NCBI GenBank assembly: GCA_947165255.1
Contig: CAMUZR010000008.1
Coordinates: forward strand, 1 to 64,000
Direction of reading: 5' to 3'
Source of the DNA: an uncultured Bacteroidales bacterium
GTDB lineage: Bacteria; Bacteroidota; Bacteroidia; Bacteroidales; P3
Length of the DNA: 64,000 bases
Under the pieces are notes generated by a model. That model did not search any database. It was not told the origin of the DNA and saw only the letters and a list, made by a program, of their open reading frames with translations. This document shows positions 1 to 64,000 of this stretch, one piece after another (position 1 is the stretch's first letter; each line of letters opens with the position of its first letter). The position numbers were made by a program, and so were the translations under genes.

Positions 1-420
1 GGGACGCGATATGCAAAACACGGTACAAGCCTATGGCGCAGTGCCGTGATGTCAGCATGACAATCGGTAGGGCGTCCCGACAGGGACGCGATATGCAAAA
101 CACGGTACAAGTCTATGGCGCAGTGCCGTGATAGTAGCATGACAGCTGGTAAGGCGTCCCGATAGGGACGCGATATGCATAACACGGTACAAGCCTATGG
201 CGCAGTGCCGTGATGGCGGCATGACAATCGGTAGGACGTCCCGACAGGGACGCGATATGCAAAACACGGTACAAGCCTATGGCGCAGTGCCGTGATAGTA
301 GTATGACAGCTGGGAGGACGTCCCGTCAGGGACGCGATATGCAAAACACGGTACAAGCCTCGGGCGCAGTGCCGTGATGTCAGCATGACAATCGGTAGGG
401 CGTCCCGACAGGGACGCGAC
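1..420 (+). repeat. RAYT-associated structured repeat array, left (82-bp period)
   Basis: Direct repeats with an exact 82-base period: the motif GGGACGCG begins at 1, 83, 165, 247, 329 and 411. Each unit holds a strong hairpin CGTCCC-4 nt-GGGACG (first complete one at 73-88), often preceded by GTAG or a variant, the layout of bacterial REP elements. It also has an outer pair CACGG/CCGTG enclosing a small stem GCC-tat-GGC. Units differ by only a few bases, so the array expanded recently. The array runs into the transposase gene that starts 43 bases after the last GGGACGCG. It is probably the substrate of that transposase (inference). Confidence 0.85.
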
Positions 421-453
421 ACAATAAAGGCACACAACAAGCGTTATCAGAGC

Positions 454-906
454 ATGAGTTATGTCAGCACATTGTATCATATCGTCCTGCGCACACACCG
501 CAGCGAGTTAGCTATTGCCGAAGAACATGAGAATGAACTTTATGCCTATATGAATGGTATCATCAATAACTATAACGGCAAACTGTACCGCATCGGCGGG
601 ATGCCCGACCATGTGCATCTGCTGGTATCCTTGCCAGCCACATTGGCTCTGGCCTCTTTTGTGAAAGAGCTGAAAGTGTCATCCAGTAAATGGATGAAAG
701 CCAACCCACACTTTCCAAAGTTCACTGGGTGGTCGCAGGAGTATGCGGGATTCACCTACAGTATTCACGACAGAGACAAGATCATCAATTATATTAAGGG
801 ACAGAAGGAGCATCACAAGAAGATGACCTTAGCCGAAGAGTATAGGCGGTTTATCGAGGCCAATGAGGTGGCTATAGACAATCGGTTCTTCATGAAGGAT
901 GCATAG
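454..906 (+). CDS. REP-associated tyrosine transposase (RAYT), Y1/IS200-like
   Basis: A 150-aa single-domain HUH transposase of the Y1_Tnp (IS200/IS605 TnpA-like) family. The metal-binding HVH lies at residues 53-55 in the context MPDHVHLLVSL, and the likely catalytic tyrosine is Y113 in INYIKGQKEHH. The MSYVST start at 454 is preferred over an upstream ATG at 385, which lies inside the repeat. These enzymes nick and rejoin single-stranded DNA at hairpins. The gene is bracketed by an array of hairpin repeats in one orientation and by units in the opposite orientation on its other side, as for RAYT genes of other phyla. No IS end or partner tnpB is visible, so a domesticated or REP-mobilising role is more likely than an autonomous IS (inference). 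Confidence 0.85.
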   Translation: MSYVSTLYHIVLRTHRSELAIAEEHENELYAYMNGIINNYNGKLYRIGGMPDHVHLLVSLPATLALASFVKELKVSSSKWMKANPHFPKFTGWSQEYAGFTYSIHDRDKIINYIKGQKEHHKKMTLAEEYRRFIEANEVAIDNRFFMKDA

Positions 907-1020
907 TCGCGTCCCTGTCGGGACGCAGGCTCTCAGACAGTCTTGTCACGGCACTGCGAGGACTTTGTCCTCTTGTACCGTGTTATGCAAGGTCACGTCC
1001 CTATCGGGACGGATCGCCAT
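903..1020 (-). repeat. Inverted RAYT repeat unit right of the transposase
   Basis: Directly after the transposase stop is the hairpin CGTCCCTGTCGGGACG, then a spacer and one full unit from 947 (CACGGCACTGCG) to about 1012. It is the reverse complement of the left-array unit but carries the inner stem GAGGAC-ttt-GTCCTC. The unit ends about 30 bases past the end of the ATPase gene, and the junction sequence recurs at 3186. Confidence 0.8.
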
Positions 1021-1045
1021 TTTCCATTCGTTATTGACTCTACGG

Positions 1046-2194
1046 TTAGTAGATTTTATGGTTCCACAATTCTTGTAGGAAATGGGTTGCCGGCATGACT
1101 TCGGCATTGTTGAAGGTGCGCGGTGCGACATCTAAGGATACGATGATGAGGCGGGCATTGGGGTGTTCCTCGCCAAATGCCTTTAGGCCGCGCAGGTGGC
1201 GGGATTGTACTTCTTGGCAGGATTTGATTTCGATGGCTACTTCGGCATCACCGAGGACGGCATCGACTTCGTATCCTGTATGGGTGTGCCAGTAGGAGAG
1301 GGCATTCTCGTTGTCGTGATAGCCGAGGTAAGCGATGATTTCCTGAATTATCAGATGCTCAAAAGCATGACCGAAATCATCGCTTCCTGGCTGCATAGTG
1401 CGGCGGTGTAAGAGATAGTTTGGTATTGAAACATCGAAGTAGTAGAATTTAGGGGCCTGATTGAGTCGGCGTTTCACTACGCGGGAAAAGGCTGGAATCA
1501 TGTATCCAATGAGCGTTTCCTCCAGTATGGCAAAGTACTCTTTGACAGTTTTTGCGTCGATGCCGCAGTCTTGGGCGATGTTGTTGTAATTGACTATTTC
1601 GCCATCGGTGAGAGCTGCAACTTCCATAAAGCGGTTGAAGGATGCAAGTTTGCGCACTAATGCTTCGGCTACGATTTCCTCTTTCAGATAGACGGAGATG
1701 TAGGCCTGCATACGTTTCTCTAACTGGCGGCCGTTGGTACTCAGATAGTGGGTGGGCAGCATGCCGCTGTTGGCAGCCTTCACTACATCGAAATTGTCCA
1801 CTTCCGCACTGACAAGTGGGTACAACACATTCCTAACGGCACGGCCTCCAAGGGTGTTGACACCTCTGCGTTTTAGTTTCCGAGCACTGGAGCCGCTCAA
1901 GATGAAGTGGATGTTTTGTCGTGTGATAAGCCAATGTACTTCATTCAGCAGCTCGGGTATTAACTGTATTTCGTCAATGATGACTATGTCGCCACTTGGA
2001 GCGGTGGCCAGTTCCTGGCGCAGTAAGGAGGGATTTCTTCTTAGACGTTCGTAGGTATCAGTTTCAAGCAGGTCGTAGAATTTATTGTTCGGAAAGAGTT
2101 TAAGCAATAAGGTTGTCTTTCCTGTTTGACGAGCACCAAAAAGGAATACACTTTCTTCTTCTGCATCTTTGATTTTGAGTATTCTATCTAGCAT
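1046..2194 (-). CDS. AAA ATPase with DUF4143 C-terminal domain
   Basis: A 382-aa protein of the AAA_14/DUF4143 group. Walker A is GARQTGKTT (about residues 20-28) and Walker B is IVIIDEIQL (about 70-78); a sensor-like ILSGSSARKL follows. The C-terminal half has the restriction-endonuclease-like signature EVDAVLGDAEVAIEIKS near residue 310, typical of DUF4143. The family is common in Bacteroidota and often multi-copy; its biological role is unsettled, so none is assigned. The ATG at 2194 is downstream of a good -7 box and two palindromes that may be operators. Its last third has a duplicate at 3223-3504. Confidence 0.85.
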   Translation of the reverse strand: MLDRILKIKDAEEESVFLFGARQTGKTTLLLKLFPNNKFYDLLETDTYERLRRNPSLLRQELATAPSGDIVIIDEIQLIPELLNEVHWLITRQNIHFILSGSSARKLKRRGVNTLGGRAVRNVLYPLVSAEVDNFDVVKAANSGMLPTHYLSTNGRQLEKRMQAYISVYLKEEIVAEALVRKLASFNRFMEVAALTDGEIVNYNNIAQDCGIDAKTVKEYFAILEETLIGYMIPAFSRVVKRRLNQAPKFYYFDVSIPNYLLHRRTMQPGSDDFGHAFEHLIIQEIIAYLGYHDNENALSYWHTHTGYEVDAVLGDAEVAIEIKSCQEVQSRHLRGLKAFGEEHPNARLIIVSLDVAPRTFNNAEVMPATHFLQELWNHKIY

Positions 2195-2224
2195 ATTGCC
2201 ATGAATTAAATTCTTTAAATATGT

Positions 2225-2269
2225 GGAGTTGTACTCCGTATTTTCATATAAAATCAGGAGTTATACTCC
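2225..2269 (-). promoter_or_regulatory. Two palindromic operator-like sites in the ATPase leader
   Basis: GGAGTTGTACTCC (2225-2237) and GGAGTTATACTCC (2257-2269) are near-perfect palindromes, each followed by CCGTA and an AT-rich run, and spaced 32 bases (about three helical turns). They lie between the -7 box (2284-2291) and the ATG at 2194, so they would be transcribed and could bind a repressor or form hairpins. An operator function is inference. Confidence 0.5.
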
Positions 2270-2283
2270 GTAAATTCACGATG

Positions 2284-2291
2284 CAAAAGTA
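2284..2291 (-). promoter_or_regulatory. -7 promoter box for the ATPase gene
   Basis: Reads TACTTTTG on the minus strand, matching TAnnTTTG. No clear TTTG -33 box is seen at the expected distance. It implies a leader of about 80 bases. Confidence 0.45.
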
Positions 2292-2360
2292 CAAAAAAAA
2301 TGGTAAATAGCACTAAAAAAATGCAGAGATGCATGTTTTTTACGGCCGGGATGCCAATTA

Positions 2361-2404
2361 TCTTGTGCTGTGTTATGCAGGGTCACATCCTGATAGGGAC
2401 GTGG
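2361..2404 (-). repeat. Degenerate RAYT repeat unit
   Basis: Contains CTTGTGCTGTGTTATGCAGG and a decayed hairpin CATCC-tgat-aGGGACG, recognisable as the distal half of the right-array unit. The gap 2195-2751 otherwise holds the ATPase leader and the hairpins described next. Confidence 0.6.
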
Positions 2405-2472
2405 ATTCATTGCGTATGAAGGCGGTGACAGAGACATAGTTCATTTTACCAGCAAATAGTATCCACTTATAG

Positions 2473-2628
2473 AAAAGTGAAATAGAATGCAAAATTCACT
2501 TTTGGAAAAGTGAAAAAAGATACAAAACTCGCTTTTTAAAAAGCGAATATTTTTGTATCTTTTCCGACCCATCACTATCCAGCGGGGGCTCCATGCCGTG
2601 CCGTTGGTCTGGATTTGCAATCCAGACC
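2473..2628. repeat. Cluster of three inverted repeats
   Basis: Three palindromic structures follow each other. AAAAGTGAA (2473-2481) pairs with TTCACTTTT (2495-2503). A long imperfect hairpin spans 2512-2564, from GAAAAAAGATACAAAA to its complement TTTTTGTATCTTTTC, with a stem core GCTTTTTAAAAAGC. A perfect 10-bp stem with a 3-base loop lies at 2606-2628 (GGTCTGGATT/AATCCAGACC). No open reading frame here looks real. Confidence 0.6.
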
Positions 2629-2751
2629 CATTGAGTATAAGGATTTTCAATCCGCCACGACAATGTACTGTACCAAAATGGCACACGTAGCAATAAAAAG
2701 CAAACCTTTTCATCACGCTTTTGGTGGATTTGTTTTATTCTTTTTGTGTCG

Positions 2752-3190
2752 CGTTCCTGATGGAACACCCTATCGGCTGACATGCTGCTATCATGGCACT
2801 GCGCGGACTTTGTCCTCTTGTACCGTGTTATGCAGGGTCGCGTCCCTGTCGGGACGCTGGCTCATCGACCGTCTTATCACGGCACTGCGAGGACTTTGTC
2901 CTCTTGTACCGTGTTATGCAAGGTTGCGTCCCTGTCGGGACGCAGGTCCGTTGGTTGCCTTGTCACGGCACTGCCAGGACTTCGTCCTCTTGTACCGTGT
3001 TATGCAAGGTCGCGTCCCTGTCGGGACGCTGGCTCATCGACCGTCTCCTCACGGCACTGCGAGGACTCTGTCCTCTTGTACTATGTTATGCAAGGTCTCG
3101 TCCCTGTCGGGACGCTGGTCTATCACGGCACTGCGAGGACTCTGTCCTCTCGTTCCGTGTTATGCAAGGTCTCGTCCCTGTCGGGACGGG
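2752..3190 (-). repeat. RAYT-associated structured repeat array, right (86-bp period)
   Basis: CACGGCACTG (CATGGCACTG in the first) begins at 2792, 2878, 2964, 3050 and 3124, giving periods of 86, 86, 86 and 74. Each unit holds an outer CACGG/CCGTG stem, an inner stem GAGGAC-3 nt-GTCCTC and a second hairpin CGTCCCTGTCGGGACG (first at 2841-2856). At 2753-2766 a diverged copy reads GTTCC-tgat-GGAAC, changed on both arms. Orientation is opposite to the left array. Long frames through the array are products of the repeat. Confidence 0.85.
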
Positions 3191-3222
3191 TCGCCATTTT
3201 TCATTCGATATTGACTCTACGG

Positions 3223-3504
3223 TTAGTAGATTTTATGGTTCCACAGTTCTTGTAGGAAATGGGTTGCCGGCATGACTTCGGCATTGTTGAAGGTGCGCGG
3301 TGCGACATCTAAGGATACGATGATGAGGCGGGCATTGGGGTGTTCCTCGCCAAATGCCTTTAGGCCGCGCAGGTGGCGGGGGCATTCTTCTTGGCAGGAT
3401 TTTATTTCGATGGCTGCATTGACATTGCCGAGGACGGCACCGATTTCGTATCCTGTATGGGTGTGCCAGTAGGGAAAGGCACTCACGCAGTCGTGATAGT
3501 CCAC
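3223..3504 (-). pseudogene. Truncated duplicate of the DUF4143 ATPase gene (3' end)
   Basis: The 93-aa frame matches the C-terminal about 92 residues of the intact ATPase at 1046-2194. The last 45 codons are almost identical in DNA, and differences cluster near its 5' end (EIGAVLGNVNAAIEIKS against EVDAVLGDAEVAIEIKS). The Walker motifs are missing. The identical segment extends beyond the stop codon into the adjacent repeat unit, so the array and gene end were copied as one block. Confidence 0.8.
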
Positions 3505-3545
3505 TATGCTACTGAGATCCAGGGAGGAAAGTTATTTTCATATTT

Positions 3546-3573
3546 TTTGAATTCAAAATATTTTGTATCTTTG
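3546..3573 (+). promoter_or_regulatory. Candidate promoter upstream of the SDR gene
   Basis: TATCTTTG at 3566-3573 is a perfect -7 box; TTTG at 3546-3549 is the nearest -33 match but the spacing is only 16. The leader to the ATG at 3774 would be about 195 bases; apart from this promoter I see nothing in 3505-3773. Confidence 0.4.
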
Positions 3574-3773
3574 TAGTCCCTATCGGATGAGAATAACGGG
3601 CATGATAATAAGAAAAGTATATAATTTACAAAGAATTACACTTATTATACGTACCACTGAAATAGGTGTTGCGGGGGCTTATATTTTAAGTTAGATGGTT
3701 GGGCTGTAGCCACAGTTTTATGAAGGATCAAACACATAATTAATCACAAACACATATCTTAAAAAACTTACCA

Positions 3774-4547
3774 ATGAAACAATTATTTGACTTAACCGGC
3801 CGGGTGGCACTGGTCACTGGCTGTTCTGGAGGATTAGGCGTACAGATGGCAAAGGCACTGGCACAACAAGGAGCCGACCTGGTCATTATGGCACGTCGGT
3901 ACGAGAAACTGCTGGAAGTGAAACAGGAAATTGAGTCGGCACACGGCGTAAAGGTGCTTCCGATTCAATGCGACGTGACCAACACGGAGGCCGTGGACAA
4001 GATGGTGGACGAAGCCATTGAGAAATTCGGCCACATCGACATTGTGGTGAACAACGCAGGCACGGGTGCCATCACCCCCGCTGAGGACATCACGGATGCC
4101 CAGTTCGAAAACGAAATGCAAATAGACCTCTTCGGCACCTTCCGCGTGGCCCGCGCCGTGGCTAAGAAGTCGATGATTCCTAACAAATACGGCAGGATTA
4201 TCAACATTGCCTCGATGTACGGCCTTGTGGGCAACAAGATAGCTCCTTCGTCGCCCTATCATGCGGCCAAAGGCGGCGTGGTCAATCTGACAAGAGCCCT
4301 GGCTGGCGAATGGGGCAAATATGGCATTACGGTCAACACTATCTGCCCAGGCTATTTCATGACCCCGCTGACACGCGACACGCTCACCACCGAGTACTTC
4401 ACCAACTATGCCAAATCGGTCATCCCCCTGGAGCGCTATGGCGAGGAGGGAGAGCTGGACTCGGCAGTGGTGTTCCTGGCAGCTGACGAGTCGCGCTACG
4501 TGACCGGCGTAGCCCTGCCAGTTGACGGTGGCTACACCTGTGTGTAA
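3774..4547 (+). CDS. SDR-family NAD(P)-dependent oxidoreductase (gluconate 5-dehydrogenase-like)
   Basis: A 257-aa classical short-chain dehydrogenase. The cofactor motif is TGCSGGLG (residues 16-23), NNAG is near 91, the catalytic serine lies in NIASMYG, and the YHAAK motif is near 163. The C-terminal VTGVALPVDGGYTCV is typical of the KduD/gluconate 5-dehydrogenase branch. It probably oxidises or reduces a sugar acid in the cytoplasm; substrate is inference. It stands alone on the plus strand, ending in a terminator shared with the convergent lipoprotein gene. Confidence 0.8.
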   Translation: MKQLFDLTGRVALVTGCSGGLGVQMAKALAQQGADLVIMARRYEKLLEVKQEIESAHGVKVLPIQCDVTNTEAVDKMVDEAIEKFGHIDIVVNNAGTGAITPAEDITDAQFENEMQIDLFGTFRVARAVAKKSMIPNKYGRIINIASMYGLVGNKIAPSSPYHAAKGGVVNLTRALAGEWGKYGITVNTICPGYFMTPLTRDTLTTEYFTNYAKSVIPLERYGEEGELDSAVVFLAADESRYVTGVALPVDGGYTCV

Positions 4548-4560
4548 ATATATATTATAA

Positions 4561-4607
4561 AAAAACAGTGTACAATGGGGCGAGAGCCTTCATCGTACAC
4601 TGTTTTT
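4561..4607. terminator. Bidirectional terminator
   Basis: AAAAACAGTGTAC (4561-4573) pairs with GTACACTGTTTTT (4595-4607) around a 21-base loop, with A and T runs on both sides. It serves the convergent SDR and lipoprotein genes. Confidence 0.8.
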
Positions 4608-4622
4608 ATACATTATTCACAA

Positions 4623-5255
4623 TCAATAGTCGTCGTTGTCTTGGTCGTCGTCGACGGAGTAGACTTCGCCCGTATAGGCATCGACCCAGAGGTGCTTGCC
4701 GTCGGCCGAATAGCCGCCAAAAACATACATGGCGTGGCCCTTGTCGAAGGAGTAGACCGGATAGCGGAGGTTGACATAACGGGTGTTGGGGGTGGCATAG
4801 TCGGAGGCCATGACACAGCGGATGGCCTGTTCCAGCGTAATCATACTGTCTAAAGAGGCCACGGGGATATAGTAGTCGCCAAGCCATGGGCTTCGAGGTT
4901 GGTCATAGGTCATTTGCGTAGTTCCGGCCTCAAAATCGCGGTCCATATAGACGATATGGCTGCTATGCTCATCGGAGAAATAGCCGATATAGTAGACCTC
5001 AGACATGCTCACAACGTTCAGGTCTTTAACGGACGAAACCTCGGTAATTCTATGGTCAAGGGTACAACGGGCTTCCACCAGTCTGTCAAGAGCATCAGGA
5101 TAGCTCTTAATCACAGTCCGGTAGTCCTTTTTCAGCGCATTCAGCATGATTTGGGTAGTGGTGACTGGACGGATGTTGTCTTTCTGGTCCTTCTTGCAGC
5201 CAACGGTCAGCATTACGGCCGCGCCCATAATTAGGGCAATGACGATTTTCTTCAT
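4623..5255 (-). CDS. Putative lipoprotein, possibly PepSY-like
   Basis: A 210-aa protein with a lipoprotein signal: MKKIVIALIMGAAVMLTVGC, lipidation cysteine at 20, followed by charged KKDQKD. The end (GGYSADGKHLWVDAYTGEVYSVDDD) resembles the PepSY pattern of a beta-strand ending in a D/E-x-x-T-G-E turn; this is a weak resemblance. The tail is very acidic (DDDQDNDDY). Probably anchored in an envelope membrane; function unknown. It lies 104 bases downstream of dxr on the same strand. Confidence 0.65.
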   Translation of the reverse strand: MKKIVIALIMGAAVMLTVGCKKDQKDNIRPVTTTQIMLNALKKDYRTVIKSYPDALDRLVEARCTLDHRITEVSSVKDLNVVSMSEVYYIGYFSDEHSSHIVYMDRDFEAGTTQMTYDQPRSPWLGDYYIPVASLDSMITLEQAIRCVMASDYATPNTRYVNLRYPVYSFDKGHAMYVFGGYSADGKHLWVDAYTGEVYSVDDDQDNDDY

Positions 5256-5359
5256 GATAAATAAGTATTTAATGCTAGGGGTACTTTACTTTATTTATAA
5301 CGGCACGGCAGCAGTGAGTCCCCTATGTCACCCCGCCGGTGCTGGATATACTTCTCAAT

Positions 5360-6499
5360 CTATTGCAACCCGCCGGCGGCTCTGACTTCCGCATCGGTGC
5401 GGAAGAGGTCGTCCAACGTGGGCTCAGCAATAAAAGGAGCCCGCTGCATCTGCTCCTCCACAAAGTCGGCAATCTGCAGAAAGGTGAGCCGGCCATCGAT
5501 GAAACGCTGCACGGCCACCTCGTTTGCCGCATTCATCACGCACGGCATGTTGCCGCCCTTGGCTATGGCCTGATAGGCCAAATCGAGGCAGCGGAAGGTC
5601 TTAGTGTCGGGGCTCTCGAAAGTGAGCTGGCTGTATTTCTCAAAACTCAGGCGGGGGAGGAAACTCTCGATGCGCTCAGGGAAGCTGAAAGCATACTGTA
5701 TGGGTGTTTCCATCGTGGGCACCCCCAGTTGGGCCTTGATGCTCCCGTCGACATACTGCACCATCGAATGAACGACCGACTGGGGGTGCACCAACACCTG
5801 GATGCGCTCGGCAGGCACGTCAAAAAGCCAGCGCGCCTCTATCACCTCCAAGCCTTTGTTCATCAGCGATGCCGAGTCGATAGTCACCTTGCGGCCCATG
5901 CTCCAGTTGGGGTGCTTGAGGGCGTCGGCAAGGGTCACGTGGGCCAACTGCTCGCGCGTATAGCCGCGGAAAGGACCTCCGGAGGCCGTGAGGAGTATCT
6001 TGTCCACCCCGCCGCCTTCGCCCACGAGACTCTGAAAGATAGCCGAGTGCTCGGAGTCGACCGGAAGGATAGGCACCTGGTGCTCCATGGCTGCCCGCGT
6101 GACAATCTCGCCCGCCACCACCATAGTCTCTTTATTGGCCAGCGCGATAGGCTTGTGGTGCTCAATGGCACGGAGGGTGGGACGCAGCCCCGCAAAGCCC
6201 ACAATGGAGGCCAAAACCATATCTATCGACTCCATCTCCATCAGGTCGGCCACAGAGTCCATGCCGCAAAACACCTTGATGTCATGCGGTGCCAAAGCCT
6301 CCTGCACCTGCTGGTACTTACGCTTGTCGGCAATGGCCACGGCATTGGGGTCAAACTCCAACGCCTGAGCAATCAAAAGATCGGCATTGCTTCCGGCACA
6401 AAGCACCTCGACGGCAAACAGGTCGCGGTGGCGGCGAATGACGTTCAGCGCCTGCGTTCCGATAGAACCTGTCGACCCCAGTATGGCAATTCTTTTCAT
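5360..6499 (-). CDS. dxr: 1-deoxy-D-xylulose 5-phosphate reductoisomerase
   Basis: 379 aa, usual length for Dxr. It converts DXP to 2-C-methyl-D-erythritol 4-phosphate with NADPH in the non-mevalonate isoprenoid pathway. Seen: N-terminal Rossmann motif ILGSTGSIG (residues 5-13), LANKETMV near 119, the metal and substrate motif VDSEHSAIFQ near 148, and SASLMNKGLEVIEARWLF near 215. The product feeds undecaprenyl synthesis, for which uppS is also in this window. The protease gene rseP that often follows dxr in relatives is not here. Confidence 0.97.
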   Translation of the reverse strand: MKRIAILGSTGSIGTQALNVIRRHRDLFAVEVLCAGSNADLLIAQALEFDPNAVAIADKRKYQQVQEALAPHDIKVFCGMDSVADLMEMESIDMVLASIVGFAGLRPTLRAIEHHKPIALANKETMVVAGEIVTRAAMEHQVPILPVDSEHSAIFQSLVGEGGGVDKILLTASGGPFRGYTREQLAHVTLADALKHPNWSMGRKVTIDSASLMNKGLEVIEARWLFDVPAERIQVLVHPQSVVHSMVQYVDGSIKAQLGVPTMETPIQYAFSFPERIESFLPRLSFEKYSQLTFESPDTKTFRCLDLAYQAIAKGGNMPCVMNAANEVAVQRFIDGRLTFLQIADFVEEQMQRAPFIAEPTLDDLFRTDAEVRAAGGLQ

Positions 6500-6695
6500 A
6501 TCAACCTATTCTATTATTATCAGTTACCTCCCTATTCGGGATTGGAAATACTACTTTACGATTATCCACAAAAAGCCAAGTAGCAGTTCTTTCATTGCCT
6601 GACATGTCCAACAAGCCCGCTATAATCGGAAATATCCCCGCCATGGACCATCAAACTCAAGTCCATCACAGACTTATACAGAGCAATGCGGATAA

Positions 6696-7229
6696 TCATT
6701 TCTTTTTTTTCTTAGCGTCCTTATACTGTTTCTGCTTGGCTTCGATCTCCAGGCGCAGGAGGGAGTCGGACTTGGAGTGGCGGTAGACCACAGCCTCTTT
6801 GCTCACCTCTTCGGCCTGCTGTTTCTGCTCCTCGGTGAGCGACTTACCGCTAATCACATCTTGTATAGTGGCTATCATCTGCTCGTGCCCCTCGATAATC
6901 AGCTCCAACGAATCTATCGTTTGGGCACTCCGCACTATCTCCTCCCGCTGTTCGGGCTTTACATATCCAGGTATCAGGTTGTGCAACGGCGTGAATGCGA
7001 TAAGCAGCATGGAGAGGAGAAGCAGCACGATGACACTGATGCCCACATAGGTGAAGATGTTGACCCCGGTCAGCTCCATCGAGAAATTCTCCTTGAAGGT
7101 GTCGGTGTCCATCAGCACCAGACGGCGTTTGTGGTGCATCCGCTCGCTGAAGTCCTGCCACTTATTAGAAAGGCGCAGCCGCATGGCCGCGCCTTTCTCT
7201 TTTATCGTATTCGACCGTTTGCTGTCCAT
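6696..7229 (-). CDS. Membrane protein resembling the N-terminus of M23 peptidases
   Basis: A 177-aa protein with one membrane helix at about 60-80 (IFTYVGISVIVLLLLSMLLIAF), then TPLHNLIPGYV and a coiled coil ending in poly-lysine. The stretch from the KRRLVLMDTDTFKENFSM segment to IPGY matches the N-terminal region of many Bacteroidales M23 membrane peptidases, but no LytM domain (HxxxD...HxH) follows. It may be a natural scaffold or a truncated relative. Its ATG overlaps the stop of the upstream ppiD-like gene by one base, so translation is probably coupled. Confidence 0.65.
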   Translation of the reverse strand: MDSKRSNTIKEKGAAMRLRLSNKWQDFSERMHHKRRLVLMDTDTFKENFSMELTGVNIFTYVGISVIVLLLLSMLLIAFTPLHNLIPGYVKPEQREEIVRSAQTIDSLELIIEGHEQMIATIQDVISGKSLTEEQKQQAEEVSKEAVVYRHSKSDSLLRLEIEAKQKQYKDAKKKKK

Positions 7230-9349
7230 TAGAAGAACTTAATACGGTTATCCGTCACCTTGGCTTTGTCTTTCAGCACCTGCTGAATGCCACGCAGACT
7301 CTGCATAAAGGACTGCTGTTTCTGCATGCGGATATTCTCGGCATTGGCGGCAGCAGGATTGTCCATCTTGGCGTTCACACTGACCATGTACACGCCGTTG
7401 GCACCCTGGATGGGACCCACCAGCTTGTTAGCCTCGGAAGCGGCAATGGCGGCCTGAACCTTAGGCTCCATGCCGTACTGGCCGAGATAGTAGTCGTTAA
7501 AGGAAACGCTGTCGAGGGTGTCGATGGTGGCGTTCACCTTGGCAGCAATGGCGCTGAGGTTGCCACCGGCTTTCTGAGCCTCTTCCAAGCGGGCTTTCAA
7601 CACTTCGGCCTTCTTTTCGATGCGGACCTGGTTCTCAATCATCGGACGGACCTGGTCGAGCGAAGCGTAACCCACCTTGTAGACATTCTTCAGTGCGGCA
7701 ACGATGTACATGTCGTCGCCCTCGAAAATCTGGTCGGCCACGGTGCCCACCTCGGTGTCCTCATTGTAGGCCCACTGGATGATGCTGCGGGCGTTGCTGA
7801 CACCGCCAATGCCGTACTGCATGGCCGAAACCATAGCGTTGCGCACCTGCAGGTTCTCGGCCTGGGCGGTAGCGGTCATCTCGGCGTAAGTGCGGTTGTT
7901 GCCGGCAAACTTATTGGCCTCGTTATAAATATTGCGGGAAGTGGCCTCGCTGGCAGCAATCTCGCGGGTGATGGTGGCCACACGGTATTTTCTATGCGGT
8001 GTGGTCTTGCCCGTAACCTTCACCAGGAAGTAACCGACCTCCTGGGGGTGCTTCTTCACAAAGTAGCTTCCTTCGGGGGTGTTGACAATGTCCTCGTTGA
8101 TGAAGCCATAGCCGCCGTCGAGGTTCCAGCCCATGTCGCCGTTGTTCTGCGACTTCTGGGGGTCGTCGGAAAACTTGCTGACGGCCTCTTCAAAAGTCAT
8201 GGCACCGCTGCGGAGCACGTTCATCACGCTGTCGGCCAACTGTTTGGCCTGCTCGTCGCTGCGAGTGATGTTGCCACCGGCATTGCTATTGAAAATATAG
8301 ATAGTGCTGGCGCGCAGACTGTCGGGGCGGTTGGCAATGTTCAGCACCTTGGCCATAACCCACTCGTTACCGGCAATGCGGGGGCTGATGTAGCTGCCTT
8401 CGCCGGCGGCCATAAGGGCGCTGTCCATGGGGCTGGTAAACTCGCTAGCCTTGCGGTAGGTGGAGTCGTAGTTGCGGGAAGACTCGGCATTGACGAAGAA
8501 AGTCAGCTCGTCGGCGCTGATGGTCTGGAACTCGTCCCAAGTCTTCTCCACTTCGGCCTGAATGTTGGCCATATCTTGGGCGGTGGGAACAACGGGATAG
8601 ATAACATAGTCAATCTCGCGGATTTCGTCGCGCAGGCGGAACTCGGCCTTATGCTTGTTGTAGTAGTTCTGATAGTCCTGGTCGGTCAGGGCGCCGGCCT
8701 CGTCGTCGGAGAGCGACTGATAGCTGCAGTTAATGGCGGTGACGTTGCTCAGCTTGCTGCCCATGTCGGCAATCTGCTGGGCAATAGCCTTAGGCATATA
8801 CAATCCGCGAGAAATCAACGCACTATATTTCTGCTGCTTGCGGTCCTCCGTCACGTTTTTCTCAATCTCCACCAGCTGCATACGCTGGGCGGTGTCGAGA
8901 TTGTCAAAGTTGGACATGTACTGCTTGACGGCGGCCACGTTGAAATTGCCGGTCTGCGGGTCGGTGAAGATCTGGCGGATGTAGGGGTGGATAAAGGTAC
9001 CCATGTACATATCGTTCAGCTCGGCATTAGTGAGTTGGAGACCCAGTTTTTCAAATTCTTTGTCGGTGAGGGTCTCGGTCACCAAGTTCTGCCACACCTG
9101 GTCGCGCAGCTGATATTCCACCTCGGCCGGTATCTGAGCAATGTTCTGCTGGGCCTTGTAGCTCTCTTCCATCTCTTCCACCTTTTCATTGTAGCGAGCG
9201 TATGTGATGGTCTGGTCGCCAATCTTACCCATATCGGGCACACCTCTCTGGTTCTTGGTGAGGTCACCGATGATGAATGCAACGATAGCAATACCCACAA
9301 CGGCAACTGCTATTCCTGAGTGTTTTCTGATACTTCCAATAATTGCCAT
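7229..9349 (-). CDS. ppiD: Peptidyl-prolyl isomerase, PpiD/SurA type
   Basis: 706 aa. An N-terminal anchor (SGIAVAVVGIAIVAFIIGDL, about 12-31) is followed by a SurA-N-like chaperone region (TYARYNEKVEEMEESYK) and a parvulin rotamase domain around 340-460 (EEAVSKFSDDPQKSQNNGDMGW is the diagnostic stretch). A second, degenerate rotamase-like segment may follow near 620. It should sit in the inner membrane and help fold exported outer membrane proteins. It is the first gene of a two-gene operon with the M23-like protein. Confidence 0.88.
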   Translation of the reverse strand: MAIIGSIRKHSGIAVAVVGIAIVAFIIGDLTKNQRGVPDMGKIGDQTITYARYNEKVEEMEESYKAQQNIAQIPAEVEYQLRDQVWQNLVTETLTDKEFEKLGLQLTNAELNDMYMGTFIHPYIRQIFTDPQTGNFNVAAVKQYMSNFDNLDTAQRMQLVEIEKNVTEDRKQQKYSALISRGLYMPKAIAQQIADMGSKLSNVTAINCSYQSLSDDEAGALTDQDYQNYYNKHKAEFRLRDEIREIDYVIYPVVPTAQDMANIQAEVEKTWDEFQTISADELTFFVNAESSRNYDSTYRKASEFTSPMDSALMAAGEGSYISPRIAGNEWVMAKVLNIANRPDSLRASTIYIFNSNAGGNITRSDEQAKQLADSVMNVLRSGAMTFEEAVSKFSDDPQKSQNNGDMGWNLDGGYGFINEDIVNTPEGSYFVKKHPQEVGYFLVKVTGKTTPHRKYRVATITREIAASEATSRNIYNEANKFAGNNRTYAEMTATAQAENLQVRNAMVSAMQYGIGGVSNARSIIQWAYNEDTEVGTVADQIFEGDDMYIVAALKNVYKVGYASLDQVRPMIENQVRIEKKAEVLKARLEEAQKAGGNLSAIAAKVNATIDTLDSVSFNDYYLGQYGMEPKVQAAIAASEANKLVGPIQGANGVYMVSVNAKMDNPAAANAENIRMQKQQSFMQSLRGIQQVLKDKAKVTDNRIKFF

Positions 9350-9399
9350 ATAAATATTTGTTTATTATTATTCTAATTTTAAATCGCTTTTTAAACGTG

Positions 9400-9407
9400 C
9401 AAAGGTA
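9400..9407 (-). promoter_or_regulatory. -7 box for the ppiD-like gene
   Basis: TACCTTTG on the minus strand, 51 bases before the ATG. No convincing -33 box. Confidence 0.5.
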
Positions 9408-9505
9408 CAAAGAAAAATCAGTGTAAGAAACTTTTTCGCCTAAAAATATTTGGCGAAAACATATACAGCAGTGTCTCTCAACACTTTGCAAAACTACATT
9501 TTTTT

Positions 9506-9979
9506 CTACAATTCGGCCTCAAAAGCAAACGGGAGCAGGCTTTTCACCCCCGAAATCTGCCGAATTCGACCTCCCTCAAGATAGCACAGCACGGTTATCT
9601 CGTTGCCATACCGCAGCTCGTACTCGGCCATCACCTGACGACAGGCGCCGCAGGGCGAGGCCTCGCAGAATCCTCCTTCGTGGAACCCCACCACCGCCAA
9701 TGCCTCCACCGCCAGTTGCGGGTATCGTGCCGAGGCGCTGAAAAGGGCCGTCCGCTCGGCACATAGCCCCGAGGGGTAGGCAATGTTCTCCTGGTTGCTG
9801 CCCGGCACCACCGTGCCGTCGGCCAGCCGCACCGCAGCCCCAACATGGAATTGAGAGTAAGGGGCGTAGGCATTCTCGGTGGCCGCCATGGCCGCCTCCA
9901 TCAGCTGGCGGTACTCCTCCGGCAGCTCCGCCACCGAGCCGTACTCGGCATACGCTATCGTCAATCGTTTCTTTTCCAT
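9506..9979 (-). CDS. cdd: Cytidine deaminase
   Basis: 157 aa from the ATG at 9979 (MEKKRLTIAY), the usual size for homotetrameric-type CDAs. It deaminates cytidine and deoxycytidine for pyrimidine salvage. Seen: substrate region YAPYSQFHVGAAV, catalytic CAERTALF (zinc cysteine and glutamate) and PCGACRQV with the other two zinc cysteines. A longer frame reaching 10171 would run into the divergent dus gene and is rejected. It is transcribed away from dus with only 49 bases between them. Confidence 0.95.
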   Translation of the reverse strand: MEKKRLTIAYAEYGSVAELPEEYRQLMEAAMAATENAYAPYSQFHVGAAVRLADGTVVPGSNQENIAYPSGLCAERTALFSASARYPQLAVEALAVVGFHEGGFCEASPCGACRQVMAEYELRYGNEITVLCYLEGGRIRQISGVKSLLPFAFEAEL

Positions 9980-10009
9980 ACCATTTCTCTTTAAATCAAG
10001 TTTTATTCG

Positions 10010-10017
10010 TATTTTTG
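10010..10017 (+). promoter_or_regulatory. -7 box immediately before dus
   Basis: TATTTTTG, a perfect TAnnTTTG, ends 11 bases before the ATG at 10029. The predicted start of transcription leaves a leader of only a few bases, so the mRNA may be nearly leaderless. Confidence 0.55.
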
Positions 10018-10028
10018 CACACGCTTTT

Positions 10029-10997
10029 ATGGAAACGCTAAACATAGGAAAATATTGTGTCCTTGGACTTTCGCCCATGGACGACATTACCGACCTCCCC
10101 TTCCGCCAGCTGTGCAAAGACTTTGGGGCCGACCTGCTCATCACCGAGTTCATCGCCTCCGAAGCCCTCAACCGCGAGGCCGAAAAGAGCTATCGCAAGA
10201 TGCGTTTCACCCCCTCGCAGCACCCCATAGGCATACAAATCTTCGGGGCCGACGAGGAGGAACTGGTGCGATGTGTCGACATTGTGGAAGCCCAGCAGCC
10301 CGACTTCATCGACATCAATTGGGGCTGCCCCGTCCGCAAGGTGGCCGGCAAAGGAGCCGGAAGCGGCATCCTCAAAGACCTGCCCAAAATGCTGCATATC
10401 ACCGAGGCCGTCGTCCGTCGCGCCCACCTCCCAGTCACCGTCAAGACACGCCTGGGCTACGACGCCGACGACAAACCCATCGTCGAACTGGCCGAGCGGC
10501 TGCAGGACGTGGGCATTGCCGCCCTCAGCATCCACGGCCGCACCAAGACCCAGATGTATCAGGGCAACGCCGACTGGACCCTCATCGGCGAGGTGAAGAA
10601 CAACCCCCGCATGCACATCCCCATCTTCGGCAACGGCGACATCGTCACCCCCCAACAGGCCGTGGAGGCCCGGCAACGATACGGCGTCGACGGCATACTC
10701 ATCGGCCGCGGCGCCATCGGCAACCCCTGGGTGTTCGAGCAAACCCAGCGCCTGATGCGGGGCGAGGACGAGCGCCCCGTCAGTGTGCAGGAACGCGTCG
10801 AGGTATGCCGCCGACACCTCCTGGCTGCCGTCGAATTCAAGGGCGAGCACACCGCCATGTTCGAGATGCGCAAACACTACGGCGGCTACTTCAAAGGGCT
10901 CTTCGACTTCAAGCAGTTCCGCATTCCGCTGGTCAACACCACCACCCTCGACCAAGTCCTCCCCATCCTCGACCGCATTGCCGAGCACTACAGGTAG
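10029..10997 (+). CDS. dusB: tRNA-dihydrouridine synthase
   Basis: 322 aa. This FMN enzyme reduces specific uridines in tRNA to dihydrouridine. Seen: N-terminal APMDDITD-type motif (LSPMDDITDLPFR), DINWGCPVRKV with the catalytic cysteine near 100, VKTRLGYD, SIHGRTKTQMYQGNADW, and the phosphate-binding end FGNGDI...GVDGILIGRGAIGNPW. The start METLNIG at 10029 is chosen because upstream codons lie inside the divergent cdd gene. The subfamily (dusB against other dus) is a best guess from the overall pattern. Confidence 0.9.
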   Translation: METLNIGKYCVLGLSPMDDITDLPFRQLCKDFGADLLITEFIASEALNREAEKSYRKMRFTPSQHPIGIQIFGADEEELVRCVDIVEAQQPDFIDINWGCPVRKVAGKGAGSGILKDLPKMLHITEAVVRRAHLPVTVKTRLGYDADDKPIVELAERLQDVGIAALSIHGRTKTQMYQGNADWTLIGEVKNNPRMHIPIFGNGDIVTPQQAVEARQRYGVDGILIGRGAIGNPWVFEQTQRLMRGEDERPVSVQERVEVCRRHLLAAVEFKGEHTAMFEMRKHYGGYFKGLFDFKQFRIPLVNTTTLDQVLPILDRIAEHYR

Positions 10998-11557
10998 CCC
11001 TCCCCCACTCCGACTTTTTCATTCCCCATCCGTTTCCCGTGGGACCGCTGCCCTGCCCCGCTTTGCCTCCGCCCTCCTTTGGCGGTGCTTTGTGTCTGCC
11101 TTCGCCACTTCCTTGTTAGTTCCTCTTTAGTTCCTCATTTGTTCCTCTCTTTAAAAGCAAAGAAATACCGTTGAGGTGACATTTATACAACGGAGTTGCA
11201 GCGGATTATGGACGGGCGCACTGCAATATGACAATGCAATGAGAGGCCATTTCGTTGAAAATGAGCAGGCTACCATCATCTTCTAGGACGAACGGGAGCA
11301 GACGGCGAAGGCGATTGCATCGGATATGTAGGTAAAACCTATTTTTCCGAACCGGCGTTGGCGATGGACGCAACGCCTTTCTCTTTTTGCAGAGGTGACT
11401 TCTGTCCCTGCCGACGCTTTCTGCCGTTGCTGGTCGGCGGCTCCCTTGCGATTGCCCGCCATGGTGATGATGTCCGCCTTAAACAAATGCCAAAGCGCCG
11501 CGGGGTGGAAGCGCTTTACCAACGCTGTTGGGACCTATTGACCGATAGGACTGCCAG
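10998..11557. other. Non-coding gap with 11-bp phased repeats and a terminator
   Basis: No credible gene in 560 bases. Four copies of a (C/G)TTCCT(C/T) core start at 11108, 11119, 11130 and 11141, exactly 11 bases apart. A GGCGTTG/CAACGCC stem (11354-11360, 11371-11377) is followed by TTTCTCTTTTT, a probable factor-independent terminator on the plus strand, perhaps the distal end of the dus transcript. Confidence 0.55.
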
Positions 11558-12523
11558 TTATTTTCTGACGCCCCGCCGCCCAAGATAATTCAGCAGGGGG
11601 GCGCAGCGGTCGCTTTGTATGATGGATGCCCCCTGCTCCAGAAGCCAGCCCCAGCTCTCGTCGGGCTGGAAGAGCTCCACGGCGCGGTCGTCGTCGTGGC
11701 CGGCGCAGAGCGAGCCCCAGATGGAGTTCACCCAAATCCTGATGCCCGCCTCGCGCAGCCGTTCTAGATTTTGGCGGGCGGCGGCGTTGAATTCGTTCAT
11801 GTTGCACTCCACTGCCACAGGACGGGCCTTTATGAAGGCAGCTATGAATTCGGCACTTTCGGGCCGGTCGATGCTCACCACGGGCATATACATCAGCCCC
11901 CGGTCGCCCACTTCGGCTGCCGCAAGCCGCTGGCCGCTGGCAGCCCTGGGGCCGTTCAGCACCATGCCGTCCAACGCCGAGGGACGCTCCTGCGCCAACT
12001 GCGCCAGCGGGACGCCGGACTTGATGACTATCTGGCCCTGGGTGCCGGTTTTCTCGGCCAGGGCCAGCACTTCGTCGTAGTACTGGTAGCCTTTGTCGAT
12101 GTTGATCAGAATCCTGCCGCGGCACAGCTCCAGCGCCTCCTGCAAAGTGGGCACATGGTTGCGGGTGAGGCAGGCACTGTGCATGGCTTTCAGCCGCAGG
12201 TCGGCAATTTCCTGAAAGGTGTGCTCGTCGACGCGGCCGTGGCCGTTGGTGGTGCGGTCGAGGGTGGCGTCGTGCATGAGTACGAGAACCCCGTCCTGGG
12301 TGCGCTGCAGGTCTATCTCTACCATGTCCACCCCCTGCTCGATGCAGCCCTCGATGGCAGGCAGCGAGTTCTCCGGGTGGTTGCGCCAGTCGCCGCGGTG
12401 GGCCACCACGAGCACATACTTGTGGTTGTGCAGGAGTTGTTCTCTTAGGAAATCGGCACGGCTCTGGGCCGCGACGCCCCAGGCGGCGAGGCACACGAAT
12501 ACTATCAGGGCTAACTTTTTCAT
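11558..12523 (-). CDS. Glycerophosphodiester phosphodiesterase family protein, exported
   Basis: 321 aa with a cleavable signal peptide (MKKLALIVFVCLAAWGVAAQ). The GDPD fold is shown by VAHRGDWRNHPENSLPAIEGC (catalytic histidine, then E-N-S), VEIDLQRTQDGVLVLMHDATLDRTTNG (metal glutamate/aspartate and second histidine) and the C-terminal SIWGS...SIIQSDRCAPLLNYL. It should hydrolyse glycerophosphodiesters or similar headgroups in the periplasm. It begins 6 bases after the Nudix stop, so the two form an operon. Confidence 0.9.
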   Translation of the reverse strand: MKKLALIVFVCLAAWGVAAQSRADFLREQLLHNHKYVLVVAHRGDWRNHPENSLPAIEGCIEQGVDMVEIDLQRTQDGVLVLMHDATLDRTTNGHGRVDEHTFQEIADLRLKAMHSACLTRNHVPTLQEALELCRGRILINIDKGYQYYDEVLALAEKTGTQGQIVIKSGVPLAQLAQERPSALDGMVLNGPRAASGQRLAAAEVGDRGLMYMPVVSIDRPESAEFIAAFIKARPVAVECNMNEFNAAARQNLERLREAGIRIWVNSIWGSLCAGHDDDRAVELFQPDESWGWLLEQGASIIQSDRCAPLLNYLGRRGVRK

Positions 12524-12529
12524 ATACGG

Positions 12530-13063
12530 CTATTTTATGTCACTTTTCAGTTTGGACCACTCTTTCTCAAACATGGGGGTGAAGACCCCCTGGCCCAGGT
12601 GGGTCTCAATCTCCTCCACCGCCCAGAAGCGGCCGCCCTGGGTCTCGGTGGGCGAGGGCGAAGGGACGCCGTCGAAGGTGGCGGCAAAGACGTACACCAG
12701 TTCGCGCTCGATGGCACTCTCGTATATGTATTTCCGCAGCAGGCGGGGGCAGTATTGGTCGGGGGTAAGGCCTATCTCCTCCAGCACTTCGCGCGAAAGA
12801 GCCTCGGCGGGGGTTTCGCCATAGTCGAAATGGCCGCCGGTGGCGGTGTCCCACCGGTCGGGCTGCACATCCTTCCATTTGGCGCGGTGCTGCAGATAGA
12901 GGTCGCCGCGGCTGTTGAAGAGGTGGAGGTGCACCACGGGATGGAGCCGTTTGGTGCCGCTATGGGCCTCGGCTCGGCTCATTCGGCCTATCACATTCCC
13001 CTCGGCGTCCACTTCGGGGAATAGTTCTGTGGCCCTATCGGCCGTAACTAATGTTCTGTCCAT
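12530..13063 (-). CDS. Nudix hydrolase, IPP isomerase-like branch
   Basis: 177 aa from ATG at 13063 (MDRTLVTADRA). The complete Nudix box GGHFDYGETPAEALSREVLEEIGL matches GX5EX7REUXEEXGU. The front part (DAEGNVIGRMSRAEAHSGTKRLHPVVHLHLFNSRGDLYLQHRA) resembles the Idi/YfcD group of Nudix proteins. The substrate is unknown. A longer frame to 13207 passes through the promoter and is rejected. First gene of an operon with the GDPD gene. Confidence 0.87.
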   Translation of the reverse strand: MDRTLVTADRATELFPEVDAEGNVIGRMSRAEAHSGTKRLHPVVHLHLFNSRGDLYLQHRAKWKDVQPDRWDTATGGHFDYGETPAEALSREVLEEIGLTPDQYCPRLLRKYIYESAIERELVYVFAATFDGVPSPSPTETQGGRFWAVEEIETHLGQGVFTPMFEKEWSKLKSDIK

Positions 13064-13101
13064 GGCATCAATACTTTCACATTGCTTTCTAAAACAGATT
13101 G

Positions 13102-13109
13102 CAAAGATA
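13102..13109 (-). promoter_or_regulatory. -7 box for the Nudix-GDPD operon
   Basis: TATCTTTG on the minus strand, 38 bases before the ATG; no clear -33 box. Confidence 0.5.
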
Positions 13110-13207
13110 CGAACTTTTCCACAATAGGGAGAAAAACACTTTTTGCACAATAAAAAAAATACCTCTGCCGTTATTTGGCAAATTAACATTTTTAAAAACA
13201 CAAACAA

Positions 13208-13834
13208 ATGAAAAGACTAATCTTTATTGCCATCCTTTCTGCCGGCATTCTCTTTGCTGGCAAGGCCAACGCCCAGACGGGCATTCATCTGGGTTACTCT
13301 CCCGAAGTTTGGGCCAACGAGTCCAATTCTCAAACCCTCAGCAGCTTCTTCGTCGGAGTCGACCACAACCTCACCCTCACCGGCGACCTCAAACTGAACG
13401 TCGGCGGCCAGCTGCGCTATGGCACCGAGAGCGGTTCCAGCAGCCTCTGGGGCATTGCCAGCGGTAAGCACACCAGCACCGTTATTGGTCTGGATGTCCC
13501 CGTGTTGTTCAACTACGGCATCCATCTAGGTAAAGACCTTACCCTCGGCATCTTTGCAGGTCCCAAGTTCACTTACAACATTTCGGGCAAGACCCACTAT
13601 GAGGGCAATGTGCTGGGTCTCGGCGGCAGCAGCGACCAAGAATGGTTCAACGACAAGTCGGGCAGCCTTAACCTCAAGCCCTTCAATGCCGCTGTCATGG
13701 GCGGTGTGAGCCTCGACTTCCGCCAGTTCCGTCTCTTCGGCGGCTACAGCTACGGCCTCACCGATGTGGATAACAACGACAATAACTCTACCAAGGTCGG
13801 CGGCCCCTTCTTCGGCCTCGGCTTCATGCTTTAA
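13208..13834 (+). CDS. Outer membrane beta-barrel protein
   Basis: 208 aa with a signal peptide (MKRLIFIAILSAGILFAGKANAQ). The mature part is a series of alternating strands (GIHLGYSPEVW, LNVGGQLRYGTES, GLDVPVLFNYGIHLG, LTLGIFAGPKFTYN, AVMGGVSLDFRQFRLFGGYSYGLTDV) ending in an aromatic FFGLGFML, as in small PorT/OMP_b-brl_2 barrels. Ligand unknown. Single gene with its own terminator. Confidence 0.82.
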   Translation: MKRLIFIAILSAGILFAGKANAQTGIHLGYSPEVWANESNSQTLSSFFVGVDHNLTLTGDLKLNVGGQLRYGTESGSSSLWGIASGKHTSTVIGLDVPVLFNYGIHLGKDLTLGIFAGPKFTYNISGKTHYEGNVLGLGGSSDQEWFNDKSGSLNLKPFNAAVMGGVSLDFRQFRLFGGYSYGLTDVDNNDNNSTKVGGPFFGLGFML

Positions 13835-13873
13835 TCAGCAGTTGCCCCTGCCCGATGAGCGAGGTATAGAAAA

Positions 13874-13910
13874 AAGAAGATGGCTCCCTGTTTCAGAGAG
13901 CCATCTTCTT
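13874..13910. terminator. Bidirectional terminator
   Basis: AAGAAGATGGCTC (13874-13886) pairs with GAGCCATCTTCTT (13898-13910) around an 11-base loop, with A and T runs outside. Serves the convergent beta-barrel and radical SAM genes. Confidence 0.8.
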
Positions 13911-13923
13911 TATGTATTGACAA

Positions 13924-14799
13924 TTACAGCGTGCGCTTGCTCTGCCGCCTGCGGGCCATTTCGTCCATGTCGAAATGGCCGATGCCATACTGCAGACTCT
14001 CCAATATCTGCTGCTTGCGCGGGAGGAAAGGACCGGAGAGATTCATCGAAGAGGTGTGGTGAGTGTTGAACTCGCAATCACAAGTGAGCAGTTCTACGAA
14101 TGTTTTCAGCTCCTCCATCAGTTCCCGCTCGGTGAGCGGGGTGAACTCGCCACGGCGGGCCTCGTCCAACAGTGGTGTGCCCTCAAAAAGGGTCAGGCCG
14201 CCGGTGCCCACCAGCATGGGCCGACACTGGTTGAATACTTTAGCCGAGTTAACGGCATGGTCGTGGCTGTGCTCGCGTCCAGCCACTCCATTGAGGAAGG
14301 TCATCCAATAGGCAATGCCTGCCTCTTCCAGTTTGTGGCACTGCTCCAGAATATCTTGAGAGGTATAGCCTTTGTTGATGCGTCGCAACGTCCAGTCGTC
14401 ACCACTTTCCACCCCTAGCGAAATCTCGTTCAGTCCCACTTCGCGCAGGTCCCGCAACTGCTCAACGCTTTTGTTGGAGATGTCGGTCACGCGGGTGGCC
14501 GTGTACATATGCTCCAACTCAGGCAGATAGCGTTTGATCAGCTCCAGCCGGGGCATCAGGCGGTCGTAGGAAAGTGCCATGGGGTTGGCACTGAGCAACT
14601 GAATGGTCTTGGCATGGGGTTGGATGGCGCAAATCTCGCGCAGGTCCTCCTCAATCCACTCCAACGGCTGCATACGGAAGGGCACGCCCTTGTACATGGT
14701 GCAGAATTTACACTTGTTGTGCGTACAGCCCTGCGTAATTTGGATGAGCGGAAACGTGGGCCAATAGGGATTACGGTAAACAGGTTCAGTAAAATGCAT
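13924..14799 (-). CDS. Radical SAM protein
   Basis: 291 aa. The iron-sulfur motif is QGCTHNKCKFCTMY (residues 24-37), spacing CX4CX2C rather than the canonical CX3CX2C, a variant known from other radical SAM groups. GVESGDDWTLRRINKG and LFEGTPLLDEARRGEFTPLTERELMEE follow the Elp3/B12-binding-type layout. No extra cluster or B12 domain is seen. Reaction unknown. A palindrome upstream and the neighbouring HxlR gene suggest regulation by that factor. Confidence 0.82.
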   Translation of the reverse strand: MHFTEPVYRNPYWPTFPLIQITQGCTHNKCKFCTMYKGVPFRMQPLEWIEEDLREICAIQPHAKTIQLLSANPMALSYDRLMPRLELIKRYLPELEHMYTATRVTDISNKSVEQLRDLREVGLNEISLGVESGDDWTLRRINKGYTSQDILEQCHKLEEAGIAYWMTFLNGVAGREHSHDHAVNSAKVFNQCRPMLVGTGGLTLFEGTPLLDEARRGEFTPLTERELMEELKTFVELLTCDCEFNTHHTSSMNLSGPFLPRKQQILESLQYGIGHFDMDEMARRRQSKRTL

Positions 14800-14826
14800 A
14801 TCTTTGCTCCTTTCTTTTTATGACTG

Positions 14827-14879
14827 CAAAGATACGCCGAATGTTGGGAACCACGGCCGCTACTTACCAGTTGGTAAGT
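14827..14879 (-). promoter_or_regulatory. Promoter and palindromic operator of the radical SAM gene
   Basis: TATCTTTG on the minus strand at 14834-14827 is the -7 box. Just upstream, 14862-14879 reads ACTTACCAGTTGGTAAGT, a palindrome with 8-bp arms, placed next to where the -33 region would be. It lies between the radical SAM gene and the HxlR gene and is a plausible HxlR-type operator (inference). Confidence 0.55.
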
Positions 14880-14898
14880 GGATTTGAGGCATTGGGGC

Positions 14899-15285
14899 TC
14901 AGCCAAGCATCATACTGCGGTGCTGCAAGCCCCAGTCAGACATGCGGTAGACCACGGCAAAAAGATCGCGACCGTGAGGCGTGAGGCTGTAGTGAGGTGC
15001 AGGCAGTTCGCAACGGTCTATCAGGCGGTCCTCCTGCATCATCCGCAGCCGCTCGGCCAACACCTTGTCGCTCAGATTGGGTATGGCGGCAAGGATGTCC
15101 TTGAAACGCACATTTCCGCACACAATAGCCGTCAAAACCTCCACCGTCCACTTGCCCCGCAACACATCCATCGTGTCACCAATGGCCAGCACCTCGCGAC
15201 ATAACTCGCCATGGTCCTTCCCCTCCACCAAGCCAATGACCCCCTCAGCCTCGGAGGGAACAAAAATTCGTCCTTCTTTCTTCAT
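14899..15285 (-). CDS. HxlR-family transcriptional regulator
   Basis: 128 aa. The HxlR winged-helix pattern is clear: GDTMDVLRGKWTVEVLTAIVCGNVRFKDILAAIPNLSDKVLAERLRMMQEDRLIDR, then PAPHYSLTPHGRDLFAVVYRMSDWG. A cysteine (C30, CREVLAIGD) sits at the position used for redox or electrophile sensing in some members; whether it senses is unknown. It lies immediately upstream of, and in the same direction as, the radical SAM gene. Confidence 0.9.
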   Translation of the reverse strand: MKKEGRIFVPSEAEGVIGLVEGKDHGELCREVLAIGDTMDVLRGKWTVEVLTAIVCGNVRFKDILAAIPNLSDKVLAERLRMMQEDRLIDRCELPAPHYSLTPHGRDLFAVVYRMSDWGLQHRSMMLG

Positions 15286-15605
15286 AACAATTCAATTTAA
15301 ATGCCACCCATGCTCCCTCCCAATTCCAATTGCAAAAGTACAAACTTTTTTGGTTTTAGACAGTACATGTGTCCTTTCTGATTTTGGTTGACAGATTCGC
15401 TTGTCAAAAAACTCCCCTCTTCCTCCCTTCCTCGATCCTTCTTCCTGCCCTCTTCAAAACCATTGAGAATCAAACCATCTTAATATATCTAGACGATTTG
15501 ACGTAATTCACTAAAAACCAATCACAACCAATCATCTAGCTTTTACTATTTCTCCTCCCTCACTGCATCATCAACAACCGCCCCAACTGCCTTACAAAAT
15601 AATAA
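15286..15605. other. Intergenic region left of the defence island
   Basis: TACTTTTG on the minus strand at 15340-15333 is a -7 box for the HxlR gene. Near 15517-15535 the sequence AACCAATCA occurs twice in tandem (AACCAATCACAACCAATCA). No tRNA or integrase marks the island edge. Confidence 0.4.
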
Positions 15606-15637
15606 TTTGCCGATTCAAAAAAAAATAAGTATTTTTG
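15606..15637 (+). promoter_or_regulatory. Promoter of the RM-SIR2 operon
   Basis: TTTG (15606-15609), 20 bases, then TATTTTTG (15630-15637): a full match to the Bacteroidota sigma consensus. The ATG follows 20 bases later. As no second promoter is seen before the SIR2 gene, it probably drives both. Confidence 0.75.
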
Positions 15638-15656
15638 CAACCTAAAAATAGGTGCT

Positions 15657-18600
15657 ATGCTTTTTCAGAAGAATATAATCAAGAAATACCTTGCTCTACT
15701 GGAACCAGAAAAAGTAAGGTGTGCATGGGAACAATATAAAAGCTACTTTCTCAATACTGAGGTACAACAAAATATACTTCAATGCAAAGAAGAGCAGTTT
15801 CAAGAGGGGTTCTTGCTTGAGCTTTTTGTCAAAGTATTAGGCTACACTCTCAACCCATCGCCCGACTACAACCTCATTACCGAGCAGAAGAACGAGACCG
15901 ACACCAAGAAAGCTGACGGTGCTATTCTTCAGAATGGCAAAGTCGTTGGTGTAATAGAGTTGAAAGACCATAAGACCACAGACCTTTCGAAGGTTGAAGC
16001 ACAAGCTTTCAATTATAAGAGCCAGCATCCTGATGCTCGGCTGGTCATCATCTCCAACTTCGAGAAACTGCGTCTTTATATTGATAACGCCGTCGAACAT
16101 CGTGAGTGGAATCTTTTCCACCTCTCCGAGCAGGAGTTCCGCGAACTATATCTCTGCCTTGCGTGGCCACAAGTGCAGCGTGATGTGGTCTGCTCAATGA
16201 AACAAGATTCGTTATCCACCGAAGACCAAATAACCAAAGACCTGTATAAAGACTATTCGCAGTTCAAACGTGCCCTTTTTGCCGACATCATTACCCAAAA
16301 TCCCTATCAAGCAGGCAACTCATGGGCTGAGGACGAGAAATCATGGCAACTTTTGCTTTTCAAGAAGACGCAGAAACTGCTGGACCGCTTGTTATTCATT
16401 TTCTTCGCCGAGGATGGCGGACTGCTGCCACCAAATTCGATGGTTCGCATCATTGAACAATGGGAGCAACTAAAAGAAATGGACGAGTACCGCCCGCTTT
16501 ACAACCGTATAAAGAAATACTTCGGTTATCTCGACACTGGCCACAAGTTCCCCAAATACGAGTTATTCGCATACAACGGTGGGCTCTTCAAGCCCGACGA
16601 AGTACTGGATAACATACTAATCAGCGACGAGCCTTTGGTGGAACACACTCGCCGACTCTCCACCTACGACTTCGAGAGCGAAGTTGACGTGAACATCCTC
16701 GGCCACATCTTTGAGAATTCACTGTCAGAGATCGAAGAAGTAAGCCAGAAAATCAGCAGTGGTGAAATCCCAAAGGCCTCTAAGCGCAAGCAGGATGGCG
16801 TGTTCTACACCCCGCAATATATCACCAAGTATATTGTCGAAAACACAGTTGGCCGTCTCTGTAGCGAAAAGAAATGTGAATTGGGCATTGTGGAAGAGGA
16901 ATATTTCGCTGACAAGAATCGTCAGAAATCCACCAAGAAACGCCTCTTACAGCAACTACAGCAATACCGCGAATGGCTCATGCAACTCACTATCCTAGAC
17001 CCCGCTTGTGGCAGCGGAGCCTTTCTCAATGCTGCGCTGCAGTTCCTAATGGCAGAACATGCCCTTATTGACGAAATGGAGGCTAAACTGACAGGTTCCA
17101 GTATAGTCTTCCAAGGAATCGAGAACAGTATTCTGGAAAATAATCTGTACGGTGTGGACATCAACGAAGAGAGTGTCGAAATAGCTCAGCTAGCCCTCTG
17201 GTTGCGTACTGCCAAACCTCGCCGCAAACTCAACACACTTAACAAGAACATCAAATGCGGCAACTCCCTTATCAGCGACCCTACTGTCGCTGGAGACAAA
17301 GCCTTCGACTGGCAGAAAGAATTTCCCCAAGTCTTCGAGAAAGGAGGCTTCGATGTGGTCATTGGCAATCCACCATATGTTCACTTAGAAAGCATAACAG
17401 AGACTTCCATTCAATTAGAGCAGCTGGGATACAGAACATATAACAAACGTGGAGACTTATACTGTATCTTTGTAGAGAAAGCTTTCCAATTAGCCAAAAC
17501 GGGAGGCTTAGTGTCATATATTATGCCAAATAAATGGCTTCAGGCAGGCTATGGGAAGGAATTGAGAAGTTATTTCTTGGGCAAACGCTTGGATAAACTC
17601 ATTGATTTTGGCGATATTCAAATATTTGATGGTGCAACTACTTATCCATGCATATTTATCGGAAGGAATGATATTCCCAAAAAGCAACTATCAGTATCTG
17701 TACTAAATGCAGCTAATGCAAATGACTTTAACCATAATGTTGCCACAACAGAGGAGCTCTTCGACATCTCACAATTCAGCAACGACACTTGGGTTATTTC
17801 TTCGCAAAAGGATAAGGTACTTATTGGGAAACTGGCAAACAATAACCAAACATTGAAAGAGCATATAGGAGGTGAAGCATATCGAGGCGTCCTAACTGGT
17901 TTATCTGAGGCATTCCTTATAGATTCAAATACATACCAAACAATCATAGAACAGGATGAACATGCAAAAGAGCATATACATCCATTCCTTCAAGGGCGGA
18001 ACATAACCCCATACGGTAAAGCCGAAGCCCAAAACTACCTGATACTATTCTCAAAAGGCTGGACACAAAGAGAACATTACTTTGAGAACGAAAGCGACGC
18101 ATGGAACCACTTGAAATCCAAATATCCTTCAATAGCATCATGGTTAGAGCCTTTTGCCGAGAAAGGCAGAAAACGGACGGACAAAGGCGATTTTTGGTGG
18201 GAACTTAGATCATGTGATTATTATGAGATATTTGACAAGCCCAAAATAATGTACCAAGCATTTCAAGTGAAGCCGTGTTTTATTTATGACACAGATGGAT
18301 TCTACTCAAATAATTCTATGTGGTTCATTCCAACCGAAAACAAAGCCCTATTAGCAATTCTCAATTCCCGAATGGGTTGGTGGCTAATAACTAAGTTATG
18401 CTCACAAATCCAAGGAGGATATCAGTTGATTTGGAAATATTTTGGACAAATACCGATTGCAGATTGTAATGACAAATGCCTTTCTCCCCTTGCTGACAAA
18501 ATGCTTTCCCTCAATGCCCAGTTGCAAGACAAGCGTAGTCGTTTCCTGCAACGCCTAACAGACAATATTGAGGTTGCAACGGTAACGACAGCCTTGCAGA

Positions 18601-18860
18601 CATTCGACCAGATGGACTTTTCTGACTTTGTGGCTGAACTGAAGAAGCAGAAAATCAAACTCACCCTCCCGCAACAGGATGAGTGGGAGGACTACTTCCG
18701 CCAATACGCCGACGTTTGCCACCAACTCACCGACCAAATTGCCGCTACCGACCGCGAAATAGACCTCCGAGTATATCACCTCTATGGCCTCACCTACGAC
18801 GAAGTCCTCACCACCGACCCAAAAACACGAATAACTAAGGAGGAATACGAATCCTTATAG
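15657..18860 (+). CDS. Type IIG-like restriction-modification protein (nuclease + N6-adenine methylase + specificity domain)
   Basis: 1067 aa, a single-chain restriction enzyme and methyltransferase. The N-terminus carries a PD-(D/E)XK-type nuclease signature, ADGAI at 86-90 with D87 and VIELKD at 99-104. The methylase core has motif I DPACGSGAF (from D448) and motif IV NPPY (571-574). Beyond about 700 there is a TaqI/Eco57I-like recognition region (QGGYQLIWKYFGQIPI), then a helical tail. Expected to cut unmodified DNA and methylate adenine in the host site; specificity unknown. It is followed after 17 bases by the SIR2 gene. GC content is below the flanking housekeeping genes. Confidence 0.88.
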   Translation: MLFQKNIIKKYLALLEPEKVRCAWEQYKSYFLNTEVQQNILQCKEEQFQEGFLLELFVKVLGYTLNPSPDYNLITEQKNETDTKKADGAILQNGKVVGVIELKDHKTTDLSKVEAQAFNYKSQHPDARLVIISNFEKLRLYIDNAVEHREWNLFHLSEQEFRELYLCLAWPQVQRDVVCSMKQDSLSTEDQITKDLYKDYSQFKRALFADIITQNPYQAGNSWAEDEKSWQLLLFKKTQKLLDRLLFIFFAEDGGLLPPNSMVRIIEQWEQLKEMDEYRPLYNRIKKYFGYLDTGHKFPKYELFAYNGGLFKPDEVLDNILISDEPLVEHTRRLSTYDFESEVDVNILGHIFENSLSEIEEVSQKISSGEIPKASKRKQDGVFYTPQYITKYIVENTVGRLCSEKKCELGIVEEEYFADKNRQKSTKKRLLQQLQQYREWLMQLTILDPACGSGAFLNAALQFLMAEHALIDEMEAKLTGSSIVFQGIENSILENNLYGVDINEESVEIAQLALWLRTAKPRRKLNTLNKNIKCGNSLISDPTVAGDKAFDWQKEFPQVFEKGGFDVVIGNPPYVHLESITETSIQLEQLGYRTYNKRGDLYCIFVEKAFQLAKTGGLVSYIMPNKWLQAGYGKELRSYFLGKRLDKLIDFGDIQIFDGATTYPCIFIGRNDIPKKQLSVSVLNAANANDFNHNVATTEELFDISQFSNDTWVISSQKDKVLIGKLANNNQTLKEHIGGEAYRGVLTGLSEAFLIDSNTYQTIIEQDEHAKEHIHPFLQGRNITPYGKAEAQNYLILFSKGWTQREHYFENESDAWNHLKSKYPSIASWLEPFAEKGRKRTDKGDFWWELRSCDYYEIFDKPKIMYQAFQVKPCFIYDTDGFYSNNSMWFIPTENKALLAILNSRMGWWLITKLCSQIQGGYQLIWKYFGQIPIADCNDKCLSPLADKMLSLNAQLQDKRSRFLQRLTDNIEVATVTTALQTFDQMDFSDFVAELKKQKIKLTLPQQDEWEDYFRQYADVCHQLTDQIAATDREIDLRVYHLYGLTYDEVLTTDPKTRITKEEYESL

Positions 18861-18877
18861 TCAAATCCTTCAACGCT

Positions 18878-21754
18878 ATGGAAAACAACACACAAATATC
18901 TCAATTGACAAAACTGCATGAGGCATCAAAACAAGGACGACTGGTTGTTTTTGTTGGGGCTGGAGTATCAGCTAATTCAGGTGTGCCAACGTGGGGAGAA
19001 TTAATAACTGCCTTAAAAGATGATTTGCCGAAGAGCCTTTCTAACGAGAAGGATGACCTTAAAATCGCCCAAATCTATAAAGACTCATATGGATATAAAG
19101 ATTATTTCAAAAAAATCAGAGATGTCCTTAAGGATGGAAGAGTAGCATGCAATCCAATTCATCATGCCATTTTAGAATTGGATCCAGTTCATATTATAAC
19201 CACGAATTATGATGATTTGATAGAGCAAGCCATACAAATTGACTACAAACAATATGACGTTATTTCTAAAGACAATGATTTGCCATACTATCGCTTCCCC
19301 AATAAACTGGTCAAAATGCACGGCGACTTTAAAACAGGGAATATTATCCTTGCGGAGGAAGACTATTATAATTATGCCACCAATTTCCCATTAATAAGAT
19401 CTTTTGTCACATCGCTATTCACTACAAATATTGTCTTATTTGTGGGATTCTCATTCTCCGACCTTAATTTAAAAGTTATTTTGAATGACTTGAAGAACAT
19501 TCTCGACAAGGATATGCAAAGAGTATATTTATTGTTGAGTGATGTGACAATAGATAAAGAAACATTCAGATACTATGAGCAGAAGGGTATAAATATTGTT
19601 AATATTGCCAACGCAAATGAGTATGTTGATACACTCAAAATAAACATTAATGACTTGGAACTTGCCAAAATAAAAAGCGAAAAGGGGAAGGTTCTATATC
19701 AACAACTGCAGATTATTAAACAATTTGAAGAAATTGCATCCGACAATATTGTTTCACGACTATATCATTCTTTAAAATCCATTCAGCAAGAATTAACGAT
19801 GCTCGGTGATGGAATCAAATATGTTTTTCCTGCTAAAGAGAGGCCTTATTGGAATTATTATTCTAGTGGTTTGCAAATAGGTTCTAAGTCTTTTGAAATA
19901 ATTGCCCAAGAGCTAAAAACACTCAAAGGGCGGCGTTCATTTGTTTTGAGACACCCTAAAAATGAAAGAGATTTCCTAAAAAAGCAAGCCATGTTGCAGG
20001 GAATACTCAAAATAGACGATTTCCCGGTTCTAACAGAGTATGACCGCAATCATTGTGGAGAAAAACTTAGTGAATACAAAACCATAGACGATTTTTATGA
20101 TTTAGATTTCAATTCTGTAATATTACAAATCAATTCATTAAGCCAAGCAGGACTGTATTATGACAAAAGGGATTTGATTTTGCCATATCTATTATGTAGA
20201 GTTGGCCGTTTTTATGATGCATATTTAATATATACATCTAGAATTACTGAGTTTTGGAGAAAAGAGCTATATGTGTTGTACTTCATTAGTTTGTACAATA
20301 TGTATCAGATTCGTTATCGAATACAAGCGGAACTCATGTACCGAAAGGATATTGATGCAGAAGGTATCTTTGAGGATATTGGCAAATTTGATTTAGAGAC
20401 ATTACTGAATAGAATGCCCATTGCTCCTGCTATAAAGCTGACAATGAGAGATCTTTTTTATAATAGAATTTTTAGCGAAAATGCGAAAGAAGCCGAGCGT
20501 TTGGCAGGAGAACTTCACAAACAAAAAAAACAATCCAAAAAGGGTGGAGTTTCTCAGAATAGCAATGTGCCAAATCTGAAATCAAAGTTTTGGAGGGTAT
20601 TCCAATTTTGTGTACGGAACTGTATTGAATACAACAATTCATTCTTTTATTTTTTGGCAACTGATACTATTATTGGGATACTCAATAGCCATACAACAAA
20701 AGACAATATGATTGCAGGTTTTTTTCAACCTTCAAAGATACATAAGTTAAGCGATAAAGATTTGTTTATTTTGATTTCTTTTATTGGCACAAGAGAATTA
20801 ACTGATATTTTTAAACAGTATGAAATAGATAGCATTGTATTGGATAATAATGCGGTAAAATACCTGAAGGAAAGCGTGAGTAAAATGCACAATTCTATGT
20901 TTGAAAAGGGAATTTTTGGAGACATGCAAACAAAGGAGCTCCCGTTTAGAGTATCTCACATTCAGTATATCATTGGAAATATAATATATGTTATAAGTAA
21001 ATGTGCCAATGAAAAATCCAATGAAACCATCGACAAATTATATAAGATAATACATGCCTATCCCAAATTGTTGTTTGATTCAGCTAATGTGAATAATCTC
21101 CATGGAATAATAAAAAAATACACTCCATCTAACCAAATGGCAGTATCTCTCATAAAAGATTGCCTTCTTAATAATACCACCGACACAATAGGCTTAATTA
21201 CGACTTTATCGTCAAAACTATCTACATCGAATTTTGTTTTTGACGATTGTTTGGATTTCAAACAATTGGTACGCAGTGATGGCGAGATCGGTCTTGCCAT
21301 GTATAAGATTTTACCCAAAGATATTCAGAAGAAGTATTTAGATTACATATTTATGCATTGCAAAAGCCTAATCCATTATTTACGAATAATGAATAGAACT
21401 CAGACATGTCCTTCTGATTCTTCAACTCTTCAAAGTCTTTGTAACGAATATCAGCAAGACGACAATTACTTGGGAGTCTTTCAATATATAACCAGTTTGC
21501 GAAAAAACAAAATCTTTTCTGATTTGTATAAACTATTCGACAAGTTTGGAGAAAAACATGATATTTATCATTTTATACTATCCCCTTTAGAGTTTAATAT
21601 TAATGATGTTGAACCAGAATGGTTGCAGTGTTGTTCGGACGAAGAGATACGAGATTTATTGAAAGACGAATCCTTGCGTGAAAAAACAAAGAACTATATT
21701 CAAACTGATCAAATTGGTAAAAAAAATTATAAAAGAATCTTTTCGTTGCTGTAG
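18878..21754 (+). CDS. SIR2-domain antiphage-type protein with large C-terminal region
   Basis: 958 aa. The SIR2 NAD-binding motifs are GAGVSANSGVPTW (27-39), TTNYDD (108-113), the catalytic-type histidine in KMHGD (H148) and GFSFSD (190-195). The remaining 650 or so residues are mostly helical by composition and not recognised; no membrane segment is evident. Length and layout resemble defence-associated sirtuins (DSR1/DSR2), which deplete NAD+ on phage infection (known family). Whether this one does so is inference. It is strikingly AT-rich compared with the genes flanking the island, suggesting transfer. Co-transcribed with the restriction enzyme. Confidence 0.85.
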   Translation: MENNTQISQLTKLHEASKQGRLVVFVGAGVSANSGVPTWGELITALKDDLPKSLSNEKDDLKIAQIYKDSYGYKDYFKKIRDVLKDGRVACNPIHHAILELDPVHIITTNYDDLIEQAIQIDYKQYDVISKDNDLPYYRFPNKLVKMHGDFKTGNIILAEEDYYNYATNFPLIRSFVTSLFTTNIVLFVGFSFSDLNLKVILNDLKNILDKDMQRVYLLLSDVTIDKETFRYYEQKGINIVNIANANEYVDTLKININDLELAKIKSEKGKVLYQQLQIIKQFEEIASDNIVSRLYHSLKSIQQELTMLGDGIKYVFPAKERPYWNYYSSGLQIGSKSFEIIAQELKTLKGRRSFVLRHPKNERDFLKKQAMLQGILKIDDFPVLTEYDRNHCGEKLSEYKTIDDFYDLDFNSVILQINSLSQAGLYYDKRDLILPYLLCRVGRFYDAYLIYTSRITEFWRKELYVLYFISLYNMYQIRYRIQAELMYRKDIDAEGIFEDIGKFDLETLLNRMPIAPAIKLTMRDLFYNRIFSENAKEAERLAGELHKQKKQSKKGGVSQNSNVPNLKSKFWRVFQFCVRNCIEYNNSFFYFLATDTIIGILNSHTTKDNMIAGFFQPSKIHKLSDKDLFILISFIGTRELTDIFKQYEIDSIVLDNNAVKYLKESVSKMHNSMFEKGIFGDMQTKELPFRVSHIQYIIGNIIYVISKCANEKSNETIDKLYKIIHAYPKLLFDSANVNNLHGIIKKYTPSNQMAVSLIKDCLLNNTTDTIGLITTLSSKLSTSNFVFDDCLDFKQLVRSDGEIGLAMYKILPKDIQKKYLDYIFMHCKSLIHYLRIMNRTQTCPSDSSTLQSLCNEYQQDDNYLGVFQYITSLRKNKIFSDLYKLFDKFGEKHDIYHFILSPLEFNINDVEPEWLQCCSDEEIRDLLKDESLREKTKNYIQTDQIGKKNYKRIFSLL

Positions 21755-21827
21755 TGCGAAATAGGTAATAGATTTCTAATCGGAATGACTCCTATTGAAA
21801 GAGCAGCTCAATTAACAAGTGAATAAA

Positions 21828-21872
21828 ATGCAACATAAATCCCTCATAGACTGCAGGCAATACATGCAGTAG
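21828..21872 (+). other. 14-codon open frame, fragment of a recurring leader motif
   Basis: Encodes MQHKSLIDCRQYMQ and stop. Similar strings occur upstream of the third RhuM gene: MTKHNLMECKQYMQQLQDFIDK at 24775 and FLIDCKQNTQQL at 25150. They may be remains of the start of one ancestral gene duplicated with the RhuM cassettes. No function assigned. Confidence 0.35.
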
Positions 21873-21924
21873 CTTCTCAATCTGAAAGACCAAAATAATG
21901 TCAACATCTTCGTAATATAAAGTC

Positions 21925-22947
21925 ATGAAGAAAAAAGAAATACAACAAACCCAGCATAGCATCGTCCTCTATCAGAACGACGATAGCAATGTATGTGTCA
22001 ACGTTTACTACAACAATGAGACCTTCTGGCTGACACAGAAAGCTATGGCGGAGCTATTTGGCGTGAATACTCAGGCTATAACGAAGCATTTGGGAAACAT
22101 CTACCAAGAACAGGAACTGAATAAAGAGGCAACTTGTTCCAAAATGGAACAAGTTCAACAGGAAGGAGGCCGTCAGGTAAAACGATTCGTTGATTTCTAC
22201 AATCTTGACGCTGTTATCGCTGTCGGCTATCGCGTCAACTCCCATCAGGCGACGGCCTTCCGTATTTGGGCCACCAAAACCCTGAAGGAATACATCACAA
22301 AGGGCTTTGTCTTGAATGACGATATGCTCAAGAACGGACAGCCTTTCGGGAAAGACTACTTCGACGAGTTGTTGGAACGTATCCGTGAGATTCGCGCCAG
22401 CGAGCGCCGAGCCTACCAAAAAATTGCCGATGTGTTTGAACAATGCAGTTACGACTACGACAAGAAAAGTGAGACAACCAAAGCATTCTACTCCTTCGTG
22501 CAGAACAAGCTGCATTTTGCTGTGACGGGAAAGACCGCAGCGGAACTTATCTACGAACGTGCTGATTCAAACCAGCCTACTATGGGACTGACCACATGGA
22601 GTGATGCGCCCGATGGGAAGATACTGAAACGTGACGTCACCATCGCCAAGAATTATCTGAACGAGAAAGAGCTGTCGCGACTCAACCGCTTAGTGACAAT
22701 GTTTATTGACTATGCCGAGCTGATGGCCGAAGATGAGATATTGATGAGCATGGCCGACTGGCTGAAACAGACCGATGTGTTTCTCTCCACCAACCGCCGC
22801 AATATCCTTGCCGATAAAGGTACTGTTTCTCACGACCAAGCCGTTGAAAAAGCTACCAAAGAATACGAGATATTCCGCGTCCGCCAAGACCGCGAATACA
22901 TCTCCGACTTTGACCGTGAAACCGAAAAATATTTGAAAGGTGAATAA
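21925..22947 (+). CDS. RhuM-family protein, copy 1 (full length)
   Basis: 340 aa, RhuM (virulence protein) family, widespread in defence and mobile regions, function not established. Seen: a helix-turn-helix-like segment FWLTQKAMAELFGVNTQAITKHLGNIY, the conserved FYNLDAVIAVGYRVNSHQATAFRIWATKTLKEYI core, and a helical C-terminal half. Its first 120 bases of coding sequence are nearly identical to the third copy, while the following 45 codons are unrelated. It starts 170 bases after the SIR2 gene. Confidence 0.85.
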   Translation: MKKKEIQQTQHSIVLYQNDDSNVCVNVYYNNETFWLTQKAMAELFGVNTQAITKHLGNIYQEQELNKEATCSKMEQVQQEGGRQVKRFVDFYNLDAVIAVGYRVNSHQATAFRIWATKTLKEYITKGFVLNDDMLKNGQPFGKDYFDELLERIREIRASERRAYQKIADVFEQCSYDYDKKSETTKAFYSFVQNKLHFAVTGKTAAELIYERADSNQPTMGLTTWSDAPDGKILKRDVTIAKNYLNEKELSRLNRLVTMFIDYAELMAEDEILMSMADWLKQTDVFLSTNRRNILADKGTVSHDQAVEKATKEYEIFRVRQDREYISDFDRETEKYLKGE

Positions 22948-22975
22948 CAAAACTGGTAATTACTGGAACAAAAAC

Positions 22976-23248
22976 ATATCTCAGTGTTCAAATTGACCAT
23001 GCAAGTGGCACAGAAAGTGGACCGAAAAGTAGACCAGAAAGTAGTACGGAAAAACTACGGAAAAGATTCTAATCACTATAACAACAAATCCTTATATTAC
23101 ACAAAGTGAGCTAGGCAAAGTGTGCGGTATAACTGAGGATGGCATATATTGGAATATTAAGAAATTAAAAGAAGGTGGAATTATTCGCCGTGTCGGACCT
23201 GACAAAGGTGGGTATTGGGAAATCATTAATAAGGACGTTAACGAATGA
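22976..23248 (+). pseudogene. 3' remnant of an AlbA/Schlafen-type ATP-binding protein gene
   Basis: One frame reads SGTESGPKSRPESS, the repetitive linker typical of Bacteroidota AlbA-2/AAA_4 proteins; after a frame change it continues ITTNPYITQSELGKVCGITE and IYWNIKKLKEGGIIRRVGPD then KGGYWEIINKDVNE and stop, the usual C-terminal winged helix. The 5' bulk of the gene is absent here; a 5' fragment of the same family lies at 25056-25187. Confidence 0.75.
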
Positions 23249-23364
23249 TTAGAATCTGTCAGAAATGAAATTGCATTATGGCAAGTATGCATACAGATAT
23301 GGAATACATCACTTATAGAAACAAGATTGCCACCATTGCGGATTGCGAGGAGGTTGGAAAGGAA

Positions 23365-23470
23365 GGCATTTCAAGTCCCCACACAGCGGAACCTAACGGT
23401 TCCTTGTATGGGGTTATTGAGATTCAGCCTCGAGACTGTTGAAAAATCAGTCAGATATAGCATAAGAGCC
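23365..23470 (+). repeat. Duplicated hairpin block, copy 1
   Basis: Nearly identical to 24921-25030. Contains a nested hairpin at 23377-23413: CCCC...GGAACC-taac-GGTTCC...TGGGG, followed by GTTGAAAAATCAGTCAGATAT. In one frame both copies encode PHTAEPNGSLYGVIEIQP, with a 47-codon open frame (23299-23442) in this copy, so it may be either a structured repeat or a gene fragment. A second duplicated stretch follows at 23480-23562. Confidence 0.6.
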
Positions 23471-23479
23471 AATGTATTT

Positions 23480-23562
23480 TTTCTGCATTTCGGACTTCAA
23501 ACAATTGAAAATCGCATAAGGACAGTAACTATGAAATGATTTGAATATCTTTGCAAAAAGAG
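23480..23562 (+). repeat. Duplicated promoter block, copy 1
   Basis: About 83 bases matching 24679-24761 with scattered changes. Includes a -7 box TATCTTTG (23546-23553) that would serve the second RhuM gene, whose ATG is at 23625. A -33 box is not clear. Confidence 0.6.
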
Positions 23563-23624
23563 GAAAGGCATATAATGTATGTGGGCTGATGTGATAATAA
23601 ATGAAATATAGTGGTTGTAAGAAT

Positions 23625-24668
23625 ATGACAAAGAAAGATAATAACGAATTGGCGAACAGCAATCAAGCGTTCCTGATATATCAGGACGACAACGGAATCA
23701 CGCAGGTAAATGTGAGGTTTGAGGGAGAAGATGTGTGGCTCCCAGTGGAGCTAATTATGCAGCTTTTCGATGCTTCACAGCAGGATGTGAGCTATCATAT
23801 TGGACAGATTTATGCGGAGGGAGAACTGGACAAAGAACGAACTCACAAAAAATTTTTGTTAGTTCGCCAAGAGGGCAATCGAAGTGTGAACCGTCAGATT
23901 AGCCACTACAACCTTGATATGATTATCGCTGTGGGTTATCGCGTGAAGTCGCAGGTGGCCACACGCTTCCGACAGTGGGCAACGGCTCACCTCCATGAGT
24001 TCATTCAAAAGGGCTTCACGCTGGACGATAATCGACTGAAAGGCAATCGTAGCCGATATTTCAGGGAATTGTTGCAACGCATCCGCGATATTCGCAGTAG
24101 CGAACGCAACCTGTATCAGCAGGTGACGGACATCTTTATTACGAGCATTGATTACGACCCCAATGCCAACCTTACGCGTCAGTTCTTTGCATCTGTGCAG
24201 AACAAGCTGCATTATGCTGCTCATCACCATACGGCTGCGGAGGTGATATATGAAAGAGTAGATGCTAACAAGCCCATGGTGGGAATGACAAACTTTAAAG
24301 GAAGCTATATCACAAAAGATGATGTACAAGTTGCCAAGAATTATCTAACGGAGCAGGAGTTGACCTATCTAAATCTGCTTGTGTCTCAGTATTTGGATTT
24401 TGCCGAAATACAGGCTCTCCAACAAGTACCTATGAGAATGCAGGAATGGATAGAGAAATTGGATGAACTGATGAAACTTTCCGGCAGACAATTACTGGTA
24501 GGCAAAGGGACTATCAGCCATGAAGAGGCCAAGCAAAAAGCCGTTTCCGAGTTCGAGAAATATCGAAAAATGGAGATGCTGCAATACGAAAGCGACTACG
24601 ACAGAGCCATCAAAGAGCTAATCCAAAAAGAAAATAGCCTGCCAGAAGCAGGAGACAAAGTTGAGTAG
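23625..24668 (+). CDS. RhuM-family protein, copy 2 (divergent)
   Basis: 347 aa from MTKKDNNELANS. It has the RhuM layout (VWLPVELIMQLFDASQQDVSYHIGQIYAEGEL, HYNLDMIIAVGYRVKSQVATRFRQWATAHLHEFIQKGF, SVQNKLHYAAHHHTAAEVIYERVDANKP) but is only moderately similar to copies 1 and 3, so it is an older paralog or separate arrival. The ATG at 23625 is preferred to one at 23601 because alignment with copy 1 starts later. Role unknown. Confidence 0.85.
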   Translation: MTKKDNNELANSNQAFLIYQDDNGITQVNVRFEGEDVWLPVELIMQLFDASQQDVSYHIGQIYAEGELDKERTHKKFLLVRQEGNRSVNRQISHYNLDMIIAVGYRVKSQVATRFRQWATAHLHEFIQKGFTLDDNRLKGNRSRYFRELLQRIRDIRSSERNLYQQVTDIFITSIDYDPNANLTRQFFASVQNKLHYAAHHHTAAEVIYERVDANKPMVGMTNFKGSYITKDDVQVAKNYLTEQELTYLNLLVSQYLDFAEIQALQQVPMRMQEWIEKLDELMKLSGRQLLVGKGTISHEEAKQKAVSEFEKYRKMEMLQYESDYDRAIKELIQKENSLPEAGDKVE

Positions 24669-25055
24669 GCGATGTAAGGTTTCCGTATTTCGAACTTCAA
24701 ATAATTGAAATTGCATAAGGACGGTAACTGTGAAATGATTTGAGTATCTTTGCAAAAAGAATTGAAACAATATATGACTAAACACAATCTAATGGAATGC
24801 AAACAATACATGCAGCAACTGCAAGACTTTATAGATAAATGAGAACGCTCTTATGCAACGTATGACTGATTTTTGCCAAATAGTATCCATGTCGAGTCTC
24901 TTCGAAACGCTGGAATGGAGGGTGTTTCGATGCCCCACACTGCGGAACCTAACGGTTCCTTGTATGGGGTTATTGAGATTCAGCCTCTTCGAGGCTGTTG
25001 AAAAATCAGTCAGATATATCATAAGAGCCGAAATCATTAGCAAAGATTATCAAAT
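24669..25055 (+). repeat. Second copies of promoter and hairpin blocks
   Basis: 24679-24761 repeats 23480-23562, including the box TATCTTTG (24745-24752); it is followed by a 22-codon open frame at 24775-24843. 24921-25030 repeats the hairpin block, with its hairpin at 24933-24969. Order of the two blocks is reversed relative to copy 1, so the duplication unit probably spans the second RhuM gene. Confidence 0.6.
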
Positions 25056-25187
25056 ATGACAGAAACCAACCGCATAGAATTCAAACGAGAACTGACAGAA
25101 GACCTTGACATAGAAAAAGAGATAAAAATGCTATTATGTACCAGCTGTTTCCTCATAGATTGTAAACAAAACACGCAGCAATTATGA
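25056..25187 (+). pseudogene. 5' remnant of an AlbA/Schlafen-type ATP-binding protein gene
   Basis: 43 codons starting MTETNRIEFKRELTEDLDIEKE, the characteristic start of Bacteroidota AlbA-2 proteins, then switching to unrelated MLLCTSCFLIDCKQNTQQL. Its stop overlaps the ATG of the third RhuM gene by four bases (ATGA), so the fragment may now act as a translated leader. Confidence 0.65.
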
Positions 25188-25885
25188 TGAAAAAAGAAAT
25201 ACAACAAACCCAACATAGCATCGTCCTATATCAGAACGACGATAGCAATGTATGTGTCAACGTTTACTACAACAATGAGACCTTCTGGCTGACACAGAAA
25301 GCTATGGCGGAGTTATTTGGATGCTCGACCGACAATATTTCCCTCCACTTGAAGAAAATCTTTTCCGAAGGAGAACTGGATAAGGATTCTGTTACCGAGA
25401 AAAACTCGGCAACTGCTTCCGATGGCAAGAACTACCTAACTACTTTCTATAATCTTGATGCTGTTATTGCTGTTGGTTATCGTGTCAATTCCCATCAGGC
25501 GACGGCCTTCCGTATTTGCGCAACTAAAACCTTGAAAGAATATATCACCAATGGTTTTGTGTTGAACGATGATATGCTCAAGAACGGTCGGCCTTTCGGT
25601 AAGGACTATTTTGACGAGCTGCTTGAACGTATCCGCGAGATTCGTGCCAGCGAACGCCATGCCTACCAGAAGATTGCCGATGTGTTTGAACAATGCAGCT
25701 ACGACTACGACAAGAAGAGTGAGACGACTAAGGCCTTTTACTCTTTTGTGCAGAACAAGCTGCATTTTGCTGTGACCGGCAAGACGGCTGCGGAACTCAT
25801 CTTTGAGCGTGCCGACTCAGCCCAACCCACTATGGGACTTACCACTTGGAGTGCTGCCCCCGACGGCAAATTACTTCTTCGGTGA
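25184..25885 (+). CDS. RhuM-family protein, copy 3 (C-terminally truncated)
   Basis: 233 aa against 340 in copy 1; it stops after SAAPDGKLLLR, losing the last 107 residues. Residues 2-46 are almost identical to copy 1, the next 45 or so (CSTDNISLHLKKIFSEGELDKDS...) are different, and the remainder is again close, mostly with silent changes. One oddity is C in RICATKTL where copy 1 has W. It may be non-functional or a truncated DNA-binding form. Confidence 0.7.
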   Translation: MMKKEIQQTQHSIVLYQNDDSNVCVNVYYNNETFWLTQKAMAELFGCSTDNISLHLKKIFSEGELDKDSVTEKNSATASDGKNYLTTFYNLDAVIAVGYRVNSHQATAFRICATKTLKEYITNGFVLNDDMLKNGRPFGKDYFDELLERIREIRASERHAYQKIADVFEQCSYDYDKKSETTKAFYSFVQNKLHFAVTGKTAAELIFERADSAQPTMGLTTWSAAPDGKLLLR

Positions 25886-25913
25886 TTGTCAATAGAAAGC
25901 ACTAAGTAGGAGA

Positions 25914-26885
25914 CTAGCTGCAGACATCGTAAACATAGCGGTATTTCTCTTGCCATTCGGCTGTACGGAGGGCGGCTGACAAAGGAGTGGTGGGATACCT
26001 ATCGGCTAGGGTATCGAGATAATCGGCAGCCGCGCTCCAAGCCTGCTCACGGTTGAACATCTTCTTGGGAACCCAGCGGTAGTATTCTGCCGCCAGCGCA
26101 TTACCTTTGTGCTTGCCGTCGTTGAGGGCCAAAAAGGCCGGTTTCATCTGGTCGAAAAGGGCCTGCAAAGGTGCGGAGGGATGCTGCAGAAGATATTCCT
26201 TTAGGTTGCGAGCCACAAAGAGAAACAGATGCTCGAAGTTAAACCAGCAGGAGGGGTCGCTGAGCAGGCGTGCATCCTCTTGGCTGTCGCGATAGTCGAA
26301 ATTCTTGATGCCGCGGTAGAGTTGCTGATGGCCCCGCAGTTCGCCCACCCGAAAGGTAAGTGAAAAACTGACGTAGTTGTCGTACTGGGAGTCATAATCA
26401 TCACGGCACCCGCTCAATGATATGTGCTGCCCTGCAGCCAGCGCAACCAACTCGTCAAAGGTGAATGTTGCGGGAAGCGAACGGGCGAGTTTGCGCAACT
26501 GAGACAAAGTGGCCTTCTGTCGCTCGACCGGGACATCCATGCCCACAAGGACAAAATCTGTACAGGTGCCGTCGCGATCGAGCCAGTGCTGATATTGGTC
26601 GGGGTGAGTCTGTTGGAAACGCTCCAACCGGTGCTTTTGAGCCTCGGAAAGGGGATGCAGACATTCTTTTATGGCCTCAAAGTACTTCATGCATGGCACA
26701 CCAGCCAACAGCCTCCCTTGGTAGCTAAAAAGGTCACGCAGGACAATCTGGCGGTATCTACAGCTGCCGCACTGGGCTTCGCCGTCCATTACCTCAGCAT
26801 CAAAGGGTTCATAAAAGCCCTGATGGACAGCCTCAACCCTTGTAATATTACCGTCGAAGTCAAGCCAACTTCCTGAATTATACAT
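25914..26885 (-). CDS. Protein of unknown function with CxxC motif
   Basis: 323 aa, not recognised. CGSCRYRQ near residues 39-46 could bind a metal, with further cysteines at about 65 (VPCMKYF) and 75. No signal peptide or membrane segment; moderately rich in aromatic residues and probably soluble. Its GC content matches the chromosomal backbone rather than the island, so the island ends between 25885 and 25914. It is the last gene of a minus-strand run, 29 bases after a lipoprotein gene. Confidence 0.6.
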   Translation of the reverse strand: MYNSGSWLDFDGNITRVEAVHQGFYEPFDAEVMDGEAQCGSCRYRQIVLRDLFSYQGRLLAGVPCMKYFEAIKECLHPLSEAQKHRLERFQQTHPDQYQHWLDRDGTCTDFVLVGMDVPVERQKATLSQLRKLARSLPATFTFDELVALAAGQHISLSGCRDDYDSQYDNYVSFSLTFRVGELRGHQQLYRGIKNFDYRDSQEDARLLSDPSCWFNFEHLFLFVARNLKEYLLQHPSAPLQALFDQMKPAFLALNDGKHKGNALAAEYYRWVPKKMFNREQAWSAAADYLDTLADRYPTTPLSAALRTAEWQEKYRYVYDVCS

Positions 26886-26914
26886 ACCTATCCCATATTA
26901 ACCGTAATTATATA

Positions 26915-28021
26915 CTAAAAATCTAAAGGAATCAGCGACGGTAGTTTGCCAATCATGCGGCAGTGGATGTCGGCAGTGAGGTTGTCGTAGGAGGTGCTGC
27001 GGGCCTCGGGGAGGGCGGCAGCCAAAGCCTGACGTGCCGCAAGCCATTTTGAGAAAGTGTTGCGCAAGTTATCTACTCGCTCTGTCACTGTTTCTTGGCT
27101 TGGAATGCATTCCTCCATATCTAACTCTTTCAGTAAGTCGATATCCTCGGGCACGGAACTCTTGGCAATCCAGTCCTCCCATTGCTGGGTGTTGACGGTG
27201 CGTCCCTTCTGCTTGTACTCCTCTCCGACAAGTACAATAGAGCGTTCAATGGCTAGTTCGGCCCGACGATTTTGCATCATGTTAGAGTAGTAAGCCTCTA
27301 TTTCCATCGGATTCATGCTGTATCTTTCCTGTAAGTATGACACATCGCGCCAAAGGGAGAAGCGGGCCTGATTGAGAGCATACCAGGTCTTATACTCTTC
27401 CTGTGCCAGCGACTTGAGATTGCTGGGCACCTCGGAGAGCCACTGGCGGTAGGCCTCGATGGTACGATAGAACTCCACCAATGTCAACAAGGAGCTTTGC
27501 ACGTTCAACTCCAACTGTGTTTGAGAGGAAAATTTGTCTGTTAATCGTTCTATCTCAAAAAGGGCCGAGTCGGGTGCCACGTTGGGTATCTCGGATTTAA
27601 AAGAGTCCAGCACAACATTGACTGCCCTGGCAAACTGCAGTTGGTCCATGGCATCGCCATTCAGGAGGGCCACCTCATGCATTCGCATAACACGGTTAGC
27701 CAAACGCATGGCACAGGAGTCGCGCCTAGTGGCGAGATACTGACTGGCATGTTCCGGTGCTACTTTCGCCTGCTCAAAATTATTGTAGTTAAAGAGCCAC
27801 CCTTCAACCGAGTGTATCTCGGCCAGCCCTAATAAGTCATTGCACGAGATAGGGCTCTGCACTACGACATTCTCGATATAGGCAATGCTGTCCTCACCCG
27901 TATATCCTTCGGGAACCTGTACCGTGTCGCGCGGGTCGAAACTGCTAGGATTCTGACCACAAGAAACCCAAAAAAGAGTTGCCAAACAGGCGCAAATAAA
28001 CTTTATATTCACCAGTTTCAT
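26915..28021 (-). CDS. Putative lipoprotein, helical
   Basis: 368 aa from MKLVNIKF; a start four codons upstream (28033) is also possible. The signal ends in LFWVSC, giving a lipidated cysteine near residue 21. The mature protein is helix-rich with many Q, E and R residues and no recognised domain. Located between comM and the unknown CxxC protein, 21 bases after comM, so probably co-transcribed. Confidence 0.65.
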   Translation of the reverse strand: MKLVNIKFICACLATLFWVSCGQNPSSFDPRDTVQVPEGYTGEDSIAYIENVVVQSPISCNDLLGLAEIHSVEGWLFNYNNFEQAKVAPEHASQYLATRRDSCAMRLANRVMRMHEVALLNGDAMDQLQFARAVNVVLDSFKSEIPNVAPDSALFEIERLTDKFSSQTQLELNVQSSLLTLVEFYRTIEAYRQWLSEVPSNLKSLAQEEYKTWYALNQARFSLWRDVSYLQERYSMNPMEIEAYYSNMMQNRRAELAIERSIVLVGEEYKQKGRTVNTQQWEDWIAKSSVPEDIDLLKELDMEECIPSQETVTERVDNLRNTFSKWLAARQALAAALPEARSTSYDNLTADIHCRMIGKLPSLIPLDF

Positions 28022-28042
28022 TTTGTAATACAATCGTATGGA

Positions 28043-29584
28043 TTAGACTCCACCCCAACTGTCGCGGTCGAGGGAGCGATAGGTGAGGGCTTCGGCAAGG
28101 TGCTCAGCAGTAATGTTTGTGGCTTGGGCAAGGTCGGCAATGGTGCGGGCCACTTTCAAGATGCGGTCATAGGCACGGGCCGAGAGACCCAAGCGATCCA
28201 TGGCCAAGCGCATCATCTCCTGACACTCGCTGTCGAGGACACAATACTGCCGGAAGAGCTTGCTGTCCATCTGCGCATTGCAGTGGATGCCGGAGCAATT
28301 GCGGAAACGATCCTCCTGAATTTTGCGTGCGGCAATGACTCGTTGTCGAATATCGGCACTGCTTTCGCCCGGCTGCTTGACAGAGAGTTCGCTGAAAGGC
28401 ACTGGAATAACTTCTACCTGAATGTCGATTCGGTCCAGCAGCGGGCCAGAGATTTTGTTCATGTATTTCTTAACCGCCCCGGGGGGACAGGTGCACTGGA
28501 TAGTGGGGTGGTTATAGTAGCCGCAGGGGCAGGGGTTCATGGCAGCCACGAGCATGAAACTGGCGGGATAGTCCACCGTCATCTTGGCCCGCGAGACGGT
28601 GACACGCCGTTCTTCCATGGGCTGGCGAAGCACCTCTAAGACCGAGCGACGAAACTCGGGCAGCTCGTCCAGGAAAAGCACTCCGTTGTGTGCCAGGCTG
28701 ATTTCGCCCGGCTGGGGGTTGGTTCCGCCACCTACCAAGGCAACGTCGGAAACTGTATGGTGGGGGGCACGGAAAGGCCGGACGGCTATGAGGGAGTCCT
28801 GCTGGCGCATCTTGCCGGCCACGCTGTGGATTTGGGTGGTTTCCAATGCTTCCTCCAGACTCAACGGCGGCAGGATGGAGGGCATACGCTTGGCAAGCAT
28901 GGTCTTGCCCGAACCCGGAGGGCCTATCATGATTACGTTGTGGCCACCGGCGGCAGCTATCTCCAAGGCCCGTTTGAGTACCTCTTGGCCTTTGACATCG
29001 GCAAAGTCGTACTGATACTGGTTGAGATGGGAGGCGAACTCGGCTCGGGTGTCGACAATGGTGGGTTGCATCATTTGCTCGCCGTTGAGATGGTCCACCA
29101 CCTGCTTGACATTGGCGGCTCCATAGACTTCGAGATTGTTGACGATGGCGGCTTCTCGGGCATTTTCTTGCGGGACGATGATTCCTTTGAAATGGTGGCG
29201 TCGGGCCTCTATGGCGATGGGTAAGACTCCTTTGATGGGTCGTAGGGTTCCGTCGAGCGAGAGCTCGCCCATGATGAGGTAGCTGGGGAGATCGTCGGAT
29301 CGCATCTCGCCCGAAGCGGCCAAGATGCCTATGGCAATGGTAAGGTCGTAGGAGGCTCCTTCTTTCTTCAAGTCGGCGGGGGCCATGTTAACCACCACTT
29401 TCTTGCCAGGGATATGGTATCCATGCTGGCTGACAGCAGTGGCAATGCGCTGTTGACTTTCGCGAACAGCGTTGTCAGGGAGTCCCACAATGGAAAATCC
29501 TACTCCTTTGTCGACACTGACTTCGACGGTAACAAGCATGGCTCCTACACCGTAAATGGCACTACCAAAAGTCTTGACTAACAT
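28043..29584 (-). CDS. comM: YifB/ComM-family Mg chelatase-like AAA+ ATPase
   Basis: 513 aa from MLVKTFGSAIYGV. Seen: N-terminal Lon-protease-like fold (VEVSVDKGVGFSIVGLPDNAVRES), Walker A GPPGSGKTMLAKR near 220, Walker B FLDELPEF near 300, and the cysteine cluster NPCPCGYYNHPTIQCTCPP. In naturally transformable bacteria ComM is a branch-migration helicase that helps integrate incoming DNA; in others the role is unknown. A frame 12 codons longer starts at 29620, but homologs begin at the chosen site. Confidence 0.93.
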   Translation of the reverse strand: MLVKTFGSAIYGVGAMLVTVEVSVDKGVGFSIVGLPDNAVRESQQRIATAVSQHGYHIPGKKVVVNMAPADLKKEGASYDLTIAIGILAASGEMRSDDLPSYLIMGELSLDGTLRPIKGVLPIAIEARRHHFKGIIVPQENAREAAIVNNLEVYGAANVKQVVDHLNGEQMMQPTIVDTRAEFASHLNQYQYDFADVKGQEVLKRALEIAAAGGHNVIMIGPPGSGKTMLAKRMPSILPPLSLEEALETTQIHSVAGKMRQQDSLIAVRPFRAPHHTVSDVALVGGGTNPQPGEISLAHNGVLFLDELPEFRRSVLEVLRQPMEERRVTVSRAKMTVDYPASFMLVAAMNPCPCGYYNHPTIQCTCPPGAVKKYMNKISGPLLDRIDIQVEVIPVPFSELSVKQPGESSADIRQRVIAARKIQEDRFRNCSGIHCNAQMDSKLFRQYCVLDSECQEMMRLAMDRLGLSARAYDRILKVARTIADLAQATNITAEHLAEALTYRSLDRDSWGGV

Positions 29585-29679
29585 AGAGCGAGTGGATAAA
29601 AAAAGATTTTCGGCGGCCAACAGGATGAGATCCTAAAAAGGAGCACACACTGCTGACCGCCGAAAGATGGATGGATTGT

Positions 29680-30192
29680 TTACTTAAGACCGAGTTTTTT
29701 CTTAACAAGGGGCATAATGTCGTCGCTGTCTTGGGAATATAGGACAGCACCGACACCGGCATCGAAAATATAGGTGTATCCATTCTCTTTACCGACCTCT
29801 TCGATGGCGGCCTTGGCACGGTCAACGATGGGCTTCAGGAGGGTTTCTTGACGCTCCTCGAGCAGTTTCTGGGCATTGGACTGGAACTCCTCTATGCGGG
29901 CTCCCATGGCCTGAAGGTCGCTCTCTTTGGTTTTGCGGATAAGCTCAGAGAGCTGGTCGCGCTTGGCCATGTATTCGTTCACCTTGCTTTCGTACTCTTT
30001 CTTCATGGCATCCATCTCGGCTTGAGCATCCTCTACATCTTTCTGCAGCTGAGCCATTGCGGTGTCGCGGCCTGGCATAATCTGCATCAGTTCATTAGAG
30101 TTAATGTGACCGAGTTTGATGTTTTTCTGAGCCATAGCACTGCCGCCAAAGGCCAGCATGGCTACCAATACTACGATAAATCCTTTCTTCAT
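29680..30192 (-). CDS. OmpH/Skp periplasmic chaperone, copy 1
   Basis: 170 aa with a signal peptide (MKKGFIVVLVAMLAFGGSAMAQ). The Skp pattern is a short strand (KLGHINSNELMQIMPG), a long charged coiled coil (about 40-115) and a C-terminal body (YIFDAGVGAVLYSQDSDDIMPLVKKKLGL). It should shield unfolded outer membrane proteins on the way to BamA. Second of two paralogs behind bamA. Confidence 0.92.
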   Translation of the reverse strand: MKKGFIVVLVAMLAFGGSAMAQKNIKLGHINSNELMQIMPGRDTAMAQLQKDVEDAQAEMDAMKKEYESKVNEYMAKRDQLSELIRKTKESDLQAMGARIEEFQSNAQKLLEERQETLLKPIVDRAKAAIEEVGKENGYTYIFDAGVGAVLYSQDSDDIMPLVKKKLGLK

Positions 30193-30238
30193 TTTGTTTA
30201 TATAATTATGTTTTTACTAATAACCATTATAGGAGATA

Positions 30239-30874
30239 CTAGCGAATCTCTTTTTTTGAATTGTTGCGACCTGCATTACTATTGCTACCAGAAGAGCTGG
30301 AAGCACCTTTGTTGGCCGAATTAGAACCAGGGGAAGAGGTGGCTGACTCGGTGTTGCTCCCAGGCTTAATGCCTAACATTTCCAACACCTGGTTACTTAT
30401 GTCATATTTTTCACCTACATAGAGTACTGTATTGGAGGCAGCCTTGTCGAAAACGAAGGCATAACTCTTTTCGCGAGCAATACGCTCAATGGCATTGTAA
30501 ACGCGATCCTGGACAGGTTTTAGGAGTTCTGCACGCTTTTGGTCGAGGTCACCACCCGCAGAAAATCGCTGCCGCTGTAGGTTGCGGAGTTCTGTTTCCT
30601 TCGAATTGATTTCGTCTTGACGACGCTGCTTGAGGTTGTCGGGAAGTAGGTATGCCTCCTGCTGATAGCGCTCACGCAATTCGTCAACTTCTTGCTGTTT
30701 GCCATCCAACTCTCCCTTCCACTCGGTGATATATTTGTTTAGTTTGTTGAGCACTTGATTGTATTCGGGCATTTGACGCATGATGTAGTCGGTGTTGACA
30801 CATGCATACTTCTGAGCCTGTAGCTGGGGAAGGAAGGCTATGAGGAGAAGGATGGTTAGAGCTAGCTTTTTCAT
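30239..30874 (-). CDS. OmpH/Skp periplasmic chaperone, copy 2, with Ser/Asn-rich tail
   Basis: 211 aa, signal peptide MKKLALTILLLIAFLPQLQAQ, OmpH domain (YACVNTDYIMRQMPEYNQ, coiled coil, FVFDKAASNTVLYVGEKYDISNQVLEMLGI). Unlike its paralog it ends in about 40 low-complexity residues (S, N, G) that are probably disordered. It starts 15 bases after bamA. Confidence 0.92.
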   Translation of the reverse strand: MKKLALTILLLIAFLPQLQAQKYACVNTDYIMRQMPEYNQVLNKLNKYITEWKGELDGKQQEVDELRERYQQEAYLLPDNLKQRRQDEINSKETELRNLQRQRFSAGGDLDQKRAELLKPVQDRVYNAIERIAREKSYAFVFDKAASNTVLYVGEKYDISNQVLEMLGIKPGSNTESATSSPGSNSANKGASSSSGSNSNAGRNNSKKEIR

Positions 30875-30889
30875 AGTGGGACTTTTGAA

Positions 30890-33424
30890 TTAGTCGATGC
30901 TCTGTCCGATGCTAAAATGGAAATGGGAACCGCCGTTGGCACCGTCAAAACCATAGCCCCAGTCAACACCGATAAGACCAAACATGGGCATATAAACCCT
31001 TACACCAAGGCCGGCTGAATTGTAAATGTTGAAGGGCTGGAAGTCGCGGATGCTGCTCCATGCGTTACCACCCTCAAGAAATCCAAGTACCCAGACAGTG
31101 GCCATAGCACTTTCGACAATGGGTTGGCGAATTTCAAGGGTATAGCGGTCGAAAACAGAGGCTCCGTCGTCGGGACTAAGAGAGTTGTTTTCGTAGCCAC
31201 GCAGGGGTACTACCTCACGACCATCGAGCATCCACGAAGAGAGACCGTCGCCACCAAGGAAGTAACGTCCGAAAGGAGAGGTGCCGATACTCTTGTTGTA
31301 TGAACCGAGCCAGCCGAAACGGGCACGTGCATTAAGAACAACGTCACCAACAAGATTCAGCATCCAAGAACCGCGGAGGTTAATCTTATAATATTCTACC
31401 AAGCGGTATTTGTCCTGAGAACTTATATTGGAATAGTCCTTGCCGCTGATGAGGGAATAGGGAGGGGTGACATAGCCTGAGACTGATATTTCAGAACCAC
31501 TACGGGCATAGATGGGAGAGTCAAGTGAATTACGGCTGAGTGTAAGGCCATAGGAGAGGTCATTGGCCTTGCCATCGGTGAAAGCAGTACCGGCTAAGAT
31601 GGTATAGTTATGAAGGTTGTAGTGTTTGTATGAGAGACTATGGGATATGATGAAGTAGTCATCGGGCCACTTGAGACGTTTGGACAGGGAGACACCGCCA
31701 CCAGTGAGACGGAGGCTCCAGTAGCGCGAGTCGGAATGGTTAGTGATGAAATAGCCGTTACTATAGAGATTATGATAGACCGAAACACTAAGGGACTGGG
31801 GACGTTTGCCACCAAGCCAGGGTTCGGTGAAAGAAGCATTGAGTGCATAGTAGTACGTGCCGTTAGTGATGGCATTAAGGGAGAGCTTCTGACCGTCTCC
31901 AGCGGGCAGAGGCTGCCACGCTTTTTTGTTGAAAATATTGCGGGCAGAGAAGTTATTAAGGGTCAGACCAATCTGACCAATAATCATTCCACTGCCATAG
32001 CCGCCCTGCAGCTGTATTTGGCTGGTATTGCCTTCCTCAACCTTGTAAACTACATCAACGGTGCCATCCTGTTGGTTAGGTTTGGCATCAGGGATGATAG
32101 ACTCTTCTTTGAAGTAGCCAAGGGTGGCCAGTTCGCGGCGGCTACGCATAATAGCATCGCGGCTGAAGAGGTCGCCAGGACGGGTGTGCAATTCGCGCAT
32201 GATGACTTTGTCATTAGTAATAGTGTTACCTTCGACTATGACATTGCGGATACGGGCTTGTTTGCCCTCAATGATGCGGATTTCAATGTCAATGGAATCG
32301 CCGCTGACACCCACTTCGACAGGCGTAGCGTTGAAGAATAGGTAGCCGTTGTCCATATAAAGCGAAGTGATGTCAGTACCGGCAGGATTGTAGGTGAGAT
32401 TAGTTTCCAGCAAAGTGCGGTTATATGGATCACCCTTATTGATGCGGAGGTGCCTTGAAAGCATCTCGGTAGGATATATAGTGTTGCCCGAAAAAGTGAT
32501 GTTACGGAAAAAGAACCTTCTGCCTTCATGGATTTTTATCTTAACTATCAGGCGGTCGGTCTTTGAGCCTTCACGATATACGGGATAGACAGTGTCGGAT
32601 ATGATGCGGGCATCGCGGAAACCTTTCTCGTTATAGTAGGTAATGATGCTCTCCAGGTCTTCGTCGAATTTTGACTCTTGGTATTTTGAAGCCTTCCAGA
32701 AACTAGGAGTCCAGAAGAAGAACTTCTTGAAATAGTTGACATCGTGAGTATTCTTCATCTGCTGCAACAGTTTGTTGGTGCTGATGCTGTCGTTGCCCTC
32801 GAATATGATAGAGTCAATTTTGACCTTTTTGCCTGTTCTGACATCGAAGTTAATCATCACACGGTTATCTTTACTTTTGGTGATGGTGTCGGGGGCGGTG
32901 GTGGCTTTGACCGAAACATTGGTATAGCCCTTCTCTAGATAGTAGGCACGAATCTTATTCTTGGCGGTAGTGAGCAGATTCTCAGTAACCACATCGCCAG
33001 CGGCAATCTTCATCTCCTCCTTAAGCTTGTCGACATCGTTCTTCTTGACACCGTCGAAATGAAAATAAGCTAGTTTGGGACGGCTACGCAGTTCTATTTC
33101 GAAGAAAATCTTATTGTCTTGAATGCGGGTTACGTATATTTGGACATCCTCAAAAAGACCCTGTTTCCATAGACGATCGACAGCTGTGGCAAGCTTGTCA
33201 CTTGGGACACGGATTTCGTCGCCTACCTGTAGACCAGCGATAAGGAGAATCATGCGGGTATCATAGTTTTCTGCACCTGAAAAGGTGATGCCACCAATTT
33301 CGTATACTTTGGGAGTGAGGTAGTCGATGTCATATTCCTGATTTCCGACAACGACCTGTGCATGGCTCGATACCGAAAACATCAGCACCAAGAGCAAAGG
33401 TAGGAAAGAAACTATCTTCTTCAT
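30890..33424 (-). CDS. bamA: Outer membrane protein assembly factor BamA
   Basis: 844 aa with signal peptide (MKKIVSFLPLLLVLMFSVSSHAQ). Several POTRA domains occupy about 40-420 (IGGITFSGAENYDTRMI..., RRFFFRNITFSGNTIYPTEMLSRHL, QARIRNVIVEGNTITNDKVI) and a 16-strand barrel follows, with FGRYFLGGDGL near 725 and PMFGLIGVDWGYGFDG near the end. It inserts beta-barrel proteins into the outer membrane. Directly followed by its two OmpH chaperones. Confidence 0.95.
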   Translation of the reverse strand: MKKIVSFLPLLLVLMFSVSSHAQVVVGNQEYDIDYLTPKVYEIGGITFSGAENYDTRMILLIAGLQVGDEIRVPSDKLATAVDRLWKQGLFEDVQIYVTRIQDNKIFFEIELRSRPKLAYFHFDGVKKNDVDKLKEEMKIAAGDVVTENLLTTAKNKIRAYYLEKGYTNVSVKATTAPDTITKSKDNRVMINFDVRTGKKVKIDSIIFEGNDSISTNKLLQQMKNTHDVNYFKKFFFWTPSFWKASKYQESKFDEDLESIITYYNEKGFRDARIISDTVYPVYREGSKTDRLIVKIKIHEGRRFFFRNITFSGNTIYPTEMLSRHLRINKGDPYNRTLLETNLTYNPAGTDITSLYMDNGYLFFNATPVEVGVSGDSIDIEIRIIEGKQARIRNVIVEGNTITNDKVIMRELHTRPGDLFSRDAIMRSRRELATLGYFKEESIIPDAKPNQQDGTVDVVYKVEEGNTSQIQLQGGYGSGMIIGQIGLTLNNFSARNIFNKKAWQPLPAGDGQKLSLNAITNGTYYYALNASFTEPWLGGKRPQSLSVSVYHNLYSNGYFITNHSDSRYWSLRLTGGGVSLSKRLKWPDDYFIISHSLSYKHYNLHNYTILAGTAFTDGKANDLSYGLTLSRNSLDSPIYARSGSEISVSGYVTPPYSLISGKDYSNISSQDKYRLVEYYKINLRGSWMLNLVGDVVLNARARFGWLGSYNKSIGTSPFGRYFLGGDGLSSWMLDGREVVPLRGYENNSLSPDDGASVFDRYTLEIRQPIVESAMATVWVLGFLEGGNAWSSIRDFQPFNIYNSAGLGVRVYMPMFGLIGVDWGYGFDGANGGSHFHFSIGQSID

Positions 33425-33774
33425 TCAGTGTTATATACTATACTTATACACGTTTTAATAACTTATAAAGTGCCAGACACTTTATACGCCTTAGTGAGTT
33501 AATAACTCTATTTTGTGTATTTTATTATATTTTACTTGCAAAAAAATATTTGAAATCTGTTTTTCTCTCGTCTTTGCCTAATTCATGCTCCAGAAGAACC
33601 GCACTCAAAAATCTCCCCTCCAGCAGCCTCGTGCCATCGCCATAGTTCCACTCTACCTTCGCTCTGTGCTCGCTCCTGGAGCGAAAAGGGACTAGATGTA
33701 CCCGGTTGTTACAAAAGAAGGGAGGACAATCTCGGCTAATACTAATCCTATTACCGATGACAGTCCCTAATACT
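33425..33774. other. Intergenic gap between bamA and uppS
   Basis: 350 bases, unusual because these genes are commonly adjacent. It contains a perfect stem CGCTCC-t-GGAGCG (33671-33683) but no T run that would make it a terminator. A 119-codon minus frame (33525-33884) crosses it but overlaps uppS and looks like no family. No clear promoter for bamA. Confidence 0.4.
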
Positions 33775-34515
33775 CTACTTAGCAACCTGGTCGCCTGTTT
33801 TGCCAAAACGGCGCTGACGGCTTTGATAGTCATATACTGCATCGAAAAAGTCCTCCTTGCGGAAATCAGGCCACAGCTGGTCACTGAAATAAAACTCGGT
33901 ATATGCCATCTGCCAAAGAAGGAAATTGCTTATCCGTAGTTCGCCACCGGTGCGTATCAGAAGGTCAGGGTCAGGGTAATTCCTGGTAGCAAGATAGTTG
34001 CGCAAGGTGTCTTCGGTGATGGTTTCGGGGGTTATGCGGCCCTCGCGGGCATCGGTACAGATTTGCCGAAGTGCCTCCGCAGTCTCCCAACGGGCACTAT
34101 AGCTTAAAGCCAGAACTAACGTCATCGCAGTATTGGCGGAGGTGTCCTTGATGCAGTCAAGTAATTTGAGGCGAGAGCGTTCGGGTATGCGCTGCGTATC
34201 GCCTATGGTTTCGAGCCTGACATTATACTCCATAAGAGTCTTAGTTTCGTCACGGATTGCTTTGATAAGCAGCTCCATCAGGCCATCTATTTCTTCTTGA
34301 GGGCGATTCCAGTTTTCAGTACTGAAAGTATATAGTGTGAGATACTTGACACCGCTAGCCACAGCAGCTTCCACAGCTTCGTGTACAGCCTTGATGGCAT
34401 GTTGGTGACCAAAGATACGCCGGTGAGACTGTTTCTGCGCCCAACGTCCATTACCGTCCATAATGATTGCCACATGCTGTGGTACGCGATTTTTGTCGAT
34501 GTCTTCAAGTTTCAT
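33775..34515 (-). CDS. uppS: Isoprenyl transferase (undecaprenyl pyrophosphate synthase)
   Basis: 246 aa. It makes C55-PP, the lipid carrier for peptidoglycan and surface glycans, from FPP and IPP. Seen: HVAIIMDGNGRWAQKQ (catalytic aspartate) at 14-29, YLTLYTFSTENWNRP, and the end DLLIRTGGELRISNFLLWQMAYTEFYFSDQLWPDF. Lies 39 bases downstream of a DUF6089 gene. Confidence 0.97.
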   Translation of the reverse strand: MKLEDIDKNRVPQHVAIIMDGNGRWAQKQSHRRIFGHQHAIKAVHEAVEAAVASGVKYLTLYTFSTENWNRPQEEIDGLMELLIKAIRDETKTLMEYNVRLETIGDTQRIPERSRLKLLDCIKDTSANTAMTLVLALSYSARWETAEALRQICTDAREGRITPETITEDTLRNYLATRNYPDPDLLIRTGGELRISNFLLWQMAYTEFYFSDQLWPDFRKEDFFDAVYDYQSRQRRFGKTGDQVAK

Positions 34516-34554
34516 ACTGATGTTTTTGTTTATGTTTAAATGAGTCTTGCTATG

Positions 34555-35412
34555 CTACAATTCGCATGTTTTTCCACGCATCCAGCCGAAAAGCATTTCA
34601 GTAGAGAACGTAACCGATACGGAAAAGAAAGAGTACCAATCGGCAAGGGAATCATCGCCGCGTTTGATACCCACACCGTTGACATAGCCGGAAACCACTT
34701 CACCCGTACGGTCAGCTAACGTAGCTGACATAGAGCCGCCTCCTTGGCTGTTAAGAAGGTCAGCACCCACATAAGTTGTGCTGACATCATCAAGGTAGTC
34801 AGTCCATGTTTTACGCCAGCCATATTCAACCGTAACATGCATGTTATCAGTCACACGCCAACGATATCCTACTCCAAAAGGCACACTCACCTCCACCAAC
34901 TGATATTTTGGTCTTTCGGGATAGGCTGCTGTACCCTGCCCCTCAGTTCCGAGGGGTTGGAGATCGTACCATTGAGTAGATCCACCTGTGGGGTCGGTAT
35001 AGAGAGCCTGAGGATTGAACTTGAAAAACCCAATGCCAACAAAAATATAAGGCGTGGAACTCTTAAGCGTAGCCTTATGTGCACCGTAAGGGAAGAAATT
35101 GAATTCCACACGCGCACTAGCCTCGGCCAGCATCGAACGGAAACTGAGGTTGCGCCGGACAAGGTAGTCGGCACTTTCGATATGGCCGTAGGTCCCTGTA
35201 AGAGCAACCGCCCATCGTGGGTCAAGTTTGTAACGTGCCGCAAGGCCACCCGCCATATTGACATGACCGAACATGCTCTGGTTGTTGAGGTCGCCTATAT
35301 AGTTCATGCCGCCGAATGAAAGACCCAATTCCGAACGGGATAGGAAATTCTGAGCGGATGAGGAAAAGCTAGCTAACAGCAATAGAATGAGCAGAAGAGT
35401 GAATTTTTTCAA
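34555..35412 (-). CDS. DUF6089-family outer membrane beta-barrel protein
   Basis: 285 aa if translation starts at the TTG at 35412 (LKKFTLLLILLLLASFSSSAQ), which gives an intact signal peptide; no ATG is available at that position and longer frames would run into the DUF4837 gene. The mature part (ELGLSFGGMNYIGDLNNQ, GGLAARYKLDPRWAVALTGTYG, VTVEYGWRKTWTDYLDDVSTTY) has the DUF6089 layout and beta-barrel pattern. Conserved next to uppS-bamA in Bacteroidota; role unknown. Confidence 0.85.
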   Translation of the reverse strand: MKKFTLLLILLLLASFSSSAQNFLSRSELGLSFGGMNYIGDLNNQSMFGHVNMAGGLAARYKLDPRWAVALTGTYGHIESADYLVRRNLSFRSMLAEASARVEFNFFPYGAHKATLKSSTPYIFVGIGFFKFNPQALYTDPTGGSTQWYDLQPLGTEGQGTAAYPERPKYQLVEVSVPFGVGYRWRVTDNMHVTVEYGWRKTWTDYLDDVSTTYVGADLLNSQGGGSMSATLADRTGEVVSGYVNGVGIKRGDDSLADWYSFFSVSVTFSTEMLFGWMRGKTCEL

Positions 35413-35431
35413 GCAATCGAATTGTTTAGTT

Positions 35432-36463
35432 CTACCACTGAAGTGACCAGCAAATACTCTCCACCTGCATAAGGAGGTCGCGTTTTGTCCAAGGCTTGTT
35501 TCGGGGACAGTAGACATATCCGGTAAGCATGACAATCCGCTTTTGGTCGGGAGAGAGAATTGTATAAGTGACGAAAGGCCCACCCATGAAATCGCCAAAG
35601 GCGCGCCACAAACCACGAGTTTCGACTGCATAGTCGCTACTATCAAAATGCACCACCTTGGAATAGATTGGAGCCAGGTAGTTACCAGCCTCATCACGGC
35701 GACGTTCTATGCCCATATAACTATTGTCGGCCGAAGCTGGCACATAATGCTTCATCGTAGTGTCGAGACGGTCAAGAATATGGTTTTCATCAAAATCCTG
35801 TTTCGACTCATAAGGGAAAACATCAATCAACACACCAATGCCGAAATCTTTGGCTTCTTTGCGCACCCACGCAAAATCAGTTGCCTCTTTGGCCATAGAA
35901 AACTCATTTGAAAACATCAAGCCGAAAGCGAATTTCTTTCTGATAGCTTCATTGACATCGTAGCCTTTCATTCCCGCAAAGGCCTTCTGCACACGACGGT
36001 GTTCAGCATTGTAAAACTCTCCAAGCATGTAATCCTGGTATTTACGTATATTGGCTTGGAGCGAGTTGGCATCCTTACAGGCAAAGTCAACTATTACTTG
36101 CGGAGCGGCATACTCGTCAACGTGCATATATACCTTGTCGGGATTGTCAGGACCGACATCTAAGAGAATGATATTGCGGTGAACCTTGAACATCTCGGTA
36201 CTCTCAAACGAAGAAAGCGGTATGTTGACTATATCGAACTTGCTTTCCATTTCCGGCAGCCCCACTTGAGGAGAAGTAAAAATCGAGTCGATAAGTTCCT
36301 TAATATCACCCGTGTAAATATTATTGTCGGCCACAACGAGCAACTCAAGCGTCTTGCCTGAGGAACCTTTTTTCTGAACAGCATCAGAATCGCCGCCGTT
36401 GGCACAAGAACAGAACCACACTGCCAAAAAAAACGACAAAACGATAAAAAATGACTTTTTCAT
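35432..36463 (-). CDS. DUF4837-family lipoprotein
   Basis: 343 aa; signal MKKSFFIVLSFFLAVWFCSCANG with the lipidated cysteine at 20. The body matches DUF4837 (LLVVADNNIYTGDIKELIDSIF near 40, and GGPFVTYTILSPDQKRIVMLTGYVYCPRNKPWTKRDLLMQVE near the end). Envelope-located, function unknown. 19 bases before the DUF6089 gene. Confidence 0.87.
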   Translation of the reverse strand: MKKSFFIVLSFFLAVWFCSCANGGDSDAVQKKGSSGKTLELLVVADNNIYTGDIKELIDSIFTSPQVGLPEMESKFDIVNIPLSSFESTEMFKVHRNIILLDVGPDNPDKVYMHVDEYAAPQVIVDFACKDANSLQANIRKYQDYMLGEFYNAEHRRVQKAFAGMKGYDVNEAIRKKFAFGLMFSNEFSMAKEATDFAWVRKEAKDFGIGVLIDVFPYESKQDFDENHILDRLDTTMKHYVPASADNSYMGIERRRDEAGNYLAPIYSKVVHFDSSDYAVETRGLWRAFGDFMGGPFVTYTILSPDQKRIVMLTGYVYCPRNKPWTKRDLLMQVESICWSLQW

Positions 36464-36518
36464 ACCTCTAGACTTTTTAGTTTATAATTTATAATAGAGT
36501 AACGCAACATGCAACATA

Positions 36519-37529
36519 TTATTGCCCATGTGCTTCATCTTTCATATTCTTGATATTGTACCATGCAAAGAAATCTCTGATACCTTGACTGATAGGAATC
36601 TCCATGGAGCATAAATCGGTCTGTGCAGCAATGGCAGAATAGTATTCACGAACCATAAGCTGACGCACGTTCATCGTGGATACCTGAGTGGCAACACCAC
36701 AGCGGCGAAAAGCATCTCCAACATATCCTGCCAAGGAAAGTAGCCAATTGGGCACTGTTATTAGCCATTGGCGGTAACCACAGACATGTGACTGCAATTG
36801 ATAAAACTCACGTAAAGAGAGGTTTTCTCCCGTTAACAAATAGCGACCGCCATGTGAGCCCCTAGTGAGGGCACTGACGACTGCCGAGGCCACATTCGAC
36901 ACATGGATAAAACTCTTACCTCCTTTGGGTACCACCATCAGCGGTTTGCGATAAGCGGTGAGAAGCAAAGTTCCAGAACTGGGTTTGGTGTCATAGGCTC
37001 CCACCATAAAGCCCGGATTGACTATAACAATATGCCATTGAGGATGACGAGAAGCGCCCTCCTGTAGCAGCTTCTCCCCTTCCCTCTTGCTTCTACCATA
37101 AAAGGATTCGGAAAAAGGAGGTTGGGCAGGTTCCTCTTCGGTGGCCATGCGCGAAGGGTTGCCATACCCAATGGTATTGGCAGTACTGGTGTGTACCAGG
37201 CGGGTGATATTTTGCCTTTCCATCAACTGCAGCAGCCTCCCACAAAGGTCACGGTTGACCGGTAGGTAGTCCTCATAATGAAGGAGCGACATATCGGTAA
37301 CACCGGAACAATTGATAATGGCATCGCATCCCTTAGCTGCCCTATTTAGTTCGTCATCATTCAATAACGACCCTTGAAATATTGTAAGGGATTCACAATT
37401 CGGGAAGTCCTTCGTATGAAGGGATGATAAAGACCGCAGCAGGGCATGAACCTCATGACCCTGCTGCAGAAGTTGTTTCAACACATTGTGTCCTAGCAGC
37501 CCATTGCCGCCTAAAAGGAGAACTTTCAT
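36519..37529 (-). CDS. NAD-dependent epimerase/dehydratase-like (extended SDR)
   Basis: 336 aa from ATG 37529 (MKVLLLGGNGLLGHN). GGNGLLG is the Rossmann motif; SFYGRSKREGEKLL holds the YxxxK pair; FIHVSNVASAVVSAL follows. Similar to 3-beta-HSD/dihydroflavonol reductase-like SDRs; substrate unknown. The start lies one base after the metG stop, so the two are coupled. Confidence 0.83.
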   Translation of the reverse strand: MKVLLLGGNGLLGHNVLKQLLQQGHEVHALLRSLSSLHTKDFPNCESLTIFQGSLLNDDELNRAAKGCDAIINCSGVTDMSLLHYEDYLPVNRDLCGRLLQLMERQNITRLVHTSTANTIGYGNPSRMATEEEPAQPPFSESFYGRSKREGEKLLQEGASRHPQWHIVIVNPGFMVGAYDTKPSSGTLLLTAYRKPLMVVPKGGKSFIHVSNVASAVVSALTRGSHGGRYLLTGENLSLREFYQLQSHVCGYRQWLITVPNWLLSLAGYVGDAFRRCGVATQVSTMNVRQLMVREYYSAIAAQTDLCSMEIPISQGIRDFFAWYNIKNMKDEAHGQ

Positions 37530-37530
37530 A

Positions 37531-39594
37531 TCAACCCACGTTGCACCCGGGGGTGACCAGCTGGCTGGGGGTGACAAGTACGAGACGCCCGTCCTTATCT
37601 TCGGCACTCAGTATCATGCCCTGGCTCTCCACGCCTTTGAGCTTGCGGGGCGCAAAGTTGGCTATGAAGCAAACCTGCATGCCTACCAGCTTTTCAGGCT
37701 CGGGATAGAACTTGGCAATGCCACTAACAATAGTACGGGTACCCATACCATCTTCAATGAGGAATTTCAAGAGTTTATCGGCCTTTGGTACCTTTGTGCA
37801 TTCCAGCACAGTGCCCACACGGATATCCATCTTGCCGAAGTCCTCGAAAGCCACAGTCGGTTTCACCTCAGCAGGCATCCAAGCGTTGAGGGCATTCTGC
37901 TTCTTGGTTTCCAAGAGTTTGGCAACCTGATGCTCAATGGTGGCATCGTCAATTTGCTCAAAGAGCAGTTCGGGTTTTTCCATCAGCATGTTTGCGGCCA
38001 ATAGCTCAGCACTTCCAGCATCGCGCCAACGAAGATTGGCACCCAAATTCATCATACGACGAATTTTTGCGGAGGTGAAAGGAAGGAACGGCTCACAGAG
38101 GATTGCCAGATTGGCACAAATCTGTAACGAGAGGTTCATTACAGTAGCCGTGCGCTCAGAGTCACTCTTAATGAGTTTCCAAGGTTCGGTGTCAGTAAGG
38201 TATTTGTTGCCCACGCGAGCCAAGTTCATCATTTCGGCCAAAGCCTCGCGGAAACGATAGGACTCGATGCTGCGACCCACCTTCTCCGGAATGGCAGCCA
38301 TCTCTCGGATGGTTTCCTGCTCCAACTCACCCCAAGGCCCTGCTACTGGAACTCTGCCACCATAGAACTTATGGGTAAGCACCAAAGTGCGGTTAACAAA
38401 GTTGCCTAGAATGGCCACTAACTCAGAGTTGTTCTTAAGTTGGAAATCCTTCCAAGTGAAGTCGTTGTCTTTGGTTTCAGGAGCATTGCTGCAGAGGGTG
38501 TAGCGCAACACATCCTGCTTGCCGGGGAACTCTTTCAAGTATTCGTGCAGCCATACAGCCCAGTTGCGCGAAGTGCTTATTTTGTCGCCCTCGAGGTTCA
38601 AGAACTCATTGGCAGGAACATTCTGTGGAAGAATATAGCTGCCGTCGGCATGGAGCATAGAGGGGAAGATTATACAATGGAAGACTATATTGTCTTTGCC
38701 AATAAAATGAACCAACTTAGTGTCCTGATCTTTCCACCATTTCTCCCAGTCGTCGCCCTTCAGCTGCTTAGTAAAGCTGATGTAACCGATAGGAGCATCA
38801 AACCACACATACAGCACTTTACCGTCTGTTCCTTCCAAGGGGACTTTCACACCCCAATCAAGGTCACGGGTAACAGCACGGGGCTGCAATCCGGCATCAA
38901 TCCATGACTTACATTGCCCGTAGACATTGGTCTTCCAATCGCCTTTATGGTCTTCCAGAATCCACTGGCGCAGCCAAGGCTCATCCTCATTTAGGGGAAG
39001 ATACCAATGCTTTGTTTCCTTCATGACAGGAGGGTTGCCGCTGAGAGCCGACTTAGGGTTGATAAGGTCGGTGGCATTCAGCGAGGTGCCGCAAGCTTCG
39101 CACTGGTCGCCGTAGGCGTGTTCGTTACCACAATGGGGGCAGGTGCCAGTGATATAGCGGTCGGCTAAGAACTGGTGCGCCTCCTCGTCGTAATACTGCA
39201 TGGAAGTCTTCTCTACAAATTTGCCTTCTTCATAGAGCTTCTTGAAAAATTCGGCAGCCGTCTTGTGATGTTCTGGGCTGGAAGTGCGACTATAAATGTC
39301 AAAAGAAATACCCAGTTCCTTAAAGGACTCCTTGATAATACCATGGTAACGATCCACAATATCCTGCGGGGTGACACCCTCGCGACGGGCCTTAATAGTG
39401 ATAGGCACACCGTGCTCGTCACTGCCGCCAATAAACATCACCTCCTCGCCCTGACTGCGGAGATAACGGACATATATATCGGCCGGAACATACACGCCAG
39501 CCAAATGGCCGATATGCACTGGGCCGTTGGCATAAGGCAGCGCCGATGTTACGGTATAACGCTTGAATTTCTTATCTTTTTCGCTATAAATCAT
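37531..39594 (-). CDS. metG: Methionyl-tRNA synthetase
   Basis: 687 aa. Class I synthetase: the HIGH-type motif is HIGHLAG at 22-28, the zinc knuckle [18 protein letters not shown] near 147, and the KMSKS equivalent appears as KISTS near 340. A C-terminal tRNA-binding (EMAP II/CsaA-like) domain starts near 578 ([31 protein letters not shown]). Its ATG overlaps the stop of the upstream lipoprotein gene by four bases. Confidence 0.97.
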
Positions 39595-40637
39595 TGTTTG
39601 TATGTATATTCAAGTTCTGCATCGCCACTAACGTGAGTGGGATATTTCTTGTCATTATACTGGTATTGATACTCTGTGTAGTCGTCCATCGGATTATTGA
39701 ACAAATCCATGCTCTGACCCATGAACGAGATCTTAACGGATACGGCGCCCTTGCTGGTCTGCGTGAGGATATTGTTCAGCGACAGCGTTTCCGGCGAAAC
39801 CATCATTCCCCAATTGCAGAACATGGGGTTGTAGTTGTCGTCAAAAGTGGACGAAATGGTATCGTCCAAGGCCAAGGTCAACGGAAGACCGCCACCGTAC
39901 ACCATTGCCATCTGAATAATGGGGAGATACTCATCGGGAATCGGCAAAAACTGTTGCACCAAGTTGAGGTCGTTGGTGTCGAGGTTCAAGGTCATCCTAG
40001 CTTGCAACACCAGGTTGGACACATTCTCTCCAGCCCAGTCAATATTGGCAGTTACACTCTTATCGCCTACCGAGAATTTAGTGCCTTTGGCATGGGCAAT
40101 TTTGGCCATCGTAATCATCGACTCGGCAGCCGGACGACCCACTAGTTTTTCAAAACTAGAGTCAAAGCCCAGCAAATCGCCTGCCAACGACAGCAAAAAG
40201 GAGTCCTCAATGGTGACATCGGCGCTGCTAATCTTTCCAGCGGCATTGTGGGTGAAAACCATCGTCAAGGCCTTGACCCCGTCATAGTATATTTCGCACG
40301 ACTGGAAGGCATGGTTGCCGTCATAGTAGTAGCGAATCTCCTCGGCGCGGTCGCCTGCCGTAGACACCTTGGCGATATAGTTGCCCGAATAGTTATAGGT
40401 CACGTTCTCGCCATTAGTGGCAATTATCTGGTCCAGATTGTCGCCCACCCAGTTCCACTGCTGGGTCAACTCTCCGTCCTCTCCCACCGTGGCAATTTTC
40501 AGCGTCGGGTGATAGATACCTTCGGCATAGAGGGGAACGGGATTAAATTCAACTATCGGGTCTATTTTCTCTTTCTTGCAAGAGACAGTGCCCATCACTA
40601 AGGCAATTGCACACAGCGAAATAGCAATTTTTTTCAT
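39591..40637 (-). CDS. Putative lipoprotein
   Basis: 348 aa, signal [20 protein letters not shown] then KKEKIDP. Sequence shows beta-strands with aromatic residues ([32 protein letters not shown]) resembling the DUF4595-like repeat style of Bacteroidota lipoproteins, an impression only. Overlaps metG by ATGA, so it is translated before it. Function unknown. Confidence 0.7.
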
Positions 40638-40672
40638 AACTTTTATTGTGTTTTTATTGACTATTCAATGCA

Positions 40673-41233
40673 TCAGATAGCCTTCTTGGCTGTGGTGGTG
40701 CGCTTGGGAGCCGACTTGGCTTGAGTGCTAGCCTTGGGAGCAACATTCTTAGGAGCAGCTGTTTTCTTAGGAGCGGCAGGTTTCTGGGCAACAGGTTTCT
40801 CTGCCGAGATTTCTTCCTTTCCTTCCTCTTTCTTGTCGTCCTCACTGGGGGTCAGCTTGCCGGCATTCAACAAAATATTGTACCATGCAAACAGTTTCTT
40901 AGCATCGGAGGCGTGTACACGCTCGGTGTCGTAGTCGGGCAGGACCTTGCCCAGCAGCTCAAAAAGGGTAGCGCTGTCGGCCTTCTTGGGGTCAAAGTCG
41001 GTGGGTTTGGCATCCATCAGCTTGTAAATATTCTCGAAAATCTCCTCCAAAGGCTTCTCGTCATTGGTGGTGTACATGCGGATTTCACTCAACTGGCTGA
41101 TGTTACTAGTGGCAAAAACGGGGAACTTGGCGTTGGTAACAAGATTCTTAACGATAGCCCCATTCTTAGTGCGGGATACCAATTCATTCAAATCGGGTTT
41201 GCCAGATACGGCTAAGATGTTAGAAAGATCCAT
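40673..41233 (-). CDS. DUF5606-family protein with Lys/Ala/Pro-rich tail
   Basis: 186 aa. Residues 1-115 follow the DUF5606 pattern (ILAVSGKPDLNELVSRTKNGAIVKNL, FPVFATSNISQLSEIRMYT, PLEEIFENIY). The tail from about 145 alternates KP, AAPKK and K-rich tracts like histone H1, suggesting nucleic acid contact (inference). Cytoplasmic; function unknown. Confidence 0.85.
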   Translation of the reverse strand: MDLSNILAVSGKPDLNELVSRTKNGAIVKNLVTNAKFPVFATSNISQLSEIRMYTTNDEKPLEEIFENIYKLMDAKPTDFDPKKADSATLFELLGKVLPDYDTERVHASDAKKLFAWYNILLNAGKLTPSEDDKKEEGKEEISAEKPVAQKPAAPKKTAAPKNVAPKASTQAKSAPKRTTTAKKAI

Positions 41234-41332
41234 TGTTGTGTTAGAAAATTATAAAATTATTAAATTCGAAAAAACAATATTTTAAAACGCAAAAAAAAGA
41301 ATAAAAGTATATAGCAAGTGAAAAAAAATTAA

Positions 41333-42178
41333 TCAGCCCGCCTGACTGTGAAAGGCGATGAGGCCGGGCATGGGGAGGCCAAGCATTTTGCCTAGGGTGA
41401 TGCCCCGGCGGGCGGCTGCATGGGTCAAAGGCTGGGCAAACGACTGGGTAATGCCACCCACCAAATGAAGTGACCTTCCTTTTGCACCACCTAAGGACTC
41501 CAGTTGGCAAAAAAAGCTGTCAAAGCAGTCTTCCAGCACCGCAGCAATATAGCGTTCACTCTGGTGATCGGCGGCAAAGGAGGCCAATGAGGCCAGGAAG
41601 CGATTGGGGTTAGGCTGACGATAGAGGCGGTCGATAAACTGGTCGGTAGTCAGTTTATAAGTATCATGGAACATGACACTTATTTCGTTTGGCATACGTT
41701 CTTCCAAATAGTCTTTTAGTAGTCTACGCCCTATGTGGTTGCCCGAACCTTCGTCGCCAAGGATGTAACCAGTCGACACCCGCTGACGTGCAATAGACTG
41801 GCCGTCATAGAAACAGAGGTTACTGCCTGTGCCAAGAATGCCAACCCATCCCGCCGAAGTGCCGCAGGAGGCACGACAAGCACCCAAAAGGTCGCCCTCG
41901 ACCCGGACTTCTCCAACACCGTTGCCAAATGCCAGTCTCAGCAGTTGGGCCACGTGGGCTTGTGAATCCCTAGTTCCACAGCCCGCCCCGTAGAAATGAA
42001 GCATTTCCACCCTCTCATTCAAGGGCATCTGTTCCCTCACCGAAGTCAAGATGGTGGCAAAGGCGTTGTCGTCGGTGAGACGGGGATTGAGACCATCCGT
42101 CAACAGCTCGCGCACCCCGTCCTTGGCCAGACAGGCCCAGTGGGTTTTAGTGCTTCCGCTGTCGGCCAGGAGTATCAT
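41333..42178 (-). CDS. BadF/BadG-family sugar kinase-like ATPase (N-acetylglucosamine kinase-like)
   Basis: 281 aa, an ASKHA-fold ATPase: phosphate 1 motif [12 protein letters not shown] (3-14), phosphate 2 [14 protein letters not shown] near 113, [15 protein letters not shown] near 137 and adenosine motif [12 protein letters not shown] near 243. Such proteins in Bacteroidota are often GlcNAc kinases for recycling. It overlaps the end of the upstream pyrD gene by four bases. Confidence 0.88.
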
Positions 42179-43080
42179 ATTATGCCTATGATGTCGTTGA
42201 TATCCTCAACCTTATGCCTTAGGCAGTAATCTTCCAATCCTTCCACAATCTTCACCGTCACCGTGGGATCCACGAAGTTGGCCGTGCCCACCTCGACGGC
42301 CTTGGCACCGGCCATCAGGAACTCCAATGCATCGGCTGCCGAAGCTATGCCGCCCAAACCAACTACGGGAATCTGCACCGCATGGGCCACCTGCCACACC
42401 ATACGCACCGCCACTGGCTTCACGCAGGGGCCGCTCAGGCCGCCTGTAATAGTGCTGAGGTAGGGCTGCTGGCGTTCCACATCGATAGCCATGCCCAGCA
42501 GGGTATTGATAAGCGACACACTGTCGGCTCCTGCTCCTTCTACGGCCTTGGCAATCTCCACCACGCTGGTCACGTTGGGGGTAAGCTTCACTATCAGGGT
42601 TTTGTGATAGACCCTGCGTACAGCTTCTACCACCTGCGCTGCCATGTCGGGATTGGTGCCGAAGCCCATGCCTCCCTTCTTCACGTTGGGACAGCTGATA
42701 TTCAGTTCGATACCAGGAATATTCTCCAACTCATCTATCTGCTCGGCCACACTGCAGTACTCCTCAATAGAGGAACCGCTGACATTGACCAAAATATTCG
42801 TCTGTATGCCTTTAATCCTAGGATATACCTCTTTACAAAAAGTGCCCACGCCAACATTCTGCAGTCCCACGGCATTGAGCATGCCCATGGGGGTCTCGGC
42901 CATACGCGGATAGGGGTTGCCCTGACGGCGCTCGCCAGTGGTGCCTTTCACGATGATGCCTCCCAGGCGTGAAAGGTCGATAAAATCTGCAAACTCCTCA
43001 CCGTAGCCGAAAGTGCCCGAAGCAGTCATCACGGGATTCTTCAGCGTGATATTATGTATCTTAGTCTCTAATTTTGCCAT
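42175..43080 (-). CDS. pyrD: Dihydroorotate dehydrogenase B, catalytic subunit
   Basis: 301 aa from ATG 43080. FMN enzyme oxidising dihydroorotate in pyrimidine synthesis with NAD+ through its PyrK partner. Seen: [49 protein letters not shown] with the catalytic cysteine characteristic of class 1[10 protein letters not shown], and [33 protein letters not shown] two codons earlier is less likely. Preceded by pyrK. Confidence 0.96.
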
Positions 43081-43116
43081 AGTCAATTGTCCTTTCTGTT
43101 GAATTATGCAGACAGG

Positions 43117-43887
43117 TTATTCCAATCCCATCCATTTCTTTAGCCGGAGGGCATCAAACACTGGACCCTCCTTGCAGACACACTTATGTCCCTCATCGGT
43201 GTCGGTCACGCAGCACAGGCAGGCTCCAATGCCGCAGGCCATCATGTTCTCTAACGACACTTCGCAGCCGATGCCATTCTCCACTGCATAGCGCCCCACG
43301 GCCTTCATCATCGGAGTGGGACCACAGGTGCAGATGTGGTCATAGGGGGCGGCAAACTGCGAGTGTTGGGTCACCATGCCTTTTTCGCCCAAACTGCCAT
43401 CCTCGGTGGCTATCAGCAACTGACCGTAAGGCTCAAAAGCCTCTCGGACAGGGATGAGTTCCTTCGTGCGGCCGCCCAGCAGGATAGTGGGGCGTATACC
43501 CTTGGCATGATAGCACTTGGCCAAATGCAGCAGCGGGGCAATGCCTGCGCCACCGCCGACCAAAAGGGGGCGCTGCCCTTCGATGGCAAAACCGTGCCCA
43601 AGGGGATATATAAGGTTCAGGCGGTCGCCTTCCTGCAGTTGCGCCAGTTGGCGAGTGCCTTTGCCCACTATCTGTATGAGCAACGTAAGGGTGTTCTCCT
43701 CGGGGTCGACATCATGGATGGATATGGGTCGACGGAGCATGACGTCGCGATTACCCTTCACCTCCACCTCAACAAACTGCCCTGCGGCAATGGGAGGCAA
43801 CTGGCTCGGATGGCGCAGCGTGAGGGCGAAGTAATGGTCGCCCAACTGTTTGCGGCAGACAATAGTAAAGTCGGTTATATGTTTCAT
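43117..43887 (-). CDS. pyrK: Dihydroorotate dehydrogenase B, electron-transfer subunit
   Basis: 256 aa. FAD domain with MLRRPISIHD near 52, NAD domain with LLVGGGAGIAPLLHLAK near 108 and CTCGPTPMMKAV, then the 2Fe-2S ligands in CGIGACLCC and the later cysteine of HKCVC. Passes electrons from PyrD to NAD+. First gene of pyrK-pyrD-kinase. Confidence 0.96.
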   Translation of the reverse strand: MKHITDFTIVCRKQLGDHYFALTLRHPSQLPPIAAGQFVEVEVKGNRDVMLRRPISIHDVDPEENTLTLLIQIVGKGTRQLAQLQEGDRLNLIYPLGHGFAIEGQRPLLVGGGAGIAPLLHLAKCYHAKGIRPTILLGGRTKELIPVREAFEPYGQLLIATEDGSLGEKGMVTQHSQFAAPYDHICTCGPTPMMKAVGRYAVENGIGCEVSLENMMACGIGACLCCVTDTDEGHKCVCKEGPVFDALRLKKWMGLE

Positions 43888-43918
43888 TCTCTATAGGGGT
43901 TATCACATTTTCAAACTG

Positions 43919-43926
43919 CAAAGATA
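43919..43926 (-). promoter_or_regulatory. -7 box for pyrKD
   Basis: TATCTTTG on the minus strand, 31 bases before the pyrK ATG; -33 not clear. No attenuator or riboswitch seen in 43888-44151. Confidence 0.5.
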
Positions 43927-44118
43927 CAAATATTTTTACAATTAACCACATATTTTGTCTCATCCCACGCTACATGCCTGCTCTGACACCATCGGACGGT
44001 TGCTACATAAAGCATATAAACGACAAAAAAAGGAAACCGTCACCACGGAGAACAGTCCTCAACAAAATAATTCGCCTACATCCACAAAAAGAAAACTATC
44101 AAAACAAGAAAAAAAGTG

Positions 44119-44126
44119 TACTTTTG
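44119..44126 (+). promoter_or_regulatory. -7 box for recR
   Basis: TACTTTTG, 25 bases before the ATG at 44152. Confidence 0.5.
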
Positions 44127-44151
44127 CATTTCAAAAAAAGAACGAGAACAC

Positions 44152-44766
44152 ATGGAACTGCCCTCAACCACACTCAGCAAGGCCGTGGAAGTCCTCTCCT
44201 CACTCCCAGGGGTGGGCAAACGGACAGCACTGCGCTTTGCCCTGCACCTGCTCAAGCAGCCTCCACATGAAGTGGCCGACATGGCCGATGCCATCCACCG
44301 CCTGACAACCGACGTGCACTATTGCCGCATCTGCCATAGTATCAGCGACTCAGACCTCTGCCCCATCTGTGCCAGCCCCAAGCGGGTGCAAAGTATCATC
44401 TGCGTGGTTGAAAACATTCAGGAGGTCATGGCCATCGAAAACACCCAGCAATACCGCGGCCTCTACCATGTGCTCGGCGGCGTCATATCCCCCATCGACG
44501 GAGTGGGCATACGCGATCTCAACATCGCCTCGCTCATTCAACGGGTGCAGGAGGGCAACCCCGCCCCTGTAGAGGAGGTCATCCTAGCCCTGCCCACCAC
44601 CATGGAAGGAGACACCACCAATTTTTACCTCAACAAGCAACTCCAGCCCCTGGGTGTGAAGGTCACCACCATCGCACGCGGCATTGCCATCGGCGACAAC
44701 CTTGAGTATGCCGACGAAATCACCCTCGGACGAAGCATACTCCACCGCGTCCCCTTCGGACAATAA
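44152..44766 (+). CDS. recR: Recombination protein RecR
   Basis: 204 aa from MELPSTT; an upstream start at 44116 would include the promoter. Seen: helix-hairpin-helix LSSLPGVGKRTALRFA, zinc finger CRICHSISDSDLCPIC (four cysteines), Toprim domain (IICVVENIQEVMAIENTQQYRGLYHVLGG) and the C-terminal Walker-like end. It loads RecA at gaps together with RecO and RecF. Confidence 0.97.
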   Translation: MELPSTTLSKAVEVLSSLPGVGKRTALRFALHLLKQPPHEVADMADAIHRLTTDVHYCRICHSISDSDLCPICASPKRVQSIICVVENIQEVMAIENTQQYRGLYHVLGGVISPIDGVGIRDLNIASLIQRVQEGNPAPVEEVILALPTTMEGDTTNFYLNKQLQPLGVKVTTIARGIAIGDNLEYADEITLGRSILHRVPFGQ

Positions 44767-44799
44767 CCAACGCAAAAATCCATTTAAAATATTGATAAC

Positions 44800-45972
44800 A
44801 TGACTACTACAAAACTTTTCCCTACCCTTATAGCACTCTTACTTACCTGCGGACTCTCGGCCTGCGGTCAGAATGTGCCCGACCAGTCAAACGAGGCTCC
44901 CACCACTCCCACTAATGTAAATGTAACCAAGCAATTGCGTGAGGACATAGGCGAAATGTTGCTAGTGGGCTTCCGCGGCACCTCCGTCGACGACAAAAGC
45001 ACCATCGTGCGCGACATACGCGACTACCATGTCGGCAACATTATCCTCTTCGAGTACGACGCCCCCACCGGCACCCGCCACCGCAACATCCAGTCACCCA
45101 GCCAACTCAAGCAGCTCTGCACCGACCTACAGAAGTATGCCGGAGGCAACCTGCTGATAGGTGTGGACCAAGAGGGCGGCAATGTGACCCGCCTACGCAC
45201 CAAAGACGGCTTCCCCGCCACCAAGAGTGCTGAGGCCTCGGCCCAAGCAGGCGACAAGGCAGTAGAGGAAAACGTAAATACCATAGCTACAGAACTAAAC
45301 GAGGCTGGCATCAACCTTAACTTCGCACCCTGCGTAGACGTGAACGTCAACCCCCAATGCCCCGTCATCGGTCGGCTGGGCCGCAGCTTTTCCAGCGACC
45401 CCGACCAAGTAGTACACTTTGCCCGCACCTGGATTACCCTCCAACGCAAGCAGGGCGTCATCTCCTGCCTCAAACACTTTCCCGGCCACGGCAGCGCCAA
45501 AGGCGACACCCACGCCGGTCTGGTCGACGTGACCAACACCTGGCAGGAAGAGGAGCTCCTCCCCTACCGCGAACTGATTGGCAGCGGCGAGGTGGACATG
45601 GTGATGGTAGCCCACGTGGTCAACAAACAATTTGGCGACAACCTCCCCGCCTCCCTCTCACCACTGGTGGTCACCGAAAAACTGCGCAACGAGCTTGGTT
45701 TCAACGGAGTGGTCGTCACCGACGACCTAGCCATGGGCGCCATCGCCAAGCAATACGGCTTCGAAGAGGCACTGAAGATGGCCATACAGGCAGGCTGCGA
45801 CCTCCTCTGCATCAGCAACAACGGATCTAGCTACGACCCCAACATGGTACCTCGCGCCGTCGAAGCCATCCTTCGATTTGTGAAGGACGGCACCCTCAGC
45901 GCCGATGCCATCCACACCTCCGCCCAGCGCATCCGCGCCCTCAAGGCCACGATAAACAAAGAACTGGATTAG
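44800..45972 (+). CDS. Glycoside hydrolase family 3 lipoprotein, NagZ-like beta-N-acetylhexosaminidase
   Basis: 390 aa. Lipoprotein signal ending LSAC (lipidated cysteine at 22). GH3 barrel: IGVDQEGGNVTRL near 124, CVDVN, the NagZ-type KHFPGHGSAKGDTH near 224 carrying the acid/base histidine, and VVTDDLAMGAI near 305 with the nucleophile aspartate. It probably removes GlcNAc from peptidoglycan fragments outside the inner membrane, unlike cytoplasmic NagZ. Follows recR by 33 bases. Confidence 0.9.
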   Translation: MTTTKLFPTLIALLLTCGLSACGQNVPDQSNEAPTTPTNVNVTKQLREDIGEMLLVGFRGTSVDDKSTIVRDIRDYHVGNIILFEYDAPTGTRHRNIQSPSQLKQLCTDLQKYAGGNLLIGVDQEGGNVTRLRTKDGFPATKSAEASAQAGDKAVEENVNTIATELNEAGINLNFAPCVDVNVNPQCPVIGRLGRSFSSDPDQVVHFARTWITLQRKQGVISCLKHFPGHGSAKGDTHAGLVDVTNTWQEEELLPYRELIGSGEVDMVMVAHVVNKQFGDNLPASLSPLVVTEKLRNELGFNGVVVTDDLAMGAIAKQYGFEEALKMAIQAGCDLLCISNNGSSYDPNMVPRAVEAILRFVKDGTLSADAIHTSAQRIRALKATINKELD

Positions 45973-46608
45973 GGACTTGCGCATAGGTGCACCCCTGCCA
46001 GCAAACAGACATATTTCCCCTGTAGTAGTATACTATAACTGACAACAGGTCAATGCAGCCGTTCCAGCAGACTACGGAACGACTCTCTCCCAACCATACC
46101 AGCCGAAACAGTCCACTAATGCTTTCTTGTGCACAAAAGGAAGGAACAGCATCAACAAATTCGTTCACACCCAGCACATTGCACCCATAGTCAATATAGC
46201 CCATCGGGGCTCGACTTTCACCATATCTACCATTTTAATTGTTCCAAGGAAAGTGGCTCCTGTCCATTCTCTATTCCATCCCAACTCTCAACCCTCCGAC
46301 CATGATGGATAACCATCCATCCCTATTCCCAATTCGATTCTTTACGCGGCATCTGCCCTTAAACAACGCCATTACATATAGGAACGTTCTGGGTTAGGCC
46401 TACAATTATTCTATAAAACAGCGAAGAACTATAGAACATCCATAGAACAAGTATAGAGCATCAAGCGAAGGAAGAGCGAACCTTCACCAGCCGACCGGAT
46501 GGCCACAAGCACGACAGAAGATACGGCTGCGGAAGCGGAAGAAAGGGCTGCACCTGCCCTCCCGGGAGGGCATAGATGGCTTTAACCAGTATTGTTGGGG
46601 ATGAGGGG
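45973..46608. other. Non-coding gap with 11-bp phased repeats
   Basis: No credible gene in 636 bases. ATAGAAC at 46431 and 46442 and ATAGAGC at 46453 form three units 11 bases apart. The motif resembles (GAGGAAC) the reverse complement of the array at 11108-11147, which has the same period. Confidence 0.5.
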
Positions 46609-47160
46609 CTAGAAGAAGGCTCCTTTGACGGCAAAAATGAGCAGGAAAAGCATGCCTAAGAGCATCCAGCGGCGGACACGTACCTGTTTCTTGCGACGGC
46701 CCAGCATGATGCCGAGGTAGGCAAAAAGGAAGATGACCACTATGAGGGGGATGCCTACTTTCCACAACTCGTTCTCGACCAACACTCGGAAGCCGAGACC
46801 GAGGCCGACAAAGAGGGAGTTGATTCCAGTAGCGACGCCTAGCAGTAGCACGGTGGGCCAACTGGCGATGTCGTAGGAGGGTTTCTCTTTCTTGCTGAAT
46901 GCCATGAAAAACATACGCCCAGCCACTATCACAAGCATGCCCAGATAGATGAGGTTGTCGTAATCGGGAATGTCGAACCGCAGCAGGTTGCCCACCAGAA
47001 TGCCTGCTAAGAGGAGCAGCGTGTGCTCCAAGGCAATGAGAAAGGATACTCCCAGTCCACGGGTAAGACGGATGGGGTTCTTGACGGCACAGCCACGCAC
47101 GGTGACCATGGTAGGTACTGCCAAGGCAAAGGCTAGAAGGATGTATTCTATGACTGACAT
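46609..47160 (-). CDS. MntP-like (DUF204) membrane protein lacking the manganese-binding aspartates
   Basis: 183 aa with six predicted membrane helices. Alignment by eye with E. coli MntP is continuous (LLAFALAV..., IALEHTLLLLAGILVG, LGMLVIVAGRMFFMAF, ATGINSLFVGLGL). The family aspartates are missing: the helix 1 D16 position is P16, and the helix 4 aspartate position (TSLDAM in MntP) is N114; E45 is kept. Metal export is therefore doubtful; another substrate or a lost function is possible. Third gene of the TPR-rsmA run. Confidence 0.7.
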   Translation of the reverse strand: MSVIEYILLAFALAVPTMVTVRGCAVKNPIRLTRGLGVSFLIALEHTLLLLAGILVGNLLRFDIPDYDNLIYLGMLVIVAGRMFFMAFSKKEKPSYDIASWPTVLLLGVATGINSLFVGLGLGFRVLVENELWKVGIPLIVVIFLFAYLGIMLGRRKKQVRVRRWMLLGMLFLLIFAVKGAFF

Positions 47161-47173
47161 GGGGTTGGGGGAA

Positions 47174-47947
47174 TTACTGATTTGTTGGGATTTCTTTCAC
47201 CGAATTGGTGATTGTGACAAAGTCGGCCACGGTGAGTTGTTCGGCCCGTTGGGACAGGAGGCCGTCGGGTACGGCAGAGATGTCCATATTGAGCTGTTTA
47301 AGGGCATTGCGGAGGGTTTTGCGCCGCTGGTTAAAGCCTATCTTTACCACCTTGGCGAACAGGGCCTCGTCGCAGGGGAGTGCGGACACATGGTTGCGCT
47401 GCAAGCGGATAACGGCCGACTTGACTTTTGGGGGCGGATTGAAGACATGCTCGTGGACGGTGAAGAGGTATTCGATATCGTAGAATGCCGAGAGCAACAC
47501 GCTGAGGATGCCGTAAGTCTTGCTGCCCGGCTTGGCAGCGACACGCTCGGCCACCTCCTTTTGGAACATGCCTACCACTTCGGGAATGCTGTTGCGGTTC
47601 TCGTAAACCTTAAAAAGTATTTGTGAGGAGATATTATAGGGAAAGTTGCCTATGACGGCGAAAGGCTCAGAGAATAGTTCACGAAGGTCCAGCTTGAGGA
47701 AATCGCCCTCGATAACGTGGAGCGAGGGATAGTGGTCGTGGAGGTAAGCGACCGACTCGGTGTCGATTTCGATGGCATGGAAGTCTAGTGCGGGGTTGGC
47801 CTGAAGATATTTGGTGAGCACACCCATTCCGGGGCCAATTTCCAACACGTGGGGGGTGGAGCCGGTGAGGCTTTCGGCAATTTGTTGGGCGATATGCTCG
47901 TCCTTGAGAAAATGCTGTCCTAGGTATTTCTTTGCGCGTACTTCCAT
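47174..47947 (-). CDS. rsmA: 16S rRNA dimethyladenosine transferase
   Basis: 257 aa (KsgA). Dimethylates two adenines in the 3' hairpin of 16S rRNA. Seen: KKYLGQHFLKDEHIAQQIAE at the start, motif I LEIGPGMGVLT, IEGDFLKLD, and the catalytic NFPYNISSQI (NLPY-type). Begins 4 bases after the TPR gene. Confidence 0.96.
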   Translation of the reverse strand: MEVRAKKYLGQHFLKDEHIAQQIAESLTGSTPHVLEIGPGMGVLTKYLQANPALDFHAIEIDTESVAYLHDHYPSLHVIEGDFLKLDLRELFSEPFAVIGNFPYNISSQILFKVYENRNSIPEVVGMFQKEVAERVAAKPGSKTYGILSVLLSAFYDIEYLFTVHEHVFNPPPKVKSAVIRLQRNHVSALPCDEALFAKVVKIGFNQRRKTLRNALKQLNMDISAVPDGLLSQRAEQLTVADFVTITNSVKEIPTNQ

Positions 47948-47951
47948 AGGC

Positions 47952-49790
47952 TTAAAGATTGGTGGGCGTAAAGGCCTTCAATTCGTTGTATTTCTTACGT
48001 GCCTGGTCGACATAGAGACTGGTGGGATAGTCCAAAAGGATTTTCTCGTAGCATTCGCGAGCCTTGGCAGGATTGTTCAGCCGATCTTCGTTGAGCTGGG
48101 CCTGCAATAGAAGGGCATCGTCGGCCAGAATGTCGTTGCCATAGAGCGTCACAAGTTGCCCCAAGAGGGAGTCGGCCTCGGCATACCGCTCCTGCCGTAT
48201 GCGGATTTTGGCTTTCTGCAGCAGCACTTCGTCGAATAGTGGGTGAGAGAGTGCGCCAGTGGCAATGGACTCAAAGGCATCCCACGCCGAGTCAAGTTGG
48301 TTGCGGTAGAGCAGAAGGTCGGCATCGGCATAGCGTTCCAGCATGTCGAAAGTGCTGTCTTCCTCCATATTGTCGCTAATGAGCAGCGAAAGTTCCATGG
48401 CGTCGTTGGCGATAAGCTTGCTAGTAGAGGCCCGCAGCACGTCCAGCTGGGTCTTTGCCCAGAGGAAGTCGTGATTGTAATAGGAGAGTTTGGCATTTTT
48501 GAACTTGGCTAAGGACCCTATTACCTCATTTTTGTTGGCTTTCTCCACCTGCATATACAGCAGGGAGGCATCCCACACTTCACCGGCGAAAAGCAGTAGG
48601 TCGCCGAGGGCTAGTTTGGTCTCGTCGCGCTGCTGAGGAGAAAGACGGGGAAGGTCTAAAATATCGTAAAGCATGTCGGCTGCCCGTTGGAGGCTGTCGG
48701 CATAATAGGCCATGAGGTCGGAATAGTTGCGCATGAGGGACACGGTATGCTCGTTCTTGCCCAGTTCGGCAAATGCGACTTCGTAGTCGTGTAGCAGCGC
48801 CCATAGTTTCTTGTTCTCGATGGGGAAATTGCGATTGATGCGGGCAAATTGGACGTTCAGCTCCCCTACCCTACTATCGAAATAGAAAGGCCCATCTGTG
48901 CCTTTCTTGGCCACGGTGGCATAGCACTCCAGCGCCACGTCGTAGGCCTGATTGCTTTGAGCAATGTCGGCCACGCGCATGAGGGTTTCGCCTTCCTGTT
49001 GGGGAAATCTGGCATCGACTGCCTTTGCCTGCACCATGGCAAATTGGAAGTCTTTCTGTTGCAGGGAGTACCAAATCATCATTTCCAGATAATGCTGGTT
49101 TTCGGGGTGCTGCTGGACACGCTGCACTAAGGCACTGCGAAGCCCCTCGGACACTTTGGGGTTGGAGGTCTCGTTGAGTACTCGCTGCAGCGCAATCTGG
49201 ATCTGATTCATCATGCGGGGCTGCTTGTCAAGAAGGTCGAAATACTCCTGCATCATTGCCTCATAGTTGCCCGAACGCTCATAGAGGGTGGCCAATTCAC
49301 TCACGTAGGCTAATTCATTTTTCATCTTTTTTCGGGCTGAAAGATAGACCATGATGGCATATTCGGTGTGGTTGGCGGTCTCAAAGGCTTGACAGAGGTC
49401 GGCAATTTGTTTGGAGTCGTAACCTATTTTGTCCACGGCCGAATCATAGCTTTTCAGGGCTTTCTTGCGCTCGCCACGGCGTTCCTGCACTTGTCCTAGG
49501 TCGACATAGAGGTCCAATTCTTTGGGGAATTGTCTCAGACGGCGTTCGGTCAGCCGTTCGGCATCTTTCCACTGTTCCAATTCAAGATAGGAACGGAATA
49601 GCATCTGATAGTAGAACTTATTGGGCGAACGATTGTACATCTGCTCGTAGAGCTCTGCCGCCTGTGCAAAATCGCCGTTGGAGTAGTAGTGCGAAGCCAA
49701 CTGCTCCTGTGTTTGCTGGGCTCGGCTGGTGGCCGTCCAAAACAATAGGAACAGCAAAAGTCCCATTCGTGCTATTCGTGGCATTCTCAT
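47952..49790 (-). CDS. Tetratricopeptide repeat protein, exported
   Basis: 612 aa with signal peptide (ending TATSRAQ). TPR motifs begin near 30 (ASHYYSNGDFAQAAELYEQMYNRSPN, YVDLGQVQERRGERKKALKSYDSAV) and recur to the end (ARECYEKILLDYPTSLYVDQARKKYNEL), with a less repetitive middle. Likely a periplasmic scaffold. Its ATG is 5 bases after the terminator of the tRNA operon, leaving no room for a normal promoter. Confidence 0.85.
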   Translation of the reverse strand: MRMPRIARMGLLLFLLFWTATSRAQQTQEQLASHYYSNGDFAQAAELYEQMYNRSPNKFYYQMLFRSYLELEQWKDAERLTERRLRQFPKELDLYVDLGQVQERRGERKKALKSYDSAVDKIGYDSKQIADLCQAFETANHTEYAIMVYLSARKKMKNELAYVSELATLYERSGNYEAMMQEYFDLLDKQPRMMNQIQIALQRVLNETSNPKVSEGLRSALVQRVQQHPENQHYLEMMIWYSLQQKDFQFAMVQAKAVDARFPQQEGETLMRVADIAQSNQAYDVALECYATVAKKGTDGPFYFDSRVGELNVQFARINRNFPIENKKLWALLHDYEVAFAELGKNEHTVSLMRNYSDLMAYYADSLQRAADMLYDILDLPRLSPQQRDETKLALGDLLLFAGEVWDASLLYMQVEKANKNEVIGSLAKFKNAKLSYYNHDFLWAKTQLDVLRASTSKLIANDAMELSLLISDNMEEDSTFDMLERYADADLLLYRNQLDSAWDAFESIATGALSHPLFDEVLLQKAKIRIRQERYAEADSLLGQLVTLYGNDILADDALLLQAQLNEDRLNNPAKARECYEKILLDYPTSLYVDQARKKYNELKAFTPTNL

Positions 49791-49795
49791 GATAC

Positions 49796-49825
49796 AAAAA
49801 AACCGGAAGAAAAGCGCTCCCGGTT
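49796..49825 (-). terminator. Terminator of the tRNA-Lys operon
   Basis: On the minus strand AACCGGGAG pairs with CTTCCGGTT (one G-T pair) and is followed directly by TTTTTG. It ends 5 bases before the TPR start codon. Confidence 0.75.
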
Positions 49826-49833
49826 CAATTTCG

Positions 49834-49906
49834 TGACTAAGCTGGGGCTCGAACCCAGGACCCCATCCTTAAAAGGGATGTGCTCTACCTGCTGAGCTAC
49901 TTAGTC
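49834..49906 (-). tRNA. tRNA-Lys (TTT), copy 2
   Basis: 73 nt. Acceptor GACTAAG/CTTAGTC, D arm AGCTCAGCAGGTAGAGC, anticodon stem CATCC/GGATG with loop CTTTTAA, T arm with GGTTCGAGCC. CCA is not encoded. Identical to the copy 16 bases upstream. Confidence 0.97.
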
Positions 49907-49922
49907 TCCCATATTATCTCTG

Positions 49923-49995
49923 TGACTAAGCTGGGGCTCGAACCCAGGACCCCATCCTTAAAAGGGATGTGCTCTACCTGCTGAGCTACTTAGTC
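49923..49995 (-). tRNA. tRNA-Lys (TTT), copy 1
   Basis: 73 nt, identical in sequence to the downstream copy; first of the tandem pair, about 14 bases after the predicted transcription start. Confidence 0.97.
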
Positions 49996-50014
49996 ATCCT
50001 CAAATTTGAGTTTG

Positions 50015-50045
50015 CAAAAGTACAACTTTTTTCTCTTTTAGCAAA
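50015..50045 (-). promoter_or_regulatory. Promoter of the tRNA-Lys pair
   Basis: On the minus strand TTTG (50045-50042), 19 bases, TACTTTTG (50022-50015): both Bacteroidota boxes. Confidence 0.75.
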
Positions 50046-50135
50046 AAGTTTTTCCGTTTTTATTTTTAACATTTTACATAATCCGTTGTTTTTCAACAAA
50101 TAAAAATAGATATTGAAATCATTTTTCCGAAATAA

Positions 50136-50167
50136 TTTGCCTAATTGAGAAATAAATTGTACCTTTG
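50136..50167 (+). promoter_or_regulatory. Promoter of the 50232 gene and wbqC-like gene
   Basis: TTTG (50136-50139), 20 bases, TACCTTTG (50160-50167). Confidence 0.75.
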
Positions 50168-50231
50168 TTTCCTCAAAAAAAAACAAAAATTGGGGTGATT
50201 GATGACACCCCTGACAACTAAAATTAATGAC

Positions 50232-50642
50232 ATGAACAAGGAAATACATATCAAAAAAGGATACGGAGATGTCCGTTTCGACATGCCCGTCGAGGAGGTG
50301 GTTGCCCTGCTTGGCCAGGCCGATGAAGTGGAAGCCTTAGAGAATGCTGCCAGCGAGACTACCACCGTGCTTCGCTACGGCGATGGACTCACGCTTTTCT
50401 TTGAGGGAGACAATCCCATGCTTTCTTGCATCGACATTACCGACGAGGATACCAAGCTCTTCGGAAAGGAGATTTTCGACCTAGGCGAGAAGGAGATTGT
50501 CGCCCTCATGGTTGAAAATAAGTTTTTCGAGCAGGATGTGGATGACGAAGATTGGGGCGAACGAAGGGTTTCGTTTAACGAGGGAAATATCGATTTCTAT
50601 CTCGAAGACGATGAACTGATGTCTATTAGCATAGGAAAATAG
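50232..50642 (+). CDS. Small acidic protein of unknown function
   Basis: 136 aa from MNKEIHIKKGYG, chosen over a start at 50199 that would give an atypical N-terminal extension. Acidic, with beta-strand pattern (DVRFDMPVEEVVALLGQADEVE, LRYGDGLTLFFEGD, LSCIDITDEDTKLFGKEIFDLGEKEIVALM, RRVSFNEGNIDFYLEDDELMSISIGK), recalling small SMI1/PepSY-like folds that link two half-repeats. No family assigned. Its TAG overlaps the GTG start of the wbqC-like gene. Confidence 0.75.
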   Translation: MNKEIHIKKGYGDVRFDMPVEEVVALLGQADEVEALENAASETTTVLRYGDGLTLFFEGDNPMLSCIDITDEDTKLFGKEIFDLGEKEIVALMVENKFFEQDVDDEDWGERRVSFNEGNIDFYLEDDELMSISIGK

Positions 50643-51280
50643 TGCTCTCTGTACCCGCTTTATTCCCCACGGCTTATCTTCCCTCGGTCTATTATATGGC
50701 CTGCTTGATGCGCTACGACAACATTGCCATTGAGACGAAAGAGACTTTCCCCAAGCAGACCTGCCGTAACCGTGCCGTCATTGCCACGGGCAACGGTCTG
50801 CAGGTGTTGACCGTACCAGTGGTTCGCATAAACGGTAATCACACTCGCACAGAAGAGATTGGCATAAGCTATCAGGAGCCTTGGCATATCCACCACTGGC
50901 GAGCCATCGCGTCTGCCTATAGCGCAGCACCCTTTTTCCTCTATTACCGCGACGGCCTTGAAAAGATTCTCTTGCAACCCTGGCAGCGACTTGCTGACCT
51001 GAACGATGCCCTACTACGATACCTTTTAATAAAACTGAAAATCAAGTGTTCTGTTTGCTTCACCGAAGACTATTCACCAGCTGAAACACTCGGTGACAGC
51101 ACTATAGACTACCGCAACAATCTCTGTTCCAAACACTTTCAGCCGGAGATCCCGTTGCACCCCTATAGCCAAGTGTTTGATATGCGATATGGTTTTCAGC
51201 CTAACCTCACCACCCTCGACCTACTTTTTAACCTCGGTCCTGAATCTAAAGAGTATCTGAGATGTGTACTCTGCGACTAG
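50642..51280 (+). CDS. WbqC-family protein
   Basis: 212 aa starting at GTG 50642, one base overlapping the previous stop. LFPTAYLPSVYYMACLM, ETFPKQTCRNRAVIATGNGLQVLTVPV and YQEPWHIHHWRAIASAYSAAPFFLYY form the WbqC signature. Family members lie near surface polysaccharide and lipid genes and have been linked to acyl or amino transfer; the reaction here is unknown. Ends in a 16-bp palindrome. Confidence 0.88.
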   Translation: MLSVPALFPTAYLPSVYYMACLMRYDNIAIETKETFPKQTCRNRAVIATGNGLQVLTVPVVRINGNHTRTEEIGISYQEPWHIHHWRAIASAYSAAPFFLYYRDGLEKILLQPWQRLADLNDALLRYLLIKLKIKCSVCFTEDYSPAETLGDSTIDYRNNLCSKHFQPEIPLHPYSQVFDMRYGFQPNLTTLDLLFNLGPESKEYLRCVLCD

Positions 51281-51286
51281 TCGCAG
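51271..51286. promoter_or_regulatory. 16-bp perfect palindrome over the wbqC stop codon
   Basis: CTGCGACTAGTCGCAG; the TAG stop is at its centre. No T run follows, so it may be a terminator core, an RNA stabiliser or a protein site. Confidence 0.4.
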
Positions 51287-51335
51287 GAGAAAGCACAATA
51301 CTTTATTCTATATAAATCGTCGTGCTTTGCATTGG

Positions 51336-51659
51336 CTATGGTGGATAATATTGTTTCGTACCCACTATACTGACTATAAGTACGATAATTCTGGCTACTG
51401 AGCCGGATAGTATGACGATTACGGTCGATACCATAATGCCCACGCACCTGCTTTTTAAGGAGACAGCCTTTCCGCCATGGCGATGGTAGCTGCGATTATT
51501 TTTTCCTAGCTATGAATCCAATAGCCATTGCTGCAACCGAGGCGAAAAGCGATAAAATAGCCAAGAAGACAACAAGAGAAACGGAATAGTGAGCAAACCT
51601 GGCACAACTACACCAAAGGCGCCCAAAGCCACACAAATGAGGCTTGAGACGATACACAA
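51336..51659 (-). pseudogene. DUF454 (YbaN-like) membrane protein pseudogene with one in-frame stop
   Basis: Read on the minus strand from a TTG at 51659 the frame gives CIVSSLICVALGAFGVVVPG, then LLTIPFLLLSSWLFYRFSPR and LQQWLLDS, a clear DUF454 pattern, then a TAG, then LGKNNRSYHRHGGKAVSLKS and RCVGIMVSTVIVI in the same frame to a stop at 51336-51338. Length (107 codons) fits the family. A single point change has probably broken it. The rest of 51281-51939 holds only a promoter. Confidence 0.72.
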
Positions 51660-51875
51660 TTATCTTTGCACTCCTTATAAATTGGTGTGAGTTCTATGTA
51701 TTACACTTTCGAGTTCAGCTGGGCTAACTAGTCTATGCTTTCATACCCTGAGATTTCAATGAGAGGAACGCCCTTTCTCTTAAATACATCTATCCTAATA
51801 ACTAGAATTTTTCACAACATATTGTATTACAATTATTCCATATTGAACGTGAGGCAGTCGGATTTCGAATTATTA

Positions 51876-51907
51876 TTTGAGCAATTTCAAAAGAATTATT
51901 ATCTTTG
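51876..51907 (+). promoter_or_regulatory. Promoter of the nucleotidyltransferase gene
   Basis: TTTG (51876-51879), 20 bases, TATCTTTG (51900-51907), 32 bases before the ATG. Confidence 0.75.
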
Positions 51908-51939
51908 CACACAATATAATAGCGTAAGCGAACTTCAAA

Positions 51940-52716
51940 ATGGAAAAAGAAAAAGTAATACTACAACACCTAAGAGACGTGGAACAAGCCCATTGTGTGA
52001 AAGTGCTACTGGCTGTAGAATCGGGCAGCCGAGCATGGGGATTCGAGTCTCAAAACAGCGACTGGGACGTGCGTTTTGTGTACGTCAACAAACCTCAATG
52101 GTATATAAGTATAGAACGAAAACGAGACGTCATAGAGTATATGTATAAGGATAACATCGATTTGGTCGGCTGGGATCTGAAGAAGGCCTTATCACTACTC
52201 AAAGCGAGCAATCCATCTTTACTCGAATGGTTCCATTCTCCTATTATATACGAGAAAAATTATGATTTTATGCAATCTATGGATGGCATTGTCGACAAGT
52301 TTTTCGATCCAACAAAAATGATGCACCACTACTACCGCATTTACCATACACATGATGCAAGATACTTAAAGCAAGAGAAATGCCGACTTAAGGTATTTTT
52401 TTACTACCTCCGAGGTATTCTCGGCTGCCGATGGATTGAGCAGCATCAGACTCTTCCGCCTGTACTTTTTACTGAATTGGTAGAAGCCACCATTCAAGAA
52501 GAAGAAATCCGAAGAAAAATAAACGAATTGGTCAAGTTAAAGAAATGTGGGGTAGAAATGGGCATAAGATCTATTGATAAGGAATTACTAGACTATGCTC
52601 AGTACCTGGCAGATTATTACACTGGACGAATTGAAGTATTTCGACCTGACGCAAAACCCATATCGACCACTACCCTAGACTCAATATTATATCAAATGGT
52701 CATGAAAAACAAATAG
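51940..52716 (+). CDS. RlaP-like nucleotidyltransferase domain protein
   Basis: 258 aa. The polymerase-beta-type active site appears as ESGSRAWGFESQNSDWDVRFVYV (GS then DxD, residues 27-49). The rest (YMYKDNIDLVGWDLKKALSLLKASNPSLLEWFHSPIIY, YYRIYHTHDARYL) is the COG3541/RlaP pattern. Relatives sit with RNA ligases; none is near here. Substrate unknown. AT-richer than neighbours. Confidence 0.83.
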   Translation: MEKEKVILQHLRDVEQAHCVKVLLAVESGSRAWGFESQNSDWDVRFVYVNKPQWYISIERKRDVIEYMYKDNIDLVGWDLKKALSLLKASNPSLLEWFHSPIIYEKNYDFMQSMDGIVDKFFDPTKMMHHYYRIYHTHDARYLKQEKCRLKVFFYYLRGILGCRWIEQHQTLPPVLFTELVEATIQEEEIRRKINELVKLKKCGVEMGIRSIDKELLDYAQYLADYYTGRIEVFRPDAKPISTTTLDSILYQMVMKNK

Positions 52717-53114
52717 CCCAAACTCACAGGCCAACCCTTCTGTAAATATCATGCTATAAAGAGCTAAACAGTATAGTTGAGAATAATGGTGGTAGATTAA
52801 ACCGAAAAACACATTAAACATCATAGAACATGAGATTTACAACAAAAAGTAGCATGGCGATACAACGTGGAAATAATACTTATTAAAAGGAATATGCCTT
52901 ATATACGTGATAGGAGATAAAAAAACAGGGTGTAGAGCTGTTGAATAGGAATCCTGTTGTCAGTGTGATTCATCGCATAAATGACTTACGGAAATAGTTA
53001 CGAATAGAATCATTCAAATATCTCTTATGATGATATTTATATGGTTCGTTTCTCGTGAAACCACCCACCCCTACTCTATTTGTGTGAAGCAGCGTTCGGC
53101 GTTTCATTCACTAG
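52717..53114. other. Intergenic region before mnmG end
   Basis: 398 AT-rich bases with no supported gene; contains the parS-like site at 53048-53061. Confidence 0.4.
53048..53061. promoter_or_regulatory. parS-like site 1
   Basis: GTTTCTCGTGAAAC, one base from the perfect palindrome GTTTCACGTGAAAC, the conserved ParB-binding core. It lies 54 bases beyond the mnmG stop. Confidence 0.45.
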
Positions 53115-55016
53115 TCAAGACCCTCCTTCTTTTCCATCCTTAGTATTCAAGGTTATGAGGAGAACAGAAATGTCAGCTGGGGAAACTCCACTGATACGGG
53201 AGGCCTGACCGATTGTAGCCGGGCGCAGTTTGGTTAGTTTCTCACGGGCTTCATAAGAGAGCGAATGTAGAGAATAGTAGTCAAAATCTGCTGGAAGTGA
53301 GATATCCTCAAACTTGAGTATTCGGCTGGCCACATCTTGCTCTTTCTCTATATAGCGTTTATATTTCAATTGTACCTCTGTCGCATTAAGTACCTCTTCG
53401 CGTAAACCGACAGTTACATTATCCACTTGTGACCTAAGTTCAGAAGAGACCTCCATGAGGTTCTTCATCGTCACTTCCGGTCTCAACAGCAGGTTAACTA
53501 GACGCACACGCTGCTGAAGTGCCGGAGTATTCAACGATTCCAACATGGAATTTGCCGCTGACGGTGAGATAGAGGTTTCACTAATGAAATCTGAAAGCTC
53601 TTGAGTATATCTTATCTTCTCTCCTACCCTACGCATTCGCTCATCAGAAGCAAGACCAATATTGTGGGACAACTCCGTCAGTCGAACATCGGCATTATCC
53701 TGACGCAAAAGGATACGGTACTCAGCTCGGGAAGTAAACATACGATATGGTTCATCTACCCCTTTAGAGACAAGATCATCTATTAGCACTCCTATATAGG
53801 CCTGGGTTCGGTTAAGTACAAATGGGGATTTACCACGTATTTTTAGAACAGCATTAATTCCTGCCATAAGCCCTTGACAAGCAGCCTCCTCATAACCTGT
53901 CGTACCATTAATCTGACCAGCGAAATACAGATTCTCTATTCTTTTCGTTTCTAGGGTGTACTTGAGTTGTGTTGGGGGAAAATAATCATATTCAATTGCA
54001 TATCCAGGTTTTAGAATAGCTGCATCTTCAAAACCTTGAATAGAATGTAGAGCATCAACCTGTACCTCCAAAGGTAATGAAGAGGAAAAACCATTTAGAT
54101 AATAAGAATGCGTTGTCCATCCTTCTGGCTCCACAAATAGTTGATGACGCTGTTTATCGGCGAAGCGGACTATTTTAGTTTCAATCGAAGGACAGTAACG
54201 AGGACCCGTACCTTGTATACGACCAGTATACAATGGAGAACGGTCAAACCCGGTTCTAAGGATGTCATGCGTATGCTCATTAGTATAGGCCAAAAAGCAA
54301 GAGCGCTGATACTTAAGAGGAAGGGTTTCAGTATAGGAGAACTTTTGAGGATTCTCATCCCCAGGTTGTTCTTCCAATCGTTCGAAATGGATTGTTCTGC
54401 CATCAACACGAACTGGCGTTCCTGTTTTAAGCCTGTCTACCTCGAATCCCATTTCAAGGAGCTGATCAGACAAACTGCAAGCTGCCCCCTCTCCTATCCT
54501 TCCGCCGCTCCAACTCATCTCTCCAACATAGATAGCACCATTTAGGAAAGTCCCATTGGTTAATACCACAGAGCCAGCTTGAATATCCAAACCCATACGA
54601 GTTCTGACGCCTGAGGCTACTCCGCCATGGACAAGAACCCCAACTACCTCATCCTGCCAGATGGAAAGAAGTGGAATATTTTCCAACTGATAACGCCAAT
54701 TCAACGAGAACTGCGTTTTGTCACATTGTGCACGTGGACTCCACATAGCCGGTCCCTTTGAAAGGTTGAGCATTCTGAACTGAATCATAGAATGGTCAGT
54801 AATGATACCAGAGTAGCCACCTAAAGCATCAATCTCTCGCACAATCTGTCCTTTTGCCACACCGCCCATTGCAGGATTACATGACATCTGACAGATTGTA
54901 TCAATATTCATAGTAATTAGAAGTGTTCTAGCGCCCATATTAGCTGCGGCAGCTGCTGCTTCTGCACCCGCATGGCCTGCTCCCACAACGATAACATCAT
55001 AGAAAGGGGAAGTCAT
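53115..55016 (-). CDS. mnmG: tRNA uridine-5-carboxymethylaminomethyl modification enzyme MnmG
   Basis: 633 aa. With MnmE it installs cmnm5 at the wobble uridine of several tRNAs, including tRNA-Lys(TTT), two copies of which lie nearby. Seen: FAD motif VIVVGAGHAGAEAA (8-21), MSCNPAMGGVAKGQIVREIDALGG, RYCPSIETKIVRF, and the C-terminal helical MnmE-binding part. In many bacteria the gene (gidA) lies near the origin; two parS-like sites flank it here. Confidence 0.97.
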   Translation of the reverse strand: MTSPFYDVIVVGAGHAGAEAAAAAANMGARTLLITMNIDTICQMSCNPAMGGVAKGQIVREIDALGGYSGIITDHSMIQFRMLNLSKGPAMWSPRAQCDKTQFSLNWRYQLENIPLLSIWQDEVVGVLVHGGVASGVRTRMGLDIQAGSVVLTNGTFLNGAIYVGEMSWSGGRIGEGAACSLSDQLLEMGFEVDRLKTGTPVRVDGRTIHFERLEEQPGDENPQKFSYTETLPLKYQRSCFLAYTNEHTHDILRTGFDRSPLYTGRIQGTGPRYCPSIETKIVRFADKQRHQLFVEPEGWTTHSYYLNGFSSSLPLEVQVDALHSIQGFEDAAILKPGYAIEYDYFPPTQLKYTLETKRIENLYFAGQINGTTGYEEAACQGLMAGINAVLKIRGKSPFVLNRTQAYIGVLIDDLVSKGVDEPYRMFTSRAEYRILLRQDNADVRLTELSHNIGLASDERMRRVGEKIRYTQELSDFISETSISPSAANSMLESLNTPALQQRVRLVNLLLRPEVTMKNLMEVSSELRSQVDNVTVGLREEVLNATEVQLKYKRYIEKEQDVASRILKFEDISLPADFDYYSLHSLSYEAREKLTKLRPATIGQASRISGVSPADISVLLITLNTKDGKEGGS

Positions 55017-55061
55017 TTTGTTTTTTTATTGTGACAAAGTAAATCAAAGTTTATTTGATAC

Positions 55062-55075
55062 GTTTCACGGGAAAC
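55062..55075. promoter_or_regulatory. parS-like site 2
   Basis: GTTTCACGGGAAAC, one base from the parS core palindrome, in the 65-base gap between ybeY and mnmG. Confidence 0.5.
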
Positions 55076-55081
55076 AGGCAA

Positions 55082-55507
55082 TTAAGCCATTGAATTCCAC
55101 ACTGCTAAAGCAGCCTCCTCTTTCTTCCGCATCTGGGCTGCTTCAGGGGCTGTCTTATCACCTTGACCTAAAAGATGGAGTATTCCATGGATAATCACGC
55201 GATGTAACTCCTGATCAAAAGTGCTACCGAATAGTTGGGCATTTTCTTTTACTCGTTCAACACTTATCATAATATCACCTGAAATAAGATTATCTTCGAC
55301 ATAATCAAAAGTAATGATATCAGTATAAGTATCGTGATTGAGGTAAGCACGATTCACTTCGATAAGATAAGCATCATCACAAAAAAGATAACTAATATCA
55401 CCTACTTTTTTACCCTGGGCCTTTATAATATCGGTAATCCATCTTTTAACCCTCATCTTACCTTTGAGGTCAAAATGAATATTTTCGGTCGAAAAATATA
55501 TAGCCAT
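55082..55507 (-). CDS. ybeY: Endoribonuclease YbeY
   Basis: 141 aa. 16S rRNA processing and ribosome quality-control RNase. The zinc-binding motif HRVIIHGILHLLGQGD (HGxxHLxGxxD) is intact, and DIITFDY with VNRAYLNHDTYTD precedes it. Directly upstream of mnmG on the same strand. Confidence 0.95.
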   Translation of the reverse strand: MAIYFSTENIHFDLKGKMRVKRWITDIIKAQGKKVGDISYLFCDDAYLIEVNRAYLNHDTYTDIITFDYVEDNLISGDIMISVERVKENAQLFGSTFDQELHRVIIHGILHLLGQGDKTAPEAAQMRKKEEAALAVWNSMA

Positions 55508-55734
55508 ATTGCAATCTTGAATAATGAATGATTTACTGAATAGGGGAGAGGCAAAGTTTATATTTTAGCATTAGAATATTGAATGTGCAGAATTATGTGA
55601 TAAAAGACATGTTTCCAAATAGTTATCATAAAAAACGTCAATATATTCCTCATTTTCCTTTGAATATTTTCAACAAGTAAGGGGTTTGGTCTGGTAGGTC
55701 AAAGCCTCATTGAGTTAAACAAGGAAAAAGTAAA

Positions 55735-56196
55735 TTAACTTTCTACGACCTCAACAATCTGCGAACGAATATTGACATAGAAATTCTCTAAAATATGAAT
55801 CCGATGAGCGACCTCCTGAGGAGCAATACCTAAAACATCAAAAGTCAACTGAAGACCGCATCCGCCATCCAAGACCTCCAATTCATCAGAAAGGATATTA
55901 ACTAAGTATAATAATTCCTCATCTGACCCAGTAGGTGGTATTCCCGAAGAATGAGTTTTTTCAAAACATTGATAGTCCGACTGGACAATAAACCTAATGC
56001 CACCACGACACTGTTCGAAAAAGATAGTAAGGGGAGAATTGGCATTATGATGGAACGCATATTCAGCAACCTTAAGCACTGATACGGAAATAGTAGCAAA
56101 ATAATTAGGAATATGATTGTCATCACAAACAGCTCTTACAAAGTTTTCTATCTGTTCAATACTACTCGTATTATTCTGAATTATAGCTCTTTCCAT
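55735..56196 (-). CDS. ATP-binding, anti-sigma-factor-like protein (HATPase_c_2), degenerate
   Basis: 153 aa. The position and size correspond to the RsbW-like ATP-binding protein commonly found between DUF4175 and ybeY in Bacteroidales. The N-box is weak (VLKVAEYAFHHNANSPLTIFF) and the G-box is reduced to LDGGCGLQLTF. May regulate a partner-switching pathway; no partner in this window. Confidence 0.6.
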   Translation of the reverse strand: MERAIIQNNTSSIEQIENFVRAVCDDNHIPNYFATISVSVLKVAEYAFHHNANSPLTIFFEQCRGGIRFIVQSDYQCFEKTHSSGIPPTGSDEELLYLVNILSDELEVLDGGCGLQLTFDVLGIAPQEVAHRIHILENFYVNIRSQIVEVVES

Positions 56197-56223
56197 TATT
56201 CGGTACTAATTAATCAATCTTTA

Positions 56224-56231
56224 CAAAAATA
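56224..56231 (-). promoter_or_regulatory. -7 box for the ATP-binding protein gene
   Basis: TATTTTTG on the minus strand, 27 bases before the ATG. Confidence 0.4.
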
Positions 56232-56261
56232 CAAATAAAATTCATTATTATGCACTATAGA

Positions 56262-59200
56262 TTAAAATTTATAAAAATAATCGTCCACTTTTGCCTTATA
56301 GTAAGGTGAAAGGGTAGGGGGTACAGAGCGGAAAAGTTCCATGTTCTTATCCTGCAATTTCTTCAACTTCTCAAGATCGGAGGGGGAGGGCTGATGGTAG
56401 GTATCTTTCCCTTCATGACTTTGACGTCGCTCTTCTTTTTCGCGTTCCATCTCTGCCTTCTCATGATCCAACATGCGAGTCATAATCTGTTGTTGGCGAC
56501 GAATCGTTTGCTGAGTGATTACTCGGTTAACAAGGTCTGTCTCAGTTTGTTCCATCTGCTTCATCATTTGGTCGATTTCTTTGGCTAACTTTGCATTTCC
56601 TGCATTGTTCTGCTTAATTTCCTGACCATATTCTTGCATCATCCTTCGAATCATTTCTTGCTGTGCGGCCATGCGGGCAAACTCTTCGCTCAATTGGGCA
56701 CTACCTTTATCTCCCAACTTTTTACGTTCACCCGGCTTACTGTTTTTCCCTTGTTTATCTAACTGTTTCTTAAGCGCTTCCATCTGCTTATTCAGTTCCT
56801 TTTGCAACTCCTTCATTGATTTAGCAGAGGGCTTTCCTTTACCAGGATTACTGCAATTACCTTGCTTTTTCATCCCAGGGTTCTTACAACTCCCATTCTT
56901 CTTTTTTTGGCTATTTTGACGCATTTGATTCTGCATCTGGTCAAGTGATTCAGCCAAGACCAATGCCAAATTATTAAAAGAAGTCATTGCGTATTGCATT
57001 GACGTCGAGGCTTGTGAGTTCTTATATGCACCATAGAAAGCCTGGTTCATATTCAACAACCCGTTAAGAGAACGACTGAGACTGCTATTCACCTCGGAAA
57101 GGTTTCTATTAATAACCGAGGCCACCTGCACCTGTCGCTTAGCAATTGCCCGTAAAGAATCTTCTACCCCTCTGAAATCAGTTTTTATCTTATTCTGACC
57201 AGCAATGATAGACTGATATTGAGGGTCTTGAATAAAAGTACTGCGCACCTTTGAAATCAGTGATTCTTGATCGTATGACAAGCGAACAAGATTCTTCAGT
57301 AGCTGTCTAATTAGTTCGGCATCCTCTGCCAAGTCCTGTTGCTCTAAGTCTTGTTGGGACTCGGCCAACTGTTCAGAGAGTTCTTCCAACTGTTCGGCAG
57401 CCTCTTTCTGATGCTTCGAAGCGCCTTTTTTCTTATTATTCTTTAAACTATTCTCTGCTCCTTGTTGATTTTGGTCAATCTTTTTCATCAACTCCTGGTC
57501 GAGTTTGAAATCCAAACTTTTATCTATCTCCTGATAGCCTTTCTGAATATCTTTAAGTTCCTGCTGTAGTTGGTCGAACTGTTGGGATAAGTCTTGCTGC
57601 TCTTTAAGAAGATTCTCATTCTCATTTTTATTTTTAGAGTCCTCGGCTTTTTTTGACAATTCACGCTGTTTTTCAGCAAGTTGTTCTGTTTTTTGAATAG
57701 CATCCTCAACCTTCTTTTCCATTTCTAAGCGCTTCATTAACTCAATATTTTGGTCGAGCTGCTTCTCCAAATCCTCGTTATTCAATTTAAGCTGTTCCAG
57801 TTTCTCCTGAACCTTTTTCTTATCCACCTCCTTCATCATCTCATCAATTTGTTTCATCATCTCCTTCATCTCCTCCGTGAGCACCTCATTCATCAAGCGG
57901 TCAAGCTCCTGCTGTTTCTCCAACAACTTCTCGCTCTGGTCTTTATATTTCTCTTCTAACTTCTTATTTTCATTAAGCTGCTGCTGCATCTGTTGCAGCA
58001 TACTCTTCACCTGCTCCTGCTTCTTGGCAAGTTCTTGCAAATCTTTCTTATCCTGCCAGTTAAGCTCCTTTTTATCCACCAGTTTACGCATCAATTCGTT
58101 GATATCTTCCTGCATCTTTTTTAGTTCCGACATCGACTTTTGTGCACGTTGCTGCGCCTCTTCTGAGTTGCGGTCTAATATATTATCCAGTTCCTGTTCA
58201 GTTGGTATAGTCAGCTCAAAATGCTGTGACGTTGCAGACTTTGGGCCGTGAATGCCGTCATTATCCCATACCTCGAAATAATAAACCAGCTTATCACCAG
58301 GATTCAGCACTACCTCATTAATATTATAAGAATAGTAAAACTCCTGAACAGACTCATGCGATAGTGCAATGGGAAACGATGAAACCTCCTTTTGGGAAGT
58401 ATCTTTCACGTTGGTTTTCACCATTTTAAAATCTAACTTAGTAAAGCCATAGTCATCTTTTATGCGTCCAGAAAAGAAAAGACGGTCGTCAAGCGTAGAA
58501 TCTTTCATCTCCATAACAGCTATCATAGGCAGGGCATCGTCTATAGCAGATACTGCGTATGTAAGCGTGTCGGTGATAGGCGAAAACTGATTAGCAACTG
58601 TAAATCCATAGCTGAAGGACTGCATCGCTCGAAGAGTGAAAGAGAGTCTTCCATTAGCATCTGGTACAAGTTTCTTAATATCCTCGTTTACAAAGAAATA
58701 TAATGTGTCAACATCTTGTGTATGGAAATACCATTTAACAAATGTTCCCTGAGGAACAACCATATCTCCCTCATTAGAAAGGGTCTCATTCACCTTATGA
58801 GTATAGGCAGGATACGAAAGTGCAGCTTGAAAATCAACAATTGCAGGTTTAGGAAACACCTGCAAAGTAAATTCAGAAGATACGACACCGGCTGCTTCAA
58901 AATGAAAAGTGCAACTACGCTGAACCGTCTTAAAAAGGTATGAAAAATGGCTTTTGTCAAGCGGGCGCATTTTATAAAGATTACCATCTATACTGATAAA
59001 AACCTCTGATGGAACAGCATCGCCCTGGATAGATACACGAAGGTCAAAATCTTCTTGCTGAGCAACTTGAAGGGATGGATTATCAATAACAAAAGTAAAT
59101 GGGGCAGGGCGCTCAAACTGAGTTGAATAGTGGGTGATGCGGTGAGACGGTTGCGTCAGAAGGGTAGGGGAGATTAGCAGGAGCAGCAAAACAATTCCCA

Positions 59201-59684
59201 AGGGGATAGCCGCATATTTAATATACCTACGGTTCGATTTTGTGTCAACCGCTTGCTGGAAAGGAATGGGCTTCAGTTGGGCAGTTTTTTGGGCAATAGC
59301 AGCTCTGAGCAAATCGTCCGAAGAGGCACAACCTTTTTCTTGCAACTGTAGTAGATTGAGCAGTTTATCTTTCACCTCAGGAAAATGATTTCCTACAATC
59401 TGGGCAGCTTCTTCGTAGGAAATAACCTTCCCCAATCGGAACATTTTAGCAAGGGGGATGAGCACGTAATAAACTATTACAGCCATGCTGACCAAAAGAT
59501 AGAACCAGAAAAGAATAGCCCTAACCGTAGTGCCAAAATAACCAAAATATTCAAGGAAGACAATAATCAAGAAAAGCGACAGCAATAGACCCAAGGCATA
59601 GAGAATGCCTTTTATCATCCTGTTCTTGTAGTACTTACGGATAAATCTATCCAGACTCCTGAGTATTGAATCGCTATTTTGCAT
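56262..59684 (-). CDS. DUF4175-family membrane protein with long coiled coil
   Basis: 1140 aa from ATG 59684. Two membrane helices at about 25-75 and one at 155-175, then a periplasmic beta-rich part (180-510) and a very long Q/E/K-rich coiled coil (520-1100) including repeats such as EEMKEMMKQIDEMMKEVDKKK. Matches the large DUF4175 proteins of Bacteroidota; function unknown, likely an envelope scaffold. Monocistronic-looking, 65 bases upstream of the next gene. Confidence 0.85.
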   Translation of the reverse strand: MQNSDSILRSLDRFIRKYYKNRMIKGILYALGLLLSLFLIIVFLEYFGYFGTTVRAILFWFYLLVSMAVIVYYVLIPLAKMFRLGKVISYEEAAQIVGNHFPEVKDKLLNLLQLQEKGCASSDDLLRAAIAQKTAQLKPIPFQQAVDTKSNRRYIKYAAIPLGIVLLLLLISPTLLTQPSHRITHYSTQFERPAPFTFVIDNPSLQVAQQEDFDLRVSIQGDAVPSEVFISIDGNLYKMRPLDKSHFSYLFKTVQRSCTFHFEAAGVVSSEFTLQVFPKPAIVDFQAALSYPAYTHKVNETLSNEGDMVVPQGTFVKWYFHTQDVDTLYFFVNEDIKKLVPDANGRLSFTLRAMQSFSYGFTVANQFSPITDTLTYAVSAIDDALPMIAVMEMKDSTLDDRLFFSGRIKDDYGFTKLDFKMVKTNVKDTSQKEVSSFPIALSHESVQEFYYSYNINEVVLNPGDKLVYYFEVWDNDGIHGPKSATSQHFELTIPTEQELDNILDRNSEEAQQRAQKSMSELKKMQEDINELMRKLVDKKELNWQDKKDLQELAKKQEQVKSMLQQMQQQLNENKKLEEKYKDQSEKLLEKQQELDRLMNEVLTEEMKEMMKQIDEMMKEVDKKKVQEKLEQLKLNNEDLEKQLDQNIELMKRLEMEKKVEDAIQKTEQLAEKQRELSKKAEDSKNKNENENLLKEQQDLSQQFDQLQQELKDIQKGYQEIDKSLDFKLDQELMKKIDQNQQGAENSLKNNKKKGASKHQKEAAEQLEELSEQLAESQQDLEQQDLAEDAELIRQLLKNLVRLSYDQESLISKVRSTFIQDPQYQSIIAGQNKIKTDFRGVEDSLRAIAKRQVQVASVINRNLSEVNSSLSRSLNGLLNMNQAFYGAYKNSQASTSMQYAMTSFNNLALVLAESLDQMQNQMRQNSQKKKNGSCKNPGMKKQGNCSNPGKGKPSAKSMKELQKELNKQMEALKKQLDKQGKNSKPGERKKLGDKGSAQLSEEFARMAAQQEMIRRMMQEYGQEIKQNNAGNAKLAKEIDQMMKQMEQTETDLVNRVITQQTIRRQQQIMTRMLDHEKAEMEREKEERRQSHEGKDTYHQPSPSDLEKLKKLQDKNMELFRSVPPTLSPYYKAKVDDYFYKF

Positions 59685-59701
59685 GAGCAAAAATTAACTT
59701 G

Positions 59702-59709
59702 CAAAGATA
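59702..59709 (-). promoter_or_regulatory. -7 box for the DUF4175 gene
   Basis: TATCTTTG on the minus strand, 17 bases before the ATG at 59684. Confidence 0.5.
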
Positions 59710-59848
59710 CAAAAGAAATTTGGATTAAACGGTTTTAATACTGAATATACAACTGAAATAACAGGTAAACTGAATATCCTTTAACTCCCATTCAAGAGGG
59801 TAGGAGAGGTGATACAAAAGAAGTTTATGCTATTTCAAATAAAAAGCG

Positions 59849-59856
59849 TACTTTTG
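59849..59856 (+). promoter_or_regulatory. -7 box for the SDR gene at 59919
   Basis: TACTTTTG, 62 bases before the ATG. Confidence 0.5.
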
Positions 59857-59918
59857 CAAGAAATAAAAGCCAATAAGAAAATACGGATATTATCCAATTA
59901 AGAACGAAATAAAACACT

Positions 59919-60734
59919 ATGAATAAGGTAATTATAATCACAGGGGCATCATCAGGATTTGGCAAACAGACAGCCGAACTCCTTGCCTCACACGGACACA
60001 AAGTATACGGCATCTGCCGCCGCGAGATGACTCATCCCATAATCAGCTATATTCAATGCGATGTGCGCGACCCAGAAACTATTGCTTTAAAAATGAGAGA
60101 GATATACGACACTGAAGGGCGCATCGACGTGCTTATCAACAATGCTGGTATGGGCATTGGCGGTTCACTTGAGATGGCCTCAGAGGAAGAAATAGACACG
60201 CAAATGAACGTCAACTTCAGGGGTTGCGTGAACATGTGCCAAAAAGTACTACCTTACATGCGTCGTCAGCGGCATGGAAAAATCATTAATTTAAGCTCTA
60301 TTGGCGGCATTATGGGACTGCCCTACCAAGGCTTCTATTCGGCTTCCAAATTCGCCATAGAAGGCTTTTCCGAGGCCTTGAGCGCCGAAGTAAAAGGCTT
60401 CGGCATATCCGTATCGATGGTAGAGCCTGGCGACTTTGCCACCAACTTCACCGCCAGCCGCAAAAACTCGCAAGCCACAATGGACGACCCCGACTATGGC
60501 CCCATTTTCAAACGTTCTCTGGGACTGATTGAAAAAGAGGAAAATAGCGGTCTCACACCCGATGTACTTGCCCACAAAATAGAAAAAATAGTAAATGCCA
60601 AGCACCCCAAACTGCGCTACGTAGTGGCCAACTTCGAACAATGGCTTTCAGTGGCCTTGAAACGGTTCATTCCGGGCAACTGGTTTGTGAATATTTTAGT
60701 CGATTACTATAAAACCAAGCCGAACAAACAATAG
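59919..60734 (+). CDS. SDR-family reductase, candidate 3-ketosphinganine reductase
   Basis: 271 aa. IITGASSGFGKQTAELLA (5-22), NNAGMGIGGSLEMA, catalytic serine in NLSSIGG, YSASK near 148. The shape, with an extended C-terminal region after the PGDFATNF segment and a basic end, resembles 17-beta-HSD/KDSR-type SDRs. It converges on a serine palmitoyltransferase operon, and a 3-ketosphinganine reductase would be the next enzyme of that pathway; this assignment is inference from context. Confidence 0.7.
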   Translation: MNKVIIITGASSGFGKQTAELLASHGHKVYGICRREMTHPIISYIQCDVRDPETIALKMREIYDTEGRIDVLINNAGMGIGGSLEMASEEEIDTQMNVNFRGCVNMCQKVLPYMRRQRHGKIINLSSIGGIMGLPYQGFYSASKFAIEGFSEALSAEVKGFGISVSMVEPGDFATNFTASRKNSQATMDDPDYGPIFKRSLGLIEKEENSGLTPDVLAHKIEKIVNAKHPKLRYVVANFEQWLSVALKRFIPGNWFVNILVDYYKTKPNKQ

Positions 60735-60777
60735 CCCAACAATACAATTAGTTCATAACAAACACATTTACAAAAAG

Positions 60778-60808
60778 AAAGTGTCAGTTTCAACCAAACT
60801 GACACTTT
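60778..60808. terminator. Bidirectional terminator
   Basis: AAAGTGTCAGTTT (60778-60790), loop CAACC, AAACTGACACTTT (60796-60808), with A and T runs; serves the convergent SDR and GNAT-like genes. Confidence 0.85.
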
Positions 60809-60860
60809 TATTAATACTAATTATATTATACCTGATTATAAAATTGCTGTTGAAAAAAGT

Positions 60861-61982
60861 CTATATTTTCTTTTTAAAGATAGCGCGTTGCATAATCTGG
60901 TGAGCATCATAGGTAGTATCCCAAATGCGCTGAGCCTCGTTTCCAATAATCTGTGGGTTCGTATAGGCCCAGCGGACGTGATTCTTGGCAGTATTGCGGT
61001 TCATTTCGGCATAATAGATTGAATGAACGCCACGTTTTTGCCAGGCAGGATGCACACCGTTGAGCAAAAGGTCTATATCAGTGTAATGATGGAGTGAATG
61101 AAGGATATGATACCAGCCGAAGGGGAAGAGGCTGCCATTGGCCTTTTTAAATCCCTCATTGAGGTCGGGAATGCTGAGGCCAAAGGCTACCAAATCATCG
61201 TTCTCATCCACCACAAAATTGGCATATTCCAAATTGATAAAAGGAAAGTACTGTTTGATATAGCAATCTATTTCCTTATCGGTAAGAGGCACAAAATCAT
61301 ACAAATCCTTGAAAGCCTCGTTGATGGTAAGGAAAAACTTTCTGGCGTAGGGCATAACCTCCTGGCGCTTCTTAAAACGAAGAAGTTTCAGGTGATATTT
61401 GTTGAGAATAAGCTCATTAATACGGCCCACCTTCTCGGGAATGGGCTGTGAGGCAGGCATCTGGTACTGGGCCCACTTGCAGCCAATCTCAAATCCGGCT
61501 TTCTCAATAAAGTCAATATAATACTTGGGGTTATACAATGTGCTGAGGTTCTGGCGGGCATCGAAATTTTCAATCACCCAGCACTCCTTATCCATATCGG
61601 TGAAACCAAATGGACCCTCTATCTCATCCATTCCTTTGCTTTTACCCCACTCCACAACTTTGTTTAACAAAAGGTTAAAGACATTGTAATCCTCAATGAA
61701 ATCGAACCATCCAAAACGGACAGCCTTTTTCTCCCATCTCTCGTTCACACTGTAATTAATAATACCAGCCACACGACCCACAACTTTTTTACCACGGTAG
61801 GCCAGCCACATCTTCAGGTCGCAGTGGTCAAGTGAAGGGTTCTTCTTAGTTAACAGCCCCAACTCGTCACTCATCAAAACCGGGATATAAGAAGGGACAT
61901 CCTTGAACAGTTTATTGGGAAACTTGATGAACTTGCGGAGTTGGCAACCCCCGTTAACTTCTCTTATAACAATGTCTTCCAT
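60861..61982 (-). CDS. GNAT-like acyltransferase family protein linked to serine palmitoyltransferase
   Basis: 373 aa. MWLAYRGKKVVGRVAGIIN at about 58-76 and DLVAFGLSIPD near 265 are the GNAT-like strand-turn patterns, and GVHPAWQKRGVHSIYYAEM near 318 recalls the acyl-CoA-binding R/Q-x-x-G-x-G/A loop in a weak form. It starts 9 bases after the serine palmitoyltransferase gene, so it is in that operon. A ceramide-synthase-like N-acyltransferase role is possible (inference); caulobacterial bCerS is also GNAT-related. Confidence 0.65.
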   Translation of the reverse strand: MEDIVIREVNGGCQLRKFIKFPNKLFKDVPSYIPVLMSDELGLLTKKNPSLDHCDLKMWLAYRGKKVVGRVAGIINYSVNERWEKKAVRFGWFDFIEDYNVFNLLLNKVVEWGKSKGMDEIEGPFGFTDMDKECWVIENFDARQNLSTLYNPKYYIDFIEKAGFEIGCKWAQYQMPASQPIPEKVGRINELILNKYHLKLLRFKKRQEVMPYARKFFLTINEAFKDLYDFVPLTDKEIDCYIKQYFPFINLEYANFVVDENDDLVAFGLSIPDLNEGFKKANGSLFPFGWYHILHSLHHYTDIDLLLNGVHPAWQKRGVHSIYYAEMNRNTAKNHVRWAYTNPQIIGNEAQRIWDTTYDAHQIMQRAIFKKKI

Positions 61983-61991
61983 AGAAAAGAA

Positions 61992-63176
61992 TTAGAGAAT
62001 TTGCAATTTTTTGAACACCTGATAAATTTGCTCAATGGCAAAGTCAATCTGTTGGTGAGTATGGGTGGCCATAATGGCAAAACGGATAAGCGTATCTTGC
62101 GAGGGAACAGCCGGAGGCACCACGGGGGTCACAAACACTCCGGCATCAAAAATCATACGGGTGGCCATGAAAGTCTTGTCGGCATCGCGTATAAAGAGCG
62201 GCACGATAGGCGACTGGGTGTGGCCAATCTCAAATCCTAAGTCCTTATAGCACTTCAGAGCGTAATGGGTGTTATCCCAAAGAGCCTGTTGGCGTTCGGG
62301 TTCGGAGCGCATAATTTTCATTGCGGCCAGCACCGCAGCAGTGGCAGCAGGAGCAATAGAAGCAGTGAAGATATATGGGCGAATATTGTGTTTCAGGAAG
62401 TTGATAGTCTCTTTATCGGCAGCCAGGAAACCACCAATCGAAGCCAAAGACTTAGAAAAGGTTCCCATGATCATCTCCACATTGGGCAGCATGTTGAAAT
62501 GGTCGCAAGCGCCGCGACCCTCACGTCCGAAAACGCCTAGGCCGTGTGCCTCGTCAACCATCAGCGTAGCCTGGTACTTATTGCAAAGCTCCACCATTTT
62601 GTCAATAGGAGCCACATCGCCTTCCATGGAGAAAACACCGTCGGTCACAACCAATTTAACTGCCTCCAGGGGTAGTTTTTGCAACTGACGTTCCAGGTCT
62701 TCCATATTGTTATGCTTATATTTCAGCGTTGTGGCAAAAGTGATGAGCTTGCCTTCCATAATCGAGGCATGGTCCAACTCGTCATAAATCAGATAGTCCT
62801 TACGGCCAGTGACGCAAGGAATAGTACCCGAATTGGCCTGAAAACCAGCAGAAAAAAGCAACACACCGTCCTTGCCAAGAAATTCTGCCAACTCGTCCTG
62901 CAGCTGGACGTGAATGTCAAGCGTTCCGTTAAGGAAAGGCGAACCGGCACAGCCGGTACCGTACTTATCAATAGCAGCCTTGGCGGCCTCCTTAATCTTT
63001 GGATGATTGGTAAGACCCAAATAAGAATTGGAGCCGAACATCAACATTTTTTTACCGCTGACAATAACCTCGGTATTCTGTTCGGAAGAGATAGGAGTGA
63101 AATAAGGATAAACGCCTTTTGCCTTGGCTTCTTGCGGAAGAGTGTACTGCGAAAGTTTCTGTTGTAAGGGTTTCAT
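61992..63176 (-). CDS. spt: Serine palmitoyltransferase-type aminotransferase (alpha-oxoamine synthase)
   Basis: 394 aa PLP enzyme condensing an acyl-CoA with serine or a related amino acid. Seen: NSYLGLTNHPKIKEAA, GTGCAGSPFLNGTLDIHVQLQ, YDELDHASIMEG, DEAHGLGVFG and the PLP lysine motif GTFSKSLASIGGF. Length and start (MKPLQQKLSQYTLPQEAKAKG) match Bacteroidota SPT rather than BioF. Bacteroidota make sphingolipids by this route. 2-amino-3-ketobutyrate ligase is the main alternative. Confidence 0.85.
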   Translation of the reverse strand: MKPLQQKLSQYTLPQEAKAKGVYPYFTPISSEQNTEVIVSGKKMLMFGSNSYLGLTNHPKIKEAAKAAIDKYGTGCAGSPFLNGTLDIHVQLQDELAEFLGKDGVLLFSAGFQANSGTIPCVTGRKDYLIYDELDHASIMEGKLITFATTLKYKHNNMEDLERQLQKLPLEAVKLVVTDGVFSMEGDVAPIDKMVELCNKYQATLMVDEAHGLGVFGREGRGACDHFNMLPNVEMIMGTFSKSLASIGGFLAADKETINFLKHNIRPYIFTASIAPAATAAVLAAMKIMRSEPERQQALWDNTHYALKCYKDLGFEIGHTQSPIVPLFIRDADKTFMATRMIFDAGVFVTPVVPPAVPSQDTLIRFAIMATHTHQQIDFAIEQIYQVFKKLQIL

Positions 63177-63242
63177 CTATAAATAATCAATGTTATATAA
63201 TAAAAATGCAAAATAACAAAAAAAAACTGATATTTTAAGAAA

Positions 63243-64000
63243 CTATTCTGTTAAAAAAGCAAACAAGCGTTCGGTGAGACGACTTGCACCAATTCTAAAA
63301 AACTGGTTAGTAGTGTGTTCACACCCAACAATCTCTCTTGCCAACTGATAATATTTTAACACTTCTTCGGGAGTAGAGATACCTCCGGCAGCCTTAAAAC
63401 CAACCCATTTTCCAGTTGCATCGTGGTAGTTTTTAATAACTTTAAGCATCACATCAGCAGCCTCAAGCGTGGCCGATACGGCTATCTTGCCTGTGGAAGT
63501 TTTAATAAAATCGGCACCAGCTTCAATAGCTAGTTCCGAAGCTTTGGCGATATTGGCAGCCGACTGAAGTTCGCCAGTTTCCAAAATCACTTTAAGCGTA
63601 TGGTTCTCAGTAATTTCACGTATAGCCGCAATCTCATCATACACCTTACCATAATCGCCTTCTAACAATGAGCCACGCGAAATAACCATGTCAATCTCGT
63701 CAGCACCCTCGTCTAGTGCATACTGAATCTCCTGCAACTTGACAGCAATAGGCGACTGCCCAGCCGGAAATGCACCTGCTACCGAAGCAACCCTTATGTC
63801 ACTGCCTTTCAAACATTCACGAGCCTGACGGACAAAGACAGGATAGACACAGACAGCAGCCACATGCCCAATGCCCCTATCAGTATCACACAATTCGAGA
63901 GAACGATGGCAAAGCTGCTGCACCCGCTGACGGGTGTCAGAACCCTCGAGAGTGGTATTGTCAATACATGTAAACACTTGCCGCAGAGCCTCCAGGTTCT
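63243..64000 (-). CDS. deoC: Deoxyribose-phosphate aldolase (5' end beyond window)
   Basis: The frame stays open to the right edge (NLEALRQVFTCIDNTTLEGSDTR), so the N-terminus is cut off; about 252 codons are present against roughly 300 in relatives. The Schiff-base lysine motif DFIKTSTGK and GFKAAGGIS are intact, as are VCVYPVFV and DMVISRGSLLEGDY. It splits deoxyribose 5-phosphate into acetaldehyde and glyceraldehyde 3-phosphate in nucleoside breakdown. Confidence 0.93.
   Translation of the reverse strand, partial: NLEALRQVFTCIDNTTLEGSDTRQRVQQLCHRSLELCDTDRGIGHVAAVCVYPVFVRQARECLKGSDIRVASVAGAFPAGQSPIAVKLQEIQYALDEGADEIDMVISRGSLLEGDYGKVYDEIAAIREITENHTLKVILETGELQSAANIAKASELAIEAGADFIKTSTGKIAVSATLEAADVMLKVIKNYHDATGKWVGFKAAGGISTPEEVLKYYQLAREIVGCEHTTNQFFRIGASRLTERLFAFLTE

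Follow-up and report, generated by a model that had tools for sequence, protein, structure and literature searches.

Within the window (the whole 64,000-nucleotide stretch of an uncultured Bacteroidales genome analysed here), a type IIG restriction-methylase gene is followed on the same strand by a gene for a SIR2 protein that shares the fold of Bacillus DSR2. We interpret the pair as a two-layer defence operon, in which the restriction enzyme is combined with an exchangeable, DSR2-like abortive-infection module whose C-terminus would sense a phage protein, and we put the probability of this reading at roughly 0.6. Across genomes, close relatives of the SIR2 gene recur next to various types of restriction and BREX genes, and the partner changes repeatedly along the SIR2 tree; the SIR2 gene is thus best read as an exchangeable module beside such genes.

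Gene order and domain content of the two-gene unit

The unit and its immediate surroundings comprise the following features:

15606..15637, plus strand: Bacteroides-type promoter match, TTTG-N20-TANNTTTG, with 10 of 10 consensus letters
15657..18860, plus strand: type IIG restriction-methylase, 1067 aa (Pfam, PADLOC and short motifs)
18861..18877, plus strand: 17-base spacer from the IIG stop to the SIR2 start (open reading frame coordinates)
18878..21754, plus strand: DSR2-like SIR2 protein, 958 aa (Pfam, profile and fold comparison)
21925..22947, plus strand: RhuM-family gene (PADLOC PDC-S05), 170 bases 3' of the SIR2 gene (Pfam and PADLOC)

The coordinates bear out the layout described in an earlier note on this DNA, a type IIG gene with the SIR2 gene directly behind it. 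That note also placed a full-consensus promoter ahead of the pair. The site does match the pattern TTTG-N20-TATTTTTG, which we take to be the Bacteroides −33/−7 consensus, but it is suggestive rather than proof, because the window holds 5 full matches to this pattern where shuffled sequence leads one to expect 0.79. In the 300 bases 5' of the SIR2 gene the best promoter score was 7 of 10 letters, which is not above background (7 was the commonest top value, in 99 of 213 300-base tiles on the plus strand of the window); a promoter of the SIR2 gene's own, which the earlier note had held would count against a joint unit, was thus not found by consensus. Since there is also no plus-strand terminator-like site between the two genes, a single transcript, and with it co-transcription of the IIG and SIR2 genes, is likely. 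The RhuM-family gene is a possible downstream member that the reading can dispense with; a RhuM relative also lies directly 3' of the SIR2 gene in two related loci (L004 and L016).

Three RhuM-family genes stand in a row in the window (21925-22947, 23601-24668 and 25184-25885), the first two matching PDC-S05 candidate defence models; the shorter third gene (233 aa) shares 82% identity with the first over 236 columns, whereas the second shares only 43% with the first. Further along, two tRNA-Lys (TTT) genes lie 15 bases apart (49833-49995), closely preceded on their own strand by a full Bacteroides promoter match (50015-50045).

The restriction enzyme matches the PADLOC model REase_MTase_IIG almost from end to end (2.6e-276, residues 2-1051), and Pfam assigns it Eco57I (2.6e-50) together with N6_Mtase, TaqI_C, MmeI_hel and HSDR_N. 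Its short motifs are ELK at residues 101-103, which presumably marks the nuclease-like region, and DPACGSG at 448 and NPPY at 571, which we take to be methyltransferase motifs. The chain thus runs from an N-terminal nuclease-like region through the methyltransferase to a TaqI_C-like specificity region, as in single-chain type IIG enzymes of the Eco57I/MmeI kind, and it looks intact from its sequence. The enzyme itself shows no oddity; what is unusual is the gene behind it.

For the SIR2 protein, Pfam at E ≤ 0.001 gave SIR2_2 (1.2e-25) and nothing beyond it, and the earlier note had left the C-terminal 650 residues unrecognised, asking for a structure prediction. Profile searches and an AlphaFold comparison (with a monomer model) match the protein to Bacillus DSR2 along its full length, with the sensor domain covered as well, so that the C-terminal part is not of unknown fold: a NADase-type SIR2 domain (approximately residues 1-250) is followed by a DSR2-type middle domain (approximately 285-600) and a C-terminal sensor-like domain (approximately 601-958). 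Residues N110 and H148, invariant in 48 of 48 aligned rows, align to N133 and H171 of DSR2, which are catalytic in the Bacillus subtilis protein; the latter destroys NAD+ and is triggered by a phage tail tube protein (as described in passages of PMC10981675 and PMC11087589). The two proteins thus share domain order, whole-length fold and the catalytic Asn and His. DSR2 itself forms tetramers through contacts of its SIR2 and middle domains.

The likeness is nevertheless remote. Identity to DSR2 is about 18% in the whole-length fold match and about 30% in the SIR2 domain, the C-terminal profile match of 32.8 bits is subject to a large correction for composition (bias 26.6), and the rmsd of the fold match is 8.6 over the whole length and 5.2 for the C-terminal part; the trigger may therefore differ from that of DSR2. 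The protein scores 72.8 bits against a cut-off of 1400 for the NCBIfam Dsr2 equivalog, and hence we call it DSR2-like rather than DSR2 proper. DSR2 is, moreover, known as a stand-alone single gene, whereas the window gene is encoded directly 3' of a restriction gene with no promoter match of its own above background, and most of its close relatives lie beside restriction or BREX genes.

The protein has 2056 relatives at E ≤ 0.001, not all of them full-length kin. Among 47 compared relatives, the C-terminal domain is the part least identical to the window protein in 46; identities over the SIR2, middle and C-terminal domains are, for example, 100, 98 and 94% in P0001, 92, 85 and 57% in P0006, 84, 75 and 65% in P0007, and 76, 60 and 41% in P0009. 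The exception is P0004 (87, 81 and 93%), which together with P0006 gives a mosaic appearance. Such variability fits a domain that tracks a changing trigger.

Neighbours and partner exchange

To define the close relatives of the SIR2 gene, we took loci scoring more than 500 bits with the A1 profile among the best 80 of 138 places confirmed in a genome scan, which gave a clade of 19 distinct loci including the window (L002, L104 and L102 were left out because they duplicate L007 and L016). The upstream side is assessable in 18 of them; L013 ends about 240 bases upstream. A restriction or BREX gene directly adjoins the SIR2 gene in 12 of these 18 loci and lies within two genes in 15, with partners of types IIG, I, II and III as well as BREX. 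It is the upstream same-strand neighbour in 10 loci, with spacing to the SIR2 gene that ranges between an overlap of 4 bases and a gap of 108: a IIG gene in the window, L004, L006, L007 and L015; HsdR in L005 and L009; HsdS in L016; a ResIII gene, itself behind a methylase gene, in L017; and PglX in L012. PglZ follows directly downstream in L008 and L026. The remaining loci with a partner within two genes are L003 (IIG one gene further upstream), L010 (265 bases before the SIR2 gene, a gene that weakly resembles LlaJI, 8.2e-6, accompanied by REase_II-like and methylase genes) and L011 (PglZ downstream, behind a Schlafen gene). Family searches gave the labels for PglX in L012 and PglZ in L008 and L011; PglZ and PglX in L026 were labelled by BLAST to L012, BrxC and BrxL are names that we gave, and an AAA gene in L003, with no PADLOC match, was labelled by eye. 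In L014, L021 and L031, searches of the upstream genes (one gene only in L021) recognised neither a restriction nor a BREX gene; L031 has other candidate defence genes near the SIR2 gene.

Three of the BREX operons hold further candidate defence pairs (L026:4401-17495, L012:4829-15374 and L008:7003-15369). A PARIS-like pair lies inside the same BREX operon as the SIR2 gene in L026 (AriB by PADLOC, 6.8e-33, with an AAA_15/AAA_21 partner), L012 matches this pair more weakly (69 and 55 bits), and L008 has a Septu-like PtuA/PtuB pair. In L006, the IIG gene is 56% identical to that of the window and the spacer to the SIR2 gene is again 17 bases; the SIR2 gene there (L006:9998-12874) is broken by one in-frame stop, either a sequencing error or decay.

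As a control, we used 70 distant SIR2 relatives scoring more than 100 and up to 448 bits, a set that includes near-duplicates, 8 viral-contig loci and 4 loci whose start is no more than 400 bases from a contig end. In 44 of the 70, a gene on the same strand lies upstream at a distance of up to 250 bases (with a minimum of 60 aa, against 80 aa in the clade). In a listing of 25 of 43 Pfam families, at least 5 of these 44 genes carry restriction domains and 6 are integrases. An upstream restriction gene is thus more frequent in the clade (10/18) than in the control (Fisher P = 1.8e-5 against at least 5/70 and 5.6e-4 against at least 5/44; a hypothetical 12/44 would still give 0.045). With the 80-aa minimum, 39 of 70 control loci have such an upstream gene, which changes in 11 loci, a new one in L086 falling outside the domain count. 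When nearby genes were instead compared by BLAST with those of the clade loci, a different test of lower sensitivity than that behind the clade's 15/18, a restriction-type match lay within two genes in 8 of 70 control loci (L039, L051, L053, L055, L057, L061, L069 and L073; on the other strand in L057 and L069). In a Streptococcus and a Thermincola record, a distant SIR2 gene sits between HsdS-like and HsdR-like genes (L051:6530-15749 and L073:8734-16196).

Further searches in the window's own family and order, its class and other families gave matches in 2/190, 3/393, 1/14, 1/395, 1/393 and 3/399 genomes, with differing cut-offs and queries and overlapping genome sets. Matches beyond the window were already in the locus set (G085 is L007 and G550 is L016; G1143, G1314 and G1200 are L009, L013 and L012 by score and position). 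The one exception, G206, has a match confined to residues 1-301 and was not counted as a clade member. None of 368 partly matching plasmid records or 2 partly matching phage records covers 80% of the query, and the 19 SIR2-relative loci in viral contigs (best E 4e-42) all fall outside the tight clade; despite these results, the SIR2 gene may have been spread by mobile elements.

Viewed from the restriction gene, the pairing is uncommon. Relatives of the IIG gene at E ≤ 1e-60 occur in 16 of 189 genomes of the family, 14 of them assessable (G026 and G105 are cut by a contig end), and the next gene encodes the SIR2 protein in only two (G000 and G085). Elsewhere the same slot holds a TIR-TPR gene after 12 bases (G176), an AIPR gene after 23 bases (G052), a pentapeptide-repeat gene that overlaps the IIG gene by 4 bases (G075), an open reading frame 20 bases on that the contig end truncates and that lacks a Pfam match (G001), a protein likewise lacking one behind a fragmentary IIG gene (G132), or a co-directional 208-aa gene 122 bases on (G096); in G073, G047, G111, G103, G023 and G114, nothing co-directional follows within 150 bases. 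The G073 and G047 junctions resemble that of G075 and may be remnants of the pentapeptide gene. Nucleotide similarity of six relatives to the window ends at 18850-18851, 7-10 bases short of the start or the end of the IIG stop codon, and the window SIR2 gene looks to have been swapped in behind it. The neighbourhood survey that the earlier note had called for thus cuts both ways on its proviso that the homologs be often adjacent: the exact pair is rare among IIG genes, and restriction or BREX neighbours of several types are common from the SIR2 side.

By locus, arrangements behind IIG relatives include a TIR-TPR gene, another NADase-type effector, in the same slot 12 bases on (L133:7380-11483), an IIG-like gene followed by AIPR and HATPase genes, all co-directional (L135:5336-12889), and, at differing distances downstream in three genomes, a pair of genes (about 210 and 283 aa) that by eye are a regulator and a nucleotidyltransferase-like gene (L129:10483-11967, L132:7804-9300 and L125:3891-5402).

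On a tree of the 19 SIR2 rows, the partner label (IIG, type I, type II, type III, BREX or other, with L003 as other and L013 uncounted) changes at least 9 times. Grouping the five IIG-linked rows as one clade was rejected (p-AU = 2.5e-7), as was grouping the four BREX-linked rows (p-AU = 4.8e-56). Labels were fixed before the first tree; the pairing of the window and L006 SIR2 rows as sisters, which share an IIG subfamily, was picked for testing afterwards and was also rejected (p-AU = 1.5e-4), L006 being represented by its N-terminal piece only (L015 is likewise partial). Window and L006 nucleotide similarity, however, crosses the IIG–SIR2 junction (67% over 1114 columns), which with the identical spacer allows for an older shared pair in which the SIR2 gene changed later; the pair may thus be older than the protein tree suggests.

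Alternative explanations and the proposed mechanism

The preference for restriction and BREX neighbours, the PARIS-like pairs and the Septu-like pair keep one rival alive, namely that the SIR2 protein guards restriction, sensing an anti-restriction protein or an inhibited neighbouring enzyme and only then depleting NAD+. PrrC and PARIS are established guardians of this sort (parts of the 2025 review PMC12707154; for PrrC also of PMC3506569), and the clade favours several restriction and BREX types. Bacillus DSR2, of the same fold, instead senses a tail tube protein, the 18 PADLOC families found for the SIR2 protein (E ≤ 0.001) include neither PrrC nor AriA/AriB, and 3 of the 18 loci have no recognised restriction neighbour. 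Partner exchange speaks against guarding one particular enzyme, though not against direct sensing of anti-restriction proteins. On balance we consider a guardian role unlikely, though more probable than the other rivals, and hold with the same reserve its general form, in which the whole clade would be NADase guardians whose variable C-terminal domain recognises anti-restriction proteins or restriction inhibition. Were that so, one sirtuin scaffold would back up IIG, I, II, III and BREX systems as a SIR2 counterpart of PARIS and PrrC.

Less probable still is passive hitchhiking, whereby defence genes would commonly land at the 3' ends of restriction and BREX genes, and a promoter would be all that the SIR2 gene gains there. 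The unrelated genes in the slot, the low GC content of the SIR2 gene (33.0%; the IIG gene has 44.0% and the window 47.8%) and the abrupt end of nucleotide similarity by the IIG stop codon all agree with it, but several slot genes are toxin-like, and distant SIR2 relatives adjoin restriction genes less often than the clade does. An integrated system, with the IIG protein sensing and directly switching the SIR2 protein, would account for the tight spacing shared with L006 and the similarity through that junction; we regard it as very improbable, given the polyphyly of the IIG-linked SIR2 rows, the separation of the window and L006 rows and the scarcity of the pair among IIG genomes. The earlier note had offered this sensing role for the methylase-like protein beside a layered defence. 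As the main reading we reject the IIG protein as sensor, since partners are exchanged along the SIR2 tree and sensor-type domains are present in the SIR2 protein itself. What we retain is the layered defence, with both genes probably transcribed as one unit and a NADase-type SIR2 protein as the effector.

In the two-layer operon that we favour, the IIG enzyme would methylate the host and cut unmodified incoming DNA, as its domains suggest. If phage expression proceeded past restriction, the C-terminal domain of the SIR2 protein would, by analogy with Bacillus DSR2, bind a phage protein made during infection; the DSR2-like middle domain would relay the signal, and the SIR2 domain would hydrolyse NAD+ and halt the cell before phage release, as homology and fold suggest. 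The two proteins would share a promoter and probably need no obligate contact, so that the SIR2 protein would act independently of the IIG enzyme. Several points count against this reading: the likeness to DSR2 is remote, the nucleotide similarity to L006 through the junction hints at an older pair, an independent sensor need not prefer restriction neighbours, the C-terminal domain of P0004 is more conserved than its middle domain (93 versus 81%), and L014, L021 and L031 lack a recognised restriction or BREX partner.

Relation to known systems and wider meaning

Suicide genes in or beside restriction or BREX loci are familiar as a back-up: AriA of PARIS senses Ocr, and PrrC senses inhibition of the neighbouring enzyme (passages of PMC12707154). 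The window and 12 of the 18 clade loci share this placement, in or directly beside the operon; the effectors differ, being a NADase-type SIR2 domain with a DSR2-type sensor here and a tRNA nuclease with an ATPase there. Sir2 enzymes were linked to type I restriction-modification in 2012, within a coupling hypothesis in which toxins displace each other in such loci (PMC3506569); the passages covered there make no mention of the DSR2 fold, of partners of type IIG or BREX, or of a single Sir2 clade exchanging its partners. Restriction–Sir2 coupling is therefore an existing proposal, to which the present analysis adds DSR2 identity, a wider partner range and measured partner exchange. The SIR2 systems named in the sections seen of a domain review (Thoeris, SPARSA, DSR1, DSR2, Sir2-HerA, Avast V and PD-T7-2; PMC10952713) are given no restriction or BREX partners there, and a literature search over titles, abstract openings and passages, with bioRxiv outside its scope, returned no paper naming an IIG–SIR2 or BREX–SIR2 pair. 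A 2024 preprint by Payne et al., to judge by its cited title, reportedly treats defences housed inside other defence systems. DarTG2, which sits inside a type I restriction-modification system (PMC12255303), likewise places one defence within the operon of another, with a different effector.

Together, these results assign the C-terminal two thirds of a widely related SIR2 protein to the DSR2 sensor fold and reveal one sirtuin clade that recurs beside different DNA-modification defences. The immunity–suicide coupling idea of 2012 thereby becomes directly testable, on a single scaffold with natural partner swaps.
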